Origin: Opitutaceae bacterium
GTDB lineage: Bacteria; Verrucomicrobiota; Verrucomicrobiia; Opitutales; Opitutaceae
Assembly (NCBI GenBank): GCA_030648295.1
Contig: JAUSID010000177.1
Span: forward strand, 62,001-126,000
Reading direction: 5' to 3'
Length of the DNA: 64,000 bases
The translations under genes and the position numbers were made by a program. The notes under the pieces are model-generated. The model saw only the letters and a list, made by a program, of their open reading frames with translations. It had not been told where the DNA came from and made no database searches. Positions 1 to 64,000 of this stretch are shown here, one piece after another. The first letter of the stretch is position 1. Each line of letters starts with the position of its first letter.

Positions 1-1
1 C

Positions 2-1282
2 AAGCCGGCCGATTTCGCGCTGCGGCCGTTCGGCAAGACCGGAACGGACCTCGGCCTCGAATACGGCTACTGGTGGATCGAGTGGGGCGGCTGTCTCGAC
101 ACGATCAAGGACAACGAACGCATTCGCGACGAGCTGCTCGCGATCACGCTCGGGGTGTGGAATCACATCAAGAACGAGTCGGGCCTTAAGGTGGAGAACT
201 GGGCGCTGGAGTGGATTGGTTTCGTCCCGGGCAAGCGGGAAAGCCGGCGCTTTGTCGGCCAGTACGTGTTGACGGAAGGTGATCTCTTCCGCTCCCGTCC
301 GTTTTCGGATGCGATCGCGTTCGGGGGCTGGCCGATCGACACGCATCCGCCGGAGGGGGTGGACGCACCGGCCGAACCGCCCTGCACGCAGAATCACCTG
401 CCGTGGCTCTACGACATTCCCTTGCGCTGCTGCGTCGCGGCTTCGCCGCGCAATCTGTTTTTTGCCGGTCGTAATATCTCGGCCACGCACCTTGCCTTCG
501 CGTCAACCCGCGTGATGGCGACGTGTGCCGCGATTGGCCAGGGTGTCGGTACGGCCGCGGCGCTGGCGCTGCGAGCCGGGATCGAGCCTTCGGCCATCGC
601 GGCGGACGGCGCGCTCATGCCGCGGATTCACCAACAACTGCTCCGGGACGACGCGTACCTTCTTGGCGTGAAGCATCAGGATCCGGGCGACGCGGCGCCG
701 CGAGCCATCGTGCGCGGCTCGAGCGAACAGCCCGGAGGCGAGGCGAAGCTGGTGTTGTCGGGACTGACCCGCGCGGTTCACGGTCCGGCACCAGCGACGG
801 CAAACGAATCAGAGAACCAGTGGAGCAGCGTGCTGAGGGAAATTGAGACCGGGGTGAGCCTCCCGCTCTACACGAGCGCGCCGCCTGACCGGGCGTTTCC
901 GGGCACGCACCGATGGATGAGTGATCCGGCGGCAGGACTGCCGGCATGGCTGGAACTGCGCTGGGACGAGCGGGTGGCGATTCGCGAAGTTCAATTGATC
1001 TTCGACACCGGCCAGCACCGATTCCTCACCTTGTCGCAGGCCGACGGCTACACGCGGCGGATGCATTGGGGGGCGCCGCAACCCGAGACGGTTCGTGACT
1101 ACCGGATCGAAGTGGAGGCGAGCGGTGGTACCTGGACGATTTCACATCGCGAGCGGGGCAATTATCAGCGCCGGCGGGTACACCGGATGGGCCAGGTCAC
1201 GGCGAGCGCAATACGCGTGGTGATTGAGGCGACCAATGGATTGGACCACGCGCGCATCCTCGAAGTTCGGGTCTACGGCTGA
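2..1282 (+). CDS. FAD-dependent oxidoreductase, 3' part, with C-terminal discoidin-like domain
   Basis: The reading frame is open from the first bases of the window, so the FAD-binding N-terminus lies outside it; 426 residues are visible. The stretch LEYGYWWIEWGG near the start and the later segment LFFAGRNISATHLAFASTR followed by GQGVGTAAALA are typical of the FAD_oxidored family (PF12831), where the last part closes the FAD site. From about residue 240 the sequence changes to a beta-rich region (PAWLELRWDERVAIREVQLIFD) like a discoidin/F5-F8 carbohydrate-binding module. Such fusions are frequent in polysaccharide-degrading Verrucomicrobia and Planctomycetes; their substrates are mostly unknown. 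The fold call is firm, the substrate is not. Confidence 0.82.
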   Translation, partial: KPADFALRPFGKTGTDLGLEYGYWWIEWGGCLDTIKDNERIRDELLAITLGVWNHIKNESGLKVENWALEWIGFVPGKRESRRFVGQYVLTEGDLFRSRPFSDAIAFGGWPIDTHPPEGVDAPAEPPCTQNHLPWLYDIPLRCCVAASPRNLFFAGRNISATHLAFASTRVMATCAAIGQGVGTAAALALRAGIEPSAIAADGALMPRIHQQLLRDDAYLLGVKHQDPGDAAPRAIVRGSSEQPGGEAKLVLSGLTRAVHGPAPATANESENQWSSVLREIETGVSLPLYTSAPPDRAFPGTHRWMSDPAAGLPAWLELRWDERVAIREVQLIFDTGQHRFLTLSQADGYTRRMHWGAPQPETVRDYRIEVEASGGTWTISHRERGNYQRRRVHRMGQVTASAIRVVIEATNGLDHARILEVRVYG

Positions 1283-1471
1283 TGGGCCCGGGGTTTGAGC
1301 GATTCGGGAGCAGGCGAAGCCGACCAGATACCGGCGCGCATTCAACGATGCGATGACCGATCGGCTAAAAACTTCGCCGATCGATGATGACAATGCCGTG
1401 CCATTCGACATTGCGCGCGCAACGCAGGGCCGGCACAGCTGGGCGCGCAGACTGCCCCCCACCCCACGCCG

Positions 1472-2800
1472 ATGCTGGATACCTCCCGAGCTTCGCAACC
1501 ACTCCGCACCCCGCCGCGACCCGAGCTGGTGCGCATCATGGGCCGGTGGGCGCTGACCGGGCTCGTGATCAACAGCACGATTGGGGTGGGTATATTCAAG
1601 CTGCCGGCGGATGTGGCGAGGCTGGTGGGCGATGCAGCGCCATGGAGCTACCTCGTCGCCGCCGTTTTTGTCGGGATGCTCGTCGCTGTCATCGCGGAGC
1701 TGGGCTCGCAGTTTACCCAAGCCGGCGGGCAATATCTGTATGCCCGCACCGCATTCGGACCACTCGCGGGCATTCAGACCGGATGGTTCGTCTGGCTCAC
1801 GCGGCTCGCCGCGACCTCCGCGATCATCAACGTTCTCGTCGCGTATCTCGGCGAATGGTGGCCGGGCATCGGACGGTTCGAGCGCGGCGCCGTCATCGTA
1901 GGGCTCGCGGGGATGCTTGCCGTCGTTAATTTTCGCGGCATCCGGACCGGCGTTGGATTTTCCAACGCGATCACGATCGCGAAGCTGGCCATGCTCGCGC
2001 TTTTCATCGCCGCGGGGCTCATCCTGCTGCCGGGCGCCGTTCCCGCATCGGTGCCGGTTCCACACTCGGCGGCGGGCTGGGGTGACGCGCTCGTCGTGCT
2101 GGTGTACGCCTTTGGCGGATTCGAAAACGCCATGATTCCCGCCGCCGAGACGAAGAACCCGCGGCGGGACGCGCCCTTCGCGCTGTTTGCCGCACTCGCG
2201 GTCGTGACCGTCTGCTACCTGCTGGCGCACATCGTGTGCATGCGCGGCGTGCCGGACCTTTCCACCAGCAAGCTGCCGTTTGCGGATGCCGCGCGCGCGT
2301 TTGCCGGCACCCCGGGCGCAAAGGCAATCGCCATCGGCGTAATGCTGTCGGCGTTCGGCACCGTGAGCGCGGCCTTCGTGACCGCCCCTCGGCTCACGTA
2401 TGCGCTGGCCGAACGGGGCGACTTTCCGGCTTTCTTTGCGGCGGTCCATCCCCGCCACCGCACACCACATGTGTCCATCCTGATTTGGACCGTGCTGGTT
2501 TGCGCCCTGTCCCTGGGAGGCGGGTTTCTCTGGAACGCGATCCTGTCCGTCGCGGCACGACTAATCACGTATGGGATGACCTGTGCATCATTGATCCAGA
2601 TGCGTCGCCGTTTTCCGGACGCGGATGCCTGGCGCGCACCCTTTGGCATCCTGGCCGCCACGGTCGGGTTGGTGTTCTGCGGCGTGCTGGCGAGCCGGTT
2701 CGAGACCTCGCATGTGCTCATCATTTCGGGTGTCGCCGCGGCGGGCCTGCTCAATTGGATGGTGGTCCGCTCAAAATCCAATCCTCGCCACGATGTTTGA
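1472..2800 (+). CDS. APC-superfamily amino acid permease
   Basis: A 442-residue integral membrane protein with about twelve hydrophobic segments. The N-terminal region GLVINSTIGVGIFKLPADV carries the G-(S/T)-x-I-G-x-G-I-F motif of helix 1 in the amino acid-polyamine-organocation superfamily, and GGFENAMIPAAETKNPRRD matches the conserved loop after helix 6. The length is usual for a family transporter. ATG 1472 was taken as start; an internal Met near residue 23 is possible. The stop overlaps the ATG of the next gene by eight bases, so the two are probably co-transcribed and translationally coupled. The substrate cannot be told from sequence. Confidence 0.88.
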   Translation: MLDTSRASQPLRTPPRPELVRIMGRWALTGLVINSTIGVGIFKLPADVARLVGDAAPWSYLVAAVFVGMLVAVIAELGSQFTQAGGQYLYARTAFGPLAGIQTGWFVWLTRLAATSAIINVLVAYLGEWWPGIGRFERGAVIVGLAGMLAVVNFRGIRTGVGFSNAITIAKLAMLALFIAAGLILLPGAVPASVPVPHSAAGWGDALVVLVYAFGGFENAMIPAAETKNPRRDAPFALFAALAVVTVCYLLAHIVCMRGVPDLSTSKLPFADAARAFAGTPGAKAIAIGVMLSAFGTVSAAFVTAPRLTYALAERGDFPAFFAAVHPRHRTPHVSILIWTVLVCALSLGGGFLWNAILSVAARLITYGMTCASLIQMRRRFPDADAWRAPFGILAATVGLVFCGVLASRFETSHVLIISGVAAAGLLNWMVVRSKSNPRHDV

Positions 2801-4007
2801 AGTTAGCGTCACTCCAGCCGGCCAACTGCGAAAGCGGAATCCGCGCCCCGGCGGCGGCGTGCTCGCGGCGTTTCTTTTGCTCGTGGGCGCGCTTCCCGCC
2901 GCGGAGTACTATCCGGCCCGCAGCGAATGGCGGGTAAAACCGCCGGCCGAAGTCGGGTTCGATCAAGCCGCGCTGCAGCGCGCGATCGATTTCGCGATCG
3001 CAAACGAAAACCCTTCCCGCAAGGACGTCGCCGAGGATCTCCGGTCGACGTTCGGCAAGCGCGAACCGAACTACAAAATCATCGGTCCAACCCAGCCACG
3101 CGCCGCCCTCAACGGGATCGTCGTGCGTCAGGGATACATCGCCGCGGAATGGGGCGACACGACGCGAACCGACATGGCCCACAGCGTCACGAAAACTTTT
3201 CTTACCACCGTGGCCGGGCTCGCCTGGGATCGGGGGATGATTCGGCGGCTCGACGACCAGGTGCGCACCTACCTCCCCACGCTCGAGGGCGAAGAGCGGT
3301 TTGGAAGCGAGCACAACGCGCCCATCACCTGGGACCACCTGCTGCGGCAGACGAGCGACTGGTCCGGGACGCTCTGGGGAATTCCGGATTGGGCCGACCG
3401 GCCTGTCGGCAGCACGCCGGCCGATTATCCGAACCGGCCGATGCACGCGCCGGGGACTTTCTTCAAATACAACGACGTCCGGATCAACCTGCTGGCGCTC
3501 GCGACGCTGCAGGTGTGGCGGCGTCCGCTGCCGCAGGTGCTGCGTGAGCACGTCATGGATCCCATCGGCGCGTCGAGCACCTGGCGGTGGCACGGCTACG
3601 AGAACTCCTGGATCACGCTCGATGGCGAACCGATGCAGTCGGTCAGCGGCGGCGGTCATTTTGGCGGCGGGATGTTCATCAGCGCCCGCGACCTGGCGCG
3701 CTTTGGGTTGCTGTTCCTGCGCCAGGGTCGCTGGGCCGACCGGCCGATCATCTCGGAAAAATGGATCGCGCAGGCGAGAACGCCCGGACCAGTGAATCCA
3801 AATTACGGATTCGCGAACTGGTACCTGAACACCGGGCGAAAGGCGCTGCCGGCGACGCCGGCCTCGAGTGTGACGTTCCGCGGCAACGGGCAGAACATCG
3901 TGTATGTGGATTGGGAGCACGATCTCGTCGTAATCGTGCGCTGGATCAGGAACGACCAGGCGCTGAACGAATTCCTCGGCCAGGTAATCGGCGCAATTCA
4001 GCGGTAA
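2793..4007 (+). CDS. Serine hydrolase of the beta-lactamase/DD-peptidase family (class C type), exported
   Basis: 404 residues. After a basic N-terminus there is a hydrophobic stretch (GVLAAFLLLVGALPAA) that looks like a signal peptide, so the enzyme should act outside the cytoplasm. The SxxK nucleophile motif is visible as SVTK in MAHSVTKTFLTTVAGLAWD; a second motif is probably YND in KYNDVRINLLALAT, and GGHFGGGMFISARDLARFG matches the region before the third motif of PF00144 proteins. These enzymes cleave esters or amides including beta-lactams, but many are not resistance enzymes. The start was set at the ATG inside the end of the permease gene because the upstream in-frame residues are its shadow. 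Confidence 0.82.
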   Translation: MFEVSVTPAGQLRKRNPRPGGGVLAAFLLLVGALPAAEYYPARSEWRVKPPAEVGFDQAALQRAIDFAIANENPSRKDVAEDLRSTFGKREPNYKIIGPTQPRAALNGIVVRQGYIAAEWGDTTRTDMAHSVTKTFLTTVAGLAWDRGMIRRLDDQVRTYLPTLEGEERFGSEHNAPITWDHLLRQTSDWSGTLWGIPDWADRPVGSTPADYPNRPMHAPGTFFKYNDVRINLLALATLQVWRRPLPQVLREHVMDPIGASSTWRWHGYENSWITLDGEPMQSVSGGGHFGGGMFISARDLARFGLLFLRQGRWADRPIISEKWIAQARTPGPVNPNYGFANWYLNTGRKALPATPASSVTFRGNGQNIVYVDWEHDLVVIVRWIRNDQALNEFLGQVIGAIQR

Positions 4008-4097
4008 CGGGCATCGGTGGCGGCGCAGCCGCCTTGGCCACCTTTCTCCTCGCCCGTGAAATGCGCGGTGGAGAAAGGAGCCGGGGAAAGGGAGAAG

Positions 4098-4152
4098 GAA
4101 CCAAGAACCAACGGCACCGGCGGTCCGGCTATTTCCTGATAACTGATAACTG
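4098..4152. repeat. Short 7-bp word repeats in a convergent gene gap
   Basis: In the gap between two convergent genes the heptamer GAACCAA occurs twice in tandem (4098-4111), and TGATAAC occurs twice in tandem at 4137-4150. These are small members of the period-7 spacer arrays found elsewhere in this window. Confidence 0.6.
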
Positions 4153-4163
4153 CTGGTCCACCT

Positions 4164-6395
4164 TCATTTCGCCGGCGCAGCCGGTGCCGCTGCCGGCGCT
4201 TCGGGCTCGCTGACGGTCGTCGTCTTGAATGGCCAGGTGTGCAGGATGCGCGCGGTGACGAGCGCGGCGGCAAACAGCACGACCACCAAGATCAACCACC
4301 GCCGATTGCGCCGCGCCGCCTTGTCCTCGTACGGATCGCCGATTGTCCGCCGGGAATTTTTCGGCAGGAGTGCGCGCTCGGTGAGGGCGGCGCCGAACGG
4401 CACGTTGACCTTCACCCGGCCGTTGATCGCCCAGCCGTTCGCCTCCAGCAGGGGCCCAAGCGTGCGCTGGCGAATCTTCATCCAGGCAATCGCCATCGAG
4501 GGCACCGAAATCAGGAGGATGATCCCAAAGATGACGATCGGTATCTGCCACGCCGGCAACTCGACAAACTTTCCAAAGACCATCCCGAATGCAGTCGCGA
4601 GCGCACCCAGGCCGACCCCAAGGGCGGCAATCGTGCCGACGTCTAACTTCCTCGGCTGAGTCGCCGGAGGAGTTGCCGGCGCCGCCGCCGGCGCGGGCGC
4701 CGCCGCCGCATCGAGCGAGGTTACCGCGGTGGTCGTGACCTGGAGCTTGCTCCCGGTGGTGGCCTCGGCCGTCGCCGCGCGCTTCGTCACCTGCTCCTCG
4801 ATCATCCGCAGGAATTTCTTGTAGGGCAGCCAGAACGCCTGGCGAACGCTGATCGGGTTATCGACGATCTTCATGATCGTCGCATCCCAATCGCGGTGCT
4901 GCCGATCGTAGAACAAGCCGTTGCGGCCCACGAAAAGGTAGTCGCTGTCACCCTGCGTGAAACACGCCGCAACCTTCATCGTTTCGGTGCCGCGCCGGCA
5001 GTCGAGGTAGGCGATGTAGGCCTTGCTCATGGTCGCGAGCGCGGCATGGGCATTCACATCGGTCACCCGCACGCACATTTCGCACGAGCGGCTGTCGAGA
5101 AAAAGCATGCCGGCCTGGAAGATGGCGAAACGATCGGGCGAATAAAAATCGGCAAAGTTGACGAAATTGTGCAGCAGCGAGCGCAGGTCGCGGCAATAAC
5201 GCGCAAGCCGGTCCACCGAGCTGATCGCCTTGTATTCGGGTTCGAGCGATTTGTCCTGCGCGATGAGATAGGCCAGCCCGCCGCGCATCGGACCGGTCAG
5301 AAGCTCGCGCGCCCGCGCCGGGCCGAGTTTCGCAATCGGAGACGGCGGGGTCGAACCGAGCCACGCCTCATACCGCGCGAACTTCGCCGCCACGCCGGAC
5401 CACTCCGCGTCGGTCAGCGACTTTTTTTCCGCGCCAAAAAGCGGCTCGACGACGGCGCTCCGGAATGTTGCCAGCCGCGCGCTCCAGGCGGGGTTGATTC
5501 CTTCCTCGAGCGGCAGCGGCCGGCTCGATTCGATTCGGGCGAGCGGAAACTTCGCGACCTCGTCGGCCGTGATCGTCAGGTCGCGGGCGGCAAGTTCGAG
5601 GTATTCGGTCTCGGGCCGGTTGAGTGCGGCCGTGGCGCGTACGTCGAATGCCGCGAGCCGGCAGCGCGCGAAGTAGTCCTCGACCTTGGGGTGAACCGCC
5701 CGCAGCGCGATCGCAGCCGCCCCAGTCCGGTCGCCGAGTTCGGGCACGTTGTTTTCCGCCGTCGCATCGACAAAATCGATGTACGCCTTCACTTCCTTGA
5801 AGAACGTCTCGACCTTGTCAGCATTCACCCCGTCGCCGCCGGCGCGGTCGGCGACACCGCCCACGGTCGCAATGATCTCCTTGATCAACTCCTGCGTTTC
5901 GGCGTCGGTCGTGGCCCGCAGCGTGATCACGCCGTCGCCGTTCGGCGCACGACCAGCCAGAATCTTCGCCGTATCGGCCGTATCCTCGACCGTGATTAGA
6001 TCCGCGTCCTTCTTGCCCAGGCTTTCGAGGATGTGTTTGGCGGAGGCCAGGACGGTGCGGCCCTCCGGCGTCAATTCATTGATGGCCTCGAGCGGCAGCG
6101 CCGCCGTGGGCGTGAGCAGATCGGCGGGACGCCTCAAATGGGCCGCCGCCCATTGCACCGCCGCGACGACCTCGCGCACATGGATGTGCCCGTCACCATC
6201 GGCATCGACCAACGCGAGCGTTTTCTCGTCGAGTTCGAGGCCTTTCACCGGGCAGCTGAGCGCGACCCAGAGTTTTTGATCCAGTTCGCCCAGCGCGAGC
6301 AGATCCTCGGCCGTTGCCAGCTGGACCTGATCGAGACCGCCGGTTCGGAAAAAAGTCCAGACGTGATGGGTGGCAGGAGCGGAAGTGCGCGTCAT
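4164..6395 (-). CDS. EF-hand protein with C-terminal membrane segments, function unknown
   Basis: 743 residues from ATG 6395; an upstream in-frame GTG at 6461 would add 22 residues. A clear EF-hand loop, DADGDGHIHVRE, lies at about residues 64-75, and a weaker NGDGVITL loop near 152, so calcium binding is likely. The large middle part is soluble and mostly helical and contains RSCEMCVRV with two cysteines. The last 170 residues carry an Ala/Pro-rich linker, two adjacent hydrophobic helices around 590-650 and one near 705-720, then an Ala/Pro-rich tail. No enzyme motif was recognised. It is transcribed alone, convergent with the serine hydrolase gene. Confidence 0.8.
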   Translation of the reverse strand: MTRTSAPATHHVWTFFRTGGLDQVQLATAEDLLALGELDQKLWVALSCPVKGLELDEKTLALVDADGDGHIHVREVVAAVQWAAAHLRRPADLLTPTAALPLEAINELTPEGRTVLASAKHILESLGKKDADLITVEDTADTAKILAGRAPNGDGVITLRATTDAETQELIKEIIATVGGVADRAGGDGVNADKVETFFKEVKAYIDFVDATAENNVPELGDRTGAAAIALRAVHPKVEDYFARCRLAAFDVRATAALNRPETEYLELAARDLTITADEVAKFPLARIESSRPLPLEEGINPAWSARLATFRSAVVEPLFGAEKKSLTDAEWSGVAAKFARYEAWLGSTPPSPIAKLGPARARELLTGPMRGGLAYLIAQDKSLEPEYKAISSVDRLARYCRDLRSLLHNFVNFADFYSPDRFAIFQAGMLFLDSRSCEMCVRVTDVNAHAALATMSKAYIAYLDCRRGTETMKVAACFTQGDSDYLFVGRNGLFYDRQHRDWDATIMKIVDNPISVRQAFWLPYKKFLRMIEEQVTKRAATAEATTGSKLQVTTTAVTSLDAAAAPAPAAAPATPPATQPRKLDVGTIAALGVGLGALATAFGMVFGKFVELPAWQIPIVIFGIILLISVPSMAIAWMKIRQRTLGPLLEANGWAINGRVKVNVPFGAALTERALLPKNSRRTIGDPYEDKAARRNRRWLILVVVLFAAALVTARILHTWPFKTTTVSEPEAPAAAPAAPAK

Positions 6396-6501
6396 GGCTG
6401 AATCGGGCCCGCGAAGGTGGCGCCGAACTGCACGGGTGGCAAGAGCGCCGAACGGCTTCACCCCGCGAGGCGCAGCCTCACACCCGACACAAGTCCTGGT
6501 T

Positions 6502-6585
6502 TGTCATCCTGAGGCTTGGCGAAGAATCCAGCAGGTTGCTCGCAGCCGGACGCGTCACTGGATTCTTCGGCGGCCCTCGATGACA
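6502..6585. repeat. Imperfect inverted repeat, about 30-bp arms
   Basis: The left arm 6502-6531 begins TGTCATC and ends GAAGAATCCAG; the right arm 6558-6585 begins CTGGATTCTTC and ends GATGACA. The ends are exact complements with a few mismatches between them and a 26-bp loop. It would form a long hairpin. It looks like a dispersed intergenic palindromic element rather than a terminator because no T-run follows. Confidence 0.7.
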
Positions 6586-6888
6586 GCTTAGCCCGCATTT
6601 TTCACACCTGAAATGGTCTTCACCCGTGGCTGACCGCCAACATCCCAATGTTCCGGTGAGCGCCCCGCGTTCATGCGGGCTAAATGCAAAACCGCAGAGC
6701 GGTTTTGCCCTTAGCCAGGAAATCGTGGAGCGCGCGCCGGCGCACGGCACAAACGAACACGCTGTGCGTTCGCAGCGGAGCAGAGTGTGAAATTTCCCGG
6801 TTAGGGATGTTCGAAACCCTGGTCGCCTTCGGCGCCGCCAAAGGCGGGTAAACTTGACCGGTTCACAACGAGTTTGGGAGTAAGGAGC
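6586..6888. other. Non-coding spacer with hairpin and possible MITE-like ends
   Basis: No convincing gene. A strong hairpin sits at 6679-6717: 18-bp arms (GGCTAAATGCAAAACCGC on the left) with two mismatches and a 3-base loop. Around it, TTTCACAC at 6600-6607 and its complement GTGTGAAA at 6785-6792 lie about 190 bp apart, as short terminal inverted repeats would. No transposase reading frame is present. Confidence 0.45.
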
Positions 6889-8280
6889 CTAGTTCGACGA
6901 CCGCCTCAGCGTCAGCACGCATTCCAGGTGCCGCGTCTGCGGGAACAAATCGAACGGCTGGGCGGCAGTGAGTTGGTAGCCGGCGGCGAGAAAATGGCGG
7001 AGGTCCCGCATCTGGGTCGCGGGATCGCAGGAGACATAGACCACGGCGCTCGGGCCGAAGGCGAAGAGCTGGCGCAGAAACGATTCATCGGAACCCTTGC
7101 GCGGCGGATCGATCACCACGGCGGTTTCAGCCGGTGGAAAATCGAGCCCAGCGAAAATCGCGCTGGCGTCGCCGGCGAGAAAAGTGGCGTTCGTGATTCC
7201 ATTCGCCGCGGCATTTTCGCGCGCAAAACGCACGCTGCTTTCGCTGATCTCGACTCCCGCCACGCGTTGGAATGCCGCCGCCGCCGAAAGCGCGAAGAGC
7301 CCGCTGCCGCAATAGGCGTCGACGAGAAAACGCGTTCCGCTCGACGCGGCCTGCTGGCGCACGTAGCCGGTGAACGCCGGCAGGATGAAGGGGTTGTTCT
7401 GGAAGAAATCGCGGGCGAGAAAGTGCAGCTTCAACGTGCCGACCGTCTCGGTGATCACCGCGTCGAAGTCGGTCGTCACCGCGCCGCTCGCCTCGCGCAG
7501 GAGAATCGTGGCGCCGCGCTTGAATTCGCCGGCGGCGGCACGGGCACGAATGTCAGCCCGGACTTCCGTGAGTCGCGCGTTGATCCGATCCGTGGCGATG
7601 ATGCATTGCGGCACATCGACGAGATCGAACCGCGTCCCCTGCCTCAGAAATCCAATCGGAAACGGCCGCGCGGCGGCGGCCGTCTCCGGTGTGGGTTGGT
7701 GGGTTTCAGGCTCGACGCGTGCCGTTTCGTCCGAAGGCGGCATCGGGGCGGTTTGCCCCACCGCGAAGGTCGCAACCCGCGGCCCGGAAGCGCCGGGCCT
7801 GGGCGGCTCGAAATGCGGCGTGATCTTCGAACGATAGCCGTAGTCACGGGGCGACGGTACGACGGGGGAAACCGGGAATTCGATGCCAGCCATGTGCTGG
7901 AGCAGTTCGGCCACCTGCCGCTGCTTCCAGGCGAGCTGTTGCTCGTACGCGAGATGTTGATACTGGCAGCCACCGCAACGGCCGAAGAGCGGACATGGCG
8001 CGGCCACACGGTGCGGCGACGGCGAGAGGACCTCGATCAGATCCGCCTCCGAGAAATTCTTGTGATTGCGAAAGACGCGGACACGAACCCGTTCGCCCGG
8101 CAGGGTGAACGGCACCATGACGACCCAGCTACCGTCGGCATTTCGAATTTCGGATTTCGGATCGGTGATCGAAACCCGCGCCAGCCCGGAGCCGAGATTG
8201 GTGAGCGTGCTGATTTCGAGCTCGAGCTCCTGGTGATAGGTGAAGGGATGGTCGTTGAACTTGTTTTTCTTTCGGCCCAC
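6889..8280 (-). CDS. rlmD: 23S rRNA (uracil-5-)-methyltransferase, RlmD/RumA type
   Basis: 463 residues if started at GTG 8280; the frame stays open to ATG 8478, but the added 66 residues look unlike protein and overlap the divergent gene. The N-terminus is a TRAM-like RNA-binding beta barrel (ELEISTLTNLGSGLARV), followed by a 4Fe-4S cysteine cluster C-x5-C-x2-C (CPLFGRCGGC) at about residues 96-105. The methylase part has DAYCGSGLFAL for S-adenosylmethionine binding, VIDPPRKG, and the catalytic cysteine in VYVSCDPAT. The family methylates U1939 or U747 of 23S rRNA, or U54 of tRNA; which one applies here cannot be settled. Confidence 0.85.
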   Translation of the reverse strand: MGRKKNKFNDHPFTYHQELELEISTLTNLGSGLARVSITDPKSEIRNADGSWVVMVPFTLPGERVRVRVFRNHKNFSEADLIEVLSPSPHRVAAPCPLFGRCGGCQYQHLAYEQQLAWKQRQVAELLQHMAGIEFPVSPVVPSPRDYGYRSKITPHFEPPRPGASGPRVATFAVGQTAPMPPSDETARVEPETHQPTPETAAAARPFPIGFLRQGTRFDLVDVPQCIIATDRINARLTEVRADIRARAAAGEFKRGATILLREASGAVTTDFDAVITETVGTLKLHFLARDFFQNNPFILPAFTGYVRQQAASSGTRFLVDAYCGSGLFALSAAAAFQRVAGVEISESSVRFARENAAANGITNATFLAGDASAIFAGLDFPPAETAVVIDPPRKGSDESFLRQLFAFGPSAVVYVSCDPATQMRDLRHFLAAGYQLTAAQPFDLFPQTRHLECVLTLRRSSN

Positions 8281-8462
8281 GGGACCCACGGAATACTCGG
8301 GCCGGCGCCGCCGCAACTGAAAGGATGCTGCCCGCAATATCAATGTGCGCCGTGGAGCATCGAGCAGCGAGGAAGGGGCAGCGCCAACCGGTCGGGCGCG
8401 AAGTCGCGAGGAAAAGGATTTTGTCTTTTCGCCCGTTTCCGTGTCTTCCGTGTATTCCGTGG
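8276..8462. repeat. Divergent gene gap with 9-bp word repeats in opposite orientations
   Basis: At 8276-8293 the nonamers CCCACGGGA and CCCACGGAA follow each other; at 8436-8462 the complementary-type nonamers TTTCCGTGT, CTTCCGTGT and ATTCCGTGG follow each other. The space between holds no recognisable promoter or gene. The putative GTG starts of both flanking genes fall inside or at the edge of these repeats. Confidence 0.7.
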
Positions 8463-9274
8463 GCAGCCCCGAGAACATCTCCAGTCTTCAAAATCCGCGC
8501 GTGAAGCAGCTGGTGAAGCTGCGCGACCGGCGGCCGCGCGATGAGGCCGGCGTGTTTCTCGTCGAGGGCTACCGTGAAATCCGCCGCGCGTTGGAAAAAA
8601 ACATCCCGCTGCGGGAGCTTTATTTTTCGCCGGAGTGGTTTCTCGGCGAAAACGAGCCGGCCTTGCTGGCGCAGGCCGCGGCGGCGGGCGCGGCGCTGTT
8701 CGAGTTGTCCAGGGAGGCGTTTGCCAAAGTGGCGTATCGGGAACGTCCGGACGGGCTGCTGGCGGTCGCGCCCCAGTGGCGCCGGGCGCTGGCGGAATTG
8801 AAACTGTGCGCGGCGCCATTTTTATTGGTCGTGGAAGCAATCGAGAAACCGGGAAACCTCGGCACGATTTTGCGGAGTGCTGATGCCGCGGGATGCGACG
8901 CCGTCATCGTATGCGATCCGGTGACCGACATTTTCAATCCGAACGTCGTCCGGGCGTCGACCGGTGTACTCTTCTCCGTTCCGCTTGTGGTCGAGGAGAG
9001 CGGAAAGGTGCTGGCGTGGCTCCGTGAGCGGCGCATGCGAACGATCGCGACGACACCGGCGGCGGAGAAAATCTACCACGAGGTCGATCTGCGCGGCCCG
9101 CTCGCCGTGGTGATGGGCAGCGAACAATATGGTCTGAGCGAGTTTTGGCTGAAAAATTGTGACGTGCCGGTACGGATACCGATGGCCGGCCAGGCGGACT
9201 CGCTGAACGTCGCGATGGCCAGCATCATCACGCTGTTCGAAGCGGTCCGGCAGCGGACGGGCGGCGCGCGCTAA
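8459..9274 (+). CDS. TrmH/SpoU-family RNA 2'-O-methyltransferase
   Basis: 271 residues from GTG 8459. The family N-terminal substrate-binding domain is present (SSLQNPRVKQLVKL then VFLVEGYREIRRAL), and all three SPOUT-knot motifs are visible: IEKPGNLGTILRSADAAG (motif 1), VVMGSEQYGLS (motif 2) and IPMAGQADSLNVAMA (motif 3). Enzymes of this class methylate ribose 2'-OH in rRNA or tRNA with S-adenosylmethionine. The frame extends upstream to ATG 8345, but those 38 residues come from low-complexity spacer and the homologous domain starts just after 8459. It is divergent from the rlmD-like gene. Confidence 0.85.
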   Translation: MGSPENISSLQNPRVKQLVKLRDRRPRDEAGVFLVEGYREIRRALEKNIPLRELYFSPEWFLGENEPALLAQAAAAGAALFELSREAFAKVAYRERPDGLLAVAPQWRRALAELKLCAAPFLLVVEAIEKPGNLGTILRSADAAGCDAVIVCDPVTDIFNPNVVRASTGVLFSVPLVVEESGKVLAWLRERRMRTIATTPAAEKIYHEVDLRGPLAVVMGSEQYGLSEFWLKNCDVPVRIPMAGQADSLNVAMASIITLFEAVRQRTGGAR

Positions 9275-9285
9275 GGCGCGGCTGG

Positions 9286-9418
9286 GGTTTGAGTTTTGAG
9301 TTTTGAGTTCTGGGTTCTGGGTTCTGGGTTCTGGGTTGCCGGCGGCCGGTCCCCCCCCACGACCATGGCTGGTTTAGTCAGAACTCAGAACCAAAAACTC
9401 AGAACCCAGAACCAACCC
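9286..9418. repeat. Heptamer arrays arranged as an inverted pair around a GC-rich core
   Basis: The left array (9286-9337) is a run of 7-bp units drifting from GAGTTTT through GAGTTCT to GGGTTCT, the last repeated three times. The right array (9379-9418) is the reverse-complement type with units such as CAGAACT, CAGAACC and AAAAACT. The arms could pair into a long imperfect hairpin. The stop codon and last residues of the oleD-like gene are encoded within the right array. Confidence 0.85.
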
Positions 9419-10559
9419 GGCCGAGACGCAGAGCGGCAAGCAGTTCCTGCATTCCTGCCGCCATAGCGATGCGGGGGGCGTAGCCGAGATCACGTCGCGC
9501 GGCGGTGATGTCGAACCAGTGGTCCTTCGCGAGCTCGGCCGCTACAAACCGCGTCATCGGTGGCTCGCCTCCAATGGGCACCACGCGCCAGGCAAGTTCG
9601 CACACGGCGCCCACGGCAGTCGCGGCCCGAAGCGAAATCCTTTTCGTGATCGGCGGTTCGCCCAGCGAGCACAGGAGGTCGTTGATCCACTCCCACAACA
9701 TGACCGGCTCGCCATTGGTGATGAAAAACGCCCGCCCGTCCGCGCGGCGCCGCCCTCCGCGTTTGTCATCTATTAGATGACATCCCTGGCCGGACGCAGC
9801 GTCGATCGCCGCACTGGAGGTGCCGGCGACCAGCGTGAGTTTGTCATCTATTAGATGACAAATGGCGAGGGCCTGCTCGGCAAGGAGGTGGGCGTCGACC
9901 GCATTTGCGACGTGGACCAAGTCGACGCGATTGCGGCCGTCGCCCACAATCCGGAGCCGGCCGGTGCGTGCGCGCGCGAGGAGGCGGGGAACGAGGTGCG
10001 GGTCGCCCACGCCCCAAATGAGATGCGGCCGCAATGCGATCGTGCGGAGCTCGTCGCCATTCGCCGCCAGCACCTCGCGCTCGGCGATGGCCTTGGTAAG
10101 TGGATACGCGCTCGGGCAGTGAGTCGTCAGCGGCAGCGACTCGTCCGCGCCGGCGAGATCCCGGCCGTTGTAGACCACGCTCGGCGTGCTGGTGTGCACG
10201 AACCGCCGGACACCGTGCTTCCGGCAGGCATCGAGCAGGGCGCGCGTCCCGAGGACGTTGATCCGGAAATAATCCGCGTATGCGCCCCAGACGCCGACTT
10301 TCGCGGCGACATGAAAAACCGTTTTGACGCCCGTGCACGCTTGGGCGACGGCTTCGTGATCGTCCACCGAGCCGCGCACGAACCGGACGCCGCGCCGCTC
10401 GAGATCCGGCGCCGGCGAGCGCGCCAACACCGTCACCAGTCGGCCGTCCGCGAGAAGATGCTCGACGAGACGCCGGCCCAGAAATCCCGTGCCGCCGGTG
10501 ACGAGCGCGGGGGAATTTCGCAGTGACGAGTGATGAGTGGCGAGTGACAAGCGGGCCAA
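9399..10559 (-). CDS. oleD: OleD-type NAD(P)-dependent 2-alkyl-3-ketoacid reductase (3-beta-HSD/epimerase family)
   Basis: Up to 386 residues. A Rossmann motif TGGTGFLG follows residue 20, and the short-chain dehydrogenase pair Tyr152-x3-Lys156 is in AYPLTK, after the Ser/Thr-rich VHTSTPSVVY. Next to an OleC-like gene in the same orientation, this fits OleD, which reduces the beta-keto acid made by OleA in head-to-head hydrocarbon synthesis. Two oddities: residues 233-275 look like an insertion bounded by two copies of CHLIDDK, each encoded by the same 19-bp palindrome; and both ends run into 7-bp repeat arrays. The TTG start at 10559 is uncertain, since the first residues are encoded by the repeat; a start near 10523 is also possible. 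Confidence 0.8.
   Translation of the reverse strand: MARLSLATHHSSLRNSPALVTGGTGFLGRRLVEHLLADGRLVTVLARSPAPDLERRGVRFVRGSVDDHEAVAQACTGVKTVFHVAAKVGVWGAYADYFRINVLGTRALLDACRKHGVRRFVHTSTPSVVYNGRDLAGADESLPLTTHCPSAYPLTKAIAEREVLAANGDELRTIALRPHLIWGVGDPHLVPRLLARARTGRLRIVGDGRNRVDLVHVANAVDAHLLAEQALAICHLIDDKLTLVAGTSSAAIDAASGQGCHLIDDKRGGRRRADGRAFFITNGEPVMLWEWINDLLCSLGEPPITKRISLRAATAVGAVCELAWRVVPIGGEPPMTRFVAAELAKDHWFDITAARRDLGYAPRIAMAAGMQELLAALRLGRVGSGF
9764..9861. repeat. Two identical 19-bp palindromes inside the oleD-like gene
   Basis: TGTCATCTA-T-TAGATGACA occurs at 9764-9782 and again at 9843-9861, each a perfect 9-1-9 palindrome, 79 bp apart start to start and in the same coding frame. Both are read as CHLIDDK. 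The intervening 60 bp are of ordinary composition and have no reading frame problem. Confidence 0.9.
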
Positions 10560-10658
10560 GCCAAACGCGTCCGGTGTATCTTGTCACTCACGGCTCTGCT
10601 TCGATCTCGTCACTTGTCACTGACCACTTGTCACTTTCCCCGCGTCACTTATCACTTG
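10521..10658. repeat. Heptamer arrays, inverted pair, between oleC and oleD
   Basis: Units AGTGACG, AGTGATG, AGTGGCG and AGTGACA run in tandem at about 10522-10550. The complementary type (TCACTTG, TCACTGA, CCACTTG, TCACTTT and relatives) fills 10588-10658. The first array overlaps the start region of the oleD-like gene. Confidence 0.8.
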
Positions 10659-10669
10659 TGCCGGCCCCC

Positions 10670-12364
10670 TCACCTTTTCGGGTCCGACTCAAAACCGATC
10701 GCGGTCGCAGCCCAGTGCGCGAGCGAGAGCCGGTGGATCTTGGCATTGTGCCGCACGTCCACGGGAAACTTCTCGCAAAAGTAGAACAGCTTGATCGGCG
10801 TCGTGTGATCATGTTCGAGCGCGAGTTTGCGCAGCTCGCGGGCGAACACCCGGCCGTCGGCGGAATTCCTGACCTTGGTCTCGACCACGATCGCGGCGCG
10901 CTGGTTGGGCCGCTCACCCAGTCCGATCAGCGCGCACCGACTCACCCGCGGGTGCGAACGAAACACCTGCTCGCACGGCTCGGTGTGCAGCGTGCCGATG
11001 GCGGTTTCCACCCGCTCGGCCTTGCGGCCGCAGAACCACAGCCGGCCGTGCGCGTCAAAATAACCGCAGTCGCCCATCCGGTGCCACACCTCGGTCCGAT
11101 CATGGCCCAACGTATCGTAATGATGCCGGATCTTCGCCGCCGCAGTCGCGGGCGGAAGCCCGTCATACGTTTTGGTCACGTTGGGCCCGCGCACGATGAT
11201 TTCGCCGATCTCGCCTTCCGGCCGCGGCGACGCCTCGACGAGCGTCGCAATCGGCGCGTCCGTAATCCGCACCACCTTGACGTCGACTCGATCCAAAGGC
11301 CGGCCGACACAGCTGCCGCGCACGGATGTCAGATCGATTTCGTCGCTGTAGATCGAGGTGACGGGAAGCGCCTCCGTCGCGCCGTACGGACTGTGCAGTT
11401 TGCCGGTCGGCAGGAAGTCGTGCGATGCCGCCCAAAGCGCCGCCGGGACGGGGGCGCCGGCGCACAACACCCGCCGCAGCGACGGCAACTTTATGTTGTT
11501 GGCTGCGCAATGCTGCGCGATTTTGTGCCAGAGCGTCGGCGAACCGAAGGAGTTGGTCACGCCCTCCTGCTGGATCGCCTGCACGATCCGCGCCGCATCC
11601 ACCTCGGCGGGGCGTCGTGGATCAATCTCGGGCACCACCGTGGTCATGCCAAGCGCCGGATTGAAGAGCGCGAAAATCGGCAGCATCGGCAGGTCGATCT
11701 CCCCCGGCGCGATCCCGTAGGTTTCGCGGATCAGCTGAACCTGCGCCTCGAACATCCCGTGCTCGTAGCACACCCCCTTCGGTGCACCGGTGGAGCCGGA
11801 CGTGAAAAGGACGGCGGCGAGGTCGCCGGCACCAGCGGGCCAGCACACCCCAGCCTCTGGGGCGGACGCCGCACCGGAACGCGAACCTAGCCTCGCCGTC
11901 AGCGAGCCACTCGCCGGAACGCGAACCATGACCGACGAAAATGCGGCCCGAAAGATCCGGCTCATCAACCGTGCGACCGGGATGCCCACGAGCACGCGGG
12001 GTCGTGAGCGCGCGACGCAGGCGAGGAAATTTTTCCGCCCCATTCCTGGATCGATCACGACGGGAATCGCTCCGATTCGAAACAACGCGAACACCGACGC
12101 AATCAGGGGCAGTCCCTGTCGCACCATCACGAGCGTGCGATCGCCGGGCTTCGCACCCGCCGCGGTCAGCCGCGCGGCCCATGCATTCACCTCCGCATCG
12201 AGCTCCGCGAAATCCAGGGTGAGATAATCGATGCCACGTTTTCGGCTGCGGCCGCGGGGAATCTTCAGCGCGGGCCGCGTGGGCTGCGCCGCAGCCATGA
12301 GGCCAAGGTGACGGGCGATGTTGGCATTCGCCCGGTCCACAGGGTACGGCGCCACGCTGGACAT
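10670..12364 (-). CDS. oleC: OleC-type AMP-dependent ligase (beta-lactone synthetase)
   Basis: 564 residues from ATG 12364 (an in-frame TTG 39 bases upstream is less likely). An ANL-superfamily adenylating enzyme: the P-loop LFTSGSTGAPKGV, the A5 region SPYGATEALPV, the A7 aspartate in MGDCGYFDAHGRLWFCGR and a C-terminal lysine region (RHNAKIHR) are all visible. NIARHL at the N-terminus, GAIPVVIDPGMG and HGMFEAQ are features I associate with OleC rather than with generic acyl-CoA ligases. OleC converts a 2-alkyl-3-hydroxyalkanoic acid to a beta-lactone on the way to long-chain olefins. The following gene, same strand, is the OleD-like reductase; OleA and OleB are not in the window. Confidence 0.82.
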   Translation of the reverse strand: MSSVAPYPVDRANANIARHLGLMAAAQPTRPALKIPRGRSRKRGIDYLTLDFAELDAEVNAWAARLTAAGAKPGDRTLVMVRQGLPLIASVFALFRIGAIPVVIDPGMGRKNFLACVARSRPRVLVGIPVARLMSRIFRAAFSSVMVRVPASGSLTARLGSRSGAASAPEAGVCWPAGAGDLAAVLFTSGSTGAPKGVCYEHGMFEAQVQLIRETYGIAPGEIDLPMLPIFALFNPALGMTTVVPEIDPRRPAEVDAARIVQAIQQEGVTNSFGSPTLWHKIAQHCAANNIKLPSLRRVLCAGAPVPAALWAASHDFLPTGKLHSPYGATEALPVTSIYSDEIDLTSVRGSCVGRPLDRVDVKVVRITDAPIATLVEASPRPEGEIGEIIVRGPNVTKTYDGLPPATAAAKIRHHYDTLGHDRTEVWHRMGDCGYFDAHGRLWFCGRKAERVETAIGTLHTEPCEQVFRSHPRVSRCALIGLGERPNQRAAIVVETKVRNSADGRVFARELRKLALEHDHTTPIKLFYFCEKFPVDVRHNAKIHRLSLAHWAATAIGFESDPKR

Positions 12365-12400
12365 TTCGGCGATCACACCGTCGGTGCCGGGCGACGGCAA

Positions 12401-12433
12401 CAAAAACGCCGCGGCAAAAAGCCCGCGGCGGCG
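12401..12433 (-). terminator. Rho-independent terminator behind the small lipoprotein gene
   Basis: Read on the minus strand, a GC stem (CGCCGCGGGC paired with GCCGCGGCG) around a short T-rich loop is followed by TTTTTG. It lies 32 bp past the lipoprotein stop and just before oleC, separating the two transcripts. Confidence 0.75.
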
Positions 12434-12464
12434 CGATTTACCAAGAGTTTGCAGGTGCGGCGGC

Positions 12465-12716
12465 TCAATAATCGGTGAACGTCAGCAGCCCCCAGAGGAG
12501 CGAGACCTTCTTGCCCGACGGATTGCCACGACCGACGATCTTCGAGGTGTCCGTGTTGATTGTCGCCGCCGTGGGCGGCTGGAACGAGTTCGTCTCAACG
12601 GTGACGGCGCCCCCCAGAACATTTTTTTCGCGGCCGCCGCTGGCGGTGGTTTGCGTTGCACAACCCGCGGTAAAAAGGGAGCCGATGACGGTGCAGAGGA
12701 GGAGACGAGCTTTCAT
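12465..12716 (-). CDS. Small lipoprotein, function unknown
   Basis: 83 residues. The N-terminus MKARLLLCTVIGSLFTAGC is a lipoprotein signal with lipobox FTAGC, so Cys19 should be lipidated. The mature part is short, polar and Thr/Ser-rich in the middle, then ends in KKVSLLWGLLTFTDY, a hydrophobic tail. No catalytic motif is seen. It is a single gene followed by a good terminator. Confidence 0.75.
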   Translation of the reverse strand: MKARLLLCTVIGSLFTAGCATQTTASGGREKNVLGGAVTVETNSFQPPTAATINTDTSKIVGRGNPSGKKVSLLWGLLTFTDY

Positions 12717-12813
12717 GAGGGCGGTAGCTAGGACGCTGGAGAACAGGGGAAAGTTGCGCGAGCTTTCAATCGACGCGGCGGAGGGCGGAGCTTGGAAGCC
12801 GCAGGACCGGCGG

Positions 12814-13992
12814 TCAGGCCTCGTTGAGCGAAGGTTCGTCGCGAAGGAGATTGGCCTGCCAAGGCAGCAGGATGTCGCTGATTCTCCGGGACTGGCGGGC
12901 GATTTGGGCCAGCTGGGAACGGTTCGCGATCAGTGTTGGTTCGATTTCCAGCCGCTTCGCGATGCGGTCGCGATCCGCACGGATCCGATCCTGAAGTTCG
13001 ACCTCGGCCTGGGTCAGCGCCACGTGATTGGGATCGCGGCCGGGCCGGCGGGGCAGGGTTTTCGGATCGCGGGCCAAACCCGAGCGGATGGCGGCGGAAA
13101 GAGAGGGGGCAAGCCGATCGTGCCGCTTGCCCAAGTGCACGCTGGCGAGGATGGACGTCTCCGATTCACCGTGCTCGGCAGCTTCGGCAAGTTTCAAAAG
13201 CAGGGCGTTGCTGCAAACCTTGAAAGGGGGCGTGTCGAGCCTCTGGGCCTGCGCCTCGCGCCAGTGCCAGACCGCGTGCAGCACGCTCAGGCCCGGGCCG
13301 CGGAGTCGTTCGCTGCGGCCGATCCGCCAGTCGTTTTCGGTCGCCGGGGCAAAACCCTCGAAGCCGGATTCGATCTGCGCCCGGCACTGCTGTTCGAGCC
13401 ACTCGAGCCGGCCGAGCTTCGCGAGTTCGCGCGAAAGGATGTCGCGCAGCGCCGGCAGGTGCCACACGTCGAGTGCGGCGTAATTCAGCAGTTTCGGCGT
13501 GAGCGGGCGTTTCGACCAGTTCGCCTTCTGCCCGTCCTTGTCGAGCTTCACCGCGAAGTGCTGGTCGAGCAGCGAGGCGAGACCGATTCGCTGGAGGCCG
13601 AGCAGCTGGGCGGCGAGCATCGTATCGAAAAGACTCTGGGCGCGGAACCGGGTGACATCGTGCAGCAGCCGCAGATCGAAATCGCTGCCGTGCATGATCA
13701 GGTGTTTCCGCGCGAGGACTTTCCAGAGCGGCTCGAGCTTCAGCCCGGGCGCGAGCACATCGACTAGGAACACCTCGCCCTCGATCAGGAACTGCAACAG
13801 GCAGACCCGCGTGCGATAGTGATACATGTTGTCGGCTTCGGTATCGAGCGCGACCTCGTGCACCTTTTCGAGTGCGTTGAGCAGCGGCGCAAGCGCCCCC
13901 GGCTGATCGAGGAGTTGATAGGCGGGCGGGCGCGTGGTCACTTTGACACCGAGCAAACGGCGAAGGCGCGTCGGAAGAAAGCGAGAAATCAT
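12814..13992 (-). CDS. rnd: Ribonuclease D
   Basis: 392 residues. The DEDDy exonuclease residues are in place: ALDTEADNM (Exo I, Asp and Glu), MHGSDFDLRLLHDV (Exo II, Asp), and YAALDVWHLPAL (Exo III, Tyr and Asp). A helical HRDC-like region follows at about residues 215-290. RNase D trims the 3' ends of tRNA and other small RNAs. The start ATG overlaps the stop of the upstream deacetylase-like gene by four bases (ATGA), so the two are translationally coupled. Confidence 0.9.
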   Translation of the reverse strand: MISRFLPTRLRRLLGVKVTTRPPAYQLLDQPGALAPLLNALEKVHEVALDTEADNMYHYRTRVCLLQFLIEGEVFLVDVLAPGLKLEPLWKVLARKHLIMHGSDFDLRLLHDVTRFRAQSLFDTMLAAQLLGLQRIGLASLLDQHFAVKLDKDGQKANWSKRPLTPKLLNYAALDVWHLPALRDILSRELAKLGRLEWLEQQCRAQIESGFEGFAPATENDWRIGRSERLRGPGLSVLHAVWHWREAQAQRLDTPPFKVCSNALLLKLAEAAEHGESETSILASVHLGKRHDRLAPSLSAAIRSGLARDPKTLPRRPGRDPNHVALTQAEVELQDRIRADRDRIAKRLEIEPTLIANRSQLAQIARQSRRISDILLPWQANLLRDEPSLNEA

Positions 13993-14894
13993 GCAGCGGA
14001 CTGCGCGGAGTTATTCCATGCGCTGAGGAACGCATCAATCAACAAAGGAAGGTCCTCGCCATATCCGCCCTCCAAAATCGCCGCGGCGGGCCGGCCGGTT
14101 TCGCGCAACCAGCGGCCGAGCGTGGCGAAGTCCTCGCGTTCCAGTGTCATAGCCGTGATCGGATCGCGGGCATACGCGTCAAATCCCGCCGAAACGAGGA
14201 TCAAATCGGGAAGGTATGAAACCACCGCGTCGAGCGACGACCGCAGCGCAGCCATGTGGTCGACCCGTGGGGTGCGAGGAGCGACGGGCCAGTTGCGGAC
14301 ATGCGGCCCGTGGTCCTGCGTGCCCGTGCCGGGGTAGCCGGGGTATTGGTGGACCGAGGCGAAGAACAGTCCTTCGCGGGCGCGCACGATCGACTCGGTG
14401 CCATTGCCATGATGGGCGTCGAAATCCCAAATCGCCACCTTCGCCGGGGTGGTGCGCGCTTGTTTCCCGGCCAGCATGCGCTGGACAGAGACCGCGGCGA
14501 TGGCGATTTGGTTCAAATAACAAAATCCCATCGCCGTATCCATGGTGGCATGATGCCCCGGCGGCCGCATGAGCGAGAACGCCGGCTTCTTCGTGTCGAG
14601 CGCGTGCTCAGCCGCATCGATGGCAGCGGCGACGGCCCGGCGGGCGTGGTCCTCGATGCCCGGGAAATAGGGCGTATCGGCATCGAAATCGCGCGGTTGC
14701 GACAACCGGCAGAGATGCGCGGCCGAGTGCGCAAGCCGGAGGGTTTCGTCGTCGGCCGGTTTTGCCGGCACGCGCCAGGACCAGTCCGGATGCGCCGAGC
14801 GGAGATGGGCCGCCGTCTTGATGACGCGCATGGGCTGCTCGGGACGCATGTCGGAGCCGTATTCAGCGCAGCGCGGATCGTGAAGGATGAGCAT
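13989..14894 (-). CDS. Histone deacetylase family (AcuC/acetylpolyamine amidohydrolase-like) hydrolase
   Basis: 301 residues. The zinc-dependent deacetylase core is complete: RPPGHHA with the tandem active-site histidines, WDFDAHHGNGTES giving two metal ligands (Asp and His), and SAGFDAYARDP giving the third (Asp); GGYGEDL matches the C-terminal tyrosine loop. Bacterial members deacetylate acetyl-CoA synthetase, polyamines or unknown amides. The substrate is open. It is co-transcribed with RNase D through an ATGA overlap. Confidence 0.88.
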   Translation of the reverse strand: MLILHDPRCAEYGSDMRPEQPMRVIKTAAHLRSAHPDWSWRVPAKPADDETLRLAHSAAHLCRLSQPRDFDADTPYFPGIEDHARRAVAAAIDAAEHALDTKKPAFSLMRPPGHHATMDTAMGFCYLNQIAIAAVSVQRMLAGKQARTTPAKVAIWDFDAHHGNGTESIVRAREGLFFASVHQYPGYPGTGTQDHGPHVRNWPVAPRTPRVDHMAALRSSLDAVVSYLPDLILVSAGFDAYARDPITAMTLEREDFATLGRWLRETGRPAAAILEGGYGEDLPLLIDAFLSAWNNSAQSAA

Positions 14895-14936
14895 GACCGT
14901 CGTGTCGCCCGGATTCGGGTAAGGGGTTCGCGAACC

Positions 14937-14975
14937 GAACGAAAACGAGAAAACGGCCGATTACGAGAACGAGAA
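14937..14975. repeat. Small tandem word repeat in divergent promoter region
   Basis: Words of the type GAACGA/AACGAG recur between the deacetylase-like gene and queC. The region between the two divergent genes is about 120 bp and should hold both promoters; none was clear enough to mark. Confidence 0.45.
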
Positions 14976-15015
14976 CAACTTTGCCTCGATGGCGCAGCGG
15001 GGCCATCTTGCCGCG

Positions 15016-15726
15016 ATGCGAGTTGTCGTGCTCTGCTCCGGCGGGATGGATTCCGTGACCGCGCTCTATTGGGCGCGGCACGCGCATGACGTCGTCGCGG
15101 TGCTCAGCTTCGATTACGGCGCGAAGCACAATCACCGTGAGATTCCGCTCGCCGCTGAACACGCGCTAAAATGGCGGATCCGGCACGAGGTGATCACGCT
15201 CGACTTCGTGAACCGGCTGTTCGCGTCGAACCTGCTGAAGCGCGGCGGTGAGATTCCCGAAGGCCATTATGCCGCGGAGAACATGAAGCAAACCGTGGTA
15301 CCGTTCCGGAATGCGATCTTCCTGTCGATCGCGTGCGGATTCGCCGAAAGCGTCGAGGCGGCCGGGCTGGTGATTGCCGCCCATGGCGGCGATCACACGA
15401 TTTATCCGGACTGCCGCGAGGAATTCATGCGGGCGATGGCGGACGCGATGCGGCTGGGGACGTACGCGAATATCCAGCTGCTGCGGCCATTCATCGACCG
15501 CGCCAAGGCGGAGATTGCGGCGGAGGGTGCACGGCTGGGGGTCGATTTCGCGCGCACCTGGTCCTGTTACAAGGGCGGGGCGGCGCATTGCGGCAAATGC
15601 GGCACCTGCGTGGAGCGGCGCGAGGCCTTCGCGAAGGCGGGTCTGCCGGATCCGACGACGTACGAGAGCACCGATCCGCTTCCGCCAAGGCCGGAGACGG
15701 CGAAGTATTCCACCCCACGCGGATGA
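15016..15726 (+). CDS. queC: 7-cyano-7-deazaguanine synthase QueC
   Basis: 236 residues from ATG 15016; the nine extra residues from an upstream ATG add nothing conserved. The PP-loop CSGGMDS near the N-terminus binds ATP, AAHGGDHTIYPDCREEF is the QueC substrate segment, and a zinc site is seen in CYKGGAAHCGKCGTC. The enzyme converts 7-carboxy-7-deazaguanine to preQ0 in queuosine synthesis. The product of the next gene makes its substrate. QueD and QueF were not seen here. Confidence 0.95.
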   Translation: MRVVVLCSGGMDSVTALYWARHAHDVVAVLSFDYGAKHNHREIPLAAEHALKWRIRHEVITLDFVNRLFASNLLKRGGEIPEGHYAAENMKQTVVPFRNAIFLSIACGFAESVEAAGLVIAAHGGDHTIYPDCREEFMRAMADAMRLGTYANIQLLRPFIDRAKAEIAAEGARLGVDFARTWSCYKGGAAHCGKCGTCVERREAFAKAGLPDPTTYESTDPLPPRPETAKYSTPRG

Positions 15727-15770
15727 GATTTGAGATTCGCGCCGATCGGCGTGATTAGCGGGGCTTCCTG

Positions 15771-16466
15771 ATGCTGGTCTCCGAAATCTTTCAATCGTTG
15801 CAGGGCGAAGGCGAGCTCACCGGCGTGCCGTCGGTTTTCGTGCGCGCGAGTGGCTGCAATCTGCGCTGTACATGGTGCGACACGCCGTATGCCTCATGGA
15901 ACCCGGAGGGTGAGGCGCGGACCATGGCTCAAATCATCGCCGCGATCGAAAGTCATCCCACCACCCGGCATGTCGTTCTCACCGGCGGCGAGCCGATGAT
16001 CGCGAAGGACATTCGCCCGCTGGCGGCCGGGATCAGGAAGACCGGCCGGCACATCACGATCGAGACGGCCGCGACCGTGGCGCCGGACGGCATCGCGTGC
16101 GATCTCGCTTCGCTTTCGCCGAAGCTGCTCAATTCGGCGCCGGATCCAATCCAGCACGCGGCCTGGCGACGAAAACACGAAGCGACGCGCTGGCAGCCCG
16201 AGGTCATCCGCGCGTGGATCGATTCGTATCCGTATCAGTTCAAGTTCGTGGTGACGCGGCCGCAGGACATCGAGGAACTCGAGCACATGTTGACCGCGGT
16301 GCATCGCGAAATCCCGCGGCACAAGGTCATGTTGATGCCCGAGGCGCGATCGCTGGCCGAGATGCGTGAGCGGGCCTCGTGGCTGGGAGACGTGTGCAAG
16401 GCGCGTGGCTACCGTTATGCGCACCGGCTGCACATCGAACTCTATGGCAACCGGCGCGGGACCTGA
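15771..16466 (+). CDS. queE: 7-carboxy-7-deazaguanine synthase QueE (radical SAM)
   Basis: 231 residues. CNLRCTWCDTPY gives the C-x3-C-x2-C cluster that binds the radical-SAM 4Fe-4S centre, EIFQSLQGEGELTGVPSVFV is the QueE N-terminal signature, and LTGGEPM is the SAM-binding GGE motif. It turns 6-carboxytetrahydropterin into 7-carboxy-7-deazaguanine, directly upstream of QueC in the pathway. It lies 44 bp after queC and overlaps the next gene by 23 bp. Confidence 0.95.
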   Translation: MLVSEIFQSLQGEGELTGVPSVFVRASGCNLRCTWCDTPYASWNPEGEARTMAQIIAAIESHPTTRHVVLTGGEPMIAKDIRPLAAGIRKTGRHITIETAATVAPDGIACDLASLSPKLLNSAPDPIQHAAWRRKHEATRWQPEVIRAWIDSYPYQFKFVVTRPQDIEELEHMLTAVHREIPRHKVMLMPEARSLAEMRERASWLGDVCKARGYRYAHRLHIELYGNRRGT

Positions 16467-17136
16467 ACCCCCGTCGCCAGCGGGGCATCTGCTGCAGCCG
16501 ATCCTCGATCCGCTGCGCGCCCGCAAACTCTCCGACGAGTTCGCGCTAATCCTGCGCGAGTTCGAGGTGGAGGCGGTCACGCTGCGGGAGGTGATGGCGC
16601 TGCTGCATGGCCGGGGCTACGTGCTGCTCGTCATGCTGCTCGCCCTGCCATTCTGCACGCCGATTCCATTGCCGGGATTGTCGACCCCGCTCGGGCTGAT
16701 CATCGCGTTGATCGGCGGCCGGCTCGCGTTGGGGGCGAAGCCATGGCTGCCGGCCAGACTCCTCGACGTGAGGCTGCCGCCCAACGTGTTCGCGAAGGTT
16801 TTTTCCGCCGCCCGCAAAATCGTACTCTGGTTCGAAAAACTCCTGCGACCGCGGATGCTCTGGGTGACGGCATCGCCGCGGCTGGAGCAGATGCATGCCA
16901 TTCCGATCGTGCTGTGCGCGCTGATGCTGCTGCTGCCGCTGCCGGTGCCGTTCAGCAACATCCTCCCGGCGTGGGGCGTGCTCCTCATCGCGGGTGGGCT
17001 GCTGGAGCGCGACGGCCGCTTCATCATCGCCGGCTACGTCACCACCGCGATCGGCCTCGTATTTTTCGGGGCGATCGCGTTCCTCGGCAAGGAAGCCGTG
17101 GATGTGATGTGGCGCTGGCTTGGGTTCGGCGACTGA
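16444..17136 (+). CDS. ExoD-family membrane protein
   Basis: 230 residues from ATG 16444, which overlaps the end of queE. The order LHGRGYVLLVMLLALPFCTPIPLPG followed by a second hydrophobic block and GVLLIAGGLLERDGRF is typical of ExoD (PF06055), a membrane family first linked to exopolysaccharide synthesis in rhizobia. Its biochemical role is not settled. The link with queuosine genes is positional only. It ends four bases from the stop of the convergent TerC gene. Confidence 0.85.
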   Translation: MATGAGPEPPSPAGHLLQPILDPLRARKLSDEFALILREFEVEAVTLREVMALLHGRGYVLLVMLLALPFCTPIPLPGLSTPLGLIIALIGGRLALGAKPWLPARLLDVRLPPNVFAKVFSAARKIVLWFEKLLRPRMLWVTASPRLEQMHAIPIVLCALMLLLPLPVPFSNILPAWGVLLIAGGLLERDGRFIIAGYVTTAIGLVFFGAIAFLGKEAVDVMWRWLGFGD

Positions 17137-17140
17137 TTTT

Positions 17141-18184
17141 TCAGCGTGGCGCGCGGGATGGCTCTGGCAATACCGGGCGAGCTGGCCGCAACAGCGAGAG
17201 CGCAATCGAGGCGCCGAGCAGGACGCCGATGATGCCGAGCGACCAGGTGATCGGAAATTTTCCGCCGAACGCGTGGTCGAGCCAGACCATCTTCAGGCCG
17301 ACGAAAATCAGGACCAGACCGAGCCCGTATTTGAGGAAATGGAATTTCTCCATGATTCCAGCGAGCAGAAAAAACAGCGCCCGCAGTCCGAGGATCGCGA
17401 AAATATTCGAGGTGAAAACAATCAGTGGCTCGCGCGTGATGGCGAAGATCGCGGGCACCGAATCCACCGCGAACACGATGTCGCTGCACTCGATCGCGAT
17501 GAGCGCGACGAGCAGCGGTGTGCCGTAGCGCACTCCGTTTTCCACGACAAAAAATTCTTGCCCGTGGAGCTTCGGCGTGACGCGGAGATATCGGCGGAGG
17601 AGCCGCAGCACCGGGTTCTTTTCGGGATCGAGCGGTTTTTCGGGCGCAAAAAGAATCTTCAGTCCGGTGACGATTAGAAATCCGCCAAACACCCAGATGA
17701 CCCAGTGGAACCGCATCAAGAACGCGCCGAGGGAGATGAACACCACGCGAAAGATGAGGGCGCCGAGAATGCCGAAAAACAGGACGCGATGCTGGTAGGC
17801 CGGCGGAATGGCAAAAAACGCGAAGACCACCAGGAAGACGAAAATGTTGTCGATGGAGAGCGAAGCTTCGACGACGTAGCCGGTGAGAAACTCGAGGGCC
17901 GACTGCCGCGCGAACGCGTGCCCCATTTCCGGGGTGACGCCGGCCGCAATCAGTCGCGCATCCTGCGGGAGTTTCCACTCGGCGTATTGCCAGAACGCAA
18001 AACAGAAGAGCAGCGCCAGCGAGACCCAGACCGTGGTCCACAGCGCCGCCTGCCTGGTTGTCACGGCCTGCGCACGTCGGTGAAAAATGCCGAGATCGAG
18101 GGCCAGCAGCCCGAGCACAAGCAGCGTGAACAGCGCATAAAACCACCAGTAATCAGAAAACGGGAAGAGGGTCAGCGAAGGCAT
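17141..18184 (-). CDS. TerC-family integral membrane protein (Alx-like)
   Basis: 347 residues from ATG 18184. Several membrane helices; the family motifs SLSIDNIFVF and IECSDIVFAVDSVPAIFAIT carry the conserved acidic residues thought to bind metal. Alx/TerC/MntP-like proteins are linked to manganese export or tolerance and to loading of exported metalloenzymes. The 5' leader contains a hairpin and a short upstream reading frame (see the leader entry). A second TerC gene starts 207 bp away in the opposite direction, so both share one regulatory gap. Confidence 0.9.
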   Translation of the reverse strand: MPSLTLFPFSDYWWFYALFTLLVLGLLALDLGIFHRRAQAVTTRQAALWTTVWVSLALLFCFAFWQYAEWKLPQDARLIAAGVTPEMGHAFARQSALEFLTGYVVEASLSIDNIFVFLVVFAFFAIPPAYQHRVLFFGILGALIFRVVFISLGAFLMRFHWVIWVFGGFLIVTGLKILFAPEKPLDPEKNPVLRLLRRYLRVTPKLHGQEFFVVENGVRYGTPLLVALIAIECSDIVFAVDSVPAIFAITREPLIVFTSNIFAILGLRALFFLLAGIMEKFHFLKYGLGLVLIFVGLKMVWLDHAFGGKFPITWSLGIIGVLLGASIALSLLRPARPVLPEPSRAPR

Positions 18185-18346
18185 AGCCGGGAGAAGCCAT
18201 CGGTCCTCCCGGCAAGTCACAACGCGAACCGGTTTATAACGGCTCACGCCGTTTCCAACCCGCGCCGGTAATTTTGCTGACGCGCCGCCCGGATAATTCC
18301 CGCTCCCGCTCGCCGCGCGCGAAGGCGCCGTTAATGACTTTCGCAC
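18153..18346 (-). promoter_or_regulatory. Structured leader of the minus-strand TerC gene, candidate Mn2+ (yybP-ykoY) riboswitch
   Basis: On the minus strand, GCCGGGAG and CTCCCGGC (18186-18213) form a perfect 8-bp stem ending one base before the TerC ATG, so the only SD-like GGGAGG is in the stem. That SD is well placed for an upstream ATG at 18200 that opens a 15-codon frame ending at 18153, out of frame with and overlapping TerC. Farther upstream are GCGTCAGCA and GTGACTTGCC, which resemble conserved single-stranded blocks of yybP-ykoY RNAs. The hairpin and small frame are directly visible; the riboswitch identity is a guess supported by gene context. Confidence 0.4.
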
Positions 18347-18390
18347 TTCCGCCCTTTCAAATTCTGTAGCAGCCTCACCCTTCGTCCCTC

Positions 18391-19398
18391 ATGTCGTCCA
18401 TCGTCCTTCTCTGGGTCCTGTTCTGGGCCGTGTTTGTCATCGTTTCCGCGATCGATCTCTTTTTCGTCACGCGGCGAAGAGAGACGATCCCGGTCAGGAC
18501 CGCGCTGAGGTGGACGGCGCTGTGGATCTCGGTCGCGATGCTATACTCCGTCGCGATCTGGCTGCTGCATCCGCAAGGGAAGCAGGTGGCCACCCTTTTC
18601 ATCGCGGGCTACCTAACCGAGTACTCGCTCTCGGTGGACAACCTTTTCGTGTTCATCCTGATTTTTTCGCTCATGGGCGTACCGGAGGTGGCACAGCCGA
18701 AACTGATCAAGCTCGGCATCTACCTCTCGATCGTCCTGCGCATCGTCTTCATCATTTTCGGCATCGCTTTGATTCACCGGTTTCACTGGCTGATTTATCT
18801 CTTCGGCGCCCTGCTGCTCTGGACCGCCTGGAAAATGGTCGCGACGGATGAAGCCGACCAGGTGCATCCGGACAAGAACATCCTGTATCGGCTCGCGGCG
18901 CGGTTTCTGCCGATCCATGCCGACGCGCCGGAGTCGCGCCGGCTGTTCCTGCGCGATCAGGGCCGGCTCTACATCACTCCGCTTTTTCTCGTCTTCCTCG
19001 TGATTGGCAGCACGGACGTGCTCTTCGCGATCGACTCCATTCCGGCGATCGTCGGCATCAGCCAGGACCCTTTTGTCGTGCTGACCTCCAACGTATTCGC
19101 CGTGCTGGGACTCAACTCGCTGTTCTTTGCCCTGCGCGGAGTCATGTCACTGTTCCGGTTCCTGAAGCACGGCGTCAGCATCATCCTCTTCTTCATCGGC
19201 GCGAAGATGATCGCCGGCGCTTATCCTCCCATCGACGACTGGTTCAAGGATCACCCCTATGTGTCGCTGGGGGTGATCACAATCGTGCTCGTCGTCTCAA
19301 TCGTGCTCTCGCTGTGGCACCAGAAGACCTGTCAGGGCCAAATCATCGATGCGCCTACGAAGAAGCCGGGTTTTGCGCCACCTGATTCTTGCCCCTAG
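18391..19398 (+). CDS. TerC-family integral membrane protein, second copy
   Basis: 335 residues with the same motif order as the divergent copy: YSLSVDNLFVFILIFSL, then GSTDVLFAIDSIPAIVGISQD. The two proteins are clearly paralogous but not near-identical. Role as for TerC/Alx proteins: membrane metal (probably manganese) handling. No Shine-Dalgarno sequence is evident before the ATG. It ends eight bases before the stop of the convergent Cys-rich protein gene. Confidence 0.9.
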   Translation: MSSIVLLWVLFWAVFVIVSAIDLFFVTRRRETIPVRTALRWTALWISVAMLYSVAIWLLHPQGKQVATLFIAGYLTEYSLSVDNLFVFILIFSLMGVPEVAQPKLIKLGIYLSIVLRIVFIIFGIALIHRFHWLIYLFGALLLWTAWKMVATDEADQVHPDKNILYRLAARFLPIHADAPESRRLFLRDQGRLYITPLFLVFLVIGSTDVLFAIDSIPAIVGISQDPFVVLTSNVFAVLGLNSLFFALRGVMSLFRFLKHGVSIILFFIGAKMIAGAYPPIDDWFKDHPYVSLGVITIVLVVSIVLSLWHQKTCQGQIIDAPTKKPGFAPPDSCP

Positions 19399-19405
19399 AC
19401 GGAGC

Positions 19406-19573
19406 CTAACGCTGCTTCAACCGTTCCTGAAGCTTCCGCATCTGCGGGCTGACGGCGCCGCAATCGCTGCCGCAGCCGGGGTTCTTCCGTTTGACGATCG
19501 CGCGGCGGATGAACCATGCCGCCGTCAGGGCGACGACGACGAGTGCGGTGATGGTTTGCAGGTCCGAAGACAT
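19406..19573 (-). CDS. FeoB-associated Cys-rich membrane protein
   Basis: 55 residues: one N-terminal membrane helix (TITALVVVALTAAWFIRR) followed by KNPGCGSDCGAVS and a basic tail. This architecture (PF12669-like) is typical of tiny proteins encoded after feoB; the cysteines may bind iron. It starts five bases after the feoB stop on the same strand, which supports a role in the ferrous iron transporter. Easily missed because of its size. Confidence 0.8.
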   Translation of the reverse strand: MSSDLQTITALVVVALTAAWFIRRAIVKRKNPGCGSDCGAVSPQMRKLQERLKQR

Positions 19574-19578
19574 CGTGG

Positions 19579-21777
19579 TTAGCCGAGCCCGAGGGCACGA
19601 CCGGATTGATAAACGATGAAGCTGAGGACCCACGCGGTGCCGGTCATATAACCGATTTGGAAGAGCGGCCACCGCCACGAATTGGTTTCGCGGCGGACGA
19701 CGGCAATGGTGCTGATGCATTGCATCGCGAAGACGTAGAAAATCATCAGCGTGAAACACACCAGCGGCGTGAACAGCACGCGACCATCCGGCCACCTGGC
19801 TTCGAGCAACGCCTGGCGCAGCGGCGCGGTATCCTGGTCATCGGACTCAGCGTTGAAAACGACGCCCATGGTGGAGACGAAGACTTCGCGCGCGGCGAAC
19901 GAGCTGATGAGCCCGATGCCAATCTGCCAGTCGAACCCGAGCGGCTTGATCGCCGGTTCGAGCGCGTGACCCGCCCGGCCGGCGAAACTCTGCGCGAGCT
20001 GCGCCTGCGGGGGCGCGCCTGCGGGGGCCTTGGGATAAGCGGAGAGGAACCAGAGAAGAATGCTGATGCCGAGAATCACCGTGCCGGCGCGGCGCAGAAA
20101 AATCCATGCGCGCTCAAGCATGTGCAAGGTGACATCCTTGAATCCGGGAATCCGATACGGAGGCAGCTCCATGATCATGATCGGCGGCTCACCCTTCAGC
20201 AGCGTCCGCTTGAACAGCCAGGCAAAGCCGAACGCGCCGAAGGTGCCGAGGAAATACATCAGCAGCATGATGCCGACCTTCGTCGCCACCGGGACGCGTT
20301 CGCCCGGGACGAGCGCTGCAATCATCAGCAGGTACACCGGCAGACGCGCCGAACAGCTCATCAGCGGCGCGACCAGGATGGTCACCAGCCGGTCCTTGTG
20401 ATCCTCGATCGTCCGCGTGGCCATGATGCCGGGAATCGCGCAGGCGTAGGAACTGAGCAGCGGAATGAAGGATTTCCCGTTCAGGCCGACGCGGCTCATC
20501 AGTCGATCCATGATGAAGGCCGCGCGCGCCATGTAACCGGTACTCTCGAGCAGCCCGATGAAGAAAAAGAGAATCAGGATTTGCGGCAGAAAGATGACGA
20601 CGCCACCAACGCCCGCGATCGCACCATCGGTGATCAGATCGCGCAAATCGCCGGCGGGCATCGTGTCCTTCACCTGGTTGGCGAGCCCCGCGATCTGATC
20701 GTCGATGAAGTTCATCGGGAATTCCGCGAGCGTGAAGATGCTGAAGAACAGCAGCGTCATGATCGCGCCGAGCGTCAGCCAGCCCCAGACTGGGTGGGTG
20801 GCCACGGCGTCAATCTTGTCGGACGGCGTCGGGCCCGTCGTGCCCTGCCGCAGGACGACCTCGGCCGCGATGAGCCCGATCGCTTCGTAGCGCGAATTGA
20901 CCAGCGTGCCGGCCCAATCGGTACCCTGGGCATGCCAGCGTTCCTGCCAGCCACGCAGGATGTCATGTGTTCGGGCACTGAGCGGCGTCGAGCCGGCAAC
21001 GCGGACCGAATCGGGATCCGTAAGCAGGAGCAGCGCCTCAGCGCGCGCGATGAGCGGCGGCTTGCCGTCACTTGCGGTCAATGACGCCTGCAATTCGGCC
21101 ACCGCGGGCGCGATTGGCGCCGGAACATCCCAAGCGTGGCGCGAGAGCGGCAGATCGGCGCGGCTCATCGCGAGTTTCAGGTCGATGATGCCCTTGCCGT
21201 TCACGGCTTCGCACGCGATCACCGGTACCCCAAGTTCGTGCTCGAGTCGGGCAACGCGGATGTTGAGGCCCGCCTTCACCGCGAGGTCCATCATGTTCAA
21301 CACCACAATTACCGGGCGGCCGAGATCGAGGATCTGGTGCAGCAGATAAAGATTCCGCTCGAGGTTTGTCGCGTCGACAATGCAGAGGATCCGATCCGGC
21401 ATCGCCGTATCGCCGCGGCGGCCGAGCAGGACGTCGCGGGTCACGGCTTCATCGGGCGAGCGCGCCGCGAGAGAATACGCGCCGGGCAAATCGATCACGG
21501 TGATCGGCTGGCCATGCTGGGTGTACGCGGTCCCGACTTTCTTCTCAACCGTGACGCCGGGGTAGTTGCCCACCTTTTGTTTCAGGCCGGTCAGCGCATT
21601 GAAGAGGGTGCTCTTGCCACAGTTCGGATTCCCCACAAGCGCGTAGGTCGGCAATCGCGCCGGTCCGGCGACGCCGCCACCGGGGGCGCGAGTGATGTGA
21701 GGAGCGGGAATCATGGGCGATGGACGCGTGCCTGGAGCGGGCGCGGTCGGGCGAAAAAGCTCGATGGAAATCCTCAT
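19579..21777 (-). CDS. feoB: Ferrous iron transport protein B
   Basis: 732 residues. The N-terminal G domain has GNPNCGKST (G1), VIDLPGAYSL (G3) and LNMMD (G4). The membrane part contains the Gate motif region GLLESTGYMARAAFIMDR followed by the conserved SYACAIPGIMATRTI cysteine segment. It imports Fe2+ with GTP hydrolysis. The start ATG overlaps the stop of feoA (ATGA), consistent with translational coupling. Confidence 0.96.
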   Translation of the reverse strand: MRISIELFRPTAPAPGTRPSPMIPAPHITRAPGGGVAGPARLPTYALVGNPNCGKSTLFNALTGLKQKVGNYPGVTVEKKVGTAYTQHGQPITVIDLPGAYSLAARSPDEAVTRDVLLGRRGDTAMPDRILCIVDATNLERNLYLLHQILDLGRPVIVVLNMMDLAVKAGLNIRVARLEHELGVPVIACEAVNGKGIIDLKLAMSRADLPLSRHAWDVPAPIAPAVAELQASLTASDGKPPLIARAEALLLLTDPDSVRVAGSTPLSARTHDILRGWQERWHAQGTDWAGTLVNSRYEAIGLIAAEVVLRQGTTGPTPSDKIDAVATHPVWGWLTLGAIMTLLFFSIFTLAEFPMNFIDDQIAGLANQVKDTMPAGDLRDLITDGAIAGVGGVVIFLPQILILFFFIGLLESTGYMARAAFIMDRLMSRVGLNGKSFIPLLSSYACAIPGIMATRTIEDHKDRLVTILVAPLMSCSARLPVYLLMIAALVPGERVPVATKVGIMLLMYFLGTFGAFGFAWLFKRTLLKGEPPIMIMELPPYRIPGFKDVTLHMLERAWIFLRRAGTVILGISILLWFLSAYPKAPAGAPPQAQLAQSFAGRAGHALEPAIKPLGFDWQIGIGLISSFAAREVFVSTMGVVFNAESDDQDTAPLRQALLEARWPDGRVLFTPLVCFTLMIFYVFAMQCISTIAVVRRETNSWRWPLFQIGYMTGTAWVLSFIVYQSGRALGLG

Positions 21778-22007
21778 TTCGGCGCCGCCAGTTCGACGAT
21801 GACGTGCTCGGCTTCCGATTTGCGGAGGGTCAAGTGATACCCGCGCAGCTTGATTTCAAGCGGATCGCCCATTGGGGCGGCGCGGATGAGCGTGACCGGC
21901 GTGCCGGCAAGCAATCCCATTTCACGCAGCCGGATGAAGGCGGCGCCTGAGTTTAGGAATTCACGGACAACGGCCGAGGCGCCGACGGGAAGCTCGGACA
22001 GCTTCAT
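21774..22007 (-). CDS. feoA: FeoA domain protein
   Basis: 77 residues from ATG 22007. SH3-like FeoA fold: MKLSELPVGASAVVREF at the N-terminus, LREMGLLAGTPVTLI in the middle and HVIVELA at the end are family hallmarks. FeoA binds FeoB and modulates transport. The longer upstream frame is the shadow of the neighbouring feoA copy. It sits between a second feoA and feoB. Confidence 0.92.
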   Translation of the reverse strand: MKLSELPVGASAVVREFLNSGAAFIRLREMGLLAGTPVTLIRAAPMGDPLEIKLRGYHLTLRKSEAEHVIVELAAPK

Positions 22008-22029
22008 GGAAGTCGCAGGCGCGATCACG

Positions 22030-22275
22030 TCAGCCGCGCAGCTCCTCGACCATGATGCGCATCGCGGCGCTATGGCTGAGGGCGATTCGGCTGCCGTTGA
22101 CCTGACAGATAAAGGGGCCTCTGCCGCCGACCTTGGTGACGAAGGCGGATTCGCCAAAACCCATCTCGCGTACGCGCTGGCAGAAGTCCGTGTCGCCGGT
22201 CAGCTCCCGGACACGGCCGAGCGAGCCAGCGGGGAGCTGGCAGAGCGGGAGGAGACTTAGCGGAGGACGGCTCAT
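22030..22275 (-). CDS. FeoA domain protein, second copy
   Basis: 81 residues from ATG 22275 (an in-frame ATG at 22329 would add 18). LPLCQLPAGSLGRVREL, VREMGFGESAFVTKVG and RIALSHSAAMRIMVEEL fit the FeoA fold, but the sequence differs strongly from the neighbouring copy. First gene of a feoA-feoA-feoB-Cys-rich operon. Two FeoA proteins per FeoB occur in some bacteria; the second may act on regulation or assembly. Confidence 0.88.
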   Translation of the reverse strand: MSRPPLSLLPLCQLPAGSLGRVRELTGDTDFCQRVREMGFGESAFVTKVGGRGPFICQVNGSRIALSHSAAMRIMVEELRG

Positions 22276-22751
22276 TGCGGCATCTATACTGAGACTCGAT
22301 TTCAGCGCGTCGGCAAGAAAAACGCTCATGGTGTGGGTGGATTACCCCGGGAGATTAGCCCATCCAAGACGCCCCTCGCCGCGCGCTACTTGCCAAAGAC
22401 TGCGCAAAAGCGGCGATCAGAAGACCGGAAAGACTCGGGAGACGCGAAAGACAGGGAAGACGAGAAGGGGCGATACGAAGAGCGGCGGCGGAAACCGAGG
22501 CGCCAAACCGGGGAGCGGAAGGCGAGAGACCACGCGAAGGCGGGGGGACGACGGAGGACTCGGAAGACAACGGAAGAGCCCGAAGCTGGCGGCAACGCCG
22601 AAGCCAGCCGAACGGCGGGGATTGGGCGACGCCAAGGGCGATATTTGCACGCGAGTCGTGCTAATTACGCTGATGGCCAATCTATTTCGTAAGTCGAGGA
22701 CTCGAACGCGCATCGTAAACGACGCACATGGCGCAAGAGCAGCGACGCGAC
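22276..22751. other. Non-coding, purine-rich spacer with 9-bp word repeats
   Basis: No gene supported over about 475 bp. At 22420-22464 five nonamers follow each other: GAAGACCGG, AAAGACTCG, GGAGACGCG, AAAGACAGG, GAAGACGAG. The plus strand stays purine-rich to about 22600. A possible promoter for the feo operon should lie at the left edge, but no box was convincing. Confidence 0.65.
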
Positions 22752-22779
22752 AAAAAAACTCGACGGAGAACGCGTCGGG
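22752..22779 (-). terminator. Rho-independent terminator of the ATP synthase operon
   Basis: On the minus strand a stem (CCCGACG paired with CGTCGAG, one mismatch, short loop) is followed directly by seven T residues. It lies 20 bp beyond the atpC stop. Confidence 0.7.
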
Positions 22780-22799
22780 TTTTGCGGGAAGAGGCTCGA

Positions 22800-23207
22800 T
22801 TACCGCCGCCGCCGTTTTACGGCGAGTTGGACGCCGGAATAGCGAACGAGGCCCTGCAAATGTTCATACTGCTGCGGATCGAGATGCGCGGCGTCCTTGA
22901 GCTGCTGCTCGGCGCGGCGCATCGCCTCCTCGACAGCTTTCTCGTCAATCTTCTCTTCCGTAATCGCATGCTCCGCGAGCACGTGAACGCGATCGCCCTC
23001 GATTTCAGCAAATCCTCCGCTCACGGCCAGCAGTGTCGTCTGGTTGCCTTTCGTCACGCGCAGTTCGCCATTTTCGACCTGCGTGAGAAGCGGAATATGG
23101 CCCGGGAGGATTCCCACCTCGCCCGACGCAGTGGGAATGACGACGCTGTCGATGGTGTCGGAATAGACCCGCGCTTCGGGGGTGACGATTTCGAGAATTA
23201 GAGGCAT
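22800..23207 (-). CDS. atpC: ATP synthase F1 epsilon subunit
   Basis: 135 residues from ATG 23207. The N-terminal beta domain is clear (LEIVTPEARVYSDTIDSVVIPTASGEVGILPGHIPLLTQ, quoted here only in part as VVIPTASGEVGILPGH), followed by two C-terminal helices (EEAMRRAEQQLKD). Epsilon couples the central stalk to the c-ring and can inhibit ATP hydrolysis. Last gene of the operon. The 88-bp gap to atpD contains nonamer-type repeats (23222-23249). Confidence 0.93.
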   Translation of the reverse strand: MPLILEIVTPEARVYSDTIDSVVIPTASGEVGILPGHIPLLTQVENGELRVTKGNQTTLLAVSGGFAEIEGDRVHVLAEHAITEEKIDEKAVEEAMRRAEQQLKDAAHLDPQQYEHLQGLVRYSGVQLAVKRRRR

Positions 23208-23221
23208 GGGAATTGGGACCC

Positions 23222-23249
23222 GCGAATGACGCGAATAAACACGAATGAC
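23222..23249. repeat. Word repeats between atpD and atpC
   Basis: GCGAATGAC, GCGAATAAAC and ACGAATGAC follow one another in the 88-bp gap inside the ATP synthase operon; GATTCGCGGG at 23279-23288 is the inverted type. Confidence 0.6.
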
Positions 23250-23295
23250 GGCTGGGTGCAGTTCGGGTCGATGAACGTGATTCGCGGGCTCGGCA

Positions 23296-25631
<2,336 letters not shown>

Positions 25632-25640
25632 CGGGATATT

Positions 25641-25720
25641 TTCGATTGGGGACTCTCGATTTTCGATTTCAGCCGGCGGGCCGCGCCGAATCCAAAATCA
25701 AGAATCGAAAATCGAAAATT
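25641..25720. repeat. Heptamer arrays, inverted pair, between atpA and atpG
   Basis: TTCGATT, GGGGACT, CTCGATT and TTCGATT are in register at 25641-25668. The complementary-type units AATCCAA, AATCAAG, AATCGAA, AATCGAA, AATT are in register at 25689-25720. A GC-rich core of about 20 bp separates them. The whole fills the atpA-atpG gap, so it is transcribed in the middle of the operon and could form a hairpin. Confidence 0.85.
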
Positions 25721-25723
25721 ACA

Positions 25724-27250
25724 TCAGGCGGTGAACGCGCCCTTCCATTCGGCGCAGGCGGCTTGAAGTTTCGTCTCGAGATCCTGGTCGAGCGCGGCCC
25801 GGTTGCGAATTTCGGCGAGCAGCGCGTCCTTGCGGGTGGCGAAGAATTCCTTCAGCGACTGCGCGGCGGCCACGATCTTCTTCACGTCGACCGACTCGAA
25901 GAAGCCCTTTTGCATCGCGAAGAGAACCGCGACCTGCAGCTCGATCGGAATCGGGTTGAACGCGGGCTGCTTGAAGAGCTCGACGATGCGCGAACCACGA
26001 TCGAGCTGCGCCTTGGTCTTGGCGTCGAGGTCGGAACCGAACTGCGCGAATGCCGCCAGTTCGCGGAACTGCGCGAGCTCGCCCTTGAGTTTGCCGCCGA
26101 CCTGCTTCGTAGCCTTGATCTGCGCCGCCGAGCCGACGCGGGAGACGGAAAGGCCGACGGAAACGGCGGGGCGAATGCCCTGGTTGAAAAGGTCCGTCTC
26201 GAGGAAGATCTGGCCGTCGGTGATTGAGATGACGTTCGTCGGAATGTACGCCGAGACATCACCGGCCAGCGTTTCAATGATCGGCAGCGCCGTGAGCGAT
26301 CCCTTGCCTTCGAGCCGCGCCGCGCGCTCGAGCAGACGCGAGTGGAGATAGAACACGTCGCCGGGATACGCCTCGCGGCCCGACGGACGTTTCAGGATCA
26401 GCGAAATCTGCCGGTAAGCGACCGCGTGTTTCGAGAGATCGTCGTACACGATCAGCGCATCCATGCCATTTTCCATGAACCACTCGCCCATCGCAGCGCC
26501 GGAGTAAGGCGCGAGGTATTGGTTCGCGGGATTATCGGCCGCGGGCGCCGCCACGATGATGGTGTATTCGAGCGCACCCGCCGCTTCGAGTGCGACCAGA
26601 GTGCGCACGATGTTGGAGTTCTTCTGGCCGACGGCGACGTAGATGGAATAAACCGGGCGGAACTTCGGATCGCCGCTCGCGAGGCCGACCTTGTTGATTT
26701 TCGCCTGATTGATGATCGTGTCGATCGCGATGGTCGTCTTGCCGGTACCGCGGTCGCCGATGATCAGTTCGCGCTGCCCGCGCCCGATGGGAATCATCGA
26801 ATCGATCGCCATGATGCCGGTGAAGAGCGGCTGGGAAACGGATTGGCGGACAATGATGCCAGGGGCGATTTTTTCGACCGGGTAGTTTTCCTTCGCCGCG
26901 ATCGGTCCCTTCCCGTCAACCGGATTGCCGAGGGCGTCGACCGTGCGGCCGAGCAGCGCCCGGCCGACCGGGACGGAAAGCAACCGTCCCGTCGTCTGGA
27001 CTTCGTCGCCCTCTTTCAGCGTGGAAATGTCGCCGAGCACGACACAACCGACCTCGTCCTCCTCCAGGTTGAGCGCGATGCCGATCGCGCCGGCCGGGAA
27101 CTGCACCATCTCGTTATACATCACGTCCGACAGGCCCTCGATCTTCGCGACGCCATCGGCGACCGCGCGGATGGTGCCGGTGTTCTTCCTGACCGCTTTG
27201 GTCGAGAGCCTGGCGATCTGTTGTTCGATTTGTTCGAGGACGGTGCTCAT
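25724..27250 (-). CDS. atpA: ATP synthase F1 alpha subunit
   Basis: 508 residues. [15 protein letters not shown] is the P-loop (non-catalytic site), and the [13 protein letters not shown] segment is the alpha-specific signature with its conserved arginine. Standard length and position between delta and gamma. Confidence 0.97.
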
Positions 27251-27295
27251 CGGAAAGGAAACGGGAATGGGTGCGGGAAAGTGTATTCGAAATGC

Positions 27296-27691
27296 TTAGA
27301 CGGCATCGGCGAGCGCGCCGAGCTGACCGGCGACGGACGACTCATAAACGTCGTCGCCGACGCGCACGCGCAATCCGGCCAGCAGCGCGTCGTTGCGGCG
27401 CGCGATGCTGGTCACCGGGCGGCGGTAACGCGTCGTCATCGTTGCCGCGATGGCGGAGAGAACGCCGGGATCGATCGGGCCGGCGTGCTCGACGACGGCC
27501 TGGCCGCGCGCAATCTCCGCCGCGATCAAGCGCCGGTAGGCTTTAAGCACCGCGGCGGCGTGCGGCGGGCGGTGCTTCTCGACGTAGGCCAGGACCCCGG
27601 TGACGTGCTCCGGGGAAACAGAACCCTCCACCAAGCTCAATTTCAGGAACTGGCGGGCGAGAGCGTCGATTTGTTTGTTGCCGGTAGCCAT
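27296..27691 (-). CDS. atpH: ATP synthase F1 delta subunit, short form
   Basis: 131 residues against about 175-180 usual for the family. The C-terminal half fits delta (LLAGLRVRVGDDVYESSVAGQLGALADAV matches the consensus ending, quoted in part as GDDVYESSVAGQL). The N-terminal six-helix domain that grips the alpha N-termini appears reduced. Identity rests mostly on position between b and alpha and on this C-terminus. The frame is open and the ATG sits normally, so it looks like a natural short form. Confidence 0.85.
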   Translation of the reverse strand: MATGNKQIDALARQFLKLSLVEGSVSPEHVTGVLAYVEKHRPPHAAAVLKAYRRLIAAEIARGQAVVEHAGPIDPGVLSAIAATMTTRYRRPVTSIARRNDALLAGLRVRVGDDVYESSVAGQLGALADAV

Positions 27692-27735
27692 GGTGCGGTC
27701 GCGTTTGAGCGGAAGAACGGGCAGGCGCGATCAGC

Positions 27736-28317
27736 TCAGACGCTACTCAGCTCGCGCGCGGCGGCCTCGTTATAGGACGCGCGGTCGGCGTCATTCAGCT
27801 TTTTCGCGAGCACGCGCTCGGTGGTGGTGACAACCAGCCGCGCGATTTCATTGCGGGCGTCGGCGAGCATCTTGCGGTGCTCGAGTTCGATCGCCTGCTG
27901 CGCCTTGGTCAGCACGTCGTTGGCCCTCGCGGTGGCCTCCTGCGTTTGACGATCGAGGAAGTCCTTGGCGCTCTTGCGCGCCTCGTCGATGATCCGCGAG
28001 GCCTCGACGTTGGCTTTTTTCAAAATCGCGGCCGTCTCCTGCTGGGTGGCAGCGAGCTTCGCCTGCATGTCCTCGGCGTATTTCAGTCCGGAGGCGATCT
28101 TGTGCTGCCGCTCGTCCAGCGTCGCCATCACGGGCTTGAACGCGAACTTCCAGAGGATGAAAGCGACGATCGAGAAGCTGAGAATCTGCGCGAGGATGAA
28201 CGGCACGCTGATGCCGAAATCCTGCGTGATCTTGGTGATACCGCTGGCGGTTTCGCCATGACCGGCTTCAACGGCATGCGTGGTCGCGGCAGCGAGGACA
28301 AGCAGAGGAGAGAGCAT
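27736..28317 (-). CDS. atpF: ATP synthase Fo b subunit
   Basis: 193 residues. One membrane helix near residue 40-60 ([19 protein letters not shown]) followed by a long Ala/Glu/Lys-rich helix that forms the peripheral stalk. An extra hydrophobic stretch at the extreme N-terminus ([17 protein letters not shown]) looks like a signal peptide. Only one b gene is present, as expected for a homodimer. Confidence 0.93.
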
Positions 28318-28375
28318 GATGAAACGCAGCGGAAAGAGGAGCGGGCCGGCGCGAACGCCGGCGCGCGACGAAGGA

Positions 28376-28585
28376 TTACTTGCCCAGGAACAACGCGTAG
28401 AACGCGACGGCTTCGGCCAGGGCCATACCGATGATGGACTGGACGAGGATTTTTCCGGACGCGCCCGGGTTACGGCCGACGCCCTCGACGGCTTTGGCGC
28501 CGACGAGACCGACGCCGATGGCGGCCGCCAGACACCCGAAGGCGCCCTGAATGCTGCCGGTCATTTCAGCGATTACTGTGATCAT
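28376..28585 (-). CDS. atpE: ATP synthase Fo c subunit
   Basis: 69 residues, two membrane helices joined by a RNPGASGK loop. The ion-binding carboxylate is Glu58 in [11 protein letters not shown]. The Gln and Ser that mark sodium-binding c subunits are replaced (Leu in helix 1, Ala after the Glu), so a proton-coupled ring is the better reading. Confidence 0.95.
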
Positions 28586-28654
28586 GTGTGGTGGATTGTG
28601 GTTGGTTGCAGTGCCGCCGTGCGCACGCTGGGCACGCTCCCGGCGGAAAAATTC

Positions 28655-29530
28655 TCAGTGAGCGCCGCCGTGGCCGCCTTCGGCGCCGTGCGCCGTCTCG
28701 TGATCATCGCCGTGGTTGCAGATGAGGCCGATGTAAACGCTCACGAGTAGCGTGAACACAAGGGCCTGCACGAAACCGATCAGCAGTTCGAGGAAGTAGA
28801 ACGGCACGGGCAGCAGCCATGGCGTGATGGCCGACATCGAATGCAGCAAATTTTCGCCGCCGAAAACGTTGCCGAAGAGACGGAACGAGAGCGAAATCGG
28901 GCGGAAGGCGATCGAGATGACCTCGATCAAACCGACGGCGAAGAAAACGAGGAACAGCGGATAATAAATCAGCGCCGGAACCTCGCTCTTGTCGGCCTTG
29001 TTGCCAAAAATATCCTTCAGCACGGCGGACGGGCCGGCGTACCGCATGATGAAGTAGAACCAACACACGATGGAGACGATCGCCAGGGCGATGGTACCGT
29101 TGAGATCGGCATTGCCGGGTCTCACCAGTTCGTGGCCACGAAAATAGATTGTGCCGACACCGGGGAAGAGCCCGCTCCAATTCTGGATCAGAATATAAGT
29201 GAAGAGCGCGACGAGCAGCGGGAATGTATGTTTCGCAACCTTGCTGCCCACGATCGGCTGCGTGAGATTGAGCACGCCTTCGACCAGACTCTCGACCATC
29301 GCCTGACTCCGCGTGGGAATCAGCCGCGGTTTTCTGATCGCGAACCGCACGATGATCACCAATGCGATCGCGACGATCCAGCTCGTGACCATGCTGTTCG
29401 TCACCGGGAGCGGCCCCACGTTGAACAGCGCCTCGGGCGCAGCGGAAACACCGTGGGCCTCGGCCGCAAAAGCAGAGCTGCTGCCGGCTAAAACGGCGCC
29501 AAGACTGGCGAGTGTGGTGACCCGTGACAT
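28655..29530 (-). CDS. atpB: ATP synthase Fo a subunit
   Basis: 291 residues from ATG 29530, where a signal-peptide-like N-terminus begins (SRVTTLASLGAVLAGSSSA); the frame continues further upstream but without family features. ISLSFRLFGNVFGGE carries the essential arginine facing the c-ring, and FVQALVFTLLVSVYIGL is the last helix. The C-terminus is His-rich (HGDDHETAHGAEGGHGG). First gene of the atpBEFHAGDC order; no atpI was seen before it. Confidence 0.95.
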   Translation of the reverse strand: MSRVTTLASLGAVLAGSSSAFAAEAHGVSAAPEALFNVGPLPVTNSMVTSWIVAIALVIIVRFAIRKPRLIPTRSQAMVESLVEGVLNLTQPIVGSKVAKHTFPLLVALFTYILIQNWSGLFPGVGTIYFRGHELVRPGNADLNGTIALAIVSIVCWFYFIMRYAGPSAVLKDIFGNKADKSEVPALIYYPLFLVFFAVGLIEVISIAFRPISLSFRLFGNVFGGENLLHSMSAITPWLLPVPFYFLELLIGFVQALVFTLLVSVYIGLICNHGDDHETAHGAEGGHGGAH

Positions 29531-29663
29531 ACGCGCGCGATACAGGTGGGAGAAAAGGAACGGAGAGAAAAGGCCACCGCACTCCCCTCCGTCAACCTCT
29601 GAAATCGTGGCCCCGGATGTGGGCGGCAACCATTAGCGCATCCGGCGATTTCCGGTGCTGAAC

Positions 29664-30263
29664 TTATTTCCGGGTCGCGGCGACGACGGAATAATGAGTC
29701 GCGGCACGCTGTTGGAATACGGTTTCGAATTCGAAGGGCCACAACTCGGCCACTGGCTGCCATGACGGATGTGCCTCGATGATCTGCATTGCATCCCGGA
29801 AATAGGTCAGATCGTCGGTGCGGAAATACAGCCGGCCGTTGGGCGCGGTCCGCTTCGCCGCGTTGAGGAGAAAATCCGGCTGCAGGATGCGGTGCTTTCG
29901 ATGCCGCAGCTTTGGCCACGGATCAGGAAAAAGGATGAAGATGGTCGAAAGGCTGAGGCCAAGGGGCATTTCTTCGAGGAACAGCTTCGCTTCGGCTTGG
30001 AAGAAATGGAGGTTGGGAAGGCGCACCCGCTCACGTTTCCGCAACGCGCGTTCGATCCGGTCGCTACTGATATCGATACCGACGCAATGCACCTCGGGGT
30101 GCGCCTTCGCGTAGGCGGTGAGGAAATGGCCGTGGCCGCATCCGATCTCCCAAACGATGCTCGTGCCCGCGCCCGGTAATGCTCGCGTCAGGAAATCGCG
30201 CGCTTCCGAGCGACGCTGCTGGGTTAGAGTGCGATAAGCCGCCATCCGAGCTGGATTGTCCAC
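29664..30263 (-). CDS. trmB: tRNA (guanine-N7-)-methyltransferase TrmB
   Basis: 199 residues from GTG 30263 (ATG 30245 is the alternative). SAM-binding motif VWEIGCGHGHFL, then FPDPWPKLRHRKHRI, the TrmB signature, and FRTDDLTYF. The enzyme makes m7G46 in tRNA. It lies 21 bp after mnmG and 133 bp before atpB on the same strand. Confidence 0.93.
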   Translation of the reverse strand: MDNPARMAAYRTLTQQRRSEARDFLTRALPGAGTSIVWEIGCGHGHFLTAYAKAHPEVHCVGIDISSDRIERALRKRERVRLPNLHFFQAEAKLFLEEMPLGLSLSTIFILFPDPWPKLRHRKHRILQPDFLLNAAKRTAPNGRLYFRTDDLTYFRDAMQIIEAHPSWQPVAELWPFEFETVFQQRAATHYSVVAATRK

Positions 30264-30284
30264 GAGAGAAAAATCGGGCGGCGG

Positions 30285-32174
30285 TCAGGCGTCCGCTCGG
30301 GTATTGGTCTGGGGCGCCGCTCCCCTGCCCGCCTCGATCCAAATCATCAGAACACCGATGTCGGCGGGATTGACGCCACTGATTCGACTCGCCTGGCCCA
30401 AGGTAAGCGGGCGCAGCTCGGCGAGTTTCAGCGCGCTCTCCTTACGTAAACCACGTATATCTAAATAGTTAAGCGATAGCGGGATCTTGATTCGCTCCGC
30501 ATGAGCCAGCTTCTCGATCTGCTTCTCCTCACGTCGCAAATATCCTGAATAACCGACTCGGTATAGAACTTCATCGCGGACTTCCTTCGGTTCGGCGGCC
30601 AATTCGGGCGGCAAGATCGAGGCGCGATCGCGCCGCACCAACTCGGCCCATGTTCCGCTGACGCCGCGATCGATTTCCAATCGGCAGACCCATGCGTTGA
30701 TCTTCCGACGCTTCGACTCGATCCTCTCCAGCCTTTCGGCGCCGACCAGCCCGTGCTCGCGGGCATGATGGGACAACCGCAGTTCCGCGCTGCCGTGATT
30801 GAATAGCAACCGATGCTCGGCCCGGCTCGTGAACATCCGGTAGGGCTCGTTGGTCCCCTTGGTGACGAGGTCGTCGATCAGCACTCCAATATAACCTTCA
30901 TGCCGGCCGATCATCATCGGCGGCACTCCCCTCACCTTGTTGACCGCGTTCACGCCGGCAACCAGCCCCTGGCACGCCGCCTCCTCGTATCCCGACGTGC
31001 CATTGATTTGGCCGGCGAAGAAAAGGCCTTCGACCTTCTTCGACTCCAGCGTCGCGAACAACTGTGTCGGCGGCGCGAAGTCGTATTCCACGGCATAAGC
31101 CGGTCGCAAAAGGACCGCTCGTTCCAGCCCTGGAATTGTGCGGACCATCTTCAGCTGGATCTCGAACGGCAGACTTGTTGACAACCCATTCACATAAAAT
31201 TCGTTGGTCGCCCGGCCCTCTGGTTCGAGGAAAAGGAGGTGCCTGGGTTTGTCCGCAAAACGGACAAATTTGTCCTCAATGCTTGGGCAATACCTTGGCC
31301 CAACGCCTTCTATCTCTCCACTGTACATTGCGGACAGATGAAGGTTGTCCCGCACGAGCTGCGCGGTCTCCGGTGTCGTGTATGTCATCCAACACGAAAC
31401 TTGTTCACAACCGGGAACCCACCCCAACCGCCGTTCCCCCGTGTGTTCCACGTGGAACAATTCTGCCCCACCCCGTGTGTCGTAAAACCCGAAGAAAACC
31501 GGTTCCGCATCACCCTTTTGTTCCTGCATTCGGGCAAAATCCAAACTCCGGCCAAGCAGTCGGGGCGGCGTGCCTGTCTTTAGGCGTCGGAGTTCGATTC
31601 CGGCCTCGAGCAAGCTGCTGGAGAGGGTTTTCGCACTAAAATCCCCCAACCGACCACCCTCGTTCTTGTTCTGGCCGATGTGCATCACCCCGCGAAGAAA
31701 CGTTCCCGTGGTCACAATCACCGTACGCCCGCGAAACTCGATATCCAGATTGGTTCGGCACCCGACGACTCGACCGTGCTCAAAAACCAATCCCGTCACC
31801 GTGGCCTGAAAGATCTGCAGATGGGGCTGGAGCTCCAATGTGTGCTTCAGGCGAAATTGATAGGCTTTCTTGTCGCACTGCGCGCGAGGCGACTGCACGG
31901 CCGGCCCCTTCGACTCGTTGAGCAACCGAAACTGGATTCCGGTGACGTCCGTATTCACTGCCATCTCGCCACCCAGCGCATCAATCTCTCGGACAATTTG
32001 GCCTTTGGCCTGGCCCCCAATCGCGGGGTTGCAGCTCATCTGGGCGATCGTGTCGATGTTGCCCGTAAGCAGCAGCGTGCTGGCGCCCATGCGTGAACCC
32101 GCAAGCGCCGCCTCGACGCCGGCATGGCCGGCCCCGCAAACAATAACATCAAATTGGACTTCGTCGTAGATCAC
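30285..32174 (-). CDS. mnmG: tRNA uridine-5-carboxymethylaminomethyl synthesis protein MnmG (GidA)
   Basis: 629 residues from GTG 32174. FAD-binding [46 protein letters not shown] and [15 protein letters not shown] are all family signatures; the C-terminus ends in the tRNA-binding helical domain ([15 protein letters not shown]). With MnmE it modifies the wobble uridine of tRNA. Residues around 232-250 form an extra loop relative to the E. coli protein as I recall it, and LFHVEHT in that loop is encoded by a perfect parS-like palindrome. Confidence 0.96.
31444..31459. promoter_or_regulatory. parS: parS-like ParB-binding site inside mnmG
   Basis: TGTTCCACGTGGAACA is a perfect 16-bp palindrome that fits the bacterial parS consensus TGTTNCACGTGNAACA. 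In the mnmG frame it is read as part of LFHVEHT. mnmG is near oriC in many bacteria, which makes a functional centromere site plausible. No second copy was found by eye in this window. Confidence 0.75.
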
Positions 32175-32219
32175 ACAGATGGCTCATCGAAAAAGCACCT
32201 CAGGCAGGCAGCCGCCTCG

Positions 32220-33590
32220 TTATTTTCCGATGCAAAATGTCGCGAACAACTGGTCGAGCATCCTCTCGTTGTCCACTTTTCCGGTGATCTCGCCGAATGA
32301 ACTGAGTACGGTCCGAAGGTCGCTCGCGATCAGCTCGACCGGCCCATTCTCGCGAAGTTTGGCGATTGCTCGCTCCAGCCCGTCGCGAGCCTCGGCAAGC
32401 GCGTGCGCGTGCCGCGCATTAATTGCAATCAAGTCGGAAGTACCGGTCTCGGGGCGAAACGAATCCGCCAGTTCCACAATTGCATCGGTTAACTCGGTAA
32501 TGCCGGCTCCGCTCAAAGCCGAAATCCAGCACGTGCGGCCGCTGGCCGCCGCGGCAGGCGAGGGAAGCACCCGCGGACCATCAGGCAACAGGTCACTCTT
32601 GTTAATGACGACAAGCGCCTTCGGATCCGCGATTCGCGATGCAACCTCCGCTGGAATCGAACCATTCAACAGCGTCGCATCGAGGACGAGAAGGAAAAGA
32701 TCCGCCTCGGCCGCGCGCTCGAGCGCTTTTGCCATCCCAAGGCTCTCCAGCGGGGCAGGGGAGGGATTGAGCCCTGCCGTATCAATAATTCGGAGACAAT
32801 GTGGCCCCACGATGATTCGCTCCTCGAGAAAGTCCCGCGTTGTTCCCGGTTCCGGGCTGACCAGCGCGCGGTCGTGGCCCACCAGCCGGTTCAAAAGGCT
32901 GCTCTTGCCGACATTCGGAGCACCCAGAATCACCGTCTTGATCCCATCGCGAAGCAGCTCGCCGTAATGGCTTGTTGCGAGCAGCCGCCCCGTATCGCCG
33001 GCAATTCCTTGGAGCGAACTTAACACCAACGTGCGATCCTCCGGCGGCAAATCCTCGTCGGGAAAATCAATATATGCCTCAATTCGCGCGAGCACCGCGA
33101 GGAGCCGGTCAATCAAGTCAGCCATCCGTTTCCCGAGCGCACCGCGAAGCTGCTGGTTCGCCGCCATCAGGGCTCGATCGCTTCGAGCCCGGATGAGGTC
33201 CATCACCGCCTCGGCCTGGCTCAGTTCCATCCGGCCGTTCAAGAACGCGCGCTGAGTGAACTCACCGGGGCGAGACGGACGACAGCCACGGGTAAATAAG
33301 TCTTCCAGAACGGCTTGCGCAATAAACGGATTACCATGGCACGAAATTTCCAGGGTATCCTCGCCGGAATACGAACGTGGTCCCCTAAAAAACGTGAAGA
33401 GCACGTCATCCAGCAAGAGGCCGCGGGCGGACCGATAGTCTCCGTGAACCGCCTCGCGCACCGGCGGCACGCGGCGGAGCAGCGCCGCGGCCAGCCGCTG
33501 CGTATCCGGTCCGCTGACACGGATCAGCGCGATGGCGGAGGTGCCGGCAGCGGTGGCCAGGGCGGCGATGGTATCATCATGTTGCGACAT
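32220..33590 (-). CDS. mnmE: tRNA modification GTPase MnmE (TrmE)
   Basis: 456 residues from ATG 33590. The N-terminal domain binds a folate ([23 protein letters not shown]), the G domain has [12 protein letters not shown] (G1), DTAG (G3) and INKSDL (G4), and the protein ends in CIGK, the MnmE C-terminal motif with its catalytic-type cysteine. It works with MnmG, whose gene follows 45 bp downstream. Confidence 0.96.
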
Positions 33591-33701
33591 GGAACGCTCC
33601 ACGCTTCACGCCGTCGCCTCCCCAAGTCAAACGCCGGTGCGGCAAGCGGTGCGCAGCGTTTCGCAACCCGGGCGCAGCCCCGTGCCGCCCGTTTCACCAT
33701 C

Positions 33702-34298
33702 ATGGCCCGCATGCCCGAGGTGCCCGTCGACCCCATGGATCTGTTCCAGCAATGGTTCGCCGCGGCGCGCGAACGGGAAACGAGCGATCCGACGGCCATG
33801 GCGCTGGCGACGGCCGACCGCAAGGGCGGCCCCTCCGTTCGGATGGTGCTTTTGAAGCACGCGGATCCGCACGGCTTCGTTTTTTATACCAACCTCGAGA
33901 GCCCGAAATCGCTCCATCTCCGCGAAAATCCGCAGGCGGCGCTCTGCCTGCACTGGCCGAAGCTCGAACGACAGGTACGCATCCAGGGTTCGGTTACGCC
34001 GGTTGCAGCGCCCGAGGCCGACGCCTATTTCCGCACCCGCCCCCGATTGAGCCAGCTCGGCGCCTGGGCGTCGCGGCAGTCACGCACCATGAGCGGCCGC
34101 TTTGAACTGGAACGCGCGGTCGCCGGCGCGGCCTTGCAGTTTCCGCTGGGCGAAGTCCCGCGGCCACCGCACTGGTCAGGCTGGCGGGTGAAGCCGGAGC
34201 AAATCGAGTTCTGGCAGCAACGCGCGTTTCGCCACCACGATCGCCAGCTTTTCACGCGCGAAGGGAACCGCTGGCGGATGGAGTGGCTGTATCCGTAA
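33702..34298 (+). CDS. pdxH: Pyridoxamine 5'-phosphate oxidase PdxH
   Basis: 198 residues from ATG 33702. FMN-binding segment [23 protein letters not shown] (in part GFVFYTN), then ASRQS, and the ending W[23 protein letters not shown] typical of the family. It oxidises pyridoxine or pyridoxamine 5'-phosphate to PLP. Divergent from mnmE, with a 111-bp gap. Confidence 0.95.
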
Positions 34299-34345
34299 CT
34301 TTGCGACACGGCCGGGGCCAGGCTCATCTGTTTCCGTCATCGGCG

Positions 34346-34362
34346 CCGGCCGTTCGCCGGCC
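34346..34362. terminator. GC hairpin between convergent genes, possible bidirectional terminator
   Basis: GCCGGC-CGTTC-GCCGGC lies between the pdxH stop and the HlyD-family gene stop. No T-run follows, so terminator function is only suggested by the convergent position. Confidence 0.4.
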
Positions 34363-34364
34363 GC

Positions 34365-35633
34365 TCAAGATCGATCGATTTGCAGCGCCGACACCCGCGT
34401 GCCGCCGCTGACCTTGTCGCCGGGATACACGACAACGCGGTCACCGTCGCGCAAGCCCTCGAGCACCTCGGTCTGAATGCCATTGGTGCGGCCGACCTTC
34501 ACCGTTCGCAGCTCGGCGCGGCCGCCCTCGACCACGAACGCCCGCCAGGCTCCGTCGCGCTGGAACAAGGCTCCCGCGGGCACGCGCAGCGCCGAGGGAT
34601 TTTCCGCCACGACGACGCGCGCCTCCACCCGATAGCTGTCGCCGAGGGTGGGGCGCTTCTCCACCGGATCCACGAAGTCGGCGATCACAAACACGCGCTG
34701 CTCCTCGACGCCGAGGGCGGATATCTTCGTGAAGGCCGACGGCTCCACTAGGCGCACGCGGGACTGCAGCGGTTCGGGGCCGCCCCACAAATCGAGCATC
34801 ACCCGGGCGCCAGGCTGGATGGCAACCGCGTCCCGCGAAAGCACCTCGATTCGCACTTCGAGGTCGGTCGGATCCCCGACCTCCATCAACGCGAATCCCG
34901 CCGGGACAACGCGGCTGCTCTCCTGAAACACGCGCAGGATCCTTCCATTTACCGGCGACACGATAATCAGCGGGTCGGAATTTCCACCGCCAGCCTGCCC
35001 GCGTATCAGAAGCGCCTTCGCCTGCTGCAACTCGAAATCCGCGACCTTCAACGCGAATTCCGCGGCCCGGGTTTCTTGCGCCGCCGTCTCGGCGCGCATT
35101 TGCGCAACGTCGAATTCCTGTGCTGAAAGCACGGTGCGCTCGCGCAGCTGCCGTGCGCGTCCCAGGTCGGCCTGAAACATCTTGGCCGCCGCAGCCGCCC
35201 GCTCGCGCTGCGCGAGCACCGCCTCGCGGGCGGCCCCGGCAGCACGCACGCGCGCTTCGGCCTGCGCCAGGCTGCGTGCATCCAGAAAATCGGCCCCGGT
35301 CGATTCGAGCACCGCGAGCACGGTTTTCCCGGCCTCCACCGGTGCGCCGGCCTTCCAATCGATCCGGCGCAGCTGTCCGGATATTGGTGCGGACACCACG
35401 TACCGGTTCTGCACCCGCGTCATTCCTTCCTCGTCCACCGTGACCACGAGTGGTCCCCGCGTCACCACCGCCGATTCGACTGGAATAGGTCGCGGCCAAA
35501 ATCCCACGATGATGAGCGCAATCAGCAGCAGCGCGCCAAATAGCGGCAGCCGGCGGCGCCATGCCGGCGCCGTCGCTCGTCGCGCCGTCTTCGGAAGGGG
35601 AGTTGCTACTTGCATGGAAAGACCGCCGCTCAT
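34365..35633 (-). CDS. HlyD/RND-type periplasmic adaptor (membrane fusion protein)
   Basis: 422 residues. One N-terminal membrane anchor (LFGALLLIALIIVGFW), then a barrel-sandwich domain (RYVVSAPISGQLRRIDW and SPVNGRILRV), a long Ala/Glu/Arg-rich hairpin around 120-200, and a beta-barrel. It should link an inner-membrane ABC permease to an outer-membrane channel. The ATG overlaps the permease stop (ATGA), so it is encoded in one operon with permease and ATPase. Confidence 0.9.
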   Translation of the reverse strand: MSGGLSMQVATPLPKTARRATAPAWRRRLPLFGALLLIALIIVGFWPRPIPVESAVVTRGPLVVTVDEEGMTRVQNRYVVSAPISGQLRRIDWKAGAPVEAGKTVLAVLESTGADFLDARSLAQAEARVRAAGAAREAVLAQRERAAAAAKMFQADLGRARQLRERTVLSAQEFDVAQMRAETAAQETRAAEFALKVADFELQQAKALLIRGQAGGGNSDPLIIVSPVNGRILRVFQESSRVVPAGFALMEVGDPTDLEVRIEVLSRDAVAIQPGARVMLDLWGGPEPLQSRVRLVEPSAFTKISALGVEEQRVFVIADFVDPVEKRPTLGDSYRVEARVVVAENPSALRVPAGALFQRDGAWRAFVVEGGRAELRTVKVGRTNGIQTEVLEGLRDGDRVVVYPGDKVSGGTRVSALQIDRS

Positions 35634-37996
35634 TCGCGCGTCTTCAGCGCGCTGACCAGATCAATCTCGGCGAGTTTGCGGGATGCGAACAGCCCTGACA
35701 ATGTCGATGCCAGTGCCACCACCAGGACGGCAAACGCGTAATTCGCGGCCGTCAGCACCAGCGGCAGCCGCACCGTCTCGGTATTGACGGCGGACAAGAT
35801 TCCCCGGGCGAACCCGGAACCAAGTACGAGCCCGATCGGCAGCGCCACCAACGTGAGCAACACGAGCTCGCCGACGAGCACGGCACTCACTTCGCCGCGC
35901 GTGAAACCGAGGACACGCAACGTCGCCAGCTCGAGCGAACGCTCGGAGAGCGAGATGCGGGCGCTGTTATATACGATGCCGAACGCCACCACGGTCGCGA
36001 ACAGCAGGTATATTTTCTGGATCAGCCCGATACTTTCGGCGGTGGTCTTGCGGAAACCTTCCCGCAGCGAGTCCTTGATCACGCAGCCGGCGATCCGCGG
36101 CGTGTTTTTCACCGCGGTCAGGAATTCGCGCCAGTGGGCCTTGTTCACGACGACGTGCGCGCCGCTGATCCGATCGCCCTCGAGCAGCAGCCGGTTCAAC
36201 GCGTGGATCTCCATATACGCCGCCATGCCGGCAAAATCCTCCGCCAGCCCGACGATCGGCACGGTGAGCTCGCGTTCGCGGCCCTCGAGTACACGCGCGA
36301 CGATTTCGTCGCCTGGCCGCACGCGAAGGACTTCGCCCAGCTTCGCCGAAATGACGATGCCGCGCGCGGGGAGCGTGAGCTGCCGCGGCGTCGCGTCGAT
36401 GGCGCGGCTGAGTGTGCCGCGTTCCGGCAAGCCCTGGAACATCAGCCGGCGTTTGATCGGACCGGCGCGCAGTTCGACGGGCACGAAACGAAACGGCTCC
36501 GCGTGGACCACCCCTGGCAGGTGTTTGAAATCCGCGATGGCGCGCGCCGCCTCCGGTTCGACCAACGAGAGCGTCACCGTCTGGCGCTGCACGATGTCCC
36601 ATTGAAAATCGATCACGTACGCGACGCCGTCGCGGAATGAATTCGGCACGATCAGGATTCCCGTGGCCATGGCGAGCGCGAGGCAGGTAATCCCGCTGCG
36701 CACCGGCCGCCGCTGGATGTTGCGCAATGCCATCCGAAACGACGGACTGAACCATCGCGCGATCCGAAACCGCTCGAGAAACGCCGGCCGGTAGTTGGTG
36801 GGTGCCTCGGGCCGCATCGCCTCCGCCGGGGGCAGCCGCACGGCGCGCTGCACCGCACCGGCCACACCGACAAAGGCCGCGAGCGAGCTGGCGACCGCGG
36901 CCGCGACCAGCACGCGTCGGTCGAGCATGAAATCCAGCTGGGGAAACCGAAAAAACAAATGATACATGCCGACGAGTTGATGGCCGAGCAGGATGCCGCC
37001 GATCGCACCGACGCCGACGCCAACCACCACGATCACGAGGGAGAACTTGAAGTAGTGCATCCCGATTTGCGCGTTGCTGAAGCCGCAGGCCTTGAGCATG
37101 GCGATCTGCTCGCGCTGGAGCGCAATCTGCCGGCTCATCACCGAATTGGTCATGAACGCCGCCACGCTTAGAAACACCAGCGGGAACGCGACCGCCAGGC
37201 CGTTGAGGACCCGAATCTCGTCGTCCACGCGGCGGTTGGAGGGGTGATCGATTCGACCATAGGCTCCACGACTCCCGTAGGGCGCTAGCACGCGATCGAC
37301 GGCCGCGATCACATCGCGTTCGGATGCTCCCGGCGCGAGGCTCAGCGCCACGGCGTTGAACGCGCCGTAAAGCTGAAACGCGGTCGCGAGTTCCTTGTAT
37401 GGTACCCAGAACACGCCGTAGGTCTTGTTGTCGGGCAGCGCCGCTCCCGGGGGTGCCTCGAAGACGAACTCCGGCGAAAGCACGATCCCGGAGATTTCAA
37501 ACGCCTCCTTCCGGCCGTTGAGTACAGCCGAAATGGTGGCTCCGGGTTTCAGCCCGTGCGCGTCCGCGAACGCCTCGCTGACCACGAACTCGCCGCGCGC
37601 CGCGCCGCCGAGTGGCAGCCGGCCGGTACGCACATAAATCCGGTTGAGCCCGCGTTCGCCGCGCTCCGGCAGCGAATTCAGCAGGCCAACGGCCGGTTCG
37701 ATGAGCCCCGGCACGTCGAGTGTAACCTGAATTGCGATACTCGTCTCGACAGCGGCGACACCCGGAATGACGGCCAGCTGCTCGCGCACGGCCTCGGGCG
37801 CGCGCTTCAGCCGGGCGAACACCTGCGCGAACCGATGCTGTTCGTAATACGTGTCGCGCGTCGTCACCAGCGACAGGATCAGCGAGCGCGTCATGATCAT
37901 CATCGCCAGCCCGCAGGCCATCACGAGCGCGACGGCCAATGCCTGCGACTTCAACGCCTTTAAATCGCGGAGCAGTTTGCGATCGAGCAGGGGCAC
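35630..37996 (-). CDS. FtsX-family ABC transporter permease, double-domain form
   Basis: 788 residues, with two FtsX modules: a first membrane set around residues 20-40 and 270-390, and a second around 430-450 and 670-785, separated by large extracytoplasmic loops. KLAEIDLVSALKTRE at the end resembles the coupling helix region. Similar permeases work with a HlyD-type adaptor and one ATPase in export of lipids, peptides or other compounds. The substrate is not evident. Confidence 0.88.
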   Translation of the reverse strand: MPLLDRKLLRDLKALKSQALAVALVMACGLAMMIMTRSLILSLVTTRDTYYEQHRFAQVFARLKRAPEAVREQLAVIPGVAAVETSIAIQVTLDVPGLIEPAVGLLNSLPERGERGLNRIYVRTGRLPLGGAARGEFVVSEAFADAHGLKPGATISAVLNGRKEAFEISGIVLSPEFVFEAPPGAALPDNKTYGVFWVPYKELATAFQLYGAFNAVALSLAPGASERDVIAAVDRVLAPYGSRGAYGRIDHPSNRRVDDEIRVLNGLAVAFPLVFLSVAAFMTNSVMSRQIALQREQIAMLKACGFSNAQIGMHYFKFSLVIVVVGVGVGAIGGILLGHQLVGMYHLFFRFPQLDFMLDRRVLVAAAVASSLAAFVGVAGAVQRAVRLPPAEAMRPEAPTNYRPAFLERFRIARWFSPSFRMALRNIQRRPVRSGITCLALAMATGILIVPNSFRDGVAYVIDFQWDIVQRQTVTLSLVEPEAARAIADFKHLPGVVHAEPFRFVPVELRAGPIKRRLMFQGLPERGTLSRAIDATPRQLTLPARGIVISAKLGEVLRVRPGDEIVARVLEGRERELTVPIVGLAEDFAGMAAYMEIHALNRLLLEGDRISGAHVVVNKAHWREFLTAVKNTPRIAGCVIKDSLREGFRKTTAESIGLIQKIYLLFATVVAFGIVYNSARISLSERSLELATLRVLGFTRGEVSAVLVGELVLLTLVALPIGLVLGSGFARGILSAVNTETVRLPLVLTAANYAFAVLVVALASTLSGLFASRKLAEIDLVSALKTRE

Positions 37997-38004
37997 GGGT
38001 TCGA

Positions 38005-38136
38005 GATGTCAGAGATCAGACGCCAGCTGTCAGCCGTTGAATGTCGAATGACGAATGATGGTATTTCGAAAGCAGATGAATATCGAGTGGGTGGTGTTCT
38101 CTCTGACATCTGACTTCTGGCATCTGACATCTGCTC
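38005..38136. repeat. Heptamer arrays, three blocks, between ABC permease and ATPase genes
   Basis: GATGTCA, GAGATCA, GACGCCA, GCTGTCA run in register at 38005-38032; GAATGTC, GAATGAC, GAATGAT at 38039-38059; and TCTGACA, TCTGACT, TCTGGCA, TCTGACA, TCTGCTC at 38102-38136. The last block is the inverted counterpart of the first. Confidence 0.85.
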
Positions 38137-38139
38137 TGG

Positions 38140-38898
38140 TCACCACGCGAGTGCGCCGACGGCGCCACGAACGGCGTTGCGGCGCTCGTGTACGATGCGG
38201 CCGTCGGACAGGGTGAAAACGCGGTCCGCCATGTCGGCGAGAATCGCGTTGTGGGTGATGATCACCGCGAGCGTGCCCAACTCGCGATTGATTCGCTCGA
38301 TCGCCTCGAGCACGGTGATTCCGGTGTGCACATCGAGGGCGCCGGTGGGTTCATCGCAGAGCAACACCTCGGGCCGTTTCGCGATCGCGCGGGCGATGGC
38401 CACCCGCTGCTGTTCGCCGCCGGAAAGTTCCGCCGGAAAATGATCGAGCCGTTCGCCCAGCCCCACCAGGTGCAGTGCGTCTTCCGGCACCATCGGGTCG
38501 CGGCAGATTTCGGTGATGAGCGCGACATTCTCGCGGGCGGTAAGGCTCGGAATGAGATTGTACGCCTGGAAAACGAATCCGACGCCATCACGACGAAAGT
38601 TCGTGAGCGCGGCTTCGTCGGCCATGGCGAGATTCCAGCCGCGATAGAGCAGGGTGCCATGCGTGGGCGAATCGAGGCCGCCAAGTTGATTCAATAGGGT
38701 GGATTTCCCGCTGCCCGATGCCCCCAGCAATACGACGAGCTCGCCGGCGAACAAATCGAAGTCGACGCCGGCCAGCGCGGTCACCGCCGCCTCGCCTTCG
38801 CCGTAGACCCGCGCGACGTCGCGCACGTGAAAAAGCAGCTCGCGCGCCGGTCGGGGCGCGTCGCTCGAAGTTCCGGCGTTTCCGGCGGGAGAGGACAT
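38140..38898 (-). CDS. ABC transporter ATP-binding protein (LolD/MacB type)
   Basis: 252 residues from ATG 38898. Walker [11 protein letters not shown]-loop in [18 protein letters not shown], signature [15 protein letters not shown], Walker [12 protein letters not shown] and the switch His in VIITHN are complete. It energises the FtsX permease encoded downstream. First gene of the ATPase-permease-adaptor set. Confidence 0.94.
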
Positions 38899-39188
38899 CG
38901 GTGGCCGGCGAGCAAATCCGCTCGTCCGGCCGGCCGCAACGGACAACGCCGTTTATCGGCGTGGCTGCACGCGCGTATTAGTGTCCGCTTACGACCCACT
39001 TCGCGTCCGCACTTCCGCGCTCACCTGCCCAATCGTGGCTTCCACCGCAGCACTAGCCGAAGGATCGAGGACAGGCTCGGCGGCGGCAATGAATCCGCGA
39101 TGCGCCAGTGCGGTGCGGAAACAGCGAACCGCGGCGGCTTGTGGCGGCGAGCGCGGCGGTGTGGTGTGACCCCGCGCTCAATGTCGTA
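38899..39188. other. Spacer without a recognisable gene
   Basis: About 290 bp of GC-rich sequence between the Sel1 gene and the ABC ATPase gene. No reading frame with protein-like composition, hairpin with T-run or clear promoter was seen. Confidence 0.5.
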
Positions 39189-39926
39189 TCATTTCACCGT
39201 CCGTGCCGTCGCCGCAGCGAACGGGGCCGCTGGCGGCAGCAGATCCACCGCTTTCGAGTGCGTGAGCTCGCGCTCGATTTCGAGGGCGCGTTTTTCGGCC
39301 GCCGCGATCAACTCGGGTTTCTTCAGCTTCTGAATCTGCGCGCGCACGGCGGTTTCGGCCGGGCTTTCGGAGCCGCGCTTTTTCGAGAGCATCAGCCAGG
39401 CGAGTCCTTCGGCGTAATCGCGTTTCACGCCCCGGGCGCTGGCGTAAGCCGCCCCAATGTTGTGAAACGCCTCGGTGACGCCGCCCGCCGCAGCCGCCTT
39501 GAAATAAGCGAGCGCCCGCGCGCGGTCCTGGGCCAGACCAACCCCGTCGTCCAGCAGCATCCCAACGCGAAATGCGGCCGACCCTTCGCCTTTGCGCGCC
39601 GCGCTTTCGAGCAACGTCAGCGCGCGCGTGCGGTCTTGCGGCACCTTGTAGGTGGGATCTCCGCGCAGCAGCATTTCCCCGAGTTGCGCCTGGGCCTTCG
39701 GATTTCCCTTCTCCGCCGCCGCGGTGAGTTCCTTCACATCGGCCCACATCGAGCCGCCGGCACCACCGGTTTTGGACATCAAAACCGGCGCGGAATCACG
39801 CGTCTCCTCGCGAGTACTTTTCTTTGAAGGCGAGGCCGCACGGCACGGCAGCGCACCAACAACGATGATCGCGCAGCCCAAGGCCAGCCGCTGCCGAACA
39901 TCAGCAAAAATGTTCGGACTACCCAT
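39189..39926 (-). CDS. Sel1/TPR-repeat protein, probably exported
   Basis: 245 residues from ATG 39926. A hydrophobic N-terminal segment (RLALGCAIIVVGALPCRAA) looks like a signal peptide. Three Sel1-like repeats follow (KGNPKAQAQLGEMLLRG, KGEGSAAFRVGMLLDDG, GGVTEAFHNIGAAYASARG), then a charged helical tail. Such repeats mediate protein contacts. Partner unknown. Confidence 0.82.
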   Translation of the reverse strand: MGSPNIFADVRQRLALGCAIIVVGALPCRAASPSKKSTREETRDSAPVLMSKTGGAGGSMWADVKELTAAAEKGNPKAQAQLGEMLLRGDPTYKVPQDRTRALTLLESAARKGEGSAAFRVGMLLDDGVGLAQDRARALAYFKAAAAGGVTEAFHNIGAAYASARGVKRDYAEGLAWLMLSKKRGSESPAETAVRAQIQKLKKPELIAAAEKRALEIERELTHSKAVDLLPPAAPFAAATARTVK

Positions 39927-40007
39927 GTGCCATGCGGACCGCAGGAAAAGATACCGGTTTCCTGCCGGACCTAAATTCAGGGCTGGCATCATTGATCTCG
40001 ACCGGAA

Positions 40008-40034
40008 ATGCGGGCCGGAGGCCCGCGCTCCCAG
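40008..40034. repeat. REP-like GC hairpin element
   Basis: ATGCGGGCC-GGA-GGCCCGCGCTCCCAG contains a GCGGGCC/GGCCCGC stem with a 3-base loop, flanked by CTCCCAG. A copy of the same type in the other orientation lies at 62107-62134. Confidence 0.65.
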
Positions 40035-40200
40035 GGGCCAACCGCCGACGGAGTAACCTGCGGTAAAAAATCTCCCCCGTCCAGCCGCGCAGGACCGGGT
40101 CGTTTATACATCACCCACAAATCTCACGCGGATGCGGGCGAGGGTGCGCGCGCTTCCAAGTGGAGCCGCCCTGAAAAACGTGTATTTCGCCGGAGCCGGC

Positions 40201-41292
40201 TTATTCGATCTTTTCGCCCACGACGGTGGCTCCGCCGGTGACCGTCACTTTTTCGAGCACCGCTTTCTTAATCTTCTCCGCCAGCTCGGGCTTTTCCTTC
40301 AGTGCTTGCTTCGCGGCGTCGCGACCCTGGCCGACGAGATTGCCCTCGTACGCGATCCACGCGCCCTTTTTCTCGAGAATCTTGTGTTCGAGTCCGAGGT
40401 CGAGGAGCGAGCCCGTCTGGGAAATGCCCTCGTCGTACATGATGTCGAACTCGCACTCGGTGAACGGCGGCGCGACCTTGTTCTTCACCACTTTGATCTT
40501 GGTGCGGTTGCCGATGACCTTCCCCTCCGGCGTCTTGATCTGATCCTTGCGCCGAATGTCGAGCCGGACCGACGCGAAAAACTTCAACGCCCGTCCGCCC
40601 GAAGTCGTCTCCGGGTTTCCGAACATCACGCCGATCTTCTCACGAATCTGATTGGTGAAGATGCAGACGCAGTTCGTCTTGCTGACCACGGCCGTGAGCC
40701 GGCGCATCGCCTGGCTCATCAACCGCGCCTGCGCGCCCATCGTCATGTCGCCCATCTGGCCATCCAGTTCCGCCCTCGTCGTCAGCGCGGCGACGGAGTC
40801 GAGCACGATCACATCGATCGAATTGGAGCGGATGAGCGTCTCCATGATGTTCAGCGCGTCCTCGCCGCTGTCGGGCTGCGAAACCAGCAGGTCGTCGAGC
40901 TGGACGCCGACGATGCGCGCGAACTTCGGATCCAGCGCGTGCTCGACGTCGATGAAAGCGGCAAGCCCGCCTGCCTTTTGCGCTTCGGCGATCACGCTAA
41001 GACAGAAGGTGGTCTTGCCCGAAGATTCCGGCCCGTAGATCTCGATGATCCGGCCTTTCGGCAACCCGCCGACGCCGAGTGCGAGGTCGACCGCGAGCGA
41101 ACCGGTGGGAAGCGTCTCGACCTTCATCTTCGCATTGCTGCCGAGCCGCATGATGGAGCCTTCGCCGAACTGCTTGGTGATGGCGGACAGTGCGAGCTCG
41201 ATGTTCTTGTCCCGACCGGGGACGACGGCGCCGTTGCCGGCGGCACTGGCGGATTTGTGATCGGCGACCTTGACGGGAGCGGCTTTGGACAT
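40201..41292 (-). CDS. recA: Recombinase RecA
   Basis: 363 residues. Walker [20 protein letters not shown], catalytic [13 protein letters not shown], the L1/L2 DNA-binding region ([20 protein letters not shown]) and the strictly conserved [14 protein letters not shown] are intact. It promotes homologous pairing and LexA cleavage. Single gene; the 240-bp upstream gap contains a GACGTG/CACGTC hairpin (about 41351-41366) but no SOS box I can vouch for. Confidence 0.98.
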
Positions 41293-41534
41293 GGCGGGCG
41301 GAATTGACGGACGTTAAAAAGAAGTGGTGACGGACTGGAATCCAGCGAAGACGTGAGGCCACGTCCGACTTGGAAGCAAGCCTACCGTCACCCCAAATCA
41401 GAGTATCGGGGTTATTGTGGCCTGACGATGTGTGGAGTGTTCAAATGCACACGTCAAGCTCGGATTGCCGCCGGGCACCTGCCCGCCAACCCGTATCGTT
41501 CACTCGGATCGAACGATGCCGCGGCTCTCGCGCC

Positions 41535-44054
41535 CTACGGTCGATAGGTGGCGTTGCGCGCCTCTTCTGCGGTATCAGCCGAGAGCAGGGCGACCGCGCG
41601 TCGCACCTGCAGCATCTTCAGCACGCGGCCACGTTCGCTCGTCGGCACGGATTCGGGTATCTCGTCCGCAATATACAAGTGCCGCTCCGGAGGCGTCTGG
41701 CGCGTGAATAGCATCAGGCTGCGATCGATGACGTGATCCTGGATCGCGATGGCGGCATTGCCGGCTGCCCGGGCTGCTCGAGCGTAGAAATTGAGGAAAC
41801 GGCCGAGGGTGTCTCCGAGCACCGGAACGGCCTGCGCGCTGCTGCCGGCGGTTTCAAGCAACGTTCCAAGCGCGGCGAGGGCGGTGCGGGGATTCTGCAA
41901 TTGCTGGTGCGTGGTCCGAAGGGTCTCGAGATTGTCGATTCGCTCACCGATGAACCCCAGCACGGCAATCACCGTTCCCAGCCGCTCGCGCGCCGCCTCG
42001 ATTAGATACGCCCCCTGCTCATTGCCTGTCAGCCGGGCCCGAAGTCTTTCGAGCCGATCGAGTTGGGCGTCGCCCGGTTCAAGCGCTTCCTTGGCCGCGT
42101 TGATGTCGCTGCGCAGGTTCACGACCACCGTCCACATCGGATCGTCCGCGGGCGCACCCAGTTCCTGGAGCACGCGCTCCACGGTGACCGCCGTGCTGCC
42201 TCGGATCCCGCTGATGGAGCGTGCGAGATCGCGCAGTTCATGATCGCAGCGCCCCACCTCGCTCAGCTGTTCGCGAAGGCTGTTGCGCAGTCCCGCGTAT
42301 TCCTGATCAAGTGCAGCGACGCTGTCGCGCAGGCCGCGCAGGCATTGGCCCGCAAGCTCGGCGGCGCGGGGCGAATTCTGATCGTAGGGCAGGTCGGGCA
42401 AACCCGCCTGCATCCGGGAGGGCAGTTGCTGGCGCGCACGATTCGCGGCGGTCCTCACGGCGGCCCAGGCGTCGGCGAGTGAACCCTCGTCCGCCGGGTG
42501 CGCGGCCGCCACGGCCGCGCGGGCGGCGTCGACGGCCGACTGCGCCGAATCAAACGTGCGTTGCGCCTCGCCCAAGGCACGCACAATCGCATCGCGCACT
42601 TCCTGAAGTTCCGCCCGCTGCCGCGGCAGCGCCTCGGCCCGAATGGCGCGCTTTTGTTCGGCGTTCACATCGTCGCTGCGAAGCTGGGCCTCGCTCGTCG
42701 CGACGGCACGCTCCTTTTCGCGCAGCAATTGGTCCGCCGTGACAGCGCCGCGGGCCGTGGCGTCGACGATCCGGAGCGGGCTGCGCTGGAAACGCAGTCC
42801 GCGCCGGGCGGTATCGAGCGCGTCGCGGGCGCGGGCGAGTGCCGCCTCGCGCGTGGCGAGATCCGCCCGGGCGTTCCGGGCGCGTTCACCCGCCTGCTCG
42901 AAATCGATGCGCCGGGTCTGCCACGTTGCCAGCGCGGCCGCGAGCGTGGCCGGGTCGGGCAACGGTTCGGCGGACGCCGGTGGCAGCCGGGCGGCCTGGT
43001 TGCGCAATTCGGTGAACAACGTTTGCGAACGCGCGCGAACCTCGTGATAGCGGACGAGTCGTGTCGTCAGCATCTCACACAGCGCCTGGAGATCGTCTCC
43101 GTGCGCGGCGAGGATGGGCAGCGTATCGTCGAAACGGCGGAAACGCTCCACCGGCTCGGCGCGAACCGCGGCGTCCATGTGGCGGTTGGTTTCGAACTCC
43201 CCGCGCGGGACGAATGCCGGCAGCAGTTGCAGCCAATCGATCGTGTTGGCGTTGGCGTAGGTGATGACCAGGGAGTCGACGCCCTCGACGTTGTAGCGCT
43301 GCCCACGCGCGCGCAGGTCGACCTCCCAATGCGCGTAGATCCAGTTTTGAATCCTCACCGCCTCGGCGTGGCGGCCGCGCTTCTCGTAAAAATCCTGAAG
43401 CACCCACAAAGCGCCGCAAATCCCGCCGCGCCGGTCGAGGAACCGGCGGGTGAGCGCGCCGTAGTCGCGCAGGATCTCATCGAGCATCGAGCGCTCCCGC
43501 CCGGCGAATTGCGCCTGCAATTCCGCCAGGGCGGCGTCGCGTCCCCGACCGTCGGGCTGCGCGCGCACCGGGGCGGCGCGCTGGGCGTGTTCATCGCGCA
43601 GCGTCCGCGACAGCCGGCGCTGCCGCTGCGTCAGCAGCCAGACGGTCCGGCGCGTTTCCTCGAACTGCACCCGCGCGACCTCAGTAATTGCATTCTCGAT
43701 ACACCGGCCCATGCGCGCGCTGAACCCGGACGTGTCGATGCGGCGGGCGTCGAATTCGCGGCGCGCGGCCTCGAGGTTCGCGGCGTTTTCCTCGAGCCTG
43801 GTCCGGTGCCGCCGCAAATCGCCGGTCAATGCCTCCGGGTCCAGCGCGGTGCCATCCGCCTGCTGCGCCGTGCGGGAGATCTCGCGGCGCAAATACGCCT
43901 CGGCGTCGGCGCCGAAACGCTGAAATTCCGCCAGGGTATCGTGGTAACGGCCGTACGTTTCCTCCACCGGCGTGGCACCATGAACGGCCGCCGCGATGCC
44001 GGCCAACGCCGCCACGCACGTCATCGGGCAAAAACGAACCCATCGCGTCGACAT
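41535..44054 (-). CDS. Large secreted helical protein of unknown function
   Basis: 839 residues from ATG 44054, chosen because GGAGG lies nine bases upstream. The N-terminus (RFCPMTCVAALAGIAAAVHGA) reads as a signal peptide. The rest is almost entirely Ala/Arg/Glu/Leu-rich helix with long coiled-coil-prone stretches (about 60-200, 360-560) and no enzyme motif. One short segment with NWIYAHWEVDLRARGQRYNVEG breaks the pattern. It may be a periplasmic scaffold. It lies alone between recA and a transporter gene. Confidence 0.75.
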   Translation of the reverse strand: MSTRWVRFCPMTCVAALAGIAAAVHGATPVEETYGRYHDTLAEFQRFGADAEAYLRREISRTAQQADGTALDPEALTGDLRRHRTRLEENAANLEAARREFDARRIDTSGFSARMGRCIENAITEVARVQFEETRRTVWLLTQRQRRLSRTLRDEHAQRAAPVRAQPDGRGRDAALAELQAQFAGRERSMLDEILRDYGALTRRFLDRRGGICGALWVLQDFYEKRGRHAEAVRIQNWIYAHWEVDLRARGQRYNVEGVDSLVITYANANTIDWLQLLPAFVPRGEFETNRHMDAAVRAEPVERFRRFDDTLPILAAHGDDLQALCEMLTTRLVRYHEVRARSQTLFTELRNQAARLPPASAEPLPDPATLAAALATWQTRRIDFEQAGERARNARADLATREAALARARDALDTARRGLRFQRSPLRIVDATARGAVTADQLLREKERAVATSEAQLRSDDVNAEQKRAIRAEALPRQRAELQEVRDAIVRALGEAQRTFDSAQSAVDAARAAVAAAHPADEGSLADAWAAVRTAANRARQQLPSRMQAGLPDLPYDQNSPRAAELAGQCLRGLRDSVAALDQEYAGLRNSLREQLSEVGRCDHELRDLARSISGIRGSTAVTVERVLQELGAPADDPMWTVVVNLRSDINAAKEALEPGDAQLDRLERLRARLTGNEQGAYLIEAARERLGTVIAVLGFIGERIDNLETLRTTHQQLQNPRTALAALGTLLETAGSSAQAVPVLGDTLGRFLNFYARAARAAGNAAIAIQDHVIDRSLMLFTRQTPPERHLYIADEIPESVPTSERGRVLKMLQVRRAVALLSADTAEEARNATYRP

Positions 44055-44184
44055 CGGGGTAACCTCCAGTTGGGGTGGGTTGAAGGGGACGGTGCAACTC
44101 AGAGCACCGCGCGATGGCAGGGTCAAGCGGCACGGATGCTGCGACCTTGCGCCGTCTTGATCCCGCCAGCCGTGCTCAGCCCGC

Positions 44185-45405
44185 TTATATGCTCATCCAC
44201 GCCACGCCCAGCAGCAGGCTGAGAATCGCGATGGGGGTGCCGGCCTTGAGGTATTCGACGAACGAAAGATGGACGCCGCGGCCGCGCGCGATTTCGGCCA
44301 CGATCAGGTTGGCGACTGATCCGAGCAGCGTGAGGTTGCCCGCGAGCGTCGTCGCCATCGCGAGCGTCAGCCAGGCATCGTGCGGATTTGCGAGCGTCGG
44401 CACAATGGGGCGAAAGAGCATGACCGCAGGAACATTCGAAACGAGGTTGCTCAGAATCACCGACACCGCGGTCAGCGATGCCGGCCCGCCGTCGGCAAAT
44501 GGCGCGAGCGCGGCGAACAGGTGACGGCCCAGACCGGAGGCCCCAATCGCGCCGGTCACCACGAAGAGCGACGCGAAAAACACCAGCAGCGACCAATCGA
44601 TTTCCTGGAAAACATGCGCCGGATCCGTGCGCCGCGTGATGAGCAGGATCGCCGCCGCCAGCGCCGCCGCCAGGGGAACGGGCGTGCCGGCGATCAGCGC
44701 CCCAAGCATCAGCGCGGTGGCAAAAAGCGCCTTGCGCAGTCGCGGCCGTTTCACCTCCGGTTCGAAATGGTACGTCTCGGTGAATTTTTCGCGGCGGAAA
44801 TCGCCGCGATAAACGACGACGATGACCACCCAGATGATCGCGAGGCCCAGCAGCGCAATCGGCCCGAGTTCGAGCGTGAAATCCACGAAGCTGATCCCGG
44901 ATGAAATTCCGACCAGCATGTTTTGCGGATTGCCGGTGATCGTGCCGACCGACCCGATGTTGGCCGCGGTCACGAGCGCGACGAGGTAGGGCAGGGGATT
45001 CCGGCGCAACGCCGCCGCGATATCGAGGATCAGCGGCGTGAACACGAGGACGATCGTGTCGTTGAGAAACACCGCCGAGAACAGGCCGGACACGGCGATG
45101 ATCAACCCCAGCAGCATTCGCGGGGTCCGGGCAAACTGGAGCACCTTTGCGGTGACGAGATGAAAAAATCCCGCCATCCGCAGATTCACGTTCAACACCA
45201 TCATCCCGAAAAGCAGCAGGATCGTGTTCCAATCCACTGCAGCATAAGCCTGCTCCAGCGACAGCACCCCCAACGAAACGAGAAACGTCGCGCCCACGAG
45301 CGCAATCGTGGCGCGGTTCATCTTCAGCCACGGCCAGCGGCCAATCGCCACGCCCATGAGCGTCGCGACGATGATGATGCCGGCGAGGATCGTGACGCCG
45401 CTCAT
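44185..45405 (-). CDS. ArsB/NhaD-type ion transporter (IT superfamily)
   Basis: 406 residues with ten or more membrane helices. AANIGSVGTITGNPQNMLVG and NLVSNVPAVMLFRP are the two re-entrant-loop motifs of the ArsB/CitMHS group, symmetrical in the two halves. Members carry arsenite, Na+/H+ or di- and tricarboxylates. No ars genes are near, so anion or Na+ exchange are open. Confidence 0.85.
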   Translation of the reverse strand: MSGVTILAGIIIVATLMGVAIGRWPWLKMNRATIALVGATFLVSLGVLSLEQAYAAVDWNTILLLFGMMVLNVNLRMAGFFHLVTAKVLQFARTPRMLLGLIIAVSGLFSAVFLNDTIVLVFTPLILDIAAALRRNPLPYLVALVTAANIGSVGTITGNPQNMLVGISSGISFVDFTLELGPIALLGLAIIWVVIVVVYRGDFRREKFTETYHFEPEVKRPRLRKALFATALMLGALIAGTPVPLAAALAAAILLITRRTDPAHVFQEIDWSLLVFFASLFVVTGAIGASGLGRHLFAALAPFADGGPASLTAVSVILSNLVSNVPAVMLFRPIVPTLANPHDAWLTLAMATTLAGNLTLLGSVANLIVAEIARGRGVHLSFVEYLKAGTPIAILSLLLGVAWMSI

Positions 45406-45634
45406 CTCGGACCCTCAGCCGTCCATGGCGAGCGCAGGGGACCGTGTGCACCGGCAATCAGGTTGGCGGTGAAAACATCCTTCATTGTTGGCCGAGCGTG
45501 GCGATGCCCGCGCCGGTGACAATCGCGGCGTACCCGGGCGGGCTTTAACCGAGGGGGCGACGGTGCTGGAGCAGGTCCCGCGGGAAGAGCGGTGTTTGAG
45601 GTCTGCCGGCGGCGGCGTTCGGCCGCGTCGCCAC

Positions 45635-46627
45635 TCAGAGCCGGTAGTATTCGCGAAACCACGCCACAAAGCGGCGCAGGCCTTCCTCCAGTGGCACTTT
45701 CGGCGCGAAACCGATGGCGGCCTGAATCCGGGTGAGATCGGCACAGGTCTCAAACATGTCGCCCGGCTGTGGCGGAAGCAGTTCCGTCTTGGCCGGCCGC
45801 TCGAGCAACTGCTCGAGCATGCGCACGAAAAGCAGCGTCTCCACGGGGCGATGATGCCCAAGGTTGAAAATCCGCGGCGGCCACGGCGTTGAACCAATTT
45901 CCGCCGGGTTCGGCGGCGGCGGATAAAGCAGCACCTTCACCACGCCATCGACAATGTCGTCTATATAAGTGAAGTCGCGCAGGTTTTTGCCGCCGTTGAA
46001 GAGTTTCAGCGGCGTTCCCTCGCAAATCGCGCGCGCGAATATCGTCGGCGCCATGTCGGGCCGGCCCCACGGCCCATACACGGTGAAGAACCGCAGGCCG
46101 GTGGCGTTGAGGCCGTGATTCAGCGCGTAACTGTGCGCCATCAGCTCGTTCGCCTTTTTCGTCGCCGCGTAGTACGAGAGCGGCTGATCCGTGTTGTCGT
46201 CCTCGCGAAACGGCGGTTTGGCGCCCGCACCGTAGACGCTGCTGCTCGAGGCGAACACGAGATGTTTCGGCCGCGTTTGCCGGCAGGCTTCGAGCACGGT
46301 CGCAAATCCGTCGAGATTGGCGCGCGTGTAGGCGGCGGGATTTTCCATGCTGTGGCGCACGCCCGGCTGTGCTCCGAGGTGCACGACGTACTCGGGTTTA
46401 AAATGAGCCACCAGCGCCGGAAATTTCTCTGCGTCGGCGAAATCCGCCTGCAGGAAGCGAAATTTCTCCAATGGGGCAAGCTGCTCCAGCCGCGCGCGCT
46501 TGAGCGCCACATCGTAGTAGGGGCTCAGGTTATCCACGCCGAGCACGTCACATTGCTTCGTTTCCGCGAGACGTCGCGCGACATGATGGCCAACGAACCC
46601 CGCCGCACCGGTGACGAGCACTTTCAT
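45635..46627 (-). CDS. NAD-dependent nucleotide-sugar epimerase, UDP-glucuronate 4-epimerase type
   Basis: 330 residues. TGAAGFVGHHVARRL binds NAD, DNLSPYYDVALKRARLEQL is a segment typical of UDP-glucuronate 4-epimerases, and catalytic Tyr/Lys occur in SYYAATKKANE after SSSSVYG. It would supply UDP-galacturonate for surface polysaccharide. No glycosyltransferase genes are adjacent. Confidence 0.88.
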   Translation of the reverse strand: MKVLVTGAAGFVGHHVARRLAETKQCDVLGVDNLSPYYDVALKRARLEQLAPLEKFRFLQADFADAEKFPALVAHFKPEYVVHLGAQPGVRHSMENPAAYTRANLDGFATVLEACRQTRPKHLVFASSSSVYGAGAKPPFREDDNTDQPLSYYAATKKANELMAHSYALNHGLNATGLRFFTVYGPWGRPDMAPTIFARAICEGTPLKLFNGGKNLRDFTYIDDIVDGVVKVLLYPPPPNPAEIGSTPWPPRIFNLGHHRPVETLLFVRMLEQLLERPAKTELLPPQPGDMFETCADLTRIQAAIGFAPKVPLEEGLRRFVAWFREYYRL

Positions 46628-46735
46628 CTGGCGCGTGATAGGCCAACGAGCGGTGCGGGGCTAGCAAAATGGCATGGGTTGCGACGACCGTCGGGTTGAG
46701 AAACCGCGAATTGACCGGCCGCGTTACGGCCCGCG

Positions 46736-46910
46736 CTACTTTTTCTTCTTCGCTTTCCGCGCCGCGGCCTTCGCGGCCCGGCCTTCACCTTCTTCCGCCC
46801 CGCCGGCCGATGCCGCGAGCGCCGGCTTGTTTTCCTTCGGCAACATCGCGGCGAGTTCCTTCGTCGTTCGCTCGTATTCGGGTTTCGCGGCGAGGTTCGT
46901 CCATTCGTCA
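46736..46910 (-). pseudogene. Sulfatase C-terminal remnant
   Basis: On the minus strand from about 46910, EWTNLAAKPEYERTTKEL and the following LAAMLPKENKPAL match the typical C-terminus of secreted formylglycine sulfatases, then a Lys/Ala tail to the stop. Nothing of the catalytic body is present upstream; the match begins at a perfect 18-bp palindrome. It reads as the tail of a deleted gene. Confidence 0.6.
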
Positions 46911-46928
46911 CTCTGCTGGCCAGCAGAG
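46911..46928. repeat. Perfect 18-bp palindrome at a gene-remnant junction
   Basis: CTCTGCTGGCCAGCAGAG is its own reverse complement. It sits exactly where the sulfatase tail stops matching, between two gene remnants. Confidence 0.8.
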
Positions 46929-46982
46929 CGCCACCGACTACGCGGATGCGCCCTCGCTGCTCTTCCGAACTCGCCATTCGTA

Positions 46983-47893
46983 CTACCGCCGCTCGAGCTC
47001 GAGCAGGTGAAACGTCGTGTCGGCTCCGCCCGCATGCCGAAGCGCAAGATCGCCGCCGCCGGCGAGCCGGTGATCCCAGACCGCATCGGGTAACACCATC
47101 GTGACGGCTTTCCATTCGCCGGAATTAGTCACCTCCACCGTGCGCGCAATTTTCTCCCCTGCGGCGGTCGCATACACGAGCTGCCATTGGCCGGCGTCGC
47201 GATCGAGGTAGACCACGCGCAACTGCACCGCCGCCCCCATCGCAGGCTTTTCGAAAAATCCATCGGCGATCCCAAAGCTCATCGTCTTTCGCCCCGCCGC
47301 GGCATCGAACCGCCGCGCAAAAAGGCTGTACGGGTGCTTCGCCGGGTCGACGTGCCAGAGTCCCACGCTGGTTTCCTCCGGTCGCAGCTGCGTCAGGTGC
47401 CGCTCGAAATTTCCCGGCCAGATCCGCCAGCCGACATCATTCTGATCATCGGCCTGCCGGTTGCGCATCCCGCCGCCGAGCGCCTTGTCGGGATCCCCCT
47501 GGCGCGCGCCGCACCGCGCGAATTCCATTGCGATGGCGAGATAACGCGCGCGGTTGCTTTTCTCGGCGCGACCGAATTTCTCCTCCGGAAACGCGGTCGT
47601 ATCCGAGGCGTCGAGACCACGCCGCAGCGCACAAAACGCCACCGGGCTGCCGGCGGCATCGTTGTGTCCAGCGTAGCGGTTGAACAGTCGCACGGTCTCG
47701 CCCAGCGGCTGGGTCGTGAGCGCATTGATTGGAAGATCAGCGGCTTGAGCGATCCTCGAGGTGCCGCCCTCGCCGACCCCGCCGCATCGTCGCGCCGAGC
47801 GGCACCCGGCGCAATGGTTGGCGCCGCGCCGCTGCAGGTAGCAGCGAAACCCAACGCGATCAGGCCGCCCGAGGTGAGCTGGAAGGCAGACAT
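46983..47893 (-). pseudogene. Frameshifted secreted protein, C-terminal part of a putative glycan-related protein
   Basis: A signal peptide starts at ATG 47893 (SAFQLTSGGLIALGFAATCSG) and the frame then continues without protein-like sense; from about 47780 a second frame carries a convincing sequence, RIAQAADLPINALTTQPLG, then GLDASDTTAFPEEKFG, NDVGWRIWPGNFERHLTQL and SVGLWHVDPAKHPYSLFARR to the stop. Joining them requires a frameshift near 47770-47800. I recall similar C-termini in large verrucomicrobial and planctomycete proteins of uncertain function, so an N-terminal catalytic part may also be missing. Confidence 0.5.
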
Positions 47894-48180
47894 CACCTTC
47901 CTCTGTCGTTCGCTCGCCTCAGGTGCGAGCACGTTTTGCGGCGGTGCTGCTCGTCGAGAATTTCGGCCGCCGGCCGGAATGCGGGCGTGCCCGCAGGCAC
48001 GCAACTGCGGCCGGGTTCGGGCGTTCGACTCCCGCGGTGATCGCCAGTCTCGACTGTGATCAACGGCTGGCGCGCAAGCGCTATGACGAGAATGTCAGAA
48101 AAAATTCGAAGACGGTGCTTGATCGGCGAAAAGCAGGCCCTTTACCTTGCGCCGCTTTTGCCTCCGCATACCGTCACCGC

Positions 48181-48516
48181 ATGAAGATCAAAGCCTATCT
48201 CAAGCCGCACTGCGGCTGGTCCAACGGGGTGCGCGCGATCATGCGCAAATACAGCCTTCCGTTCGAGGACATCGACATCATCAACAACCGCGTGAATTAC
48301 GCGGAGATGGTGCAGAAGTCTGGCCAGCCGCTTTCGCCGTGCGTCGAGATCGATGGCGTGATGCTTGCTGATGTCTCGGGCGAGGAAGTCGAAAATTATC
48401 TGCTCAGCAACGATCTGGTGAAACCGACTGAACTCCCCGCCGAAGCGCCGACCAACGCGGCGTGCTCGGACGATGAGCACGCCAAAATGGCCACGAAAAC
48501 GATCCGCTTTTTCTAA
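48181..48516 (+). CDS. Glutaredoxin-family protein
   Basis: 111 residues from ATG 48181. MKIKAYLKPHCGWSNGVRAI carries CGWS in place of the CPYC motif, so it is a monothiol-like form; SPCVEIDGVMLADVSGEEVENYL matches the glutathione-binding half with the cis-Pro. The C-terminal 25 residues are an extension with one Cys. It may act in redox repair or Fe-S handling. A good terminator follows, separating it from gltB. Confidence 0.82.
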   Translation: MKIKAYLKPHCGWSNGVRAIMRKYSLPFEDIDIINNRVNYAEMVQKSGQPLSPCVEIDGVMLADVSGEEVENYLLSNDLVKPTELPAEAPTNAACSDDEHAKMATKTIRFF

Positions 48517-48553
48517 AAGCAACACTGAGAGCACTCCAGACCTAACACTCTCC

Positions 48554-48588
48554 GGGCCGCTCTCGCCACTACGAGACGGCCCTTTTTT
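48554..48588 (+). terminator. Rho-independent terminator after the glutaredoxin gene
   Basis: GGGCCG-C-TCTCG pairs with CGAGA-CGGCCC around a six-base loop and is followed by six T residues. It ends 49 bp before the gltB start. Confidence 0.85.
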
Positions 48589-48636
48589 ACGCCCGCGCTT
48601 CAAGACCTGCTCCCCCTTTCCGATCTTACGCCACCT

Positions 48637-51600
48637 GTGAACACCACGCCCACCGGACCCACCAGCAGCAGTGATTGTGAACCGCCCAGCGGCGTTCTGC
48701 ACCGTCCTCCCGGCCTGCCGCCGAAACAGGGGCTCTACGATCCGTTTTTCGAACACGAGGCCTGCGGTGTCGGCTTCGTCGTCGACATGCACGGCCGCAA
48801 GTCGAACCGGATTCTCGCCGACGCGCTCCAGGTTTTGCGCAACCTCGATCACCGCGGTGCCTCCGGCGCCGAGGTGAACACCGGCGACGGGGCCGGCGTG
48901 CTGATCCAGATGCCGCACAAATTTTTGGCCGAGGTCTGCAAGTCCTCGCGGATCACGCTGCCCGAGGCGGGGCAGTATGGCTGCGGCCTGGTGTTCCTCC
49001 CGCGCAACCCTTCCGTCCGTCGCAAAATCGAGGAGCGCTTCGAGCAAGTCGTCCAGTCGGAGGGCCAGGTTTTTATCGGCTGGCGCACCGTCAAGACGAA
49101 CAACTCGCAGCTGGGCGACACGGCGAAGTCCTCCGAGCCCTTCATGCGCCAGGTGTTCATCGGCCGCGGTACGAACGAGACCGACGACATGGCGTTCGAG
49201 CGGAAGCTCTACGTCATCCGCAAGCGCGCCTACTCGGAAATCCGCACGTCGACGCTCGCGGGCGCCGAGTACTGGTACATCGCGAGCCTTTCCTTCAAGA
49301 CCCTCGTTTATAAGGGCATGCTCACGACCGAGCAGGTCGACCAGTATTTTCCCGACTTGAAGCACCCGGCGATGGAAACGGCGCTGGCGCTGGTCCACTC
49401 GCGTTTTTCGACCAACACGTTCCCGAGCTGGGAGCGCGCGCATCCGTATCGGTATCTCGCGCACAACGGCGAGATCAACACGCTGCGCGGAAACATGAAC
49501 TGGATGCATGCCCGCCAGTCGCTCTTCCAATGCGAGCTGTTCGGCGAGGACATGCAGAAAATTCTGCCGATCATCAATCCGAATGGCTCGGACTCGGCGA
49601 TGTTCGACAACACGCTCGAGTTGCTCGTGCTCGCGGGGCGCCCGCTCGCGCAGGCGATGATGATGATGATCCCCGAGCCGTGGTCGAACCACGAGTCGAT
49701 GGACGATGATCGCCGCGCGTTCTACCAGTATCACTCCTGCCTGATGGAGCCGTGGGACGGCCCGGCATCGATCGCGTTCACCGACGGCAAACAGGTGGGC
49801 GCGATCCTCGATCGCAACGGCTTGCGTCCCTCGCGCTACTACGTGACGCGTGACGGGCTCGTGATCATGGCGTCGGAGGCGGGCGTGCTCGACATTCCGC
49901 CGGACCAGGTGATCCAGAAGGGCCGGCTCCAGCCCGGTCGTATGTTCCTTGTCGATACGGAACAGGGCCGGATCATCGAGGACGAGGAGATCAAGCGCAC
50001 GGTCTCCACCGCCCAGCCGTATCGGCAGTGGTTGAACGAGCATCTCGTGCACCTCGGCGATCTGCCGGAGGCGCCGAAAATCGAGCCGCCGGATCACGAG
50101 ACGCTGCTCCAGCGCCAGATCGCGTTCGGCTATACGTTTGAGGACGAGCGCATAATCATCACGCCGATGGCCAAGGACGGCGTCGAAGCCATTGGTTCGA
50201 TGGGCAATGACGCCGCGCTCGCCGTGCTCTCGAACAAGCCGCGCGTGCTCTACGATTATTTCAAGCAACTCTTCGCGCAGGTCACCAATCCGCCCATCGA
50301 TTCGATTCGCGAGGAAATCGTCGTCTCGGCGGAAACGCGGCTTGGGTCCGAGGGCAATTTGCTCAAGCCCGAGCCGAGCGCCTGCCGCCGCGTCGAGCTG
50401 AAGTGGCCGATTCTCACGAACGAGGAGTTCGCCAAGATCCGCCGCACCAATCTGCCGGGGCTGCGCACGGGCGTGCTGCCGATCCTGTTCCGCGTGACGC
50501 GGGGCGAGAAGGGCCTGGCGAAATCGATGGAGGAGCTTTCCATCATGGCCCGTCGCATGATCGAGGAGGAGGAGATCAACGTGATCATCCTCAGCGACCG
50601 CGGCGTCACGCGTGACTTCGCGCCGATCCCGGCGCTGCTGGCCATCGCCGGCCTGCATCACTACTTGATTCGCGAGGGCTTGCGGACCCGCGTGTCGCTC
50701 GTGCTCGAGACGGGCGAGGCGCGCGAAGTCCACCACTTCTCGCTGCTGATCGGTTACGGCGCGTCCGCCATCAATCCCTACGTCGCGTTCGAGACGATCG
50801 ACGACATGATTCGCGAGGGGCTCCTGACCGGCATCGATCACAAGAAGGCCTGCCAGAATTACGTGAAGGCTGCCGCGAAAGGCGTGGTCAAGGTGATGTC
50901 GAAGATGGGCATCTCCTCCATCCAGAGCTATCGCGGCGCGCAGGTGTTCGAGGCGCTCGGACTGCGGCAGGACGTGATCGATCACTACTTCACCTGGACG
51001 CCATCGCGCGTCGGCGGCATCGGTCTCGACGTCATCGCCCAGGAGGTATTGATGCGTCACCGCGCCGCGTATCCAGAAAGGCCTGTCAACGGCCATGTGC
51101 TGCCGGTGGGCGGCCTGTATCAGTGGCGCTCCAGCGGCGAGGCGCATTTGTTCACGCCGGAGTCGGTGCACGCGCTGCAAAAGGCGGTTCGCACCAACAG
51201 CAAGCCGGCGTACCAGGCATACGCGAAACTGATCAACGATCAGTCGCGGAACCTCTGCACGTTGCGCAGCCTGCTCGACTTCAAGAACGGCACCGCGCCG
51301 ATTCCGCTCGAGGAGGTCGAACCGGTGGAGGCGATCATGAAGCGCTTCAAGACCGGCGCGATGTCCTACGGCTCCATTTCGCAGGAGGCGCACGAGACGC
51401 TCGCCATCGCCATGAACCGGATCGGTGGCAAGTCGAACACCGGCGAGGGCGGCGAGGATCCCGCGCGCAACACGTGGACGAACGAGCAGGGCGACTCGAA
51501 GAACTCTGCCATCAAGCAGGTGGCGTCCGGCCGATTCGGCGTGACCAGCGAATACCTCGTCAACGCGAAAGAGCTCCAGATCAAGATGGCGCAGGGCGCG

Positions 51601-53304
51601 AAGCCCGGTGAAGGCGGCCAGCTGCCGGGCTCGAAGGTTTATCCGTGGATCGCGAAGACCCGCGGCACCACCGCCGGCGTCGGGCTGATCTCGCCGCCGC
51701 CGCACCACGACATCTACTCGATCGAGGATCTCGCCGAGCTGATCCACGACCTGAAGAACGGCAACCAGAATGCCCGCATCTCGGTCAAGCTCGTCGCCGA
51801 GGTCGGCGTCGGCACGGTGGCGGCTGGCGTCGCCAAGGCGCATGCCGACGTCGTCTTGATTTCCGGATACGACGGCGGCACCGGAGCCTCACCGCAGACC
51901 TCGCTGCAACACGCGGGCCTGCCTTGGGAGCTCGGTCTCGCCGAGACCCATCAGACCCTCGTGCTGAACAACCTGCGCTCGCGCATCGCCGTGGAGACGG
52001 ACGGGCAGTTGAAGACGGGCCGGGATGTCATGATTGCCGCGTTGCTGGGCGCGGAGGAATTCGGCTTCGCGACCGCGCCGCTCGTCGCCACCGGCTGCAT
52101 CATCATGCGGGTGTGTCACCTCAACACCTGCCCGGCAGGGGTGGCGACGCAGGATCCGCAGCTGCGCGCGAAATTCGCGGGCAAGCCCGAGCACGTGGTG
52201 AATTTCATGCGGTTCATCGCGGAGGACCTGCGCGAGCTGATGGCGCAGCTCGGATTCCGCACCGTGGAGGAGATGATCGGCCGCACTGATCGGCTCGAGG
52301 CGAGGAAGGCGGTCGACCACTGGAAGGCCAGGGGGCTCGATTTCTCGAACATCCTCTACCAGCCCGATGTCGGCCCTGACGTCGGCCGTTTCTGCCAGAT
52401 GAAGCAGGATCACGGCATCGACCGCTCGCTCGACGTCACCACGCTGCTGGACATCTGCCGGCCGGCAATCGAGCGCGGCGAGAAGGTCGTCGCCGAGCTG
52501 CCCATCCGCAATGTTCACCGCGTGGTCGGCACGATCACCTCCGGCGAAATCACGAAGAAACACGGCGCGAAGGGCCTGCCCGAAGACACGATCCGGCTCA
52601 AGTTCACCGGCTCGGCCGGCCAGAGCTTCGGCGCGTTCGTCACGCGCGGGATGACGCTCACGATCGAGGGCGACGCCAACGACTATTTCGGCAAGGGCCT
52701 CTCGGGCGGAAAGCTCATCATTTATCCCCCGGCGACTTCCCCGTTCAAGGCGGAGGAGAACATGATCATCGGCAACGTCGCGCTGTACGGTGCGTCGGCC
52801 GGCGAGGCCTACATCCGCGGCGTGGCCGGCGAACGTTTCGCGGTCCGCAATTCCGGGGTGACGGCGGTGGTCGAGGCCATCGGCGACAACGGCTGTGAAT
52901 ACATGACCGGCGGCAGCGTCGTGGTACTCGGCCGCGCCGGGCGCAACTTCGGCGCCGGCATGTCGGGCGGCATCGGCTACATCCTCGATGAGGCCGGCGA
53001 CTTCCCGAAGCGGGTCAACCCGCAGATGGTCGGGATCGAGAAATTCGAGGACGCCCGCGAGATCGCCGCGGTCCGGGCGATGATCCAGAAGCACCTCGAC
53101 TACACGCGCAGCGAGCGCGCGAAGACGATCCTGGCGAACTGGGATCAACTCGTGCCGAAATTCGTCAAGGTCATGCCGAAGGACTACAAGCGCATGCTCG
53201 GCTGCATCGAGCGCGCCAGGGCCCAGGGCCTCACCGGCGACGAGGCGATCATGGCCGCCTTCGAGGAAAACGCCCGCGACCTCTCCCGCGTGGGCGGCAA
53301 CTGA
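48637..53304 (+). CDS. gltB: Glutamate synthase (NADPH) large subunit
   Basis: 1555 residues from GTG 48637. The N-terminal amidotransferase nucleophile is Cys43 in [12 protein letters not shown], the FMN/synthase domain shows [22 protein letters not shown] and [12 protein letters not shown], and the 3Fe-4S cysteines are in [13 protein letters not shown]. The C-terminal GXGXG beta-helix domain ([25 protein letters not shown]) is complete. It makes two glutamates from glutamine and 2-oxoglutarate. The N-terminal 30 residues before the usual start are Pro/Ser-rich. gltD follows. Confidence 0.97.
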
Positions 53305-53313
53305 GGATTGCCA

Positions 53314-53347
53314 ACTCGTCACTTGCCACCCGTCACTCGCCACTCCC
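53314..53347. repeat. Heptamer array between gltB and gltD
   Basis: ACTCGTC, ACTTGCC, ACCCGTC, ACTCGCC, ACTCCCC follow each other in register in the 46-bp gap between the two subunit genes. The words resemble those between oleC and oleD. Confidence 0.8.
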
Positions 53348-53350
53348 CCC

Positions 53351-54835
53351 ATGGGTAAACCTACCGGCTTCATCGAGTATCTGCGCGAACTGCCCGTCGA
53401 CCGGACGCCGCCCGAGCGCGTCCGCGATTGGAAGGAGTTTCACCACCACATGGAGGAGAAGAAACTCCGCCAGCAGGGCGCGCGCTGCATGGACTGCGGT
53501 ATCCCGTTTTGCCATACGGGAAAGTTGATCAGCGGCATGGCCAGCGGCTGCCCGATCAACAACCTCATTCCGGAGTGGAATGACCTCGTTTACCGCGGGC
53601 TCTGGAAGGAGGCGCTCGACCGGCTGCACCAGACGAACAACTTCCCCGATTTCACCGGCCGGGTGTGTCCCGCGCCGTGCGAGGGGTCGTGCGTTCTCGG
53701 CATCAACGCCCCTCCCGTCACGATCAAGAACATCGAGTATTCGATCATCGAGCGCGGGTGGGAGGAGGGCTGGGTTGTACCCGAGGCGCCGAAGACCCGC
53801 ACGGGCAAGAAGGTCGCCGTCATCGGCTCGGGCCCGGCCGGACTTTCCGCCGCCGCGCAGCTCAATCGCGCCGGTCACCACGTCACCGTGTTCGAACGCG
53901 CCGATCGTCCCGGCGGACTGCTCATGTACGGCATCCCGAACATGAAGCTCGACAAGAAGGAGGTCGTGCTCCGCCGGATCAAGCTGATGGAGCAGGAGGG
54001 CATCCGCTTCATCTGCAATGCGAACGTCGGCGAGAACGTCGAGCCGCAGATGTTCCTGAAGGAATTCGATGCGACCGTCATCTGCACGGGCGCGACCCAG
54101 CCGCGCGATTTGCCGATCGAAGGCCGCAACCTCAAGGGCGTGCATTTCGCGATGGAGTTCCTGACTGAGAACACCATGGCGGTGCTTAACGGCGGCGCCG
54201 ATCACTGCCCGATCAACGCCAAGGGCAGGGACGTGGTCGTGATTGGCGGCGGCGATACCGGCACCGACTGTGTCGGCACCTCGATGCGCCACGGCTGCAA
54301 GAGCCTCCTGCAAATCGAGATTCTGCCCAAGCCGCCGCTCGAGCGTGCAGCGGACAATCCGTGGCCCGAATGGCCAAAGACGTACAAGATGGATTACGGC
54401 CAGGAGGAGGCGGCGGCGAAGTTCGGTGCCGATCCGCGCATTTATCTGACCACGGTGAAGAAATTCGTCGGCGACGACAAAGGCGCGCTGAAGGAGATCG
54501 TCACGGTCGAAATCAAGTGGGAGAGAAACGAGAAGGGCGGCTTCGTGCCGAAGGAAGTTCCCGGCACGGAAAAGACCCGCCCCGCTCAGCTCGCACTGCT
54601 GGCGATGGGTTTCCTCGGGCCGGAGCAGCCGTTGCTCAAAGAGCTGAAGCTCGACACCGATCCCCGCTCCAACATCAAGGCGGAGCACGAAAAGTACACG
54701 ACGAGCCTCAAGGGCATCTTTGCCGCCGGCGACTGCCGCCGCGGACAGAGCCTGGTGGTGTGGGCCATCAACGAAGGCCGTGGTGCTGCGCGCGAGTGCG
54801 ATCGGTATTTGATGGGGTATACGGACCTGCCGTAG
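53351..54835 (+). CDS. gltD: Glutamate synthase small subunit
   Basis: 494 residues. N-terminal cysteines for two 4Fe-4S clusters: CMDCGIPFC, then CPINN, then [12 protein letters not shown]-binding [13 protein letters not shown] and NADPH-binding [13 protein letters not shown] follow, and the C-terminal [16 protein letters not shown] closes the FAD site. It passes electrons from NADPH to GltB. Confidence 0.97.
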
Positions 54836-54889
54836 CCCGCATGTTTCTCACCGCGGCACCACGGGCTGCAACCAAGGGCGTCCCTCTTG

Positions 54890-54985
54890 GAAATCTTGAA
54901 ATCGGGCATCGGGCAATTTCCAATCCATTGAATTTGTCGGGTCTTCCAAATGACAGATTTTAGATGACCGATGACCGATTGGCTG
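54890..54985. repeat. Heptamer-periodic spacer after gltD
   Basis: On the minus strand, GGTCATC, GGTCATC, TAAAATC, TGTCATT and later CCCGATG, CCCGATT can be read in a 7-bp register through most of this spacer. No gene is seen between gltD and the PIN-domain gene. Confidence 0.65.
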
Positions 54986-55046
54986 ATGTCGCATCGTTGC
55001 GGCTCAAGCCGCGGGAGAAAAATTCCCGGCTCGAACGAATTTCTGG

Positions 55047-55466
55047 TTATTTCGGTGTCGGCATCAGCAGTGGGATCGCTTGGCGCCCGTTCCGCCGATA
55101 GATACGAAAATCGGTATCGATGGTCACCACCTCGGCTTCCGGGTGGAGTTCGCTGAGCCGCACGATACACGCGTCTGCGAGGTCCATCGGGACATTCGCG
55201 TAACGAAGGATGAGTTTCCGCAAGGACGCGGGATCCAACTCCGCGAGCGGAATAAGTCGAAGCGCGCCGGTTTCCAACAAGGCCATCAGTCCATCCGCGC
55301 CGCTGCGCGTCTGGGTCAGGAGATGATAGGTCTCTGCGATGACCACGTCACATGTCAGGAACGGGGGCTCCAATTCCGCGAAAACGGTGTTGGCCCACGC
55401 GCGGGCCGAATCGTTTTCGGACAGAAAGGCAACGAGCGGGCCGGTATCAACGATGACCTGAGTCAC
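55047..55466 (-). CDS. PIN-domain toxin (VapC-like)
   Basis: 139 residues from GTG 55466. Acidic PIN residues are seen in [12 protein letters not shown] (Asp), VIAETYHLL (Glu), [11 protein letters not shown] (two Asp) and [11 protein letters not shown] (Asp). PIN toxins are Mg2+-dependent RNases. The start overlaps the preceding small gene by 20 bp, the usual antitoxin-toxin arrangement. Confidence 0.87.
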
Positions 55467-55701
55467 GTCCGAATCCTTCCATGTACTTCTTGTTCGTCGA
55501 AAGGTCGGGCGGACCGCCCTTCACCGCCCCGGCCAGATGCCCGGCCAGCTCCCAAAAGGTCTTCTCTTTCGCCGGGCTGGTGGCCTTGAACGAAAACTCC
55601 TCGCCGGTCTTTTGATCGCGAATCCGAATCTCCCTCCCGGCCGCGGCAACCTTGCGCATCCGGCTGAACTTCCGTTGAAACTCACGCACCGTCGTCGTCA
55701 T
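55447..55701 (-). CDS. Antitoxin of the PIN toxin (Phd/YefM-like)
   Basis: 84 residues from ATG 55701. VREFQRKFSRMRKVAAAGREIRI resembles the Phd/YefM N-terminal DNA-binding fold, and the C-terminal half (TFWELAGHLAGAVKG) is the kind of segment that wraps the toxin. It overlaps the toxin gene. A 9-1-9 palindrome abuts its ATG and may be its operator. Confidence 0.75.
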   Translation of the reverse strand: MTTTVREFQRKFSRMRKVAAAGREIRIRDQKTGEEFSFKATSPAKEKTFWELAGHLAGAVKGGPPDLSTNKKYMEGFGRDSGHR

Positions 55702-55720
55702 GTCTGACACGGTGTCAGAC
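55702..55720. promoter_or_regulatory. 19-bp palindrome directly before the antitoxin start, candidate operator
   Basis: GTCTGACAC-G-GTGTCAGAC is a perfect 9-1-9 palindrome whose left end touches the antitoxin ATG. Autorepressing antitoxins bind such sites, but the position on top of the ribosome site is unusual and it could be a dispersed repeat instead. Confidence 0.6.
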
Positions 55721-55811
55721 TCGACGGTGCCGTCAAGCGGCGCGCCGTCGTGCGGCGGCCGGCACGGCGCCATGGAGGAATGATGCCCGTCGGGATTTTC
55801 ACCGACCGGGG

Positions 55812-56048
55812 ATGATAGGCGACTCGGCGACGTGGCCGAAACAGAACGCGGAGTTCTGGCGGACAAAAATCCTCGGTAATCAACGGCGAGATCGGGCAGT
55901 CAACCGGCTCTTGAAACTGGCCGGCTGGCGCGTGGTGCGGCTTTGGGAGCACTCGTTGACGAAAAAGCATGCCGCGCGCACCGCGGCGCGATTGAGGCGG
56001 TTGCTGGACTCAAAAGCGGGACCGATGACGAAGACTCCCCGCAGATGA
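55812..56048 (+). pseudogene. vsr: Truncated very-short-patch repair endonuclease (vsr)
   Basis: 78 residues. WPKQNAEFWRTKILGNQRRD followed by GWRVVRLWEHSL matches the C-terminal half of Vsr endonucleases (about 140-155 residues when complete). The N-terminal half with the catalytic Asp and most of the zinc site is missing, and no cytosine methyltransferase gene is near. Upstream sequence gives no matching fragment in other frames, so this is probably a deletion remnant. Confidence 0.72.
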
Positions 56049-56112
56049 CGTGAGTCGGCGGGGAGGGGGAACTTCAGCCCCGGGGGCCCTCGGATAGGGA
56101 TGGGCTGTCGAA

Positions 56113-56150
56113 TTACTAAGGCTTGACTTACTAAGTGTTCGCTTAGCAAC
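56113..56150 (+). repeat. Left hairpin repeat of the ATPase cassette
   Basis: At 56128-56150: TTACTAAG, four bases TGTT, then CGCTTAGCAAC, an imperfect palindrome around CTAAG. An extra half site TTACTAAG stands at 56113-56120. The 23-bp unit recurs in the same orientation behind the gene with only the four middle bases changed. Confidence 0.85.
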
Positions 56151-56158
56151 TTCCGGTG

Positions 56159-57556
56159 ATGCATTTCCTGCCCGTGCCCGGAGGATTTGTCGGTCGCCGC
56201 GCCGAACTTGCGGCGCTCGAGCGCCACTACAAGGCCCCGCGTTCCGGGCTGATCCCGGTCTACGGCCGCCGCCGGGTGGGAAAGACCGAACTGCTGCTCC
56301 AGTTCGGCACGGGCAAGGCCACGGTCTACTTCACCGCGAGCGACAAGCTGCGTACGCCGCAAATCATCGACTTCGTTCATGCCGCGGCCGAATGGCTGGA
56401 GGCTCCCCACCTCGCCGAGACGGCCCCGCAAAGCTGGGATGCGGCGCTGAAGCTCGTGCTCGGCGCCGCGCCGGCCAGCCGGAAGCTGGTTCTCGTCCTG
56501 GACGAATTCCAGTGGCTGTGCGCCTCGAGCCCCGAGTTGCCGTCCGTGCTCCAGCGGCTTTGGGATTTGGAGTGGCAGCGCAGCAACCGGCTCCTGCTCA
56601 TCCTCTGCGGATCGTTCATCGGCTTCATGGAGCGCGAGGTCCTCGGCGCGCGCTCGCCCCTGCACGGCCGGCGGACCGGCGCGCTGCGGCTCGAGCCATT
56701 TGGCTTTCGCGAAGCGGCCGAGTTTCATCCGCGCTGGTCGCGGGAGGAGCAGGCTCGCGCGTATTTTGTCTGCGGCGGAATTCCCGCCTACTTGCGGCGC
56801 TTCGCGCCCGAGCGCACCGTGGCGCAGAATGTCGCCACGGAGTTTTTTGCCGTGGACGCGTTTTTCCAGCGCGAACCCGATTTTCTGCTGCGCGAGGAAC
56901 TCGCGGAAGTGAAGCAGGCCGCCAGCGTGCTCGAGGCGACGGCGCGCGGCCGGCACAGCCAGAGCGATATTGCGCGCAGCATCGGGCTGAGCACGGCGGC
57001 GCTCGCGCCTCACCTCAAGAACCTCGTGGCGCTCGGTTACCTCGAGCGCGTGTTCCCGCTGATCCCGGGACGCCCGCCACGTACGTCGGTGCTCTACCGC
57101 GTTGCCGATCCGCTGCTGCGATTCTGGTTCCGATTCGTCGAACCGCATTGGAGCACGCTGCGGCGTTTCACCCCGGAGCGCGCCTTCGAACAGCTCGTCC
57201 TGCCCCAGTGGGACGCCTATTGCGGCGAAAGCTTTGAACGGCTGTGCCGCGAGGCGCTGCCGCTCCTCTACGCCGACGAGGGCGTGATGGGGAAATTCGA
57301 GGTGGGCGAGTACTGGGATCGCGAGTGCCAGATCGATGTCGTGGGTCTGCGGACCGATGGCCGGGTGGACCTGGGTGAATGCAAATGGCATGGGCGTCCC
57401 GCCGTCCCCGAAGTTCAACGGGAGCTCCGCGCCCGGGCGGCGCACTATCCTGCCCAGCGCCGCACTGTTCAGGAGCGGGTGTTTTTGCGCGCGCGTCCGA
57501 AGTCCGTCGCCGAAGGCGTGGTCGTGCACGACCTGGCGTCGCTCTACGCCGAGTGA
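56159..57556 (+). CDS. Archaeal-type AAA ATPase with C-terminal DUF234 (PD-(D/E)XK-like) domain
   Basis: 465 residues from ATG 56159 (GTG 56156 precedes it). GFVGRRAELAALERHY and Walker A GRRRVGKT (about 36-43) open a STAND-like ATPase domain; Walker B is LVLVLDEFQW (about 110-119). A winged helix follows at about 265-305 (SQSDIARSIGLSTAALAPHLKNL, here in part SQSDIARSIGLS). The C-terminus shows Asp393, Glu407 and Lys409 in IDVVG...LGECKW, the D-ExK pattern of a restriction-like nuclease fold. The role is unknown. Repeats on both sides suggest it moves or is controlled as a unit. Confidence 0.85.
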   Translation: MHFLPVPGGFVGRRAELAALERHYKAPRSGLIPVYGRRRVGKTELLLQFGTGKATVYFTASDKLRTPQIIDFVHAAAEWLEAPHLAETAPQSWDAALKLVLGAAPASRKLVLVLDEFQWLCASSPELPSVLQRLWDLEWQRSNRLLLILCGSFIGFMEREVLGARSPLHGRRTGALRLEPFGFREAAEFHPRWSREEQARAYFVCGGIPAYLRRFAPERTVAQNVATEFFAVDAFFQREPDFLLREELAEVKQAASVLEATARGRHSQSDIARSIGLSTAALAPHLKNLVALGYLERVFPLIPGRPPRTSVLYRVADPLLRFWFRFVEPHWSTLRRFTPERAFEQLVLPQWDAYCGESFERLCREALPLLYADEGVMGKFEVGEYWDRECQIDVVGLRTDGRVDLGECKWHGRPAVPEVQRELRARAAHYPAQRRTVQERVFLRARPKSVAEGVVVHDLASLYAE

Positions 57557-57584
57557 AGGCGCGACTCGGCTGTTCAGCGGCGGG

Positions 57585-57607
57585 TTACTAAGCGCCCGCT
57601 TAGCAAC
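57585..57607 (+). repeat. Right hairpin repeat of the ATPase cassette
   Basis: TTACTAAG, four bases CGCC, then CGCTTAGCAAC: a direct copy of 56128-56150. Here CTAAGCG and CGCTTAG form a perfect 7-bp stem. It lies 29 bp behind the ATPase stop. Confidence 0.88.
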
Positions 57608-57714
57608 CCGGCCGCCTCGTCGGGTCGGCCAAGATGCACCTTTGCTTTCCTCTCGTCGTTCAAATCCGCTTTGCGGTTGCTCCCTTTGGGGCGAACCGTT
57701 CGTCTTCTCACCTC

Positions 57715-58698
57715 ATGAAGAACACACGCGTTCTGCCCCTTCTCGCGTTCACCACCTTGTTCGCGTGCGGCTCCGCCGCCCGAGCGGCCTCCGCCACCGC
57801 GGTGAAGCTGACCAAATCCGACGACCGCGTTCGCGTGGAACTCGGCGGCAAACTGTTCACCGAGTACGTTTTCAAAGGCGCGACCAAGCCGTACCTTTAT
57901 CCCGTGCTGGCCGCCGATGGCACCGAGATGACCCGCAACTTCCCAATGAAGAAGGACGTCCCGGGCGAGGTGGCGGACCATCCACACCATCGGTCGTTGT
58001 TCTTCACCCACGGGAATGTGAACGGCCTCGATTTCTGGGCCGAGAGCAACAAAACGAAACAGGGCCGGATTGTGGCGGAGTCGGTGGAGGTCGCGGGCAA
58101 GGACACGATTCGCGCCCGGCACAAGTGGGTCGGCCCGGACGACGCGGTTCACCTCACGGACGAGACGAGAATTCGCTTTCAGGCCGCACCCGAGGGCCGG
58201 TTCATCGATTACGAAGTCACACTCAAGGCGCCGGCGGGCAAGCCCGTCGTTTTCGGTGACACGAAGGAAGGCTCGATGGCGATCCGGCTACCGCAGTGGA
58301 TGACGCCGCCGCATACGGCCTCGAAAAAGAAATTCGACGGCAAGGGTACCATTATCAATGACGCGGGCGTGAAGAATGGGCCGACCTGGGGCAAGCGGTC
58401 CACGTGGGTCGACTACTACGCGCCGAAGGACGGCAAGGTTTACGGCGTGGCGATGTTCGACCACCCGAAGAACCCGCGGCACCCGACCTGGTGGCACGTG
58501 CGCGACTACGGGCTGTTCGCCGCGAATCCATTCGGCAAACATGATTTCGAGAACCTGAAGGATCAGCCGAAAGCCGGTGATTTCACGATCCCGGCGGGCG
58601 GCAGCGCGATTTTCCGCTGGCGATTCTACTTCCACGAGGGCGACGAGAAGTCCGCCAAGGTTGCCGAGCACTTCAAGCAGTACGCCGCGGGCAAGTAG
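57715..58698 (+). CDS. DUF6807 (PmoA-like) family protein, exported
   Basis: 327 residues from ATG 57715. A signal peptide (TRVLPLLAFTTLFACGSAARA) is followed by the family pattern: EYVFKGATKPYLYPV, DHPHHRSLFF with paired histidines, GDTKEGSMAIRL and WWHVRDYGLFAANPFG. The family is common in Bacteroidetes and Verrucomicrobia next to sugar oxidoreductases; its function is not known, despite names referring to methane oxygenase. The next gene is such an oxidoreductase. Confidence 0.85.
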   Translation: MKNTRVLPLLAFTTLFACGSAARAASATAVKLTKSDDRVRVELGGKLFTEYVFKGATKPYLYPVLAADGTEMTRNFPMKKDVPGEVADHPHHRSLFFTHGNVNGLDFWAESNKTKQGRIVAESVEVAGKDTIRARHKWVGPDDAVHLTDETRIRFQAAPEGRFIDYEVTLKAPAGKPVVFGDTKEGSMAIRLPQWMTPPHTASKKKFDGKGTIINDAGVKNGPTWGKRSTWVDYYAPKDGKVYGVAMFDHPKNPRHPTWWHVRDYGLFAANPFGKHDFENLKDQPKAGDFTIPAGGSAIFRWRFYFHEGDEKSAKVAEHFKQYAAGK

Positions 58699-58755
58699 GG
58701 CGGCGCGGCCACACGGAAAATACCATCGTCGACGAATTTAGCGCCGCCATTCCCC

Positions 58756-60261
58756 ATGAACGCTCTCAGCCGCCGCACCTTCCTCAAAACCTCCGCCGTT
58801 GCGACCGCCGCCACCGCGCTTTCGGCGCGTTCGTGGGGCCAGGTCGCAGGCGCCAACAGCGACATCCGCGTCGCCGTCATCGGCCTGAATGGCCGCGGCC
58901 GCGGGAGCCACCTCAAGAGTCTGTTGCGGATACCGGGCGTCCGCGTCGTCGCGCTGTGCGACGCCGACACGGGAGTGCTCGAAAGCGCCAAGGGCGACGT
59001 GAAGAAGGGCAACGTCAAAACCTACGTCGATCTGCGGCAGCTGCTCGAGTCACGGGAGATTGACGCGGTCACGATCGCGACGCCCAACCACCAGCATTCG
59101 TTGCAGGCCGTGTGGGCGTGCCAGGCGGGCAAGGACGTATACGTCGAGAAACCCGTTTCACACAACGTGTGGGAGGGCCGGCAGCTCGTGAACGCGGCGC
59201 GAAAATTCGATCGCGTGGTGCAGGCCGGAACGCAGATTCGCTCGGGCGCCGGGTTGCAGGAGGCGGTGGCCTGGGTGCAGGCCGGAAATCTTGGCAAGAT
59301 TACCGCATCCCGCGGATTCTGCTACAAGCGCCGCGACACCATCGGCAAGACCGACGGCCCGCAGCAGCCGCCCGCGAGCGTGAACTACGATTTGTGGTGC
59401 GGCCCCGCGCCGCTCGACCCGCTGCGCCGCCGCAAGCTGCATTACGACTGGCACTGGGTCTACGTCACCGGCAACGGTGACGTCGGCAACCAGGGTATCC
59501 ACCAAATGGATGTGGCGCGCTGGTTCCTCGGCGAAAAAGGATTGCCGCGGCACACGCTGAGCATTGGCGGCCGGCTGGGCTACGTCGACGACGGCAACAC
59601 GCCGAACACGCAGGTGGTGATTCACGACTACGCGACGGCGCCGTTGATTTTCGAAGTGCGCGGACTCCCGGCGAAACCAGGTGCCGCGGCCCGCGCTCCC
59701 GCCGCCGGCGACGGCAAGCGTGGCAACACGATGGACGAGTATCGCGGCGTCTCGATCGGCAACGTGATCGATTGCGAGGGCGGCTATATCGTCGTGCCGA
59801 GCTATTTCGCCGCCACGGCCTACGACAAGGCGGGCAAGGTCGTGAAGGAGTTCAAGGGCAGTGACCGCCACATGAGCAATTTCATCGATGTCGTGCGCAG
59901 CCGGAAGATGGCAAGTCTCTACGGCCGCATCGAGGAAGGCCATGTTTCGAGCGCGCTCTGCCATCTGGGCAACATCTCGCACATCCTCGGCAAGGGCAGC
60001 GCGCCGGACGCCCTGCGCGAAAAAGTGAAGGGCAACGCGCCGCTCGCCGAAGCCCATGGCCGGATGGCCGAGCATCTCGGGGTCAACAAGGTGGACCTGA
60101 AGGCGACACCGCTGACGTACGGTATGCCGCTGACGCTCAACCCCGCGCAGGAAAATTTCACCGGCGAGTTCGCGGCCCATGCCAATCCGCTGCTGACGCG
60201 GAAGTATCGCGCGCCGTTTGTCGTTCCCGCGGTCACGGCAGACACGCGCGTGGCCTCTTAG
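58756..60261 (+). CDS. Gfo/Idh/MocA-family oxidoreductase with Tat signal
   Basis: 501 residues. The N-terminus SRRTFLKTSAVATAATAL is a twin-arginine signal, so the folded enzyme is exported with its cofactor. VAVIGLNGRGRGSHL is the NAD(P) motif, DVYVEKPVSHNVWEG the conserved EKP, and GNQGIHQMDVARWF the catalytic His region. Exported members act on sugar substrates in polysaccharide breakdown. Probably one transcription unit with the DUF6807 gene 57 bp upstream. Confidence 0.92.
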   Translation: MNALSRRTFLKTSAVATAATALSARSWGQVAGANSDIRVAVIGLNGRGRGSHLKSLLRIPGVRVVALCDADTGVLESAKGDVKKGNVKTYVDLRQLLESREIDAVTIATPNHQHSLQAVWACQAGKDVYVEKPVSHNVWEGRQLVNAARKFDRVVQAGTQIRSGAGLQEAVAWVQAGNLGKITASRGFCYKRRDTIGKTDGPQQPPASVNYDLWCGPAPLDPLRRRKLHYDWHWVYVTGNGDVGNQGIHQMDVARWFLGEKGLPRHTLSIGGRLGYVDDGNTPNTQVVIHDYATAPLIFEVRGLPAKPGAAARAPAAGDGKRGNTMDEYRGVSIGNVIDCEGGYIVVPSYFAATAYDKAGKVVKEFKGSDRHMSNFIDVVRSRKMASLYGRIEEGHVSSALCHLGNISHILGKGSAPDALREKVKGNAPLAEAHGRMAEHLGVNKVDLKATPLTYGMPLTLNPAQENFTGEFAAHANPLLTRKYRAPFVVPAVTADTRVAS

Positions 60262-60290
60262 TCGGTCGATCGGCGCTGGCTTGAATGTGG

Positions 60291-60345
60291 CATGGGCGTC
60301 CCCCGCCCATGATGGTTTCACCGAATGGCGTTTCGAAAAGCGAAA
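60291..60345. repeat. Two hairpins in the gap before the GH51 gene
   Basis: CATGGGCG and CGCCCATG (60291-60311) form a stem with a TCCCC loop; a second stem GCGTTTCG/CGAAACGC lies at about 60325-60345. The remaining gap to 60494 shows no gene. Confidence 0.55.
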
Positions 60346-60494
60346 CGCTCACGCGTTCCGCTACACCGGAGCTACCGCCGCACTGCCAATAGAGACCTCT
60401 ATCCTCCGCGGGCTCCCCGCGCCGCGGACTGTCTGCCGCTAATTGTCTGGGCCGGCGTTGCCGGCGCGCGTAGCATCGCGCCCGCTTTCCCGCG

Positions 60495-62051
60495 ATGAAC
60501 TCGAAATTATTCCTGGCCTCACTCTGCGTGGCCACGGTCGCGCGGTTGGGATTTGCCGCCGAGACCGCCACGGTCCGGTTCTCACTCGACGCCGACAAAC
60601 CAGGCGCGGTGATCAACCGCAACGTCTACGGCCAGTTCGCCGAGCATCTCGGCCGCTGCATCTACGAGGGGATTTGGGTCGGCGAGCAATCGCCCATCCC
60701 GAACACCCGCGGTTATCGCAACGATGTCGTGGCCGCGCTCAAGACGCTGCAGGTGCCCTTGCTGCGCTGGCCGGGCGGCTGTTTCGCGGACGAGTACCAC
60801 TGGAAGGACGGCATCGGCCCGCGCGAGTCGCGTCCTGCCATGATCAATACGCACTGGGGCGGAGTGGTGGAGAACAACCATTTTGGCACCCACGAGTTTC
60901 TCGACTTCTGCGAGCTGATTGGCGCCGAGCCGTTCGTGTGCCTGAACGTCGGCAGCGGCACGGTCCAGGAAGCGATGGAGTGGGTCGAGTACATGACCTC
61001 GGATGCGCAGTCGCCGATGGCCAATCTGCGCCGGAAAAACGGGCGCGAAAAATCGTGGCGCGTCCGTTACGTCGCCGTCGGCAACGAAAGCTGGGGCTGC
61101 GGCGGCACCATGCGGCCGGAGTTCTACGCCGACAATTTCCGGCGGTACAACACGTTCATTAAAAACTACAGTCCCGACTACCGGATCTACCGCGTCGCGT
61201 GCGGGCCGAATGGCGACAACTACGCCTGGACCGAGACGCTGATGAAGGAGGCCGCCCGCTGGATGAACGGCCTGGCGCTGCATAATTACACCCTGCCGAC
61301 CGGGAACTGGCAGAAGAAGGGCAGCTCCACCCAGTTCAGCGAAGACGAGTATTTCTCCACCCTGCGGAACGCGGTGCGGATGGACGAATTGATCACGAAA
61401 CACCTCGCGATCATGGACCAGGCGGATCCGCGAAAACGCGTGGACCTCGTCGTCGACGAGTGGGGCGTCTGGACGGACGTCGAGCCGGGCACGAATCGCG
61501 GATTCCTTTATCAGCAGGACACGCTGCGCAATGCGATCGTCGCGGCGCTGCATCTGCACATTTTCCAGAAACACGCAGCGCGGGTGTCGATGGCGAACAT
61601 CGCGCAGATGATCAACGTGCTCCAGGCGATGATTCTGACCGAAAAGGAAAAGATGCTCCTCACGCCGACCTACCACGTGTTCGAAATGTTCAAGGTGCAC
61701 CAAGGCGCCACGTCGCTGCCGGTCGAAGTGAGTTCGCCCGACTATGCCCGCGCGGCGCAGAAGCTTGCGGCCGTCAGTGTGTCGGCTTCGCGCGACGCGG
61801 CGGGAAAAATCCACGTTTCACTGGTCAACGCGGATCCAAGCCGCGACTTTCAGGTATCGGCCCAACTCTCCGGCGTTCGCGCGAACCGTGCGACGGGCCG
61901 CATTCTCACCGCGGCCGCGGTGGCGGCGCACAACACCTTCGCGGCCCCCGACACGGTGAAACCAGTCGCATTCACCGCTGCGACGATTTCGGGCGAGAAG
62001 CTCGACCTGATGCTCCCGGCGAAATCGATCGTCATGGTGGAGCTGAACTGA
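60495..62051 (+). CDS. Alpha-L-arabinofuranosidase, GH51, exported
   Basis: 518 residues with signal peptide ([19 protein letters not shown]). The GH51 start [20 protein letters not shown], acid/base Glu in [11 protein letters not shown] and nucleophile Glu in VVDEWGVW are all present, and the protein ends in the C-terminal beta domain. It removes terminal arabinofuranose from arabinan or arabinoxylan. It lies before a GH43 arabinanase gene, which would cut the same backbone. Confidence 0.93.
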
Positions 62052-62106
62052 GCCGATTGCGTCATGGATCGACGAGTGGAACGGGTGAAGTGCGAAGCAG
62101 CAGTAT

Positions 62107-62134
62107 CTGGGAGCGCGGGCGTCCCGCCCGCAAT
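62107..62134. repeat. REP-like GC hairpin overlapping a start codon
   Basis: CTGGGAGC-GCGGGC-GTCC-CGCCCGC: a GCGGG(C)/(G)CCCGC stem, the reverse type of the element at 40008-40034. The ATG at 62133 chosen for the GH43 gene begins at its right edge. Confidence 0.65.
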
Positions 62135-64000
62135 GGGTACGACTTCGTGGAATCCGCGCGATAAACGGCCGGCGGCGAAGTCGGAACGGAAATATCCAGC
62201 CTCCTTACGTCGGCTGCTACGGCAGGGCCTTTTGGCGGGATTCTGCATCGCCGCGTTCGCGCTGCCCTCGCCGGGCACGAGCGCCGCTGAAGCTGCAACC
62301 GGTTCACCGGTCGCACCGAAGCCGCTCTATCGGGATCCCGTCCATGACGGAGCAGCGGACCCGGTGGTCGTCTGGAATCCGCACGCGAAACGCTGGTGGA
62401 TGTTCTACACCAACCGCCGCGCGAATACGCCCGGACTTTCCGGCGTAGCCTGGGTGCACGGCACGAAAATCGGGATCGCCGAATCGCCCGACGGAGCGAA
62501 CTGGACGCCGGCTGGTTCGGCTGAAATTGACCTTCCCGCCGATGTCGGTGGCCCGCAGCCGACGTTGTGGGCGCCGGAGGTCGTTACCAGCTCCGATGGC
62601 GCGCACCACATGTTTCTCACCGTGGTGCCTGGCGTATTCGAAAACTGGGAACATCCGCGGAGCATCGTTCATCTCACGAGTCCGGATTTGAGGAAATGGA
62701 TGTATGTCTCGACGCTGAAGCTTTCGTCCGACCGGGTGATCGATGCGGGCGTGACCGCGATGCCGGGAGGCGGCTGGCGGCTGTGGTACAACAATGAGCG
62801 CGACAACAAATCCATTTACCACGCCGACAGCCGGGATCTCAAAACCTGGAATGACCGCGGCAAGGTGAGCTCAGTCCAGGGACGCGGTGAGGGCCCGTGC
62901 GTCTTCACCTGGCGCGGCCGCCATTGGATGCTGGTGGACACCTGGCGCGGGCTCGCGGCTTTCCGTTCGCTCGACCTCGATCAGTGGGCACCGCAGCCCA
63001 AGCTGCTGCTCGATCAGCCGGGCCGCGGTCCCGATGACGGCGTGGTCGGCGGCCATCCCGGGGTGGTGGTGAGCGGCGGTCGTGCCTTCTGTTTCTATTT
63101 CACCCATCCGGGACGCACCGGTGCGGCCGTGGACAAGAACGCGGTCGAGTTTCGCCGCAGCTCCATCCAAGTGGTCGAATTGTTCGAAAATGACGGCTGG
63201 CTCACGTGCGACCGCGATGCGCCGACGCGAATCGCGCTCGTTCCGCCCGATGCTCGGCGGGCGCCGGCCGCCGCGAATCCGGCCGCGACTGCTCGCGCTC
63301 CGGCTGACGCCGCGGCGCTGCGGGCCTTCGGCAGCCGTGACATCCGGACGCACGATCCCTCGACGCTCGCGAATTCAAAGGGTGAATACTGGCTGTTTCA
63401 TACCGGCCGCGGCGTGCCCTCGTGGCGCTCGAAAGACCTGCACACCTGGACGGAGGGGCCGCCGGTTTTCCAGACCTCACCCGCGTGGGTCGCCGAAGCG
63501 GTGCCGGAGAACCGCAACCTGAACTTCTGGGCGCCGGACATCATCAAGGTCGCCAACCGTTTTTTCCTGTACTATTCCGTCTCGTCGTTCGGCAAGCGGA
63601 CGTCCGCGATCGCACTGGCGACGAATACGACGCTCGATCCGGCGGACCCGGCTTTCGGCTGGAAGGACGAGGGGCCGATCGTCAAGTCCGGCAGCGCGGA
63701 CAATTTCAACGCGATCGATCCGGCGCTTTTCCGGGATGACGACGGCCGGTTGTGGATGGCGTTCGGCTCGTATTGGAGCGGTCTCAAGCTGCTCGAACTC
63801 GATCCGCAGACGGGCAAACGGATCTCCCCGGATTCCCCGCTGCACGCAATTGCGCACAGCCGCTCGATTGAGGCCGTGTTCCTTCATCGGCATGGGTCGC
63901 GGTATTATCTTTTCGTCAACCACGGCTGGTGCTGCCGCGGCGTCAACAGCACGTACCACATTCGCGTCGGCCGCGCCGAAAAGATCACCGGGCCTTACCT
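62133..64000 (+). CDS. GH43 arabinanase with N-terminal second beta-propeller, 5' part (runs off the window)
   Basis: Open to the window end, about 622 residues visible. Start ATG 62133 or 62064 (23 residues longer). RRLLRQGLLAGFCIAAFALP is a signal peptide. Residues about 65-370 form a first GH43-like propeller (YRDPVHDGAADPVVVWN, LWAPEVVTSSDG). From about 405 a second one fits endo-1,5-alpha-L-arabinanase: RTHDPSTLANSKGEYWLF with the catalytic base Asp, NFWAPDIIKV, FNAIDPALFRDDDGRLW with the pKa-tuning Asp, and SRSIEAVFLHRHG with the acid Glu. It should act outside the cytoplasm on arabinan with the GH51 enzyme. Confidence 0.88.
   Translation, partial: MGTTSWNPRDKRPAAKSERKYPASLRRLLRQGLLAGFCIAAFALPSPGTSAAEAATGSPVAPKPLYRDPVHDGAADPVVVWNPHAKRWWMFYTNRRANTPGLSGVAWVHGTKIGIAESPDGANWTPAGSAEIDLPADVGGPQPTLWAPEVVTSSDGAHHMFLTVVPGVFENWEHPRSIVHLTSPDLRKWMYVSTLKLSSDRVIDAGVTAMPGGGWRLWYNNERDNKSIYHADSRDLKTWNDRGKVSSVQGRGEGPCVFTWRGRHWMLVDTWRGLAAFRSLDLDQWAPQPKLLLDQPGRGPDDGVVGGHPGVVVSGGRAFCFYFTHPGRTGAAVDKNAVEFRRSSIQVVELFENDGWLTCDRDAPTRIALVPPDARRAPAAANPAATARAPADAAALRAFGSRDIRTHDPSTLANSKGEYWLFHTGRGVPSWRSKDLHTWTEGPPVFQTSPAWVAEAVPENRNLNFWAPDIIKVANRFFLYYSVSSFGKRTSAIALATNTTLDPADPAFGWKDEGPIVKSGSADNFNAIDPALFRDDDGRLWMAFGSYWSGLKLLELDPQTGKRISPDSPLHAIAHSRSIEAVFLHRHGSRYYLFVNHGWCCRGVNSTYHIRVGRAEKITGPY

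Follow-up and report, generated by a model that had tools for sequence, protein, structure and literature searches.

The repeats on either side of an ATPase-nuclease gene from an Opitutaceae bacterium are probably an operator array bound by the protein that the gene encodes, judging by their arrangement here and in relatives. Throughout, "the window" is the whole stretch of DNA that was analyzed (64,000 nucleotides). A sequence-only reading of it had described direct copies of a 23-bp hairpin repeat around the gene and considered that the protein could bind them as an autoregulator, a suggestion that is supported by the conserved 15-bp step and by the restriction of the array to this gene in the genomes searched, both documented below. 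The pattern TTACTAAG-N4-CGCTTAGCAAC does occur twice, exactly as claimed (56128-56150 with the loop TGTT, 57585-57607 with the loop CGCC), and is absent from 100 shuffles of the window. The claimed spacing of 9 bp before and 29 bp behind the gene is correct to within one base: the gap behind the upstream copy is five bases to the GTG at 56156 or eight to the ATG at 56159, and the downstream copy follows the stop codon (57554-57556) after 28 bases. An additional upstream half site (56113-56120) is real as well, and is the first of three units. Seen as a whole, the upstream sequence is one array of three near-palindromic units in exact 15-bp steps, and the downstream copy consists of two units with the same exact step (Table 1). 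The 23-bp hairpin is a slice of this tandem array, namely two neighboring units, and direct and inverted readings coincide because each unit is nearly palindromic.

Table 1. Array units, genes and protein domains around the ATPase-nuclease gene (window positions).
Feature	Position	Strand	Remarks
PIN-domain toxin-like gene and small overlapping ORF upstream	55047-55758	-	PF01850; ORF matches no family
C-terminal remnant of vsr mismatch endonuclease	55812-56045	+	NCBIfam vsr, model positions 78-118 of 119
Array unit U1, dyad 56116 (earlier "half site")	56109-56123	+	15-bp period
Array unit U2, dyad 56131	56124-56138	+	TTGACT (56123-56128) resembles a -35 box
Array unit U3, dyad 56146	56139-56153	+	Right half degenerate; ends 2 bases before GTG
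ATPase-wHTH-DUF234 gene, 466 aa	56156-57556	+	Start GTG 56156 or ATG 56159
STAND/MNS-type ATPase (ATPase_2, residues 11-215)	56186-56800	+	Walker A GRRRVGKTE and Walker B LVLDEF intact
Winged helix-turn-helix (residues 255-299)	56918-57052	+	HTH_IclR E 3.4e-5, MarR_2 E 5.8e-5; proposed array binder
DUF234, PD-(D/E)XK-like nuclease core (D394, E408-x-K410)	57125-57394	+	
Downstream array unit D1, dyad 57588	57581-57595	+	
Downstream array unit D2, dyad 57603	57596-57610	+	

Taken alone, the upstream array of the window is weak by the repeat-structure test (p 0.08). A simple inverted-repeat score, which suits a single long hairpin and not a tandem array, even places the site at chance level (p 0.5). 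A promoter scan at the window gene detected no full sigma-70 promoter despite the -35-like TTGACT.

The gene product had been read as a STAND-like ATPase with a DUF234 domain. This holds: ATPase_2 and DUF234 (residues 324-413, E 2.3e-16) were matched, a PD-(D/E)XK-like motif is present, and a winged helix is located between the ATPase and nuclease-like domains. In a profile search, residues 11-437 matched the PADLOC defense candidate PDC-S27 (E 1.1e-57). The gene is the sole match in its genome at E ≤0.001. The Walker-region residues G37, R39, R40, G42, K43, D116 and E117 are invariant in 57 aligned rows, and D394, E408 and K410 of the D...ExK motif are kept in at least 90% of them (alignment A1 excluded 12 of 68 alignable relatives; alignment A2 is 42 rows cut from A1). 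Since both motifs are conserved, the protein looks enzymatically intact from its sequence.

The AlphaFold2 model of the window protein has a mean pLDDT of 94.7. In a fold search, model residues 2-327 aligned with 2qen (Z 22.4, rmsd 3.4 over 304 residues) and 2fna (Z 20.7, rmsd 3.5 over 296 residues), with Orc2 (1w5t, Z 16.3) and then human ORC subunits and plant NLRs among the lower matches. For the C-terminal domain modeled alone (pLDDT 94.3), the best Foldseek E-value was 2.5e-3, with none at 0.001. VIA-align placed 1y88 (function unknown) at the top with Z 9.1, and the remaining top rows were mostly nucleases (McrBC chain M, Z 9.0; MspJI, EndoMS and Can2, 8.6 each), at Z values near background level. 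Missing fold matches are given no evidential weight here.

Relatives were collected from several sources. GTDB contigs yielded 7 loci. Matches were present in 17 of 200 genomes of the window's family (E 1e-20, the window's own included), in 54 of 387 genomes of its phylum, in 8 of 195 genomes of the phylum of an Archangium MAG and in 12 of 297 genomes of an acidobacterial phylum (both E 1e-60), and in 3 of 398 genomes of the phylum of a MAG titled Gammaproteobacteria (Pseudomonadota; E 1e-30), a number too small to treat this group by itself; its loci (L133-L135) are outside the scored rows. Among plasmid records, 159 had a match and 29 regions were fetched. The 81 relatives (window included) gave 74 rows for the repeat-structure test after exclusion of rows with a missing N-terminus or a contig end (L072, L073, L075, L019, L020, L047 and L081); L006/L073 nonetheless visibly carries an array. 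L117 was excluded from the plasmid test for its uncertain start.

Arrays precede the gene in many bacterial and archaeal relatives. The array words differ between clades, and the 15-bp period is kept. ACTTASTAAGT is found in the window's nearest relatives, and ACTTGWCAAGT in members of the window's own family and of the Archangium-phylum and acidobacterial sets. Words like TTGACTCAAC occur in L074/L086, words like GTTACGTTACG in L078/L087/L089/L091, and words like AGTATAATACT in Rhodothermus plasmids and acidobacterial members, with the similar GTATCATAC in Natronorubrum. Natrinema has ATAATCATTAT, and AATTATNATAATT is found in both Fusobacteria and Methanocaldococcus jannaschii.

The mean best repeat score at lag 15 was 9.2 in 25 close rows, 5.0 in 49 distant rows and 10.9 in 16 plasmid-borne upstream regions. 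Most other lags scored about 3; the exceptions were a harmonic at lag 30 and, for the distant set, a slight increase at 16. Coding sequence as a control (n=74) was flat at lag 15 (3.0). Among the 46 strong repeats (score ≥8) in the three sets, the best lag was 15 in 37 cases, 16 in 4, 30 in 2 and another value in 3. The units are dyad-symmetric, with 5.29 of 7 pairs matching in 45 arrays versus 4.41 in shuffles.

Single loci are less telling. Repeat-structure p-values of at most 0.01 were obtained for 17 of 25 close rows (the window is among the 8 that fail), for 15 of 49 distant rows, and for 12 of 16 plasmid-borne regions versus 6 of 75 neighboring genes, these controls being drawn from plasmid loci only. 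Control upstream regions are themselves enriched in repeats (15 of 75 at p ≤0.05), and weak single cases are therefore not evidence. The claim of an array rests on the common period and not on single loci, because single-locus statistics are weak and neighboring genes also have repeats.

The lag-15 pattern was measured on the first three sets together, and just 12 plasmid loci were fetched once it was known. With an array defined by a best lag of 15 and a repeat score of at least 8, 6 of 11 rows of this later set have one, versus 2 of 103 neighboring genes in the plasmid loci. L141 was dropped there as a near-copy of L125. When near-copies are dropped (L137/L138 and L139/L147 are such pairs), the count is 3 of 7, with L142 (best lag 13, equal score at 15), which is not part of the non-redundant total below, taken as failing. 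After removal of 9 near-copies, the non-redundant total, window included, is 40 of 91 rows with an array versus the same 2 of 103 neighboring genes (Fisher p 1e-13); the other 51 of the 91 rows miss the definition.

The array has limits on the protein tree (FastTree, midpoint root for drawing; 100 rows, from which L141 and L142 are absent). The array label requires 22 changes versus 33 after shuffling (0 of 500 shuffles as low), a clustering that is helped by near-copies. The main clade (support 83) has arrays in 43 of its 69 rows. A sister clade, in which L021 and L022 have a 16-bp period instead, has them in 2 of 13 rows, and a separate clade in none of its 16. Outside this separate clade, 53 of 76 rows have exactly 15 as their best lag, against an expectation of 1 in 32; within it, 1 of 16 does. 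The Bacteroides members L143 and L144 have no 15-bp array.

MarR/IclR-like winged helices usually bind dyads such as those of the array units. We propose that winged-helix dimers of the ATPase-nuclease bind each unit, and that neighboring protomers touch at the fixed 15-bp step, so that the putative promoter region would be coated cooperatively. The retention of the step while the words vary suggests that spacing is set by contact between neighboring protomers; 15 bp being about 1.4 helical turns, these would be expected on different faces of the DNA. Bound protein would keep its own synthesis low. Triggering of the ATPase would change the conformation and release the protein from the array, the gene would be de-repressed, and the PD-(D/E)XK domain could then act on nucleic acid. 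A phage or foreign-DNA signal would be the likeliest trigger, because the family is a defense candidate. If so, the arrangement suggests that the protein itself, and not a partner, restrains a potentially toxic nuclease.

Bound protein could instead activate the gene in a positive-feedback switch, like the STAND activators MalT and IniR. Activators that join a STAND-like ATPase to a DNA-binding domain are known, and one of the fold matches of the window protein (8bob, Z 14.4) is an entry that concerns how the maltose system is negatively regulated. IniR binds the iniBAC promoter and induces it (PMC5760070). In annotated plasmid members, the array lies 1 to 68 bases from the start codon. The distance is 12-68 bases outside L116, L118 and L121, and at 20-68 bases, as in many members, there is room for activation. 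In L116, L118 and L121, however, the array reaches to 1-6 bases from the start, and in the window it ends 2 bases from it, where bound protein would block polymerase. Repression is probably favored over activation for this reason, as far as the layout in these members can tell, and we regard an activating role as unlikely.

The regulator could also be a different host protein, MarR-like or nucleoid-associated, with the ATPase gene as a mere target. MarR-type operators resemble the array half-sites, and regulator genes adjoin the gene in some plasmid loci (L120, L128, L132). Against this, neighboring genes differ between unrelated loci, so that the constant partner of the array is the ATPase protein, which it accompanies across phyla and into Archaea. 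The array is also private to the ATPase gene in the genomes searched. In the whole genome of the window (G000, 9,122,190 bases), TTACTAAG-N4-CGCTTAGCAAC with up to 3 mismatches matched only the two copies flanking the gene (the second was listed again on the other strand), versus 1 match for the pattern read backwards; the 23-bp word is not scattered elsewhere in this genome. Likewise, every array-word match (up to 3 mismatches) in G000, G043, G566 and G567 is at the ATPase gene, with 1 or 2 chance matches per strand for the reversed control in each. In G570, where only the word of paralog L078 was searched, both matches flank L078. G568, whose contig ends inside the gene, had no array-word match, versus 5 per strand for the reversed control. 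Solitary arrays were thus not found in five genomes (G000, G043, G566, G567 and G570).

To a moderate degree, the words also seem to track the protein's own recognition helix. Words are more alike where helices are more alike, over and above what resemblance of the whole proteins accounts for (partial Mantel p 0.02, 25 rows; p 0.0008 for pairs under 60% identity). The helix window ranks fourth of 74 for covariation, and this is moderate evidence because three other windows, at residues 53-78, score higher. Within G570, which has four paralogs, L074 and L078 differ in their word, and each repeats its own word behind its own gene. A separate host regulator is, on balance, quite unlikely, and autoregulation by the ATPase-nuclease is the preferred reading.

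A more far-reaching form of autoregulation is possible, though doubtful. The array might be a docking rail that holds the ATPase-nuclease as an ordered inactive oligomer, one chain then being sensor, repressor and effector. Loss of the complex, for instance when a phage takes over the promoter or a nucleotide signal arrives, would arm the nuclease and open the gene at once. Were this true, conservation of the step to the single base from Bacteria to Archaea, with words left free, would reflect protein-protein geometry. The 15-bp step is in any case common to members from Verrucomicrobia to haloarchaea and Methanocaldococcus.

Downstream copies are rare. Comparison of the upstream array with the first 185 bases past the stop codon in 67 rows with enough sequence, window included, detected a copy of the gene's own upstream word in the window, L012, L074 and L078. 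For the window, L074 and L078 the match exceeds chance (p 0.0012), and for L012 it is weaker (p 0.012); L032 and L048 gave scores too, through sequences unlike the array. The expectation that the same palindromic repeats recur on both sides of the gene was borne out upstream in many relatives and mostly failed downstream. The simplest reading of the downstream array in this minority of members is a candidate second, auxiliary operator, for example for looping.

The sequence-only reading had also considered the repeat-gene-repeat unit as a minimal mobile or selfish cassette, with ends that the nuclease would recognize. The presence of direct copies on the two sides of the gene in the window, L012, L074 and L078 would fit, as would the patchy distribution in the family (17 of 200 genomes) and the 67-73% identical relatives in MAGs labeled as other phyla, though such labels may be binning errors. 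The cassette does not stand up to the comparisons. A downstream copy is present in 4 of 67 rows only, and solitary arrays are missing from the five genomes. The window and G043 have the gltB-gltD neighbor in common; the closest relative (L012, 82% identical) carries the gene at this gltD-linked position, followed by another gene than in the window, and the common locus points to descent in place. Decay is by plain deletion: the degenerate relatives L019 and L020 (in G067 and G091) have lost the array and the ATPase half in a deletion of about 650 bp, which begins about 12 bases before the array position and leaves a 3' part still 97% identical to L016. A cassette is very unlikely.

The surroundings are those of an accessory gene. 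An accessory island with a toxin-antitoxin pair and a broken vsr had been proposed. The PIN-domain gene (PF01850) and a truncated vsr are indeed present, but the supposed antitoxin ORF matches no Pfam or NCBIfam family at E-values up to 1. The PIN-domain gene sits between gltD and the ATPase gene, and the G043 locus is without such genes there. None of 14 same-genus loci compared has the window's sequence behind gltD, so that they offer no clean empty site, and the loss in G067 and G091 is a deletion and not such a site. In 10 other same-genus genomes there is no match to the ATPase gene at E 1e-20. The ATPase-nuclease gene is accessory, and the region beside the conserved gltBD pair looks as if it were an insertion hotspot. 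Together, the pattern of presence and loss bears the marks of a gained-and-lost defense-type gene and not of a repeat-bounded element.

Behind gltD (window 54835-56108; L057-L070), a few pairs of the 14 loci have a stretch in common with each other, never with the window. In plasmids of two Rhodothermus marinus strains (L116, L117), the gene follows csm5, which is part of a type III-A CRISPR system, and in haloarchaeal plasmids (L122, L128) it is close to orc1/cdc6 replication genes. Viral spread of the gene or array is not supported, as a pattern scan of viral contigs revealed neither a relative nor an exact array word; phage records gave 8 distant matches (25-35% identity).

The name hairpin repeat fits the downstream copy, which is unusually stable as RNA (-19.2 kcal/mol, z -3.0), but not the upstream copy, which folds no better than shuffles (z 0.1), and it is the wrong common denominator because only one of the two forms such a hairpin. 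The idea that the repeats act as RNA hairpins, as attenuator or terminator, has the stable downstream copy in its favor, but it does not accommodate the unremarkable upstream copy, the lack of an Rfam match for the repeats and of a terminator-like site at the downstream copy in our scan, or the tandem DNA periodicity, and is the most improbable explanation of all. The downstream hairpin could add putative termination to the operator function.

Several known systems resemble parts of the proposed autoregulatory arrangement. The archaeal STAND ATPases SSO1545 (2fna) and PABY2304 (2qen), which we take to belong to the ATPase class named MNS, have the ATPase and winged-helix fold in common with the window protein. 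Their chains of about 350 residues align to model residues 2-327, whereas most of the DUF234 part of the window protein lies outside. The archaeal initiators Orc1/Cdc6 likewise combine AAA+ and winged-helix domains (Orc2, 1w5t, Z 16.3) and bind repeat elements beside their own genes. To our knowledge, they have no nuclease domain, and nothing in the present data marks the array as an origin element. MalT has an ATPase and a DNA-binding domain in one chain. We know of no nuclease domain in MalT or IniR, and as far as we know both regulate other operons, whereas the array word of the ATPase-nuclease is at no other gene in the five genomes. IniR has the same union of ATPase and DNA-binding domain in one chain (PMC5760070).

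PDC-S27 is described as an ATPase fused to PD-(D/E)XK that is particularly common in Archaea, with 3503 occurrences there and 4562 in Bacteria; most PDCs are said still to await experimental validation (PMC12988326). The window protein has the same fusion, and the model matched over residues 11-437. The main text of that source has no promoter array ("promoter" and "palindrom" both with 0 occurrences; PMC12988326), and we found no report of a 15-bp array for the family in the open-access literature. For PDC-S27, the array provides a ready-made candidate DNA ligand, a predicted regulator and a simple test of geometry. We also considered a listing of archaeal families that is presumably the one by Makarova et al. 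An entry in it, "AAA+ superfamily ATPase fused to HTH and RecB nuclease domains, likely involved in defense" (PMC4158269), may denote the present family, to judge by its description. Dedicated regulators of defense genes and islands have been described in the WYL-domain family and in RptR (PMC9122601, PMC12255303). There the regulator is a separate protein, whereas here a single chain would serve as regulator, ATPase and nuclease.
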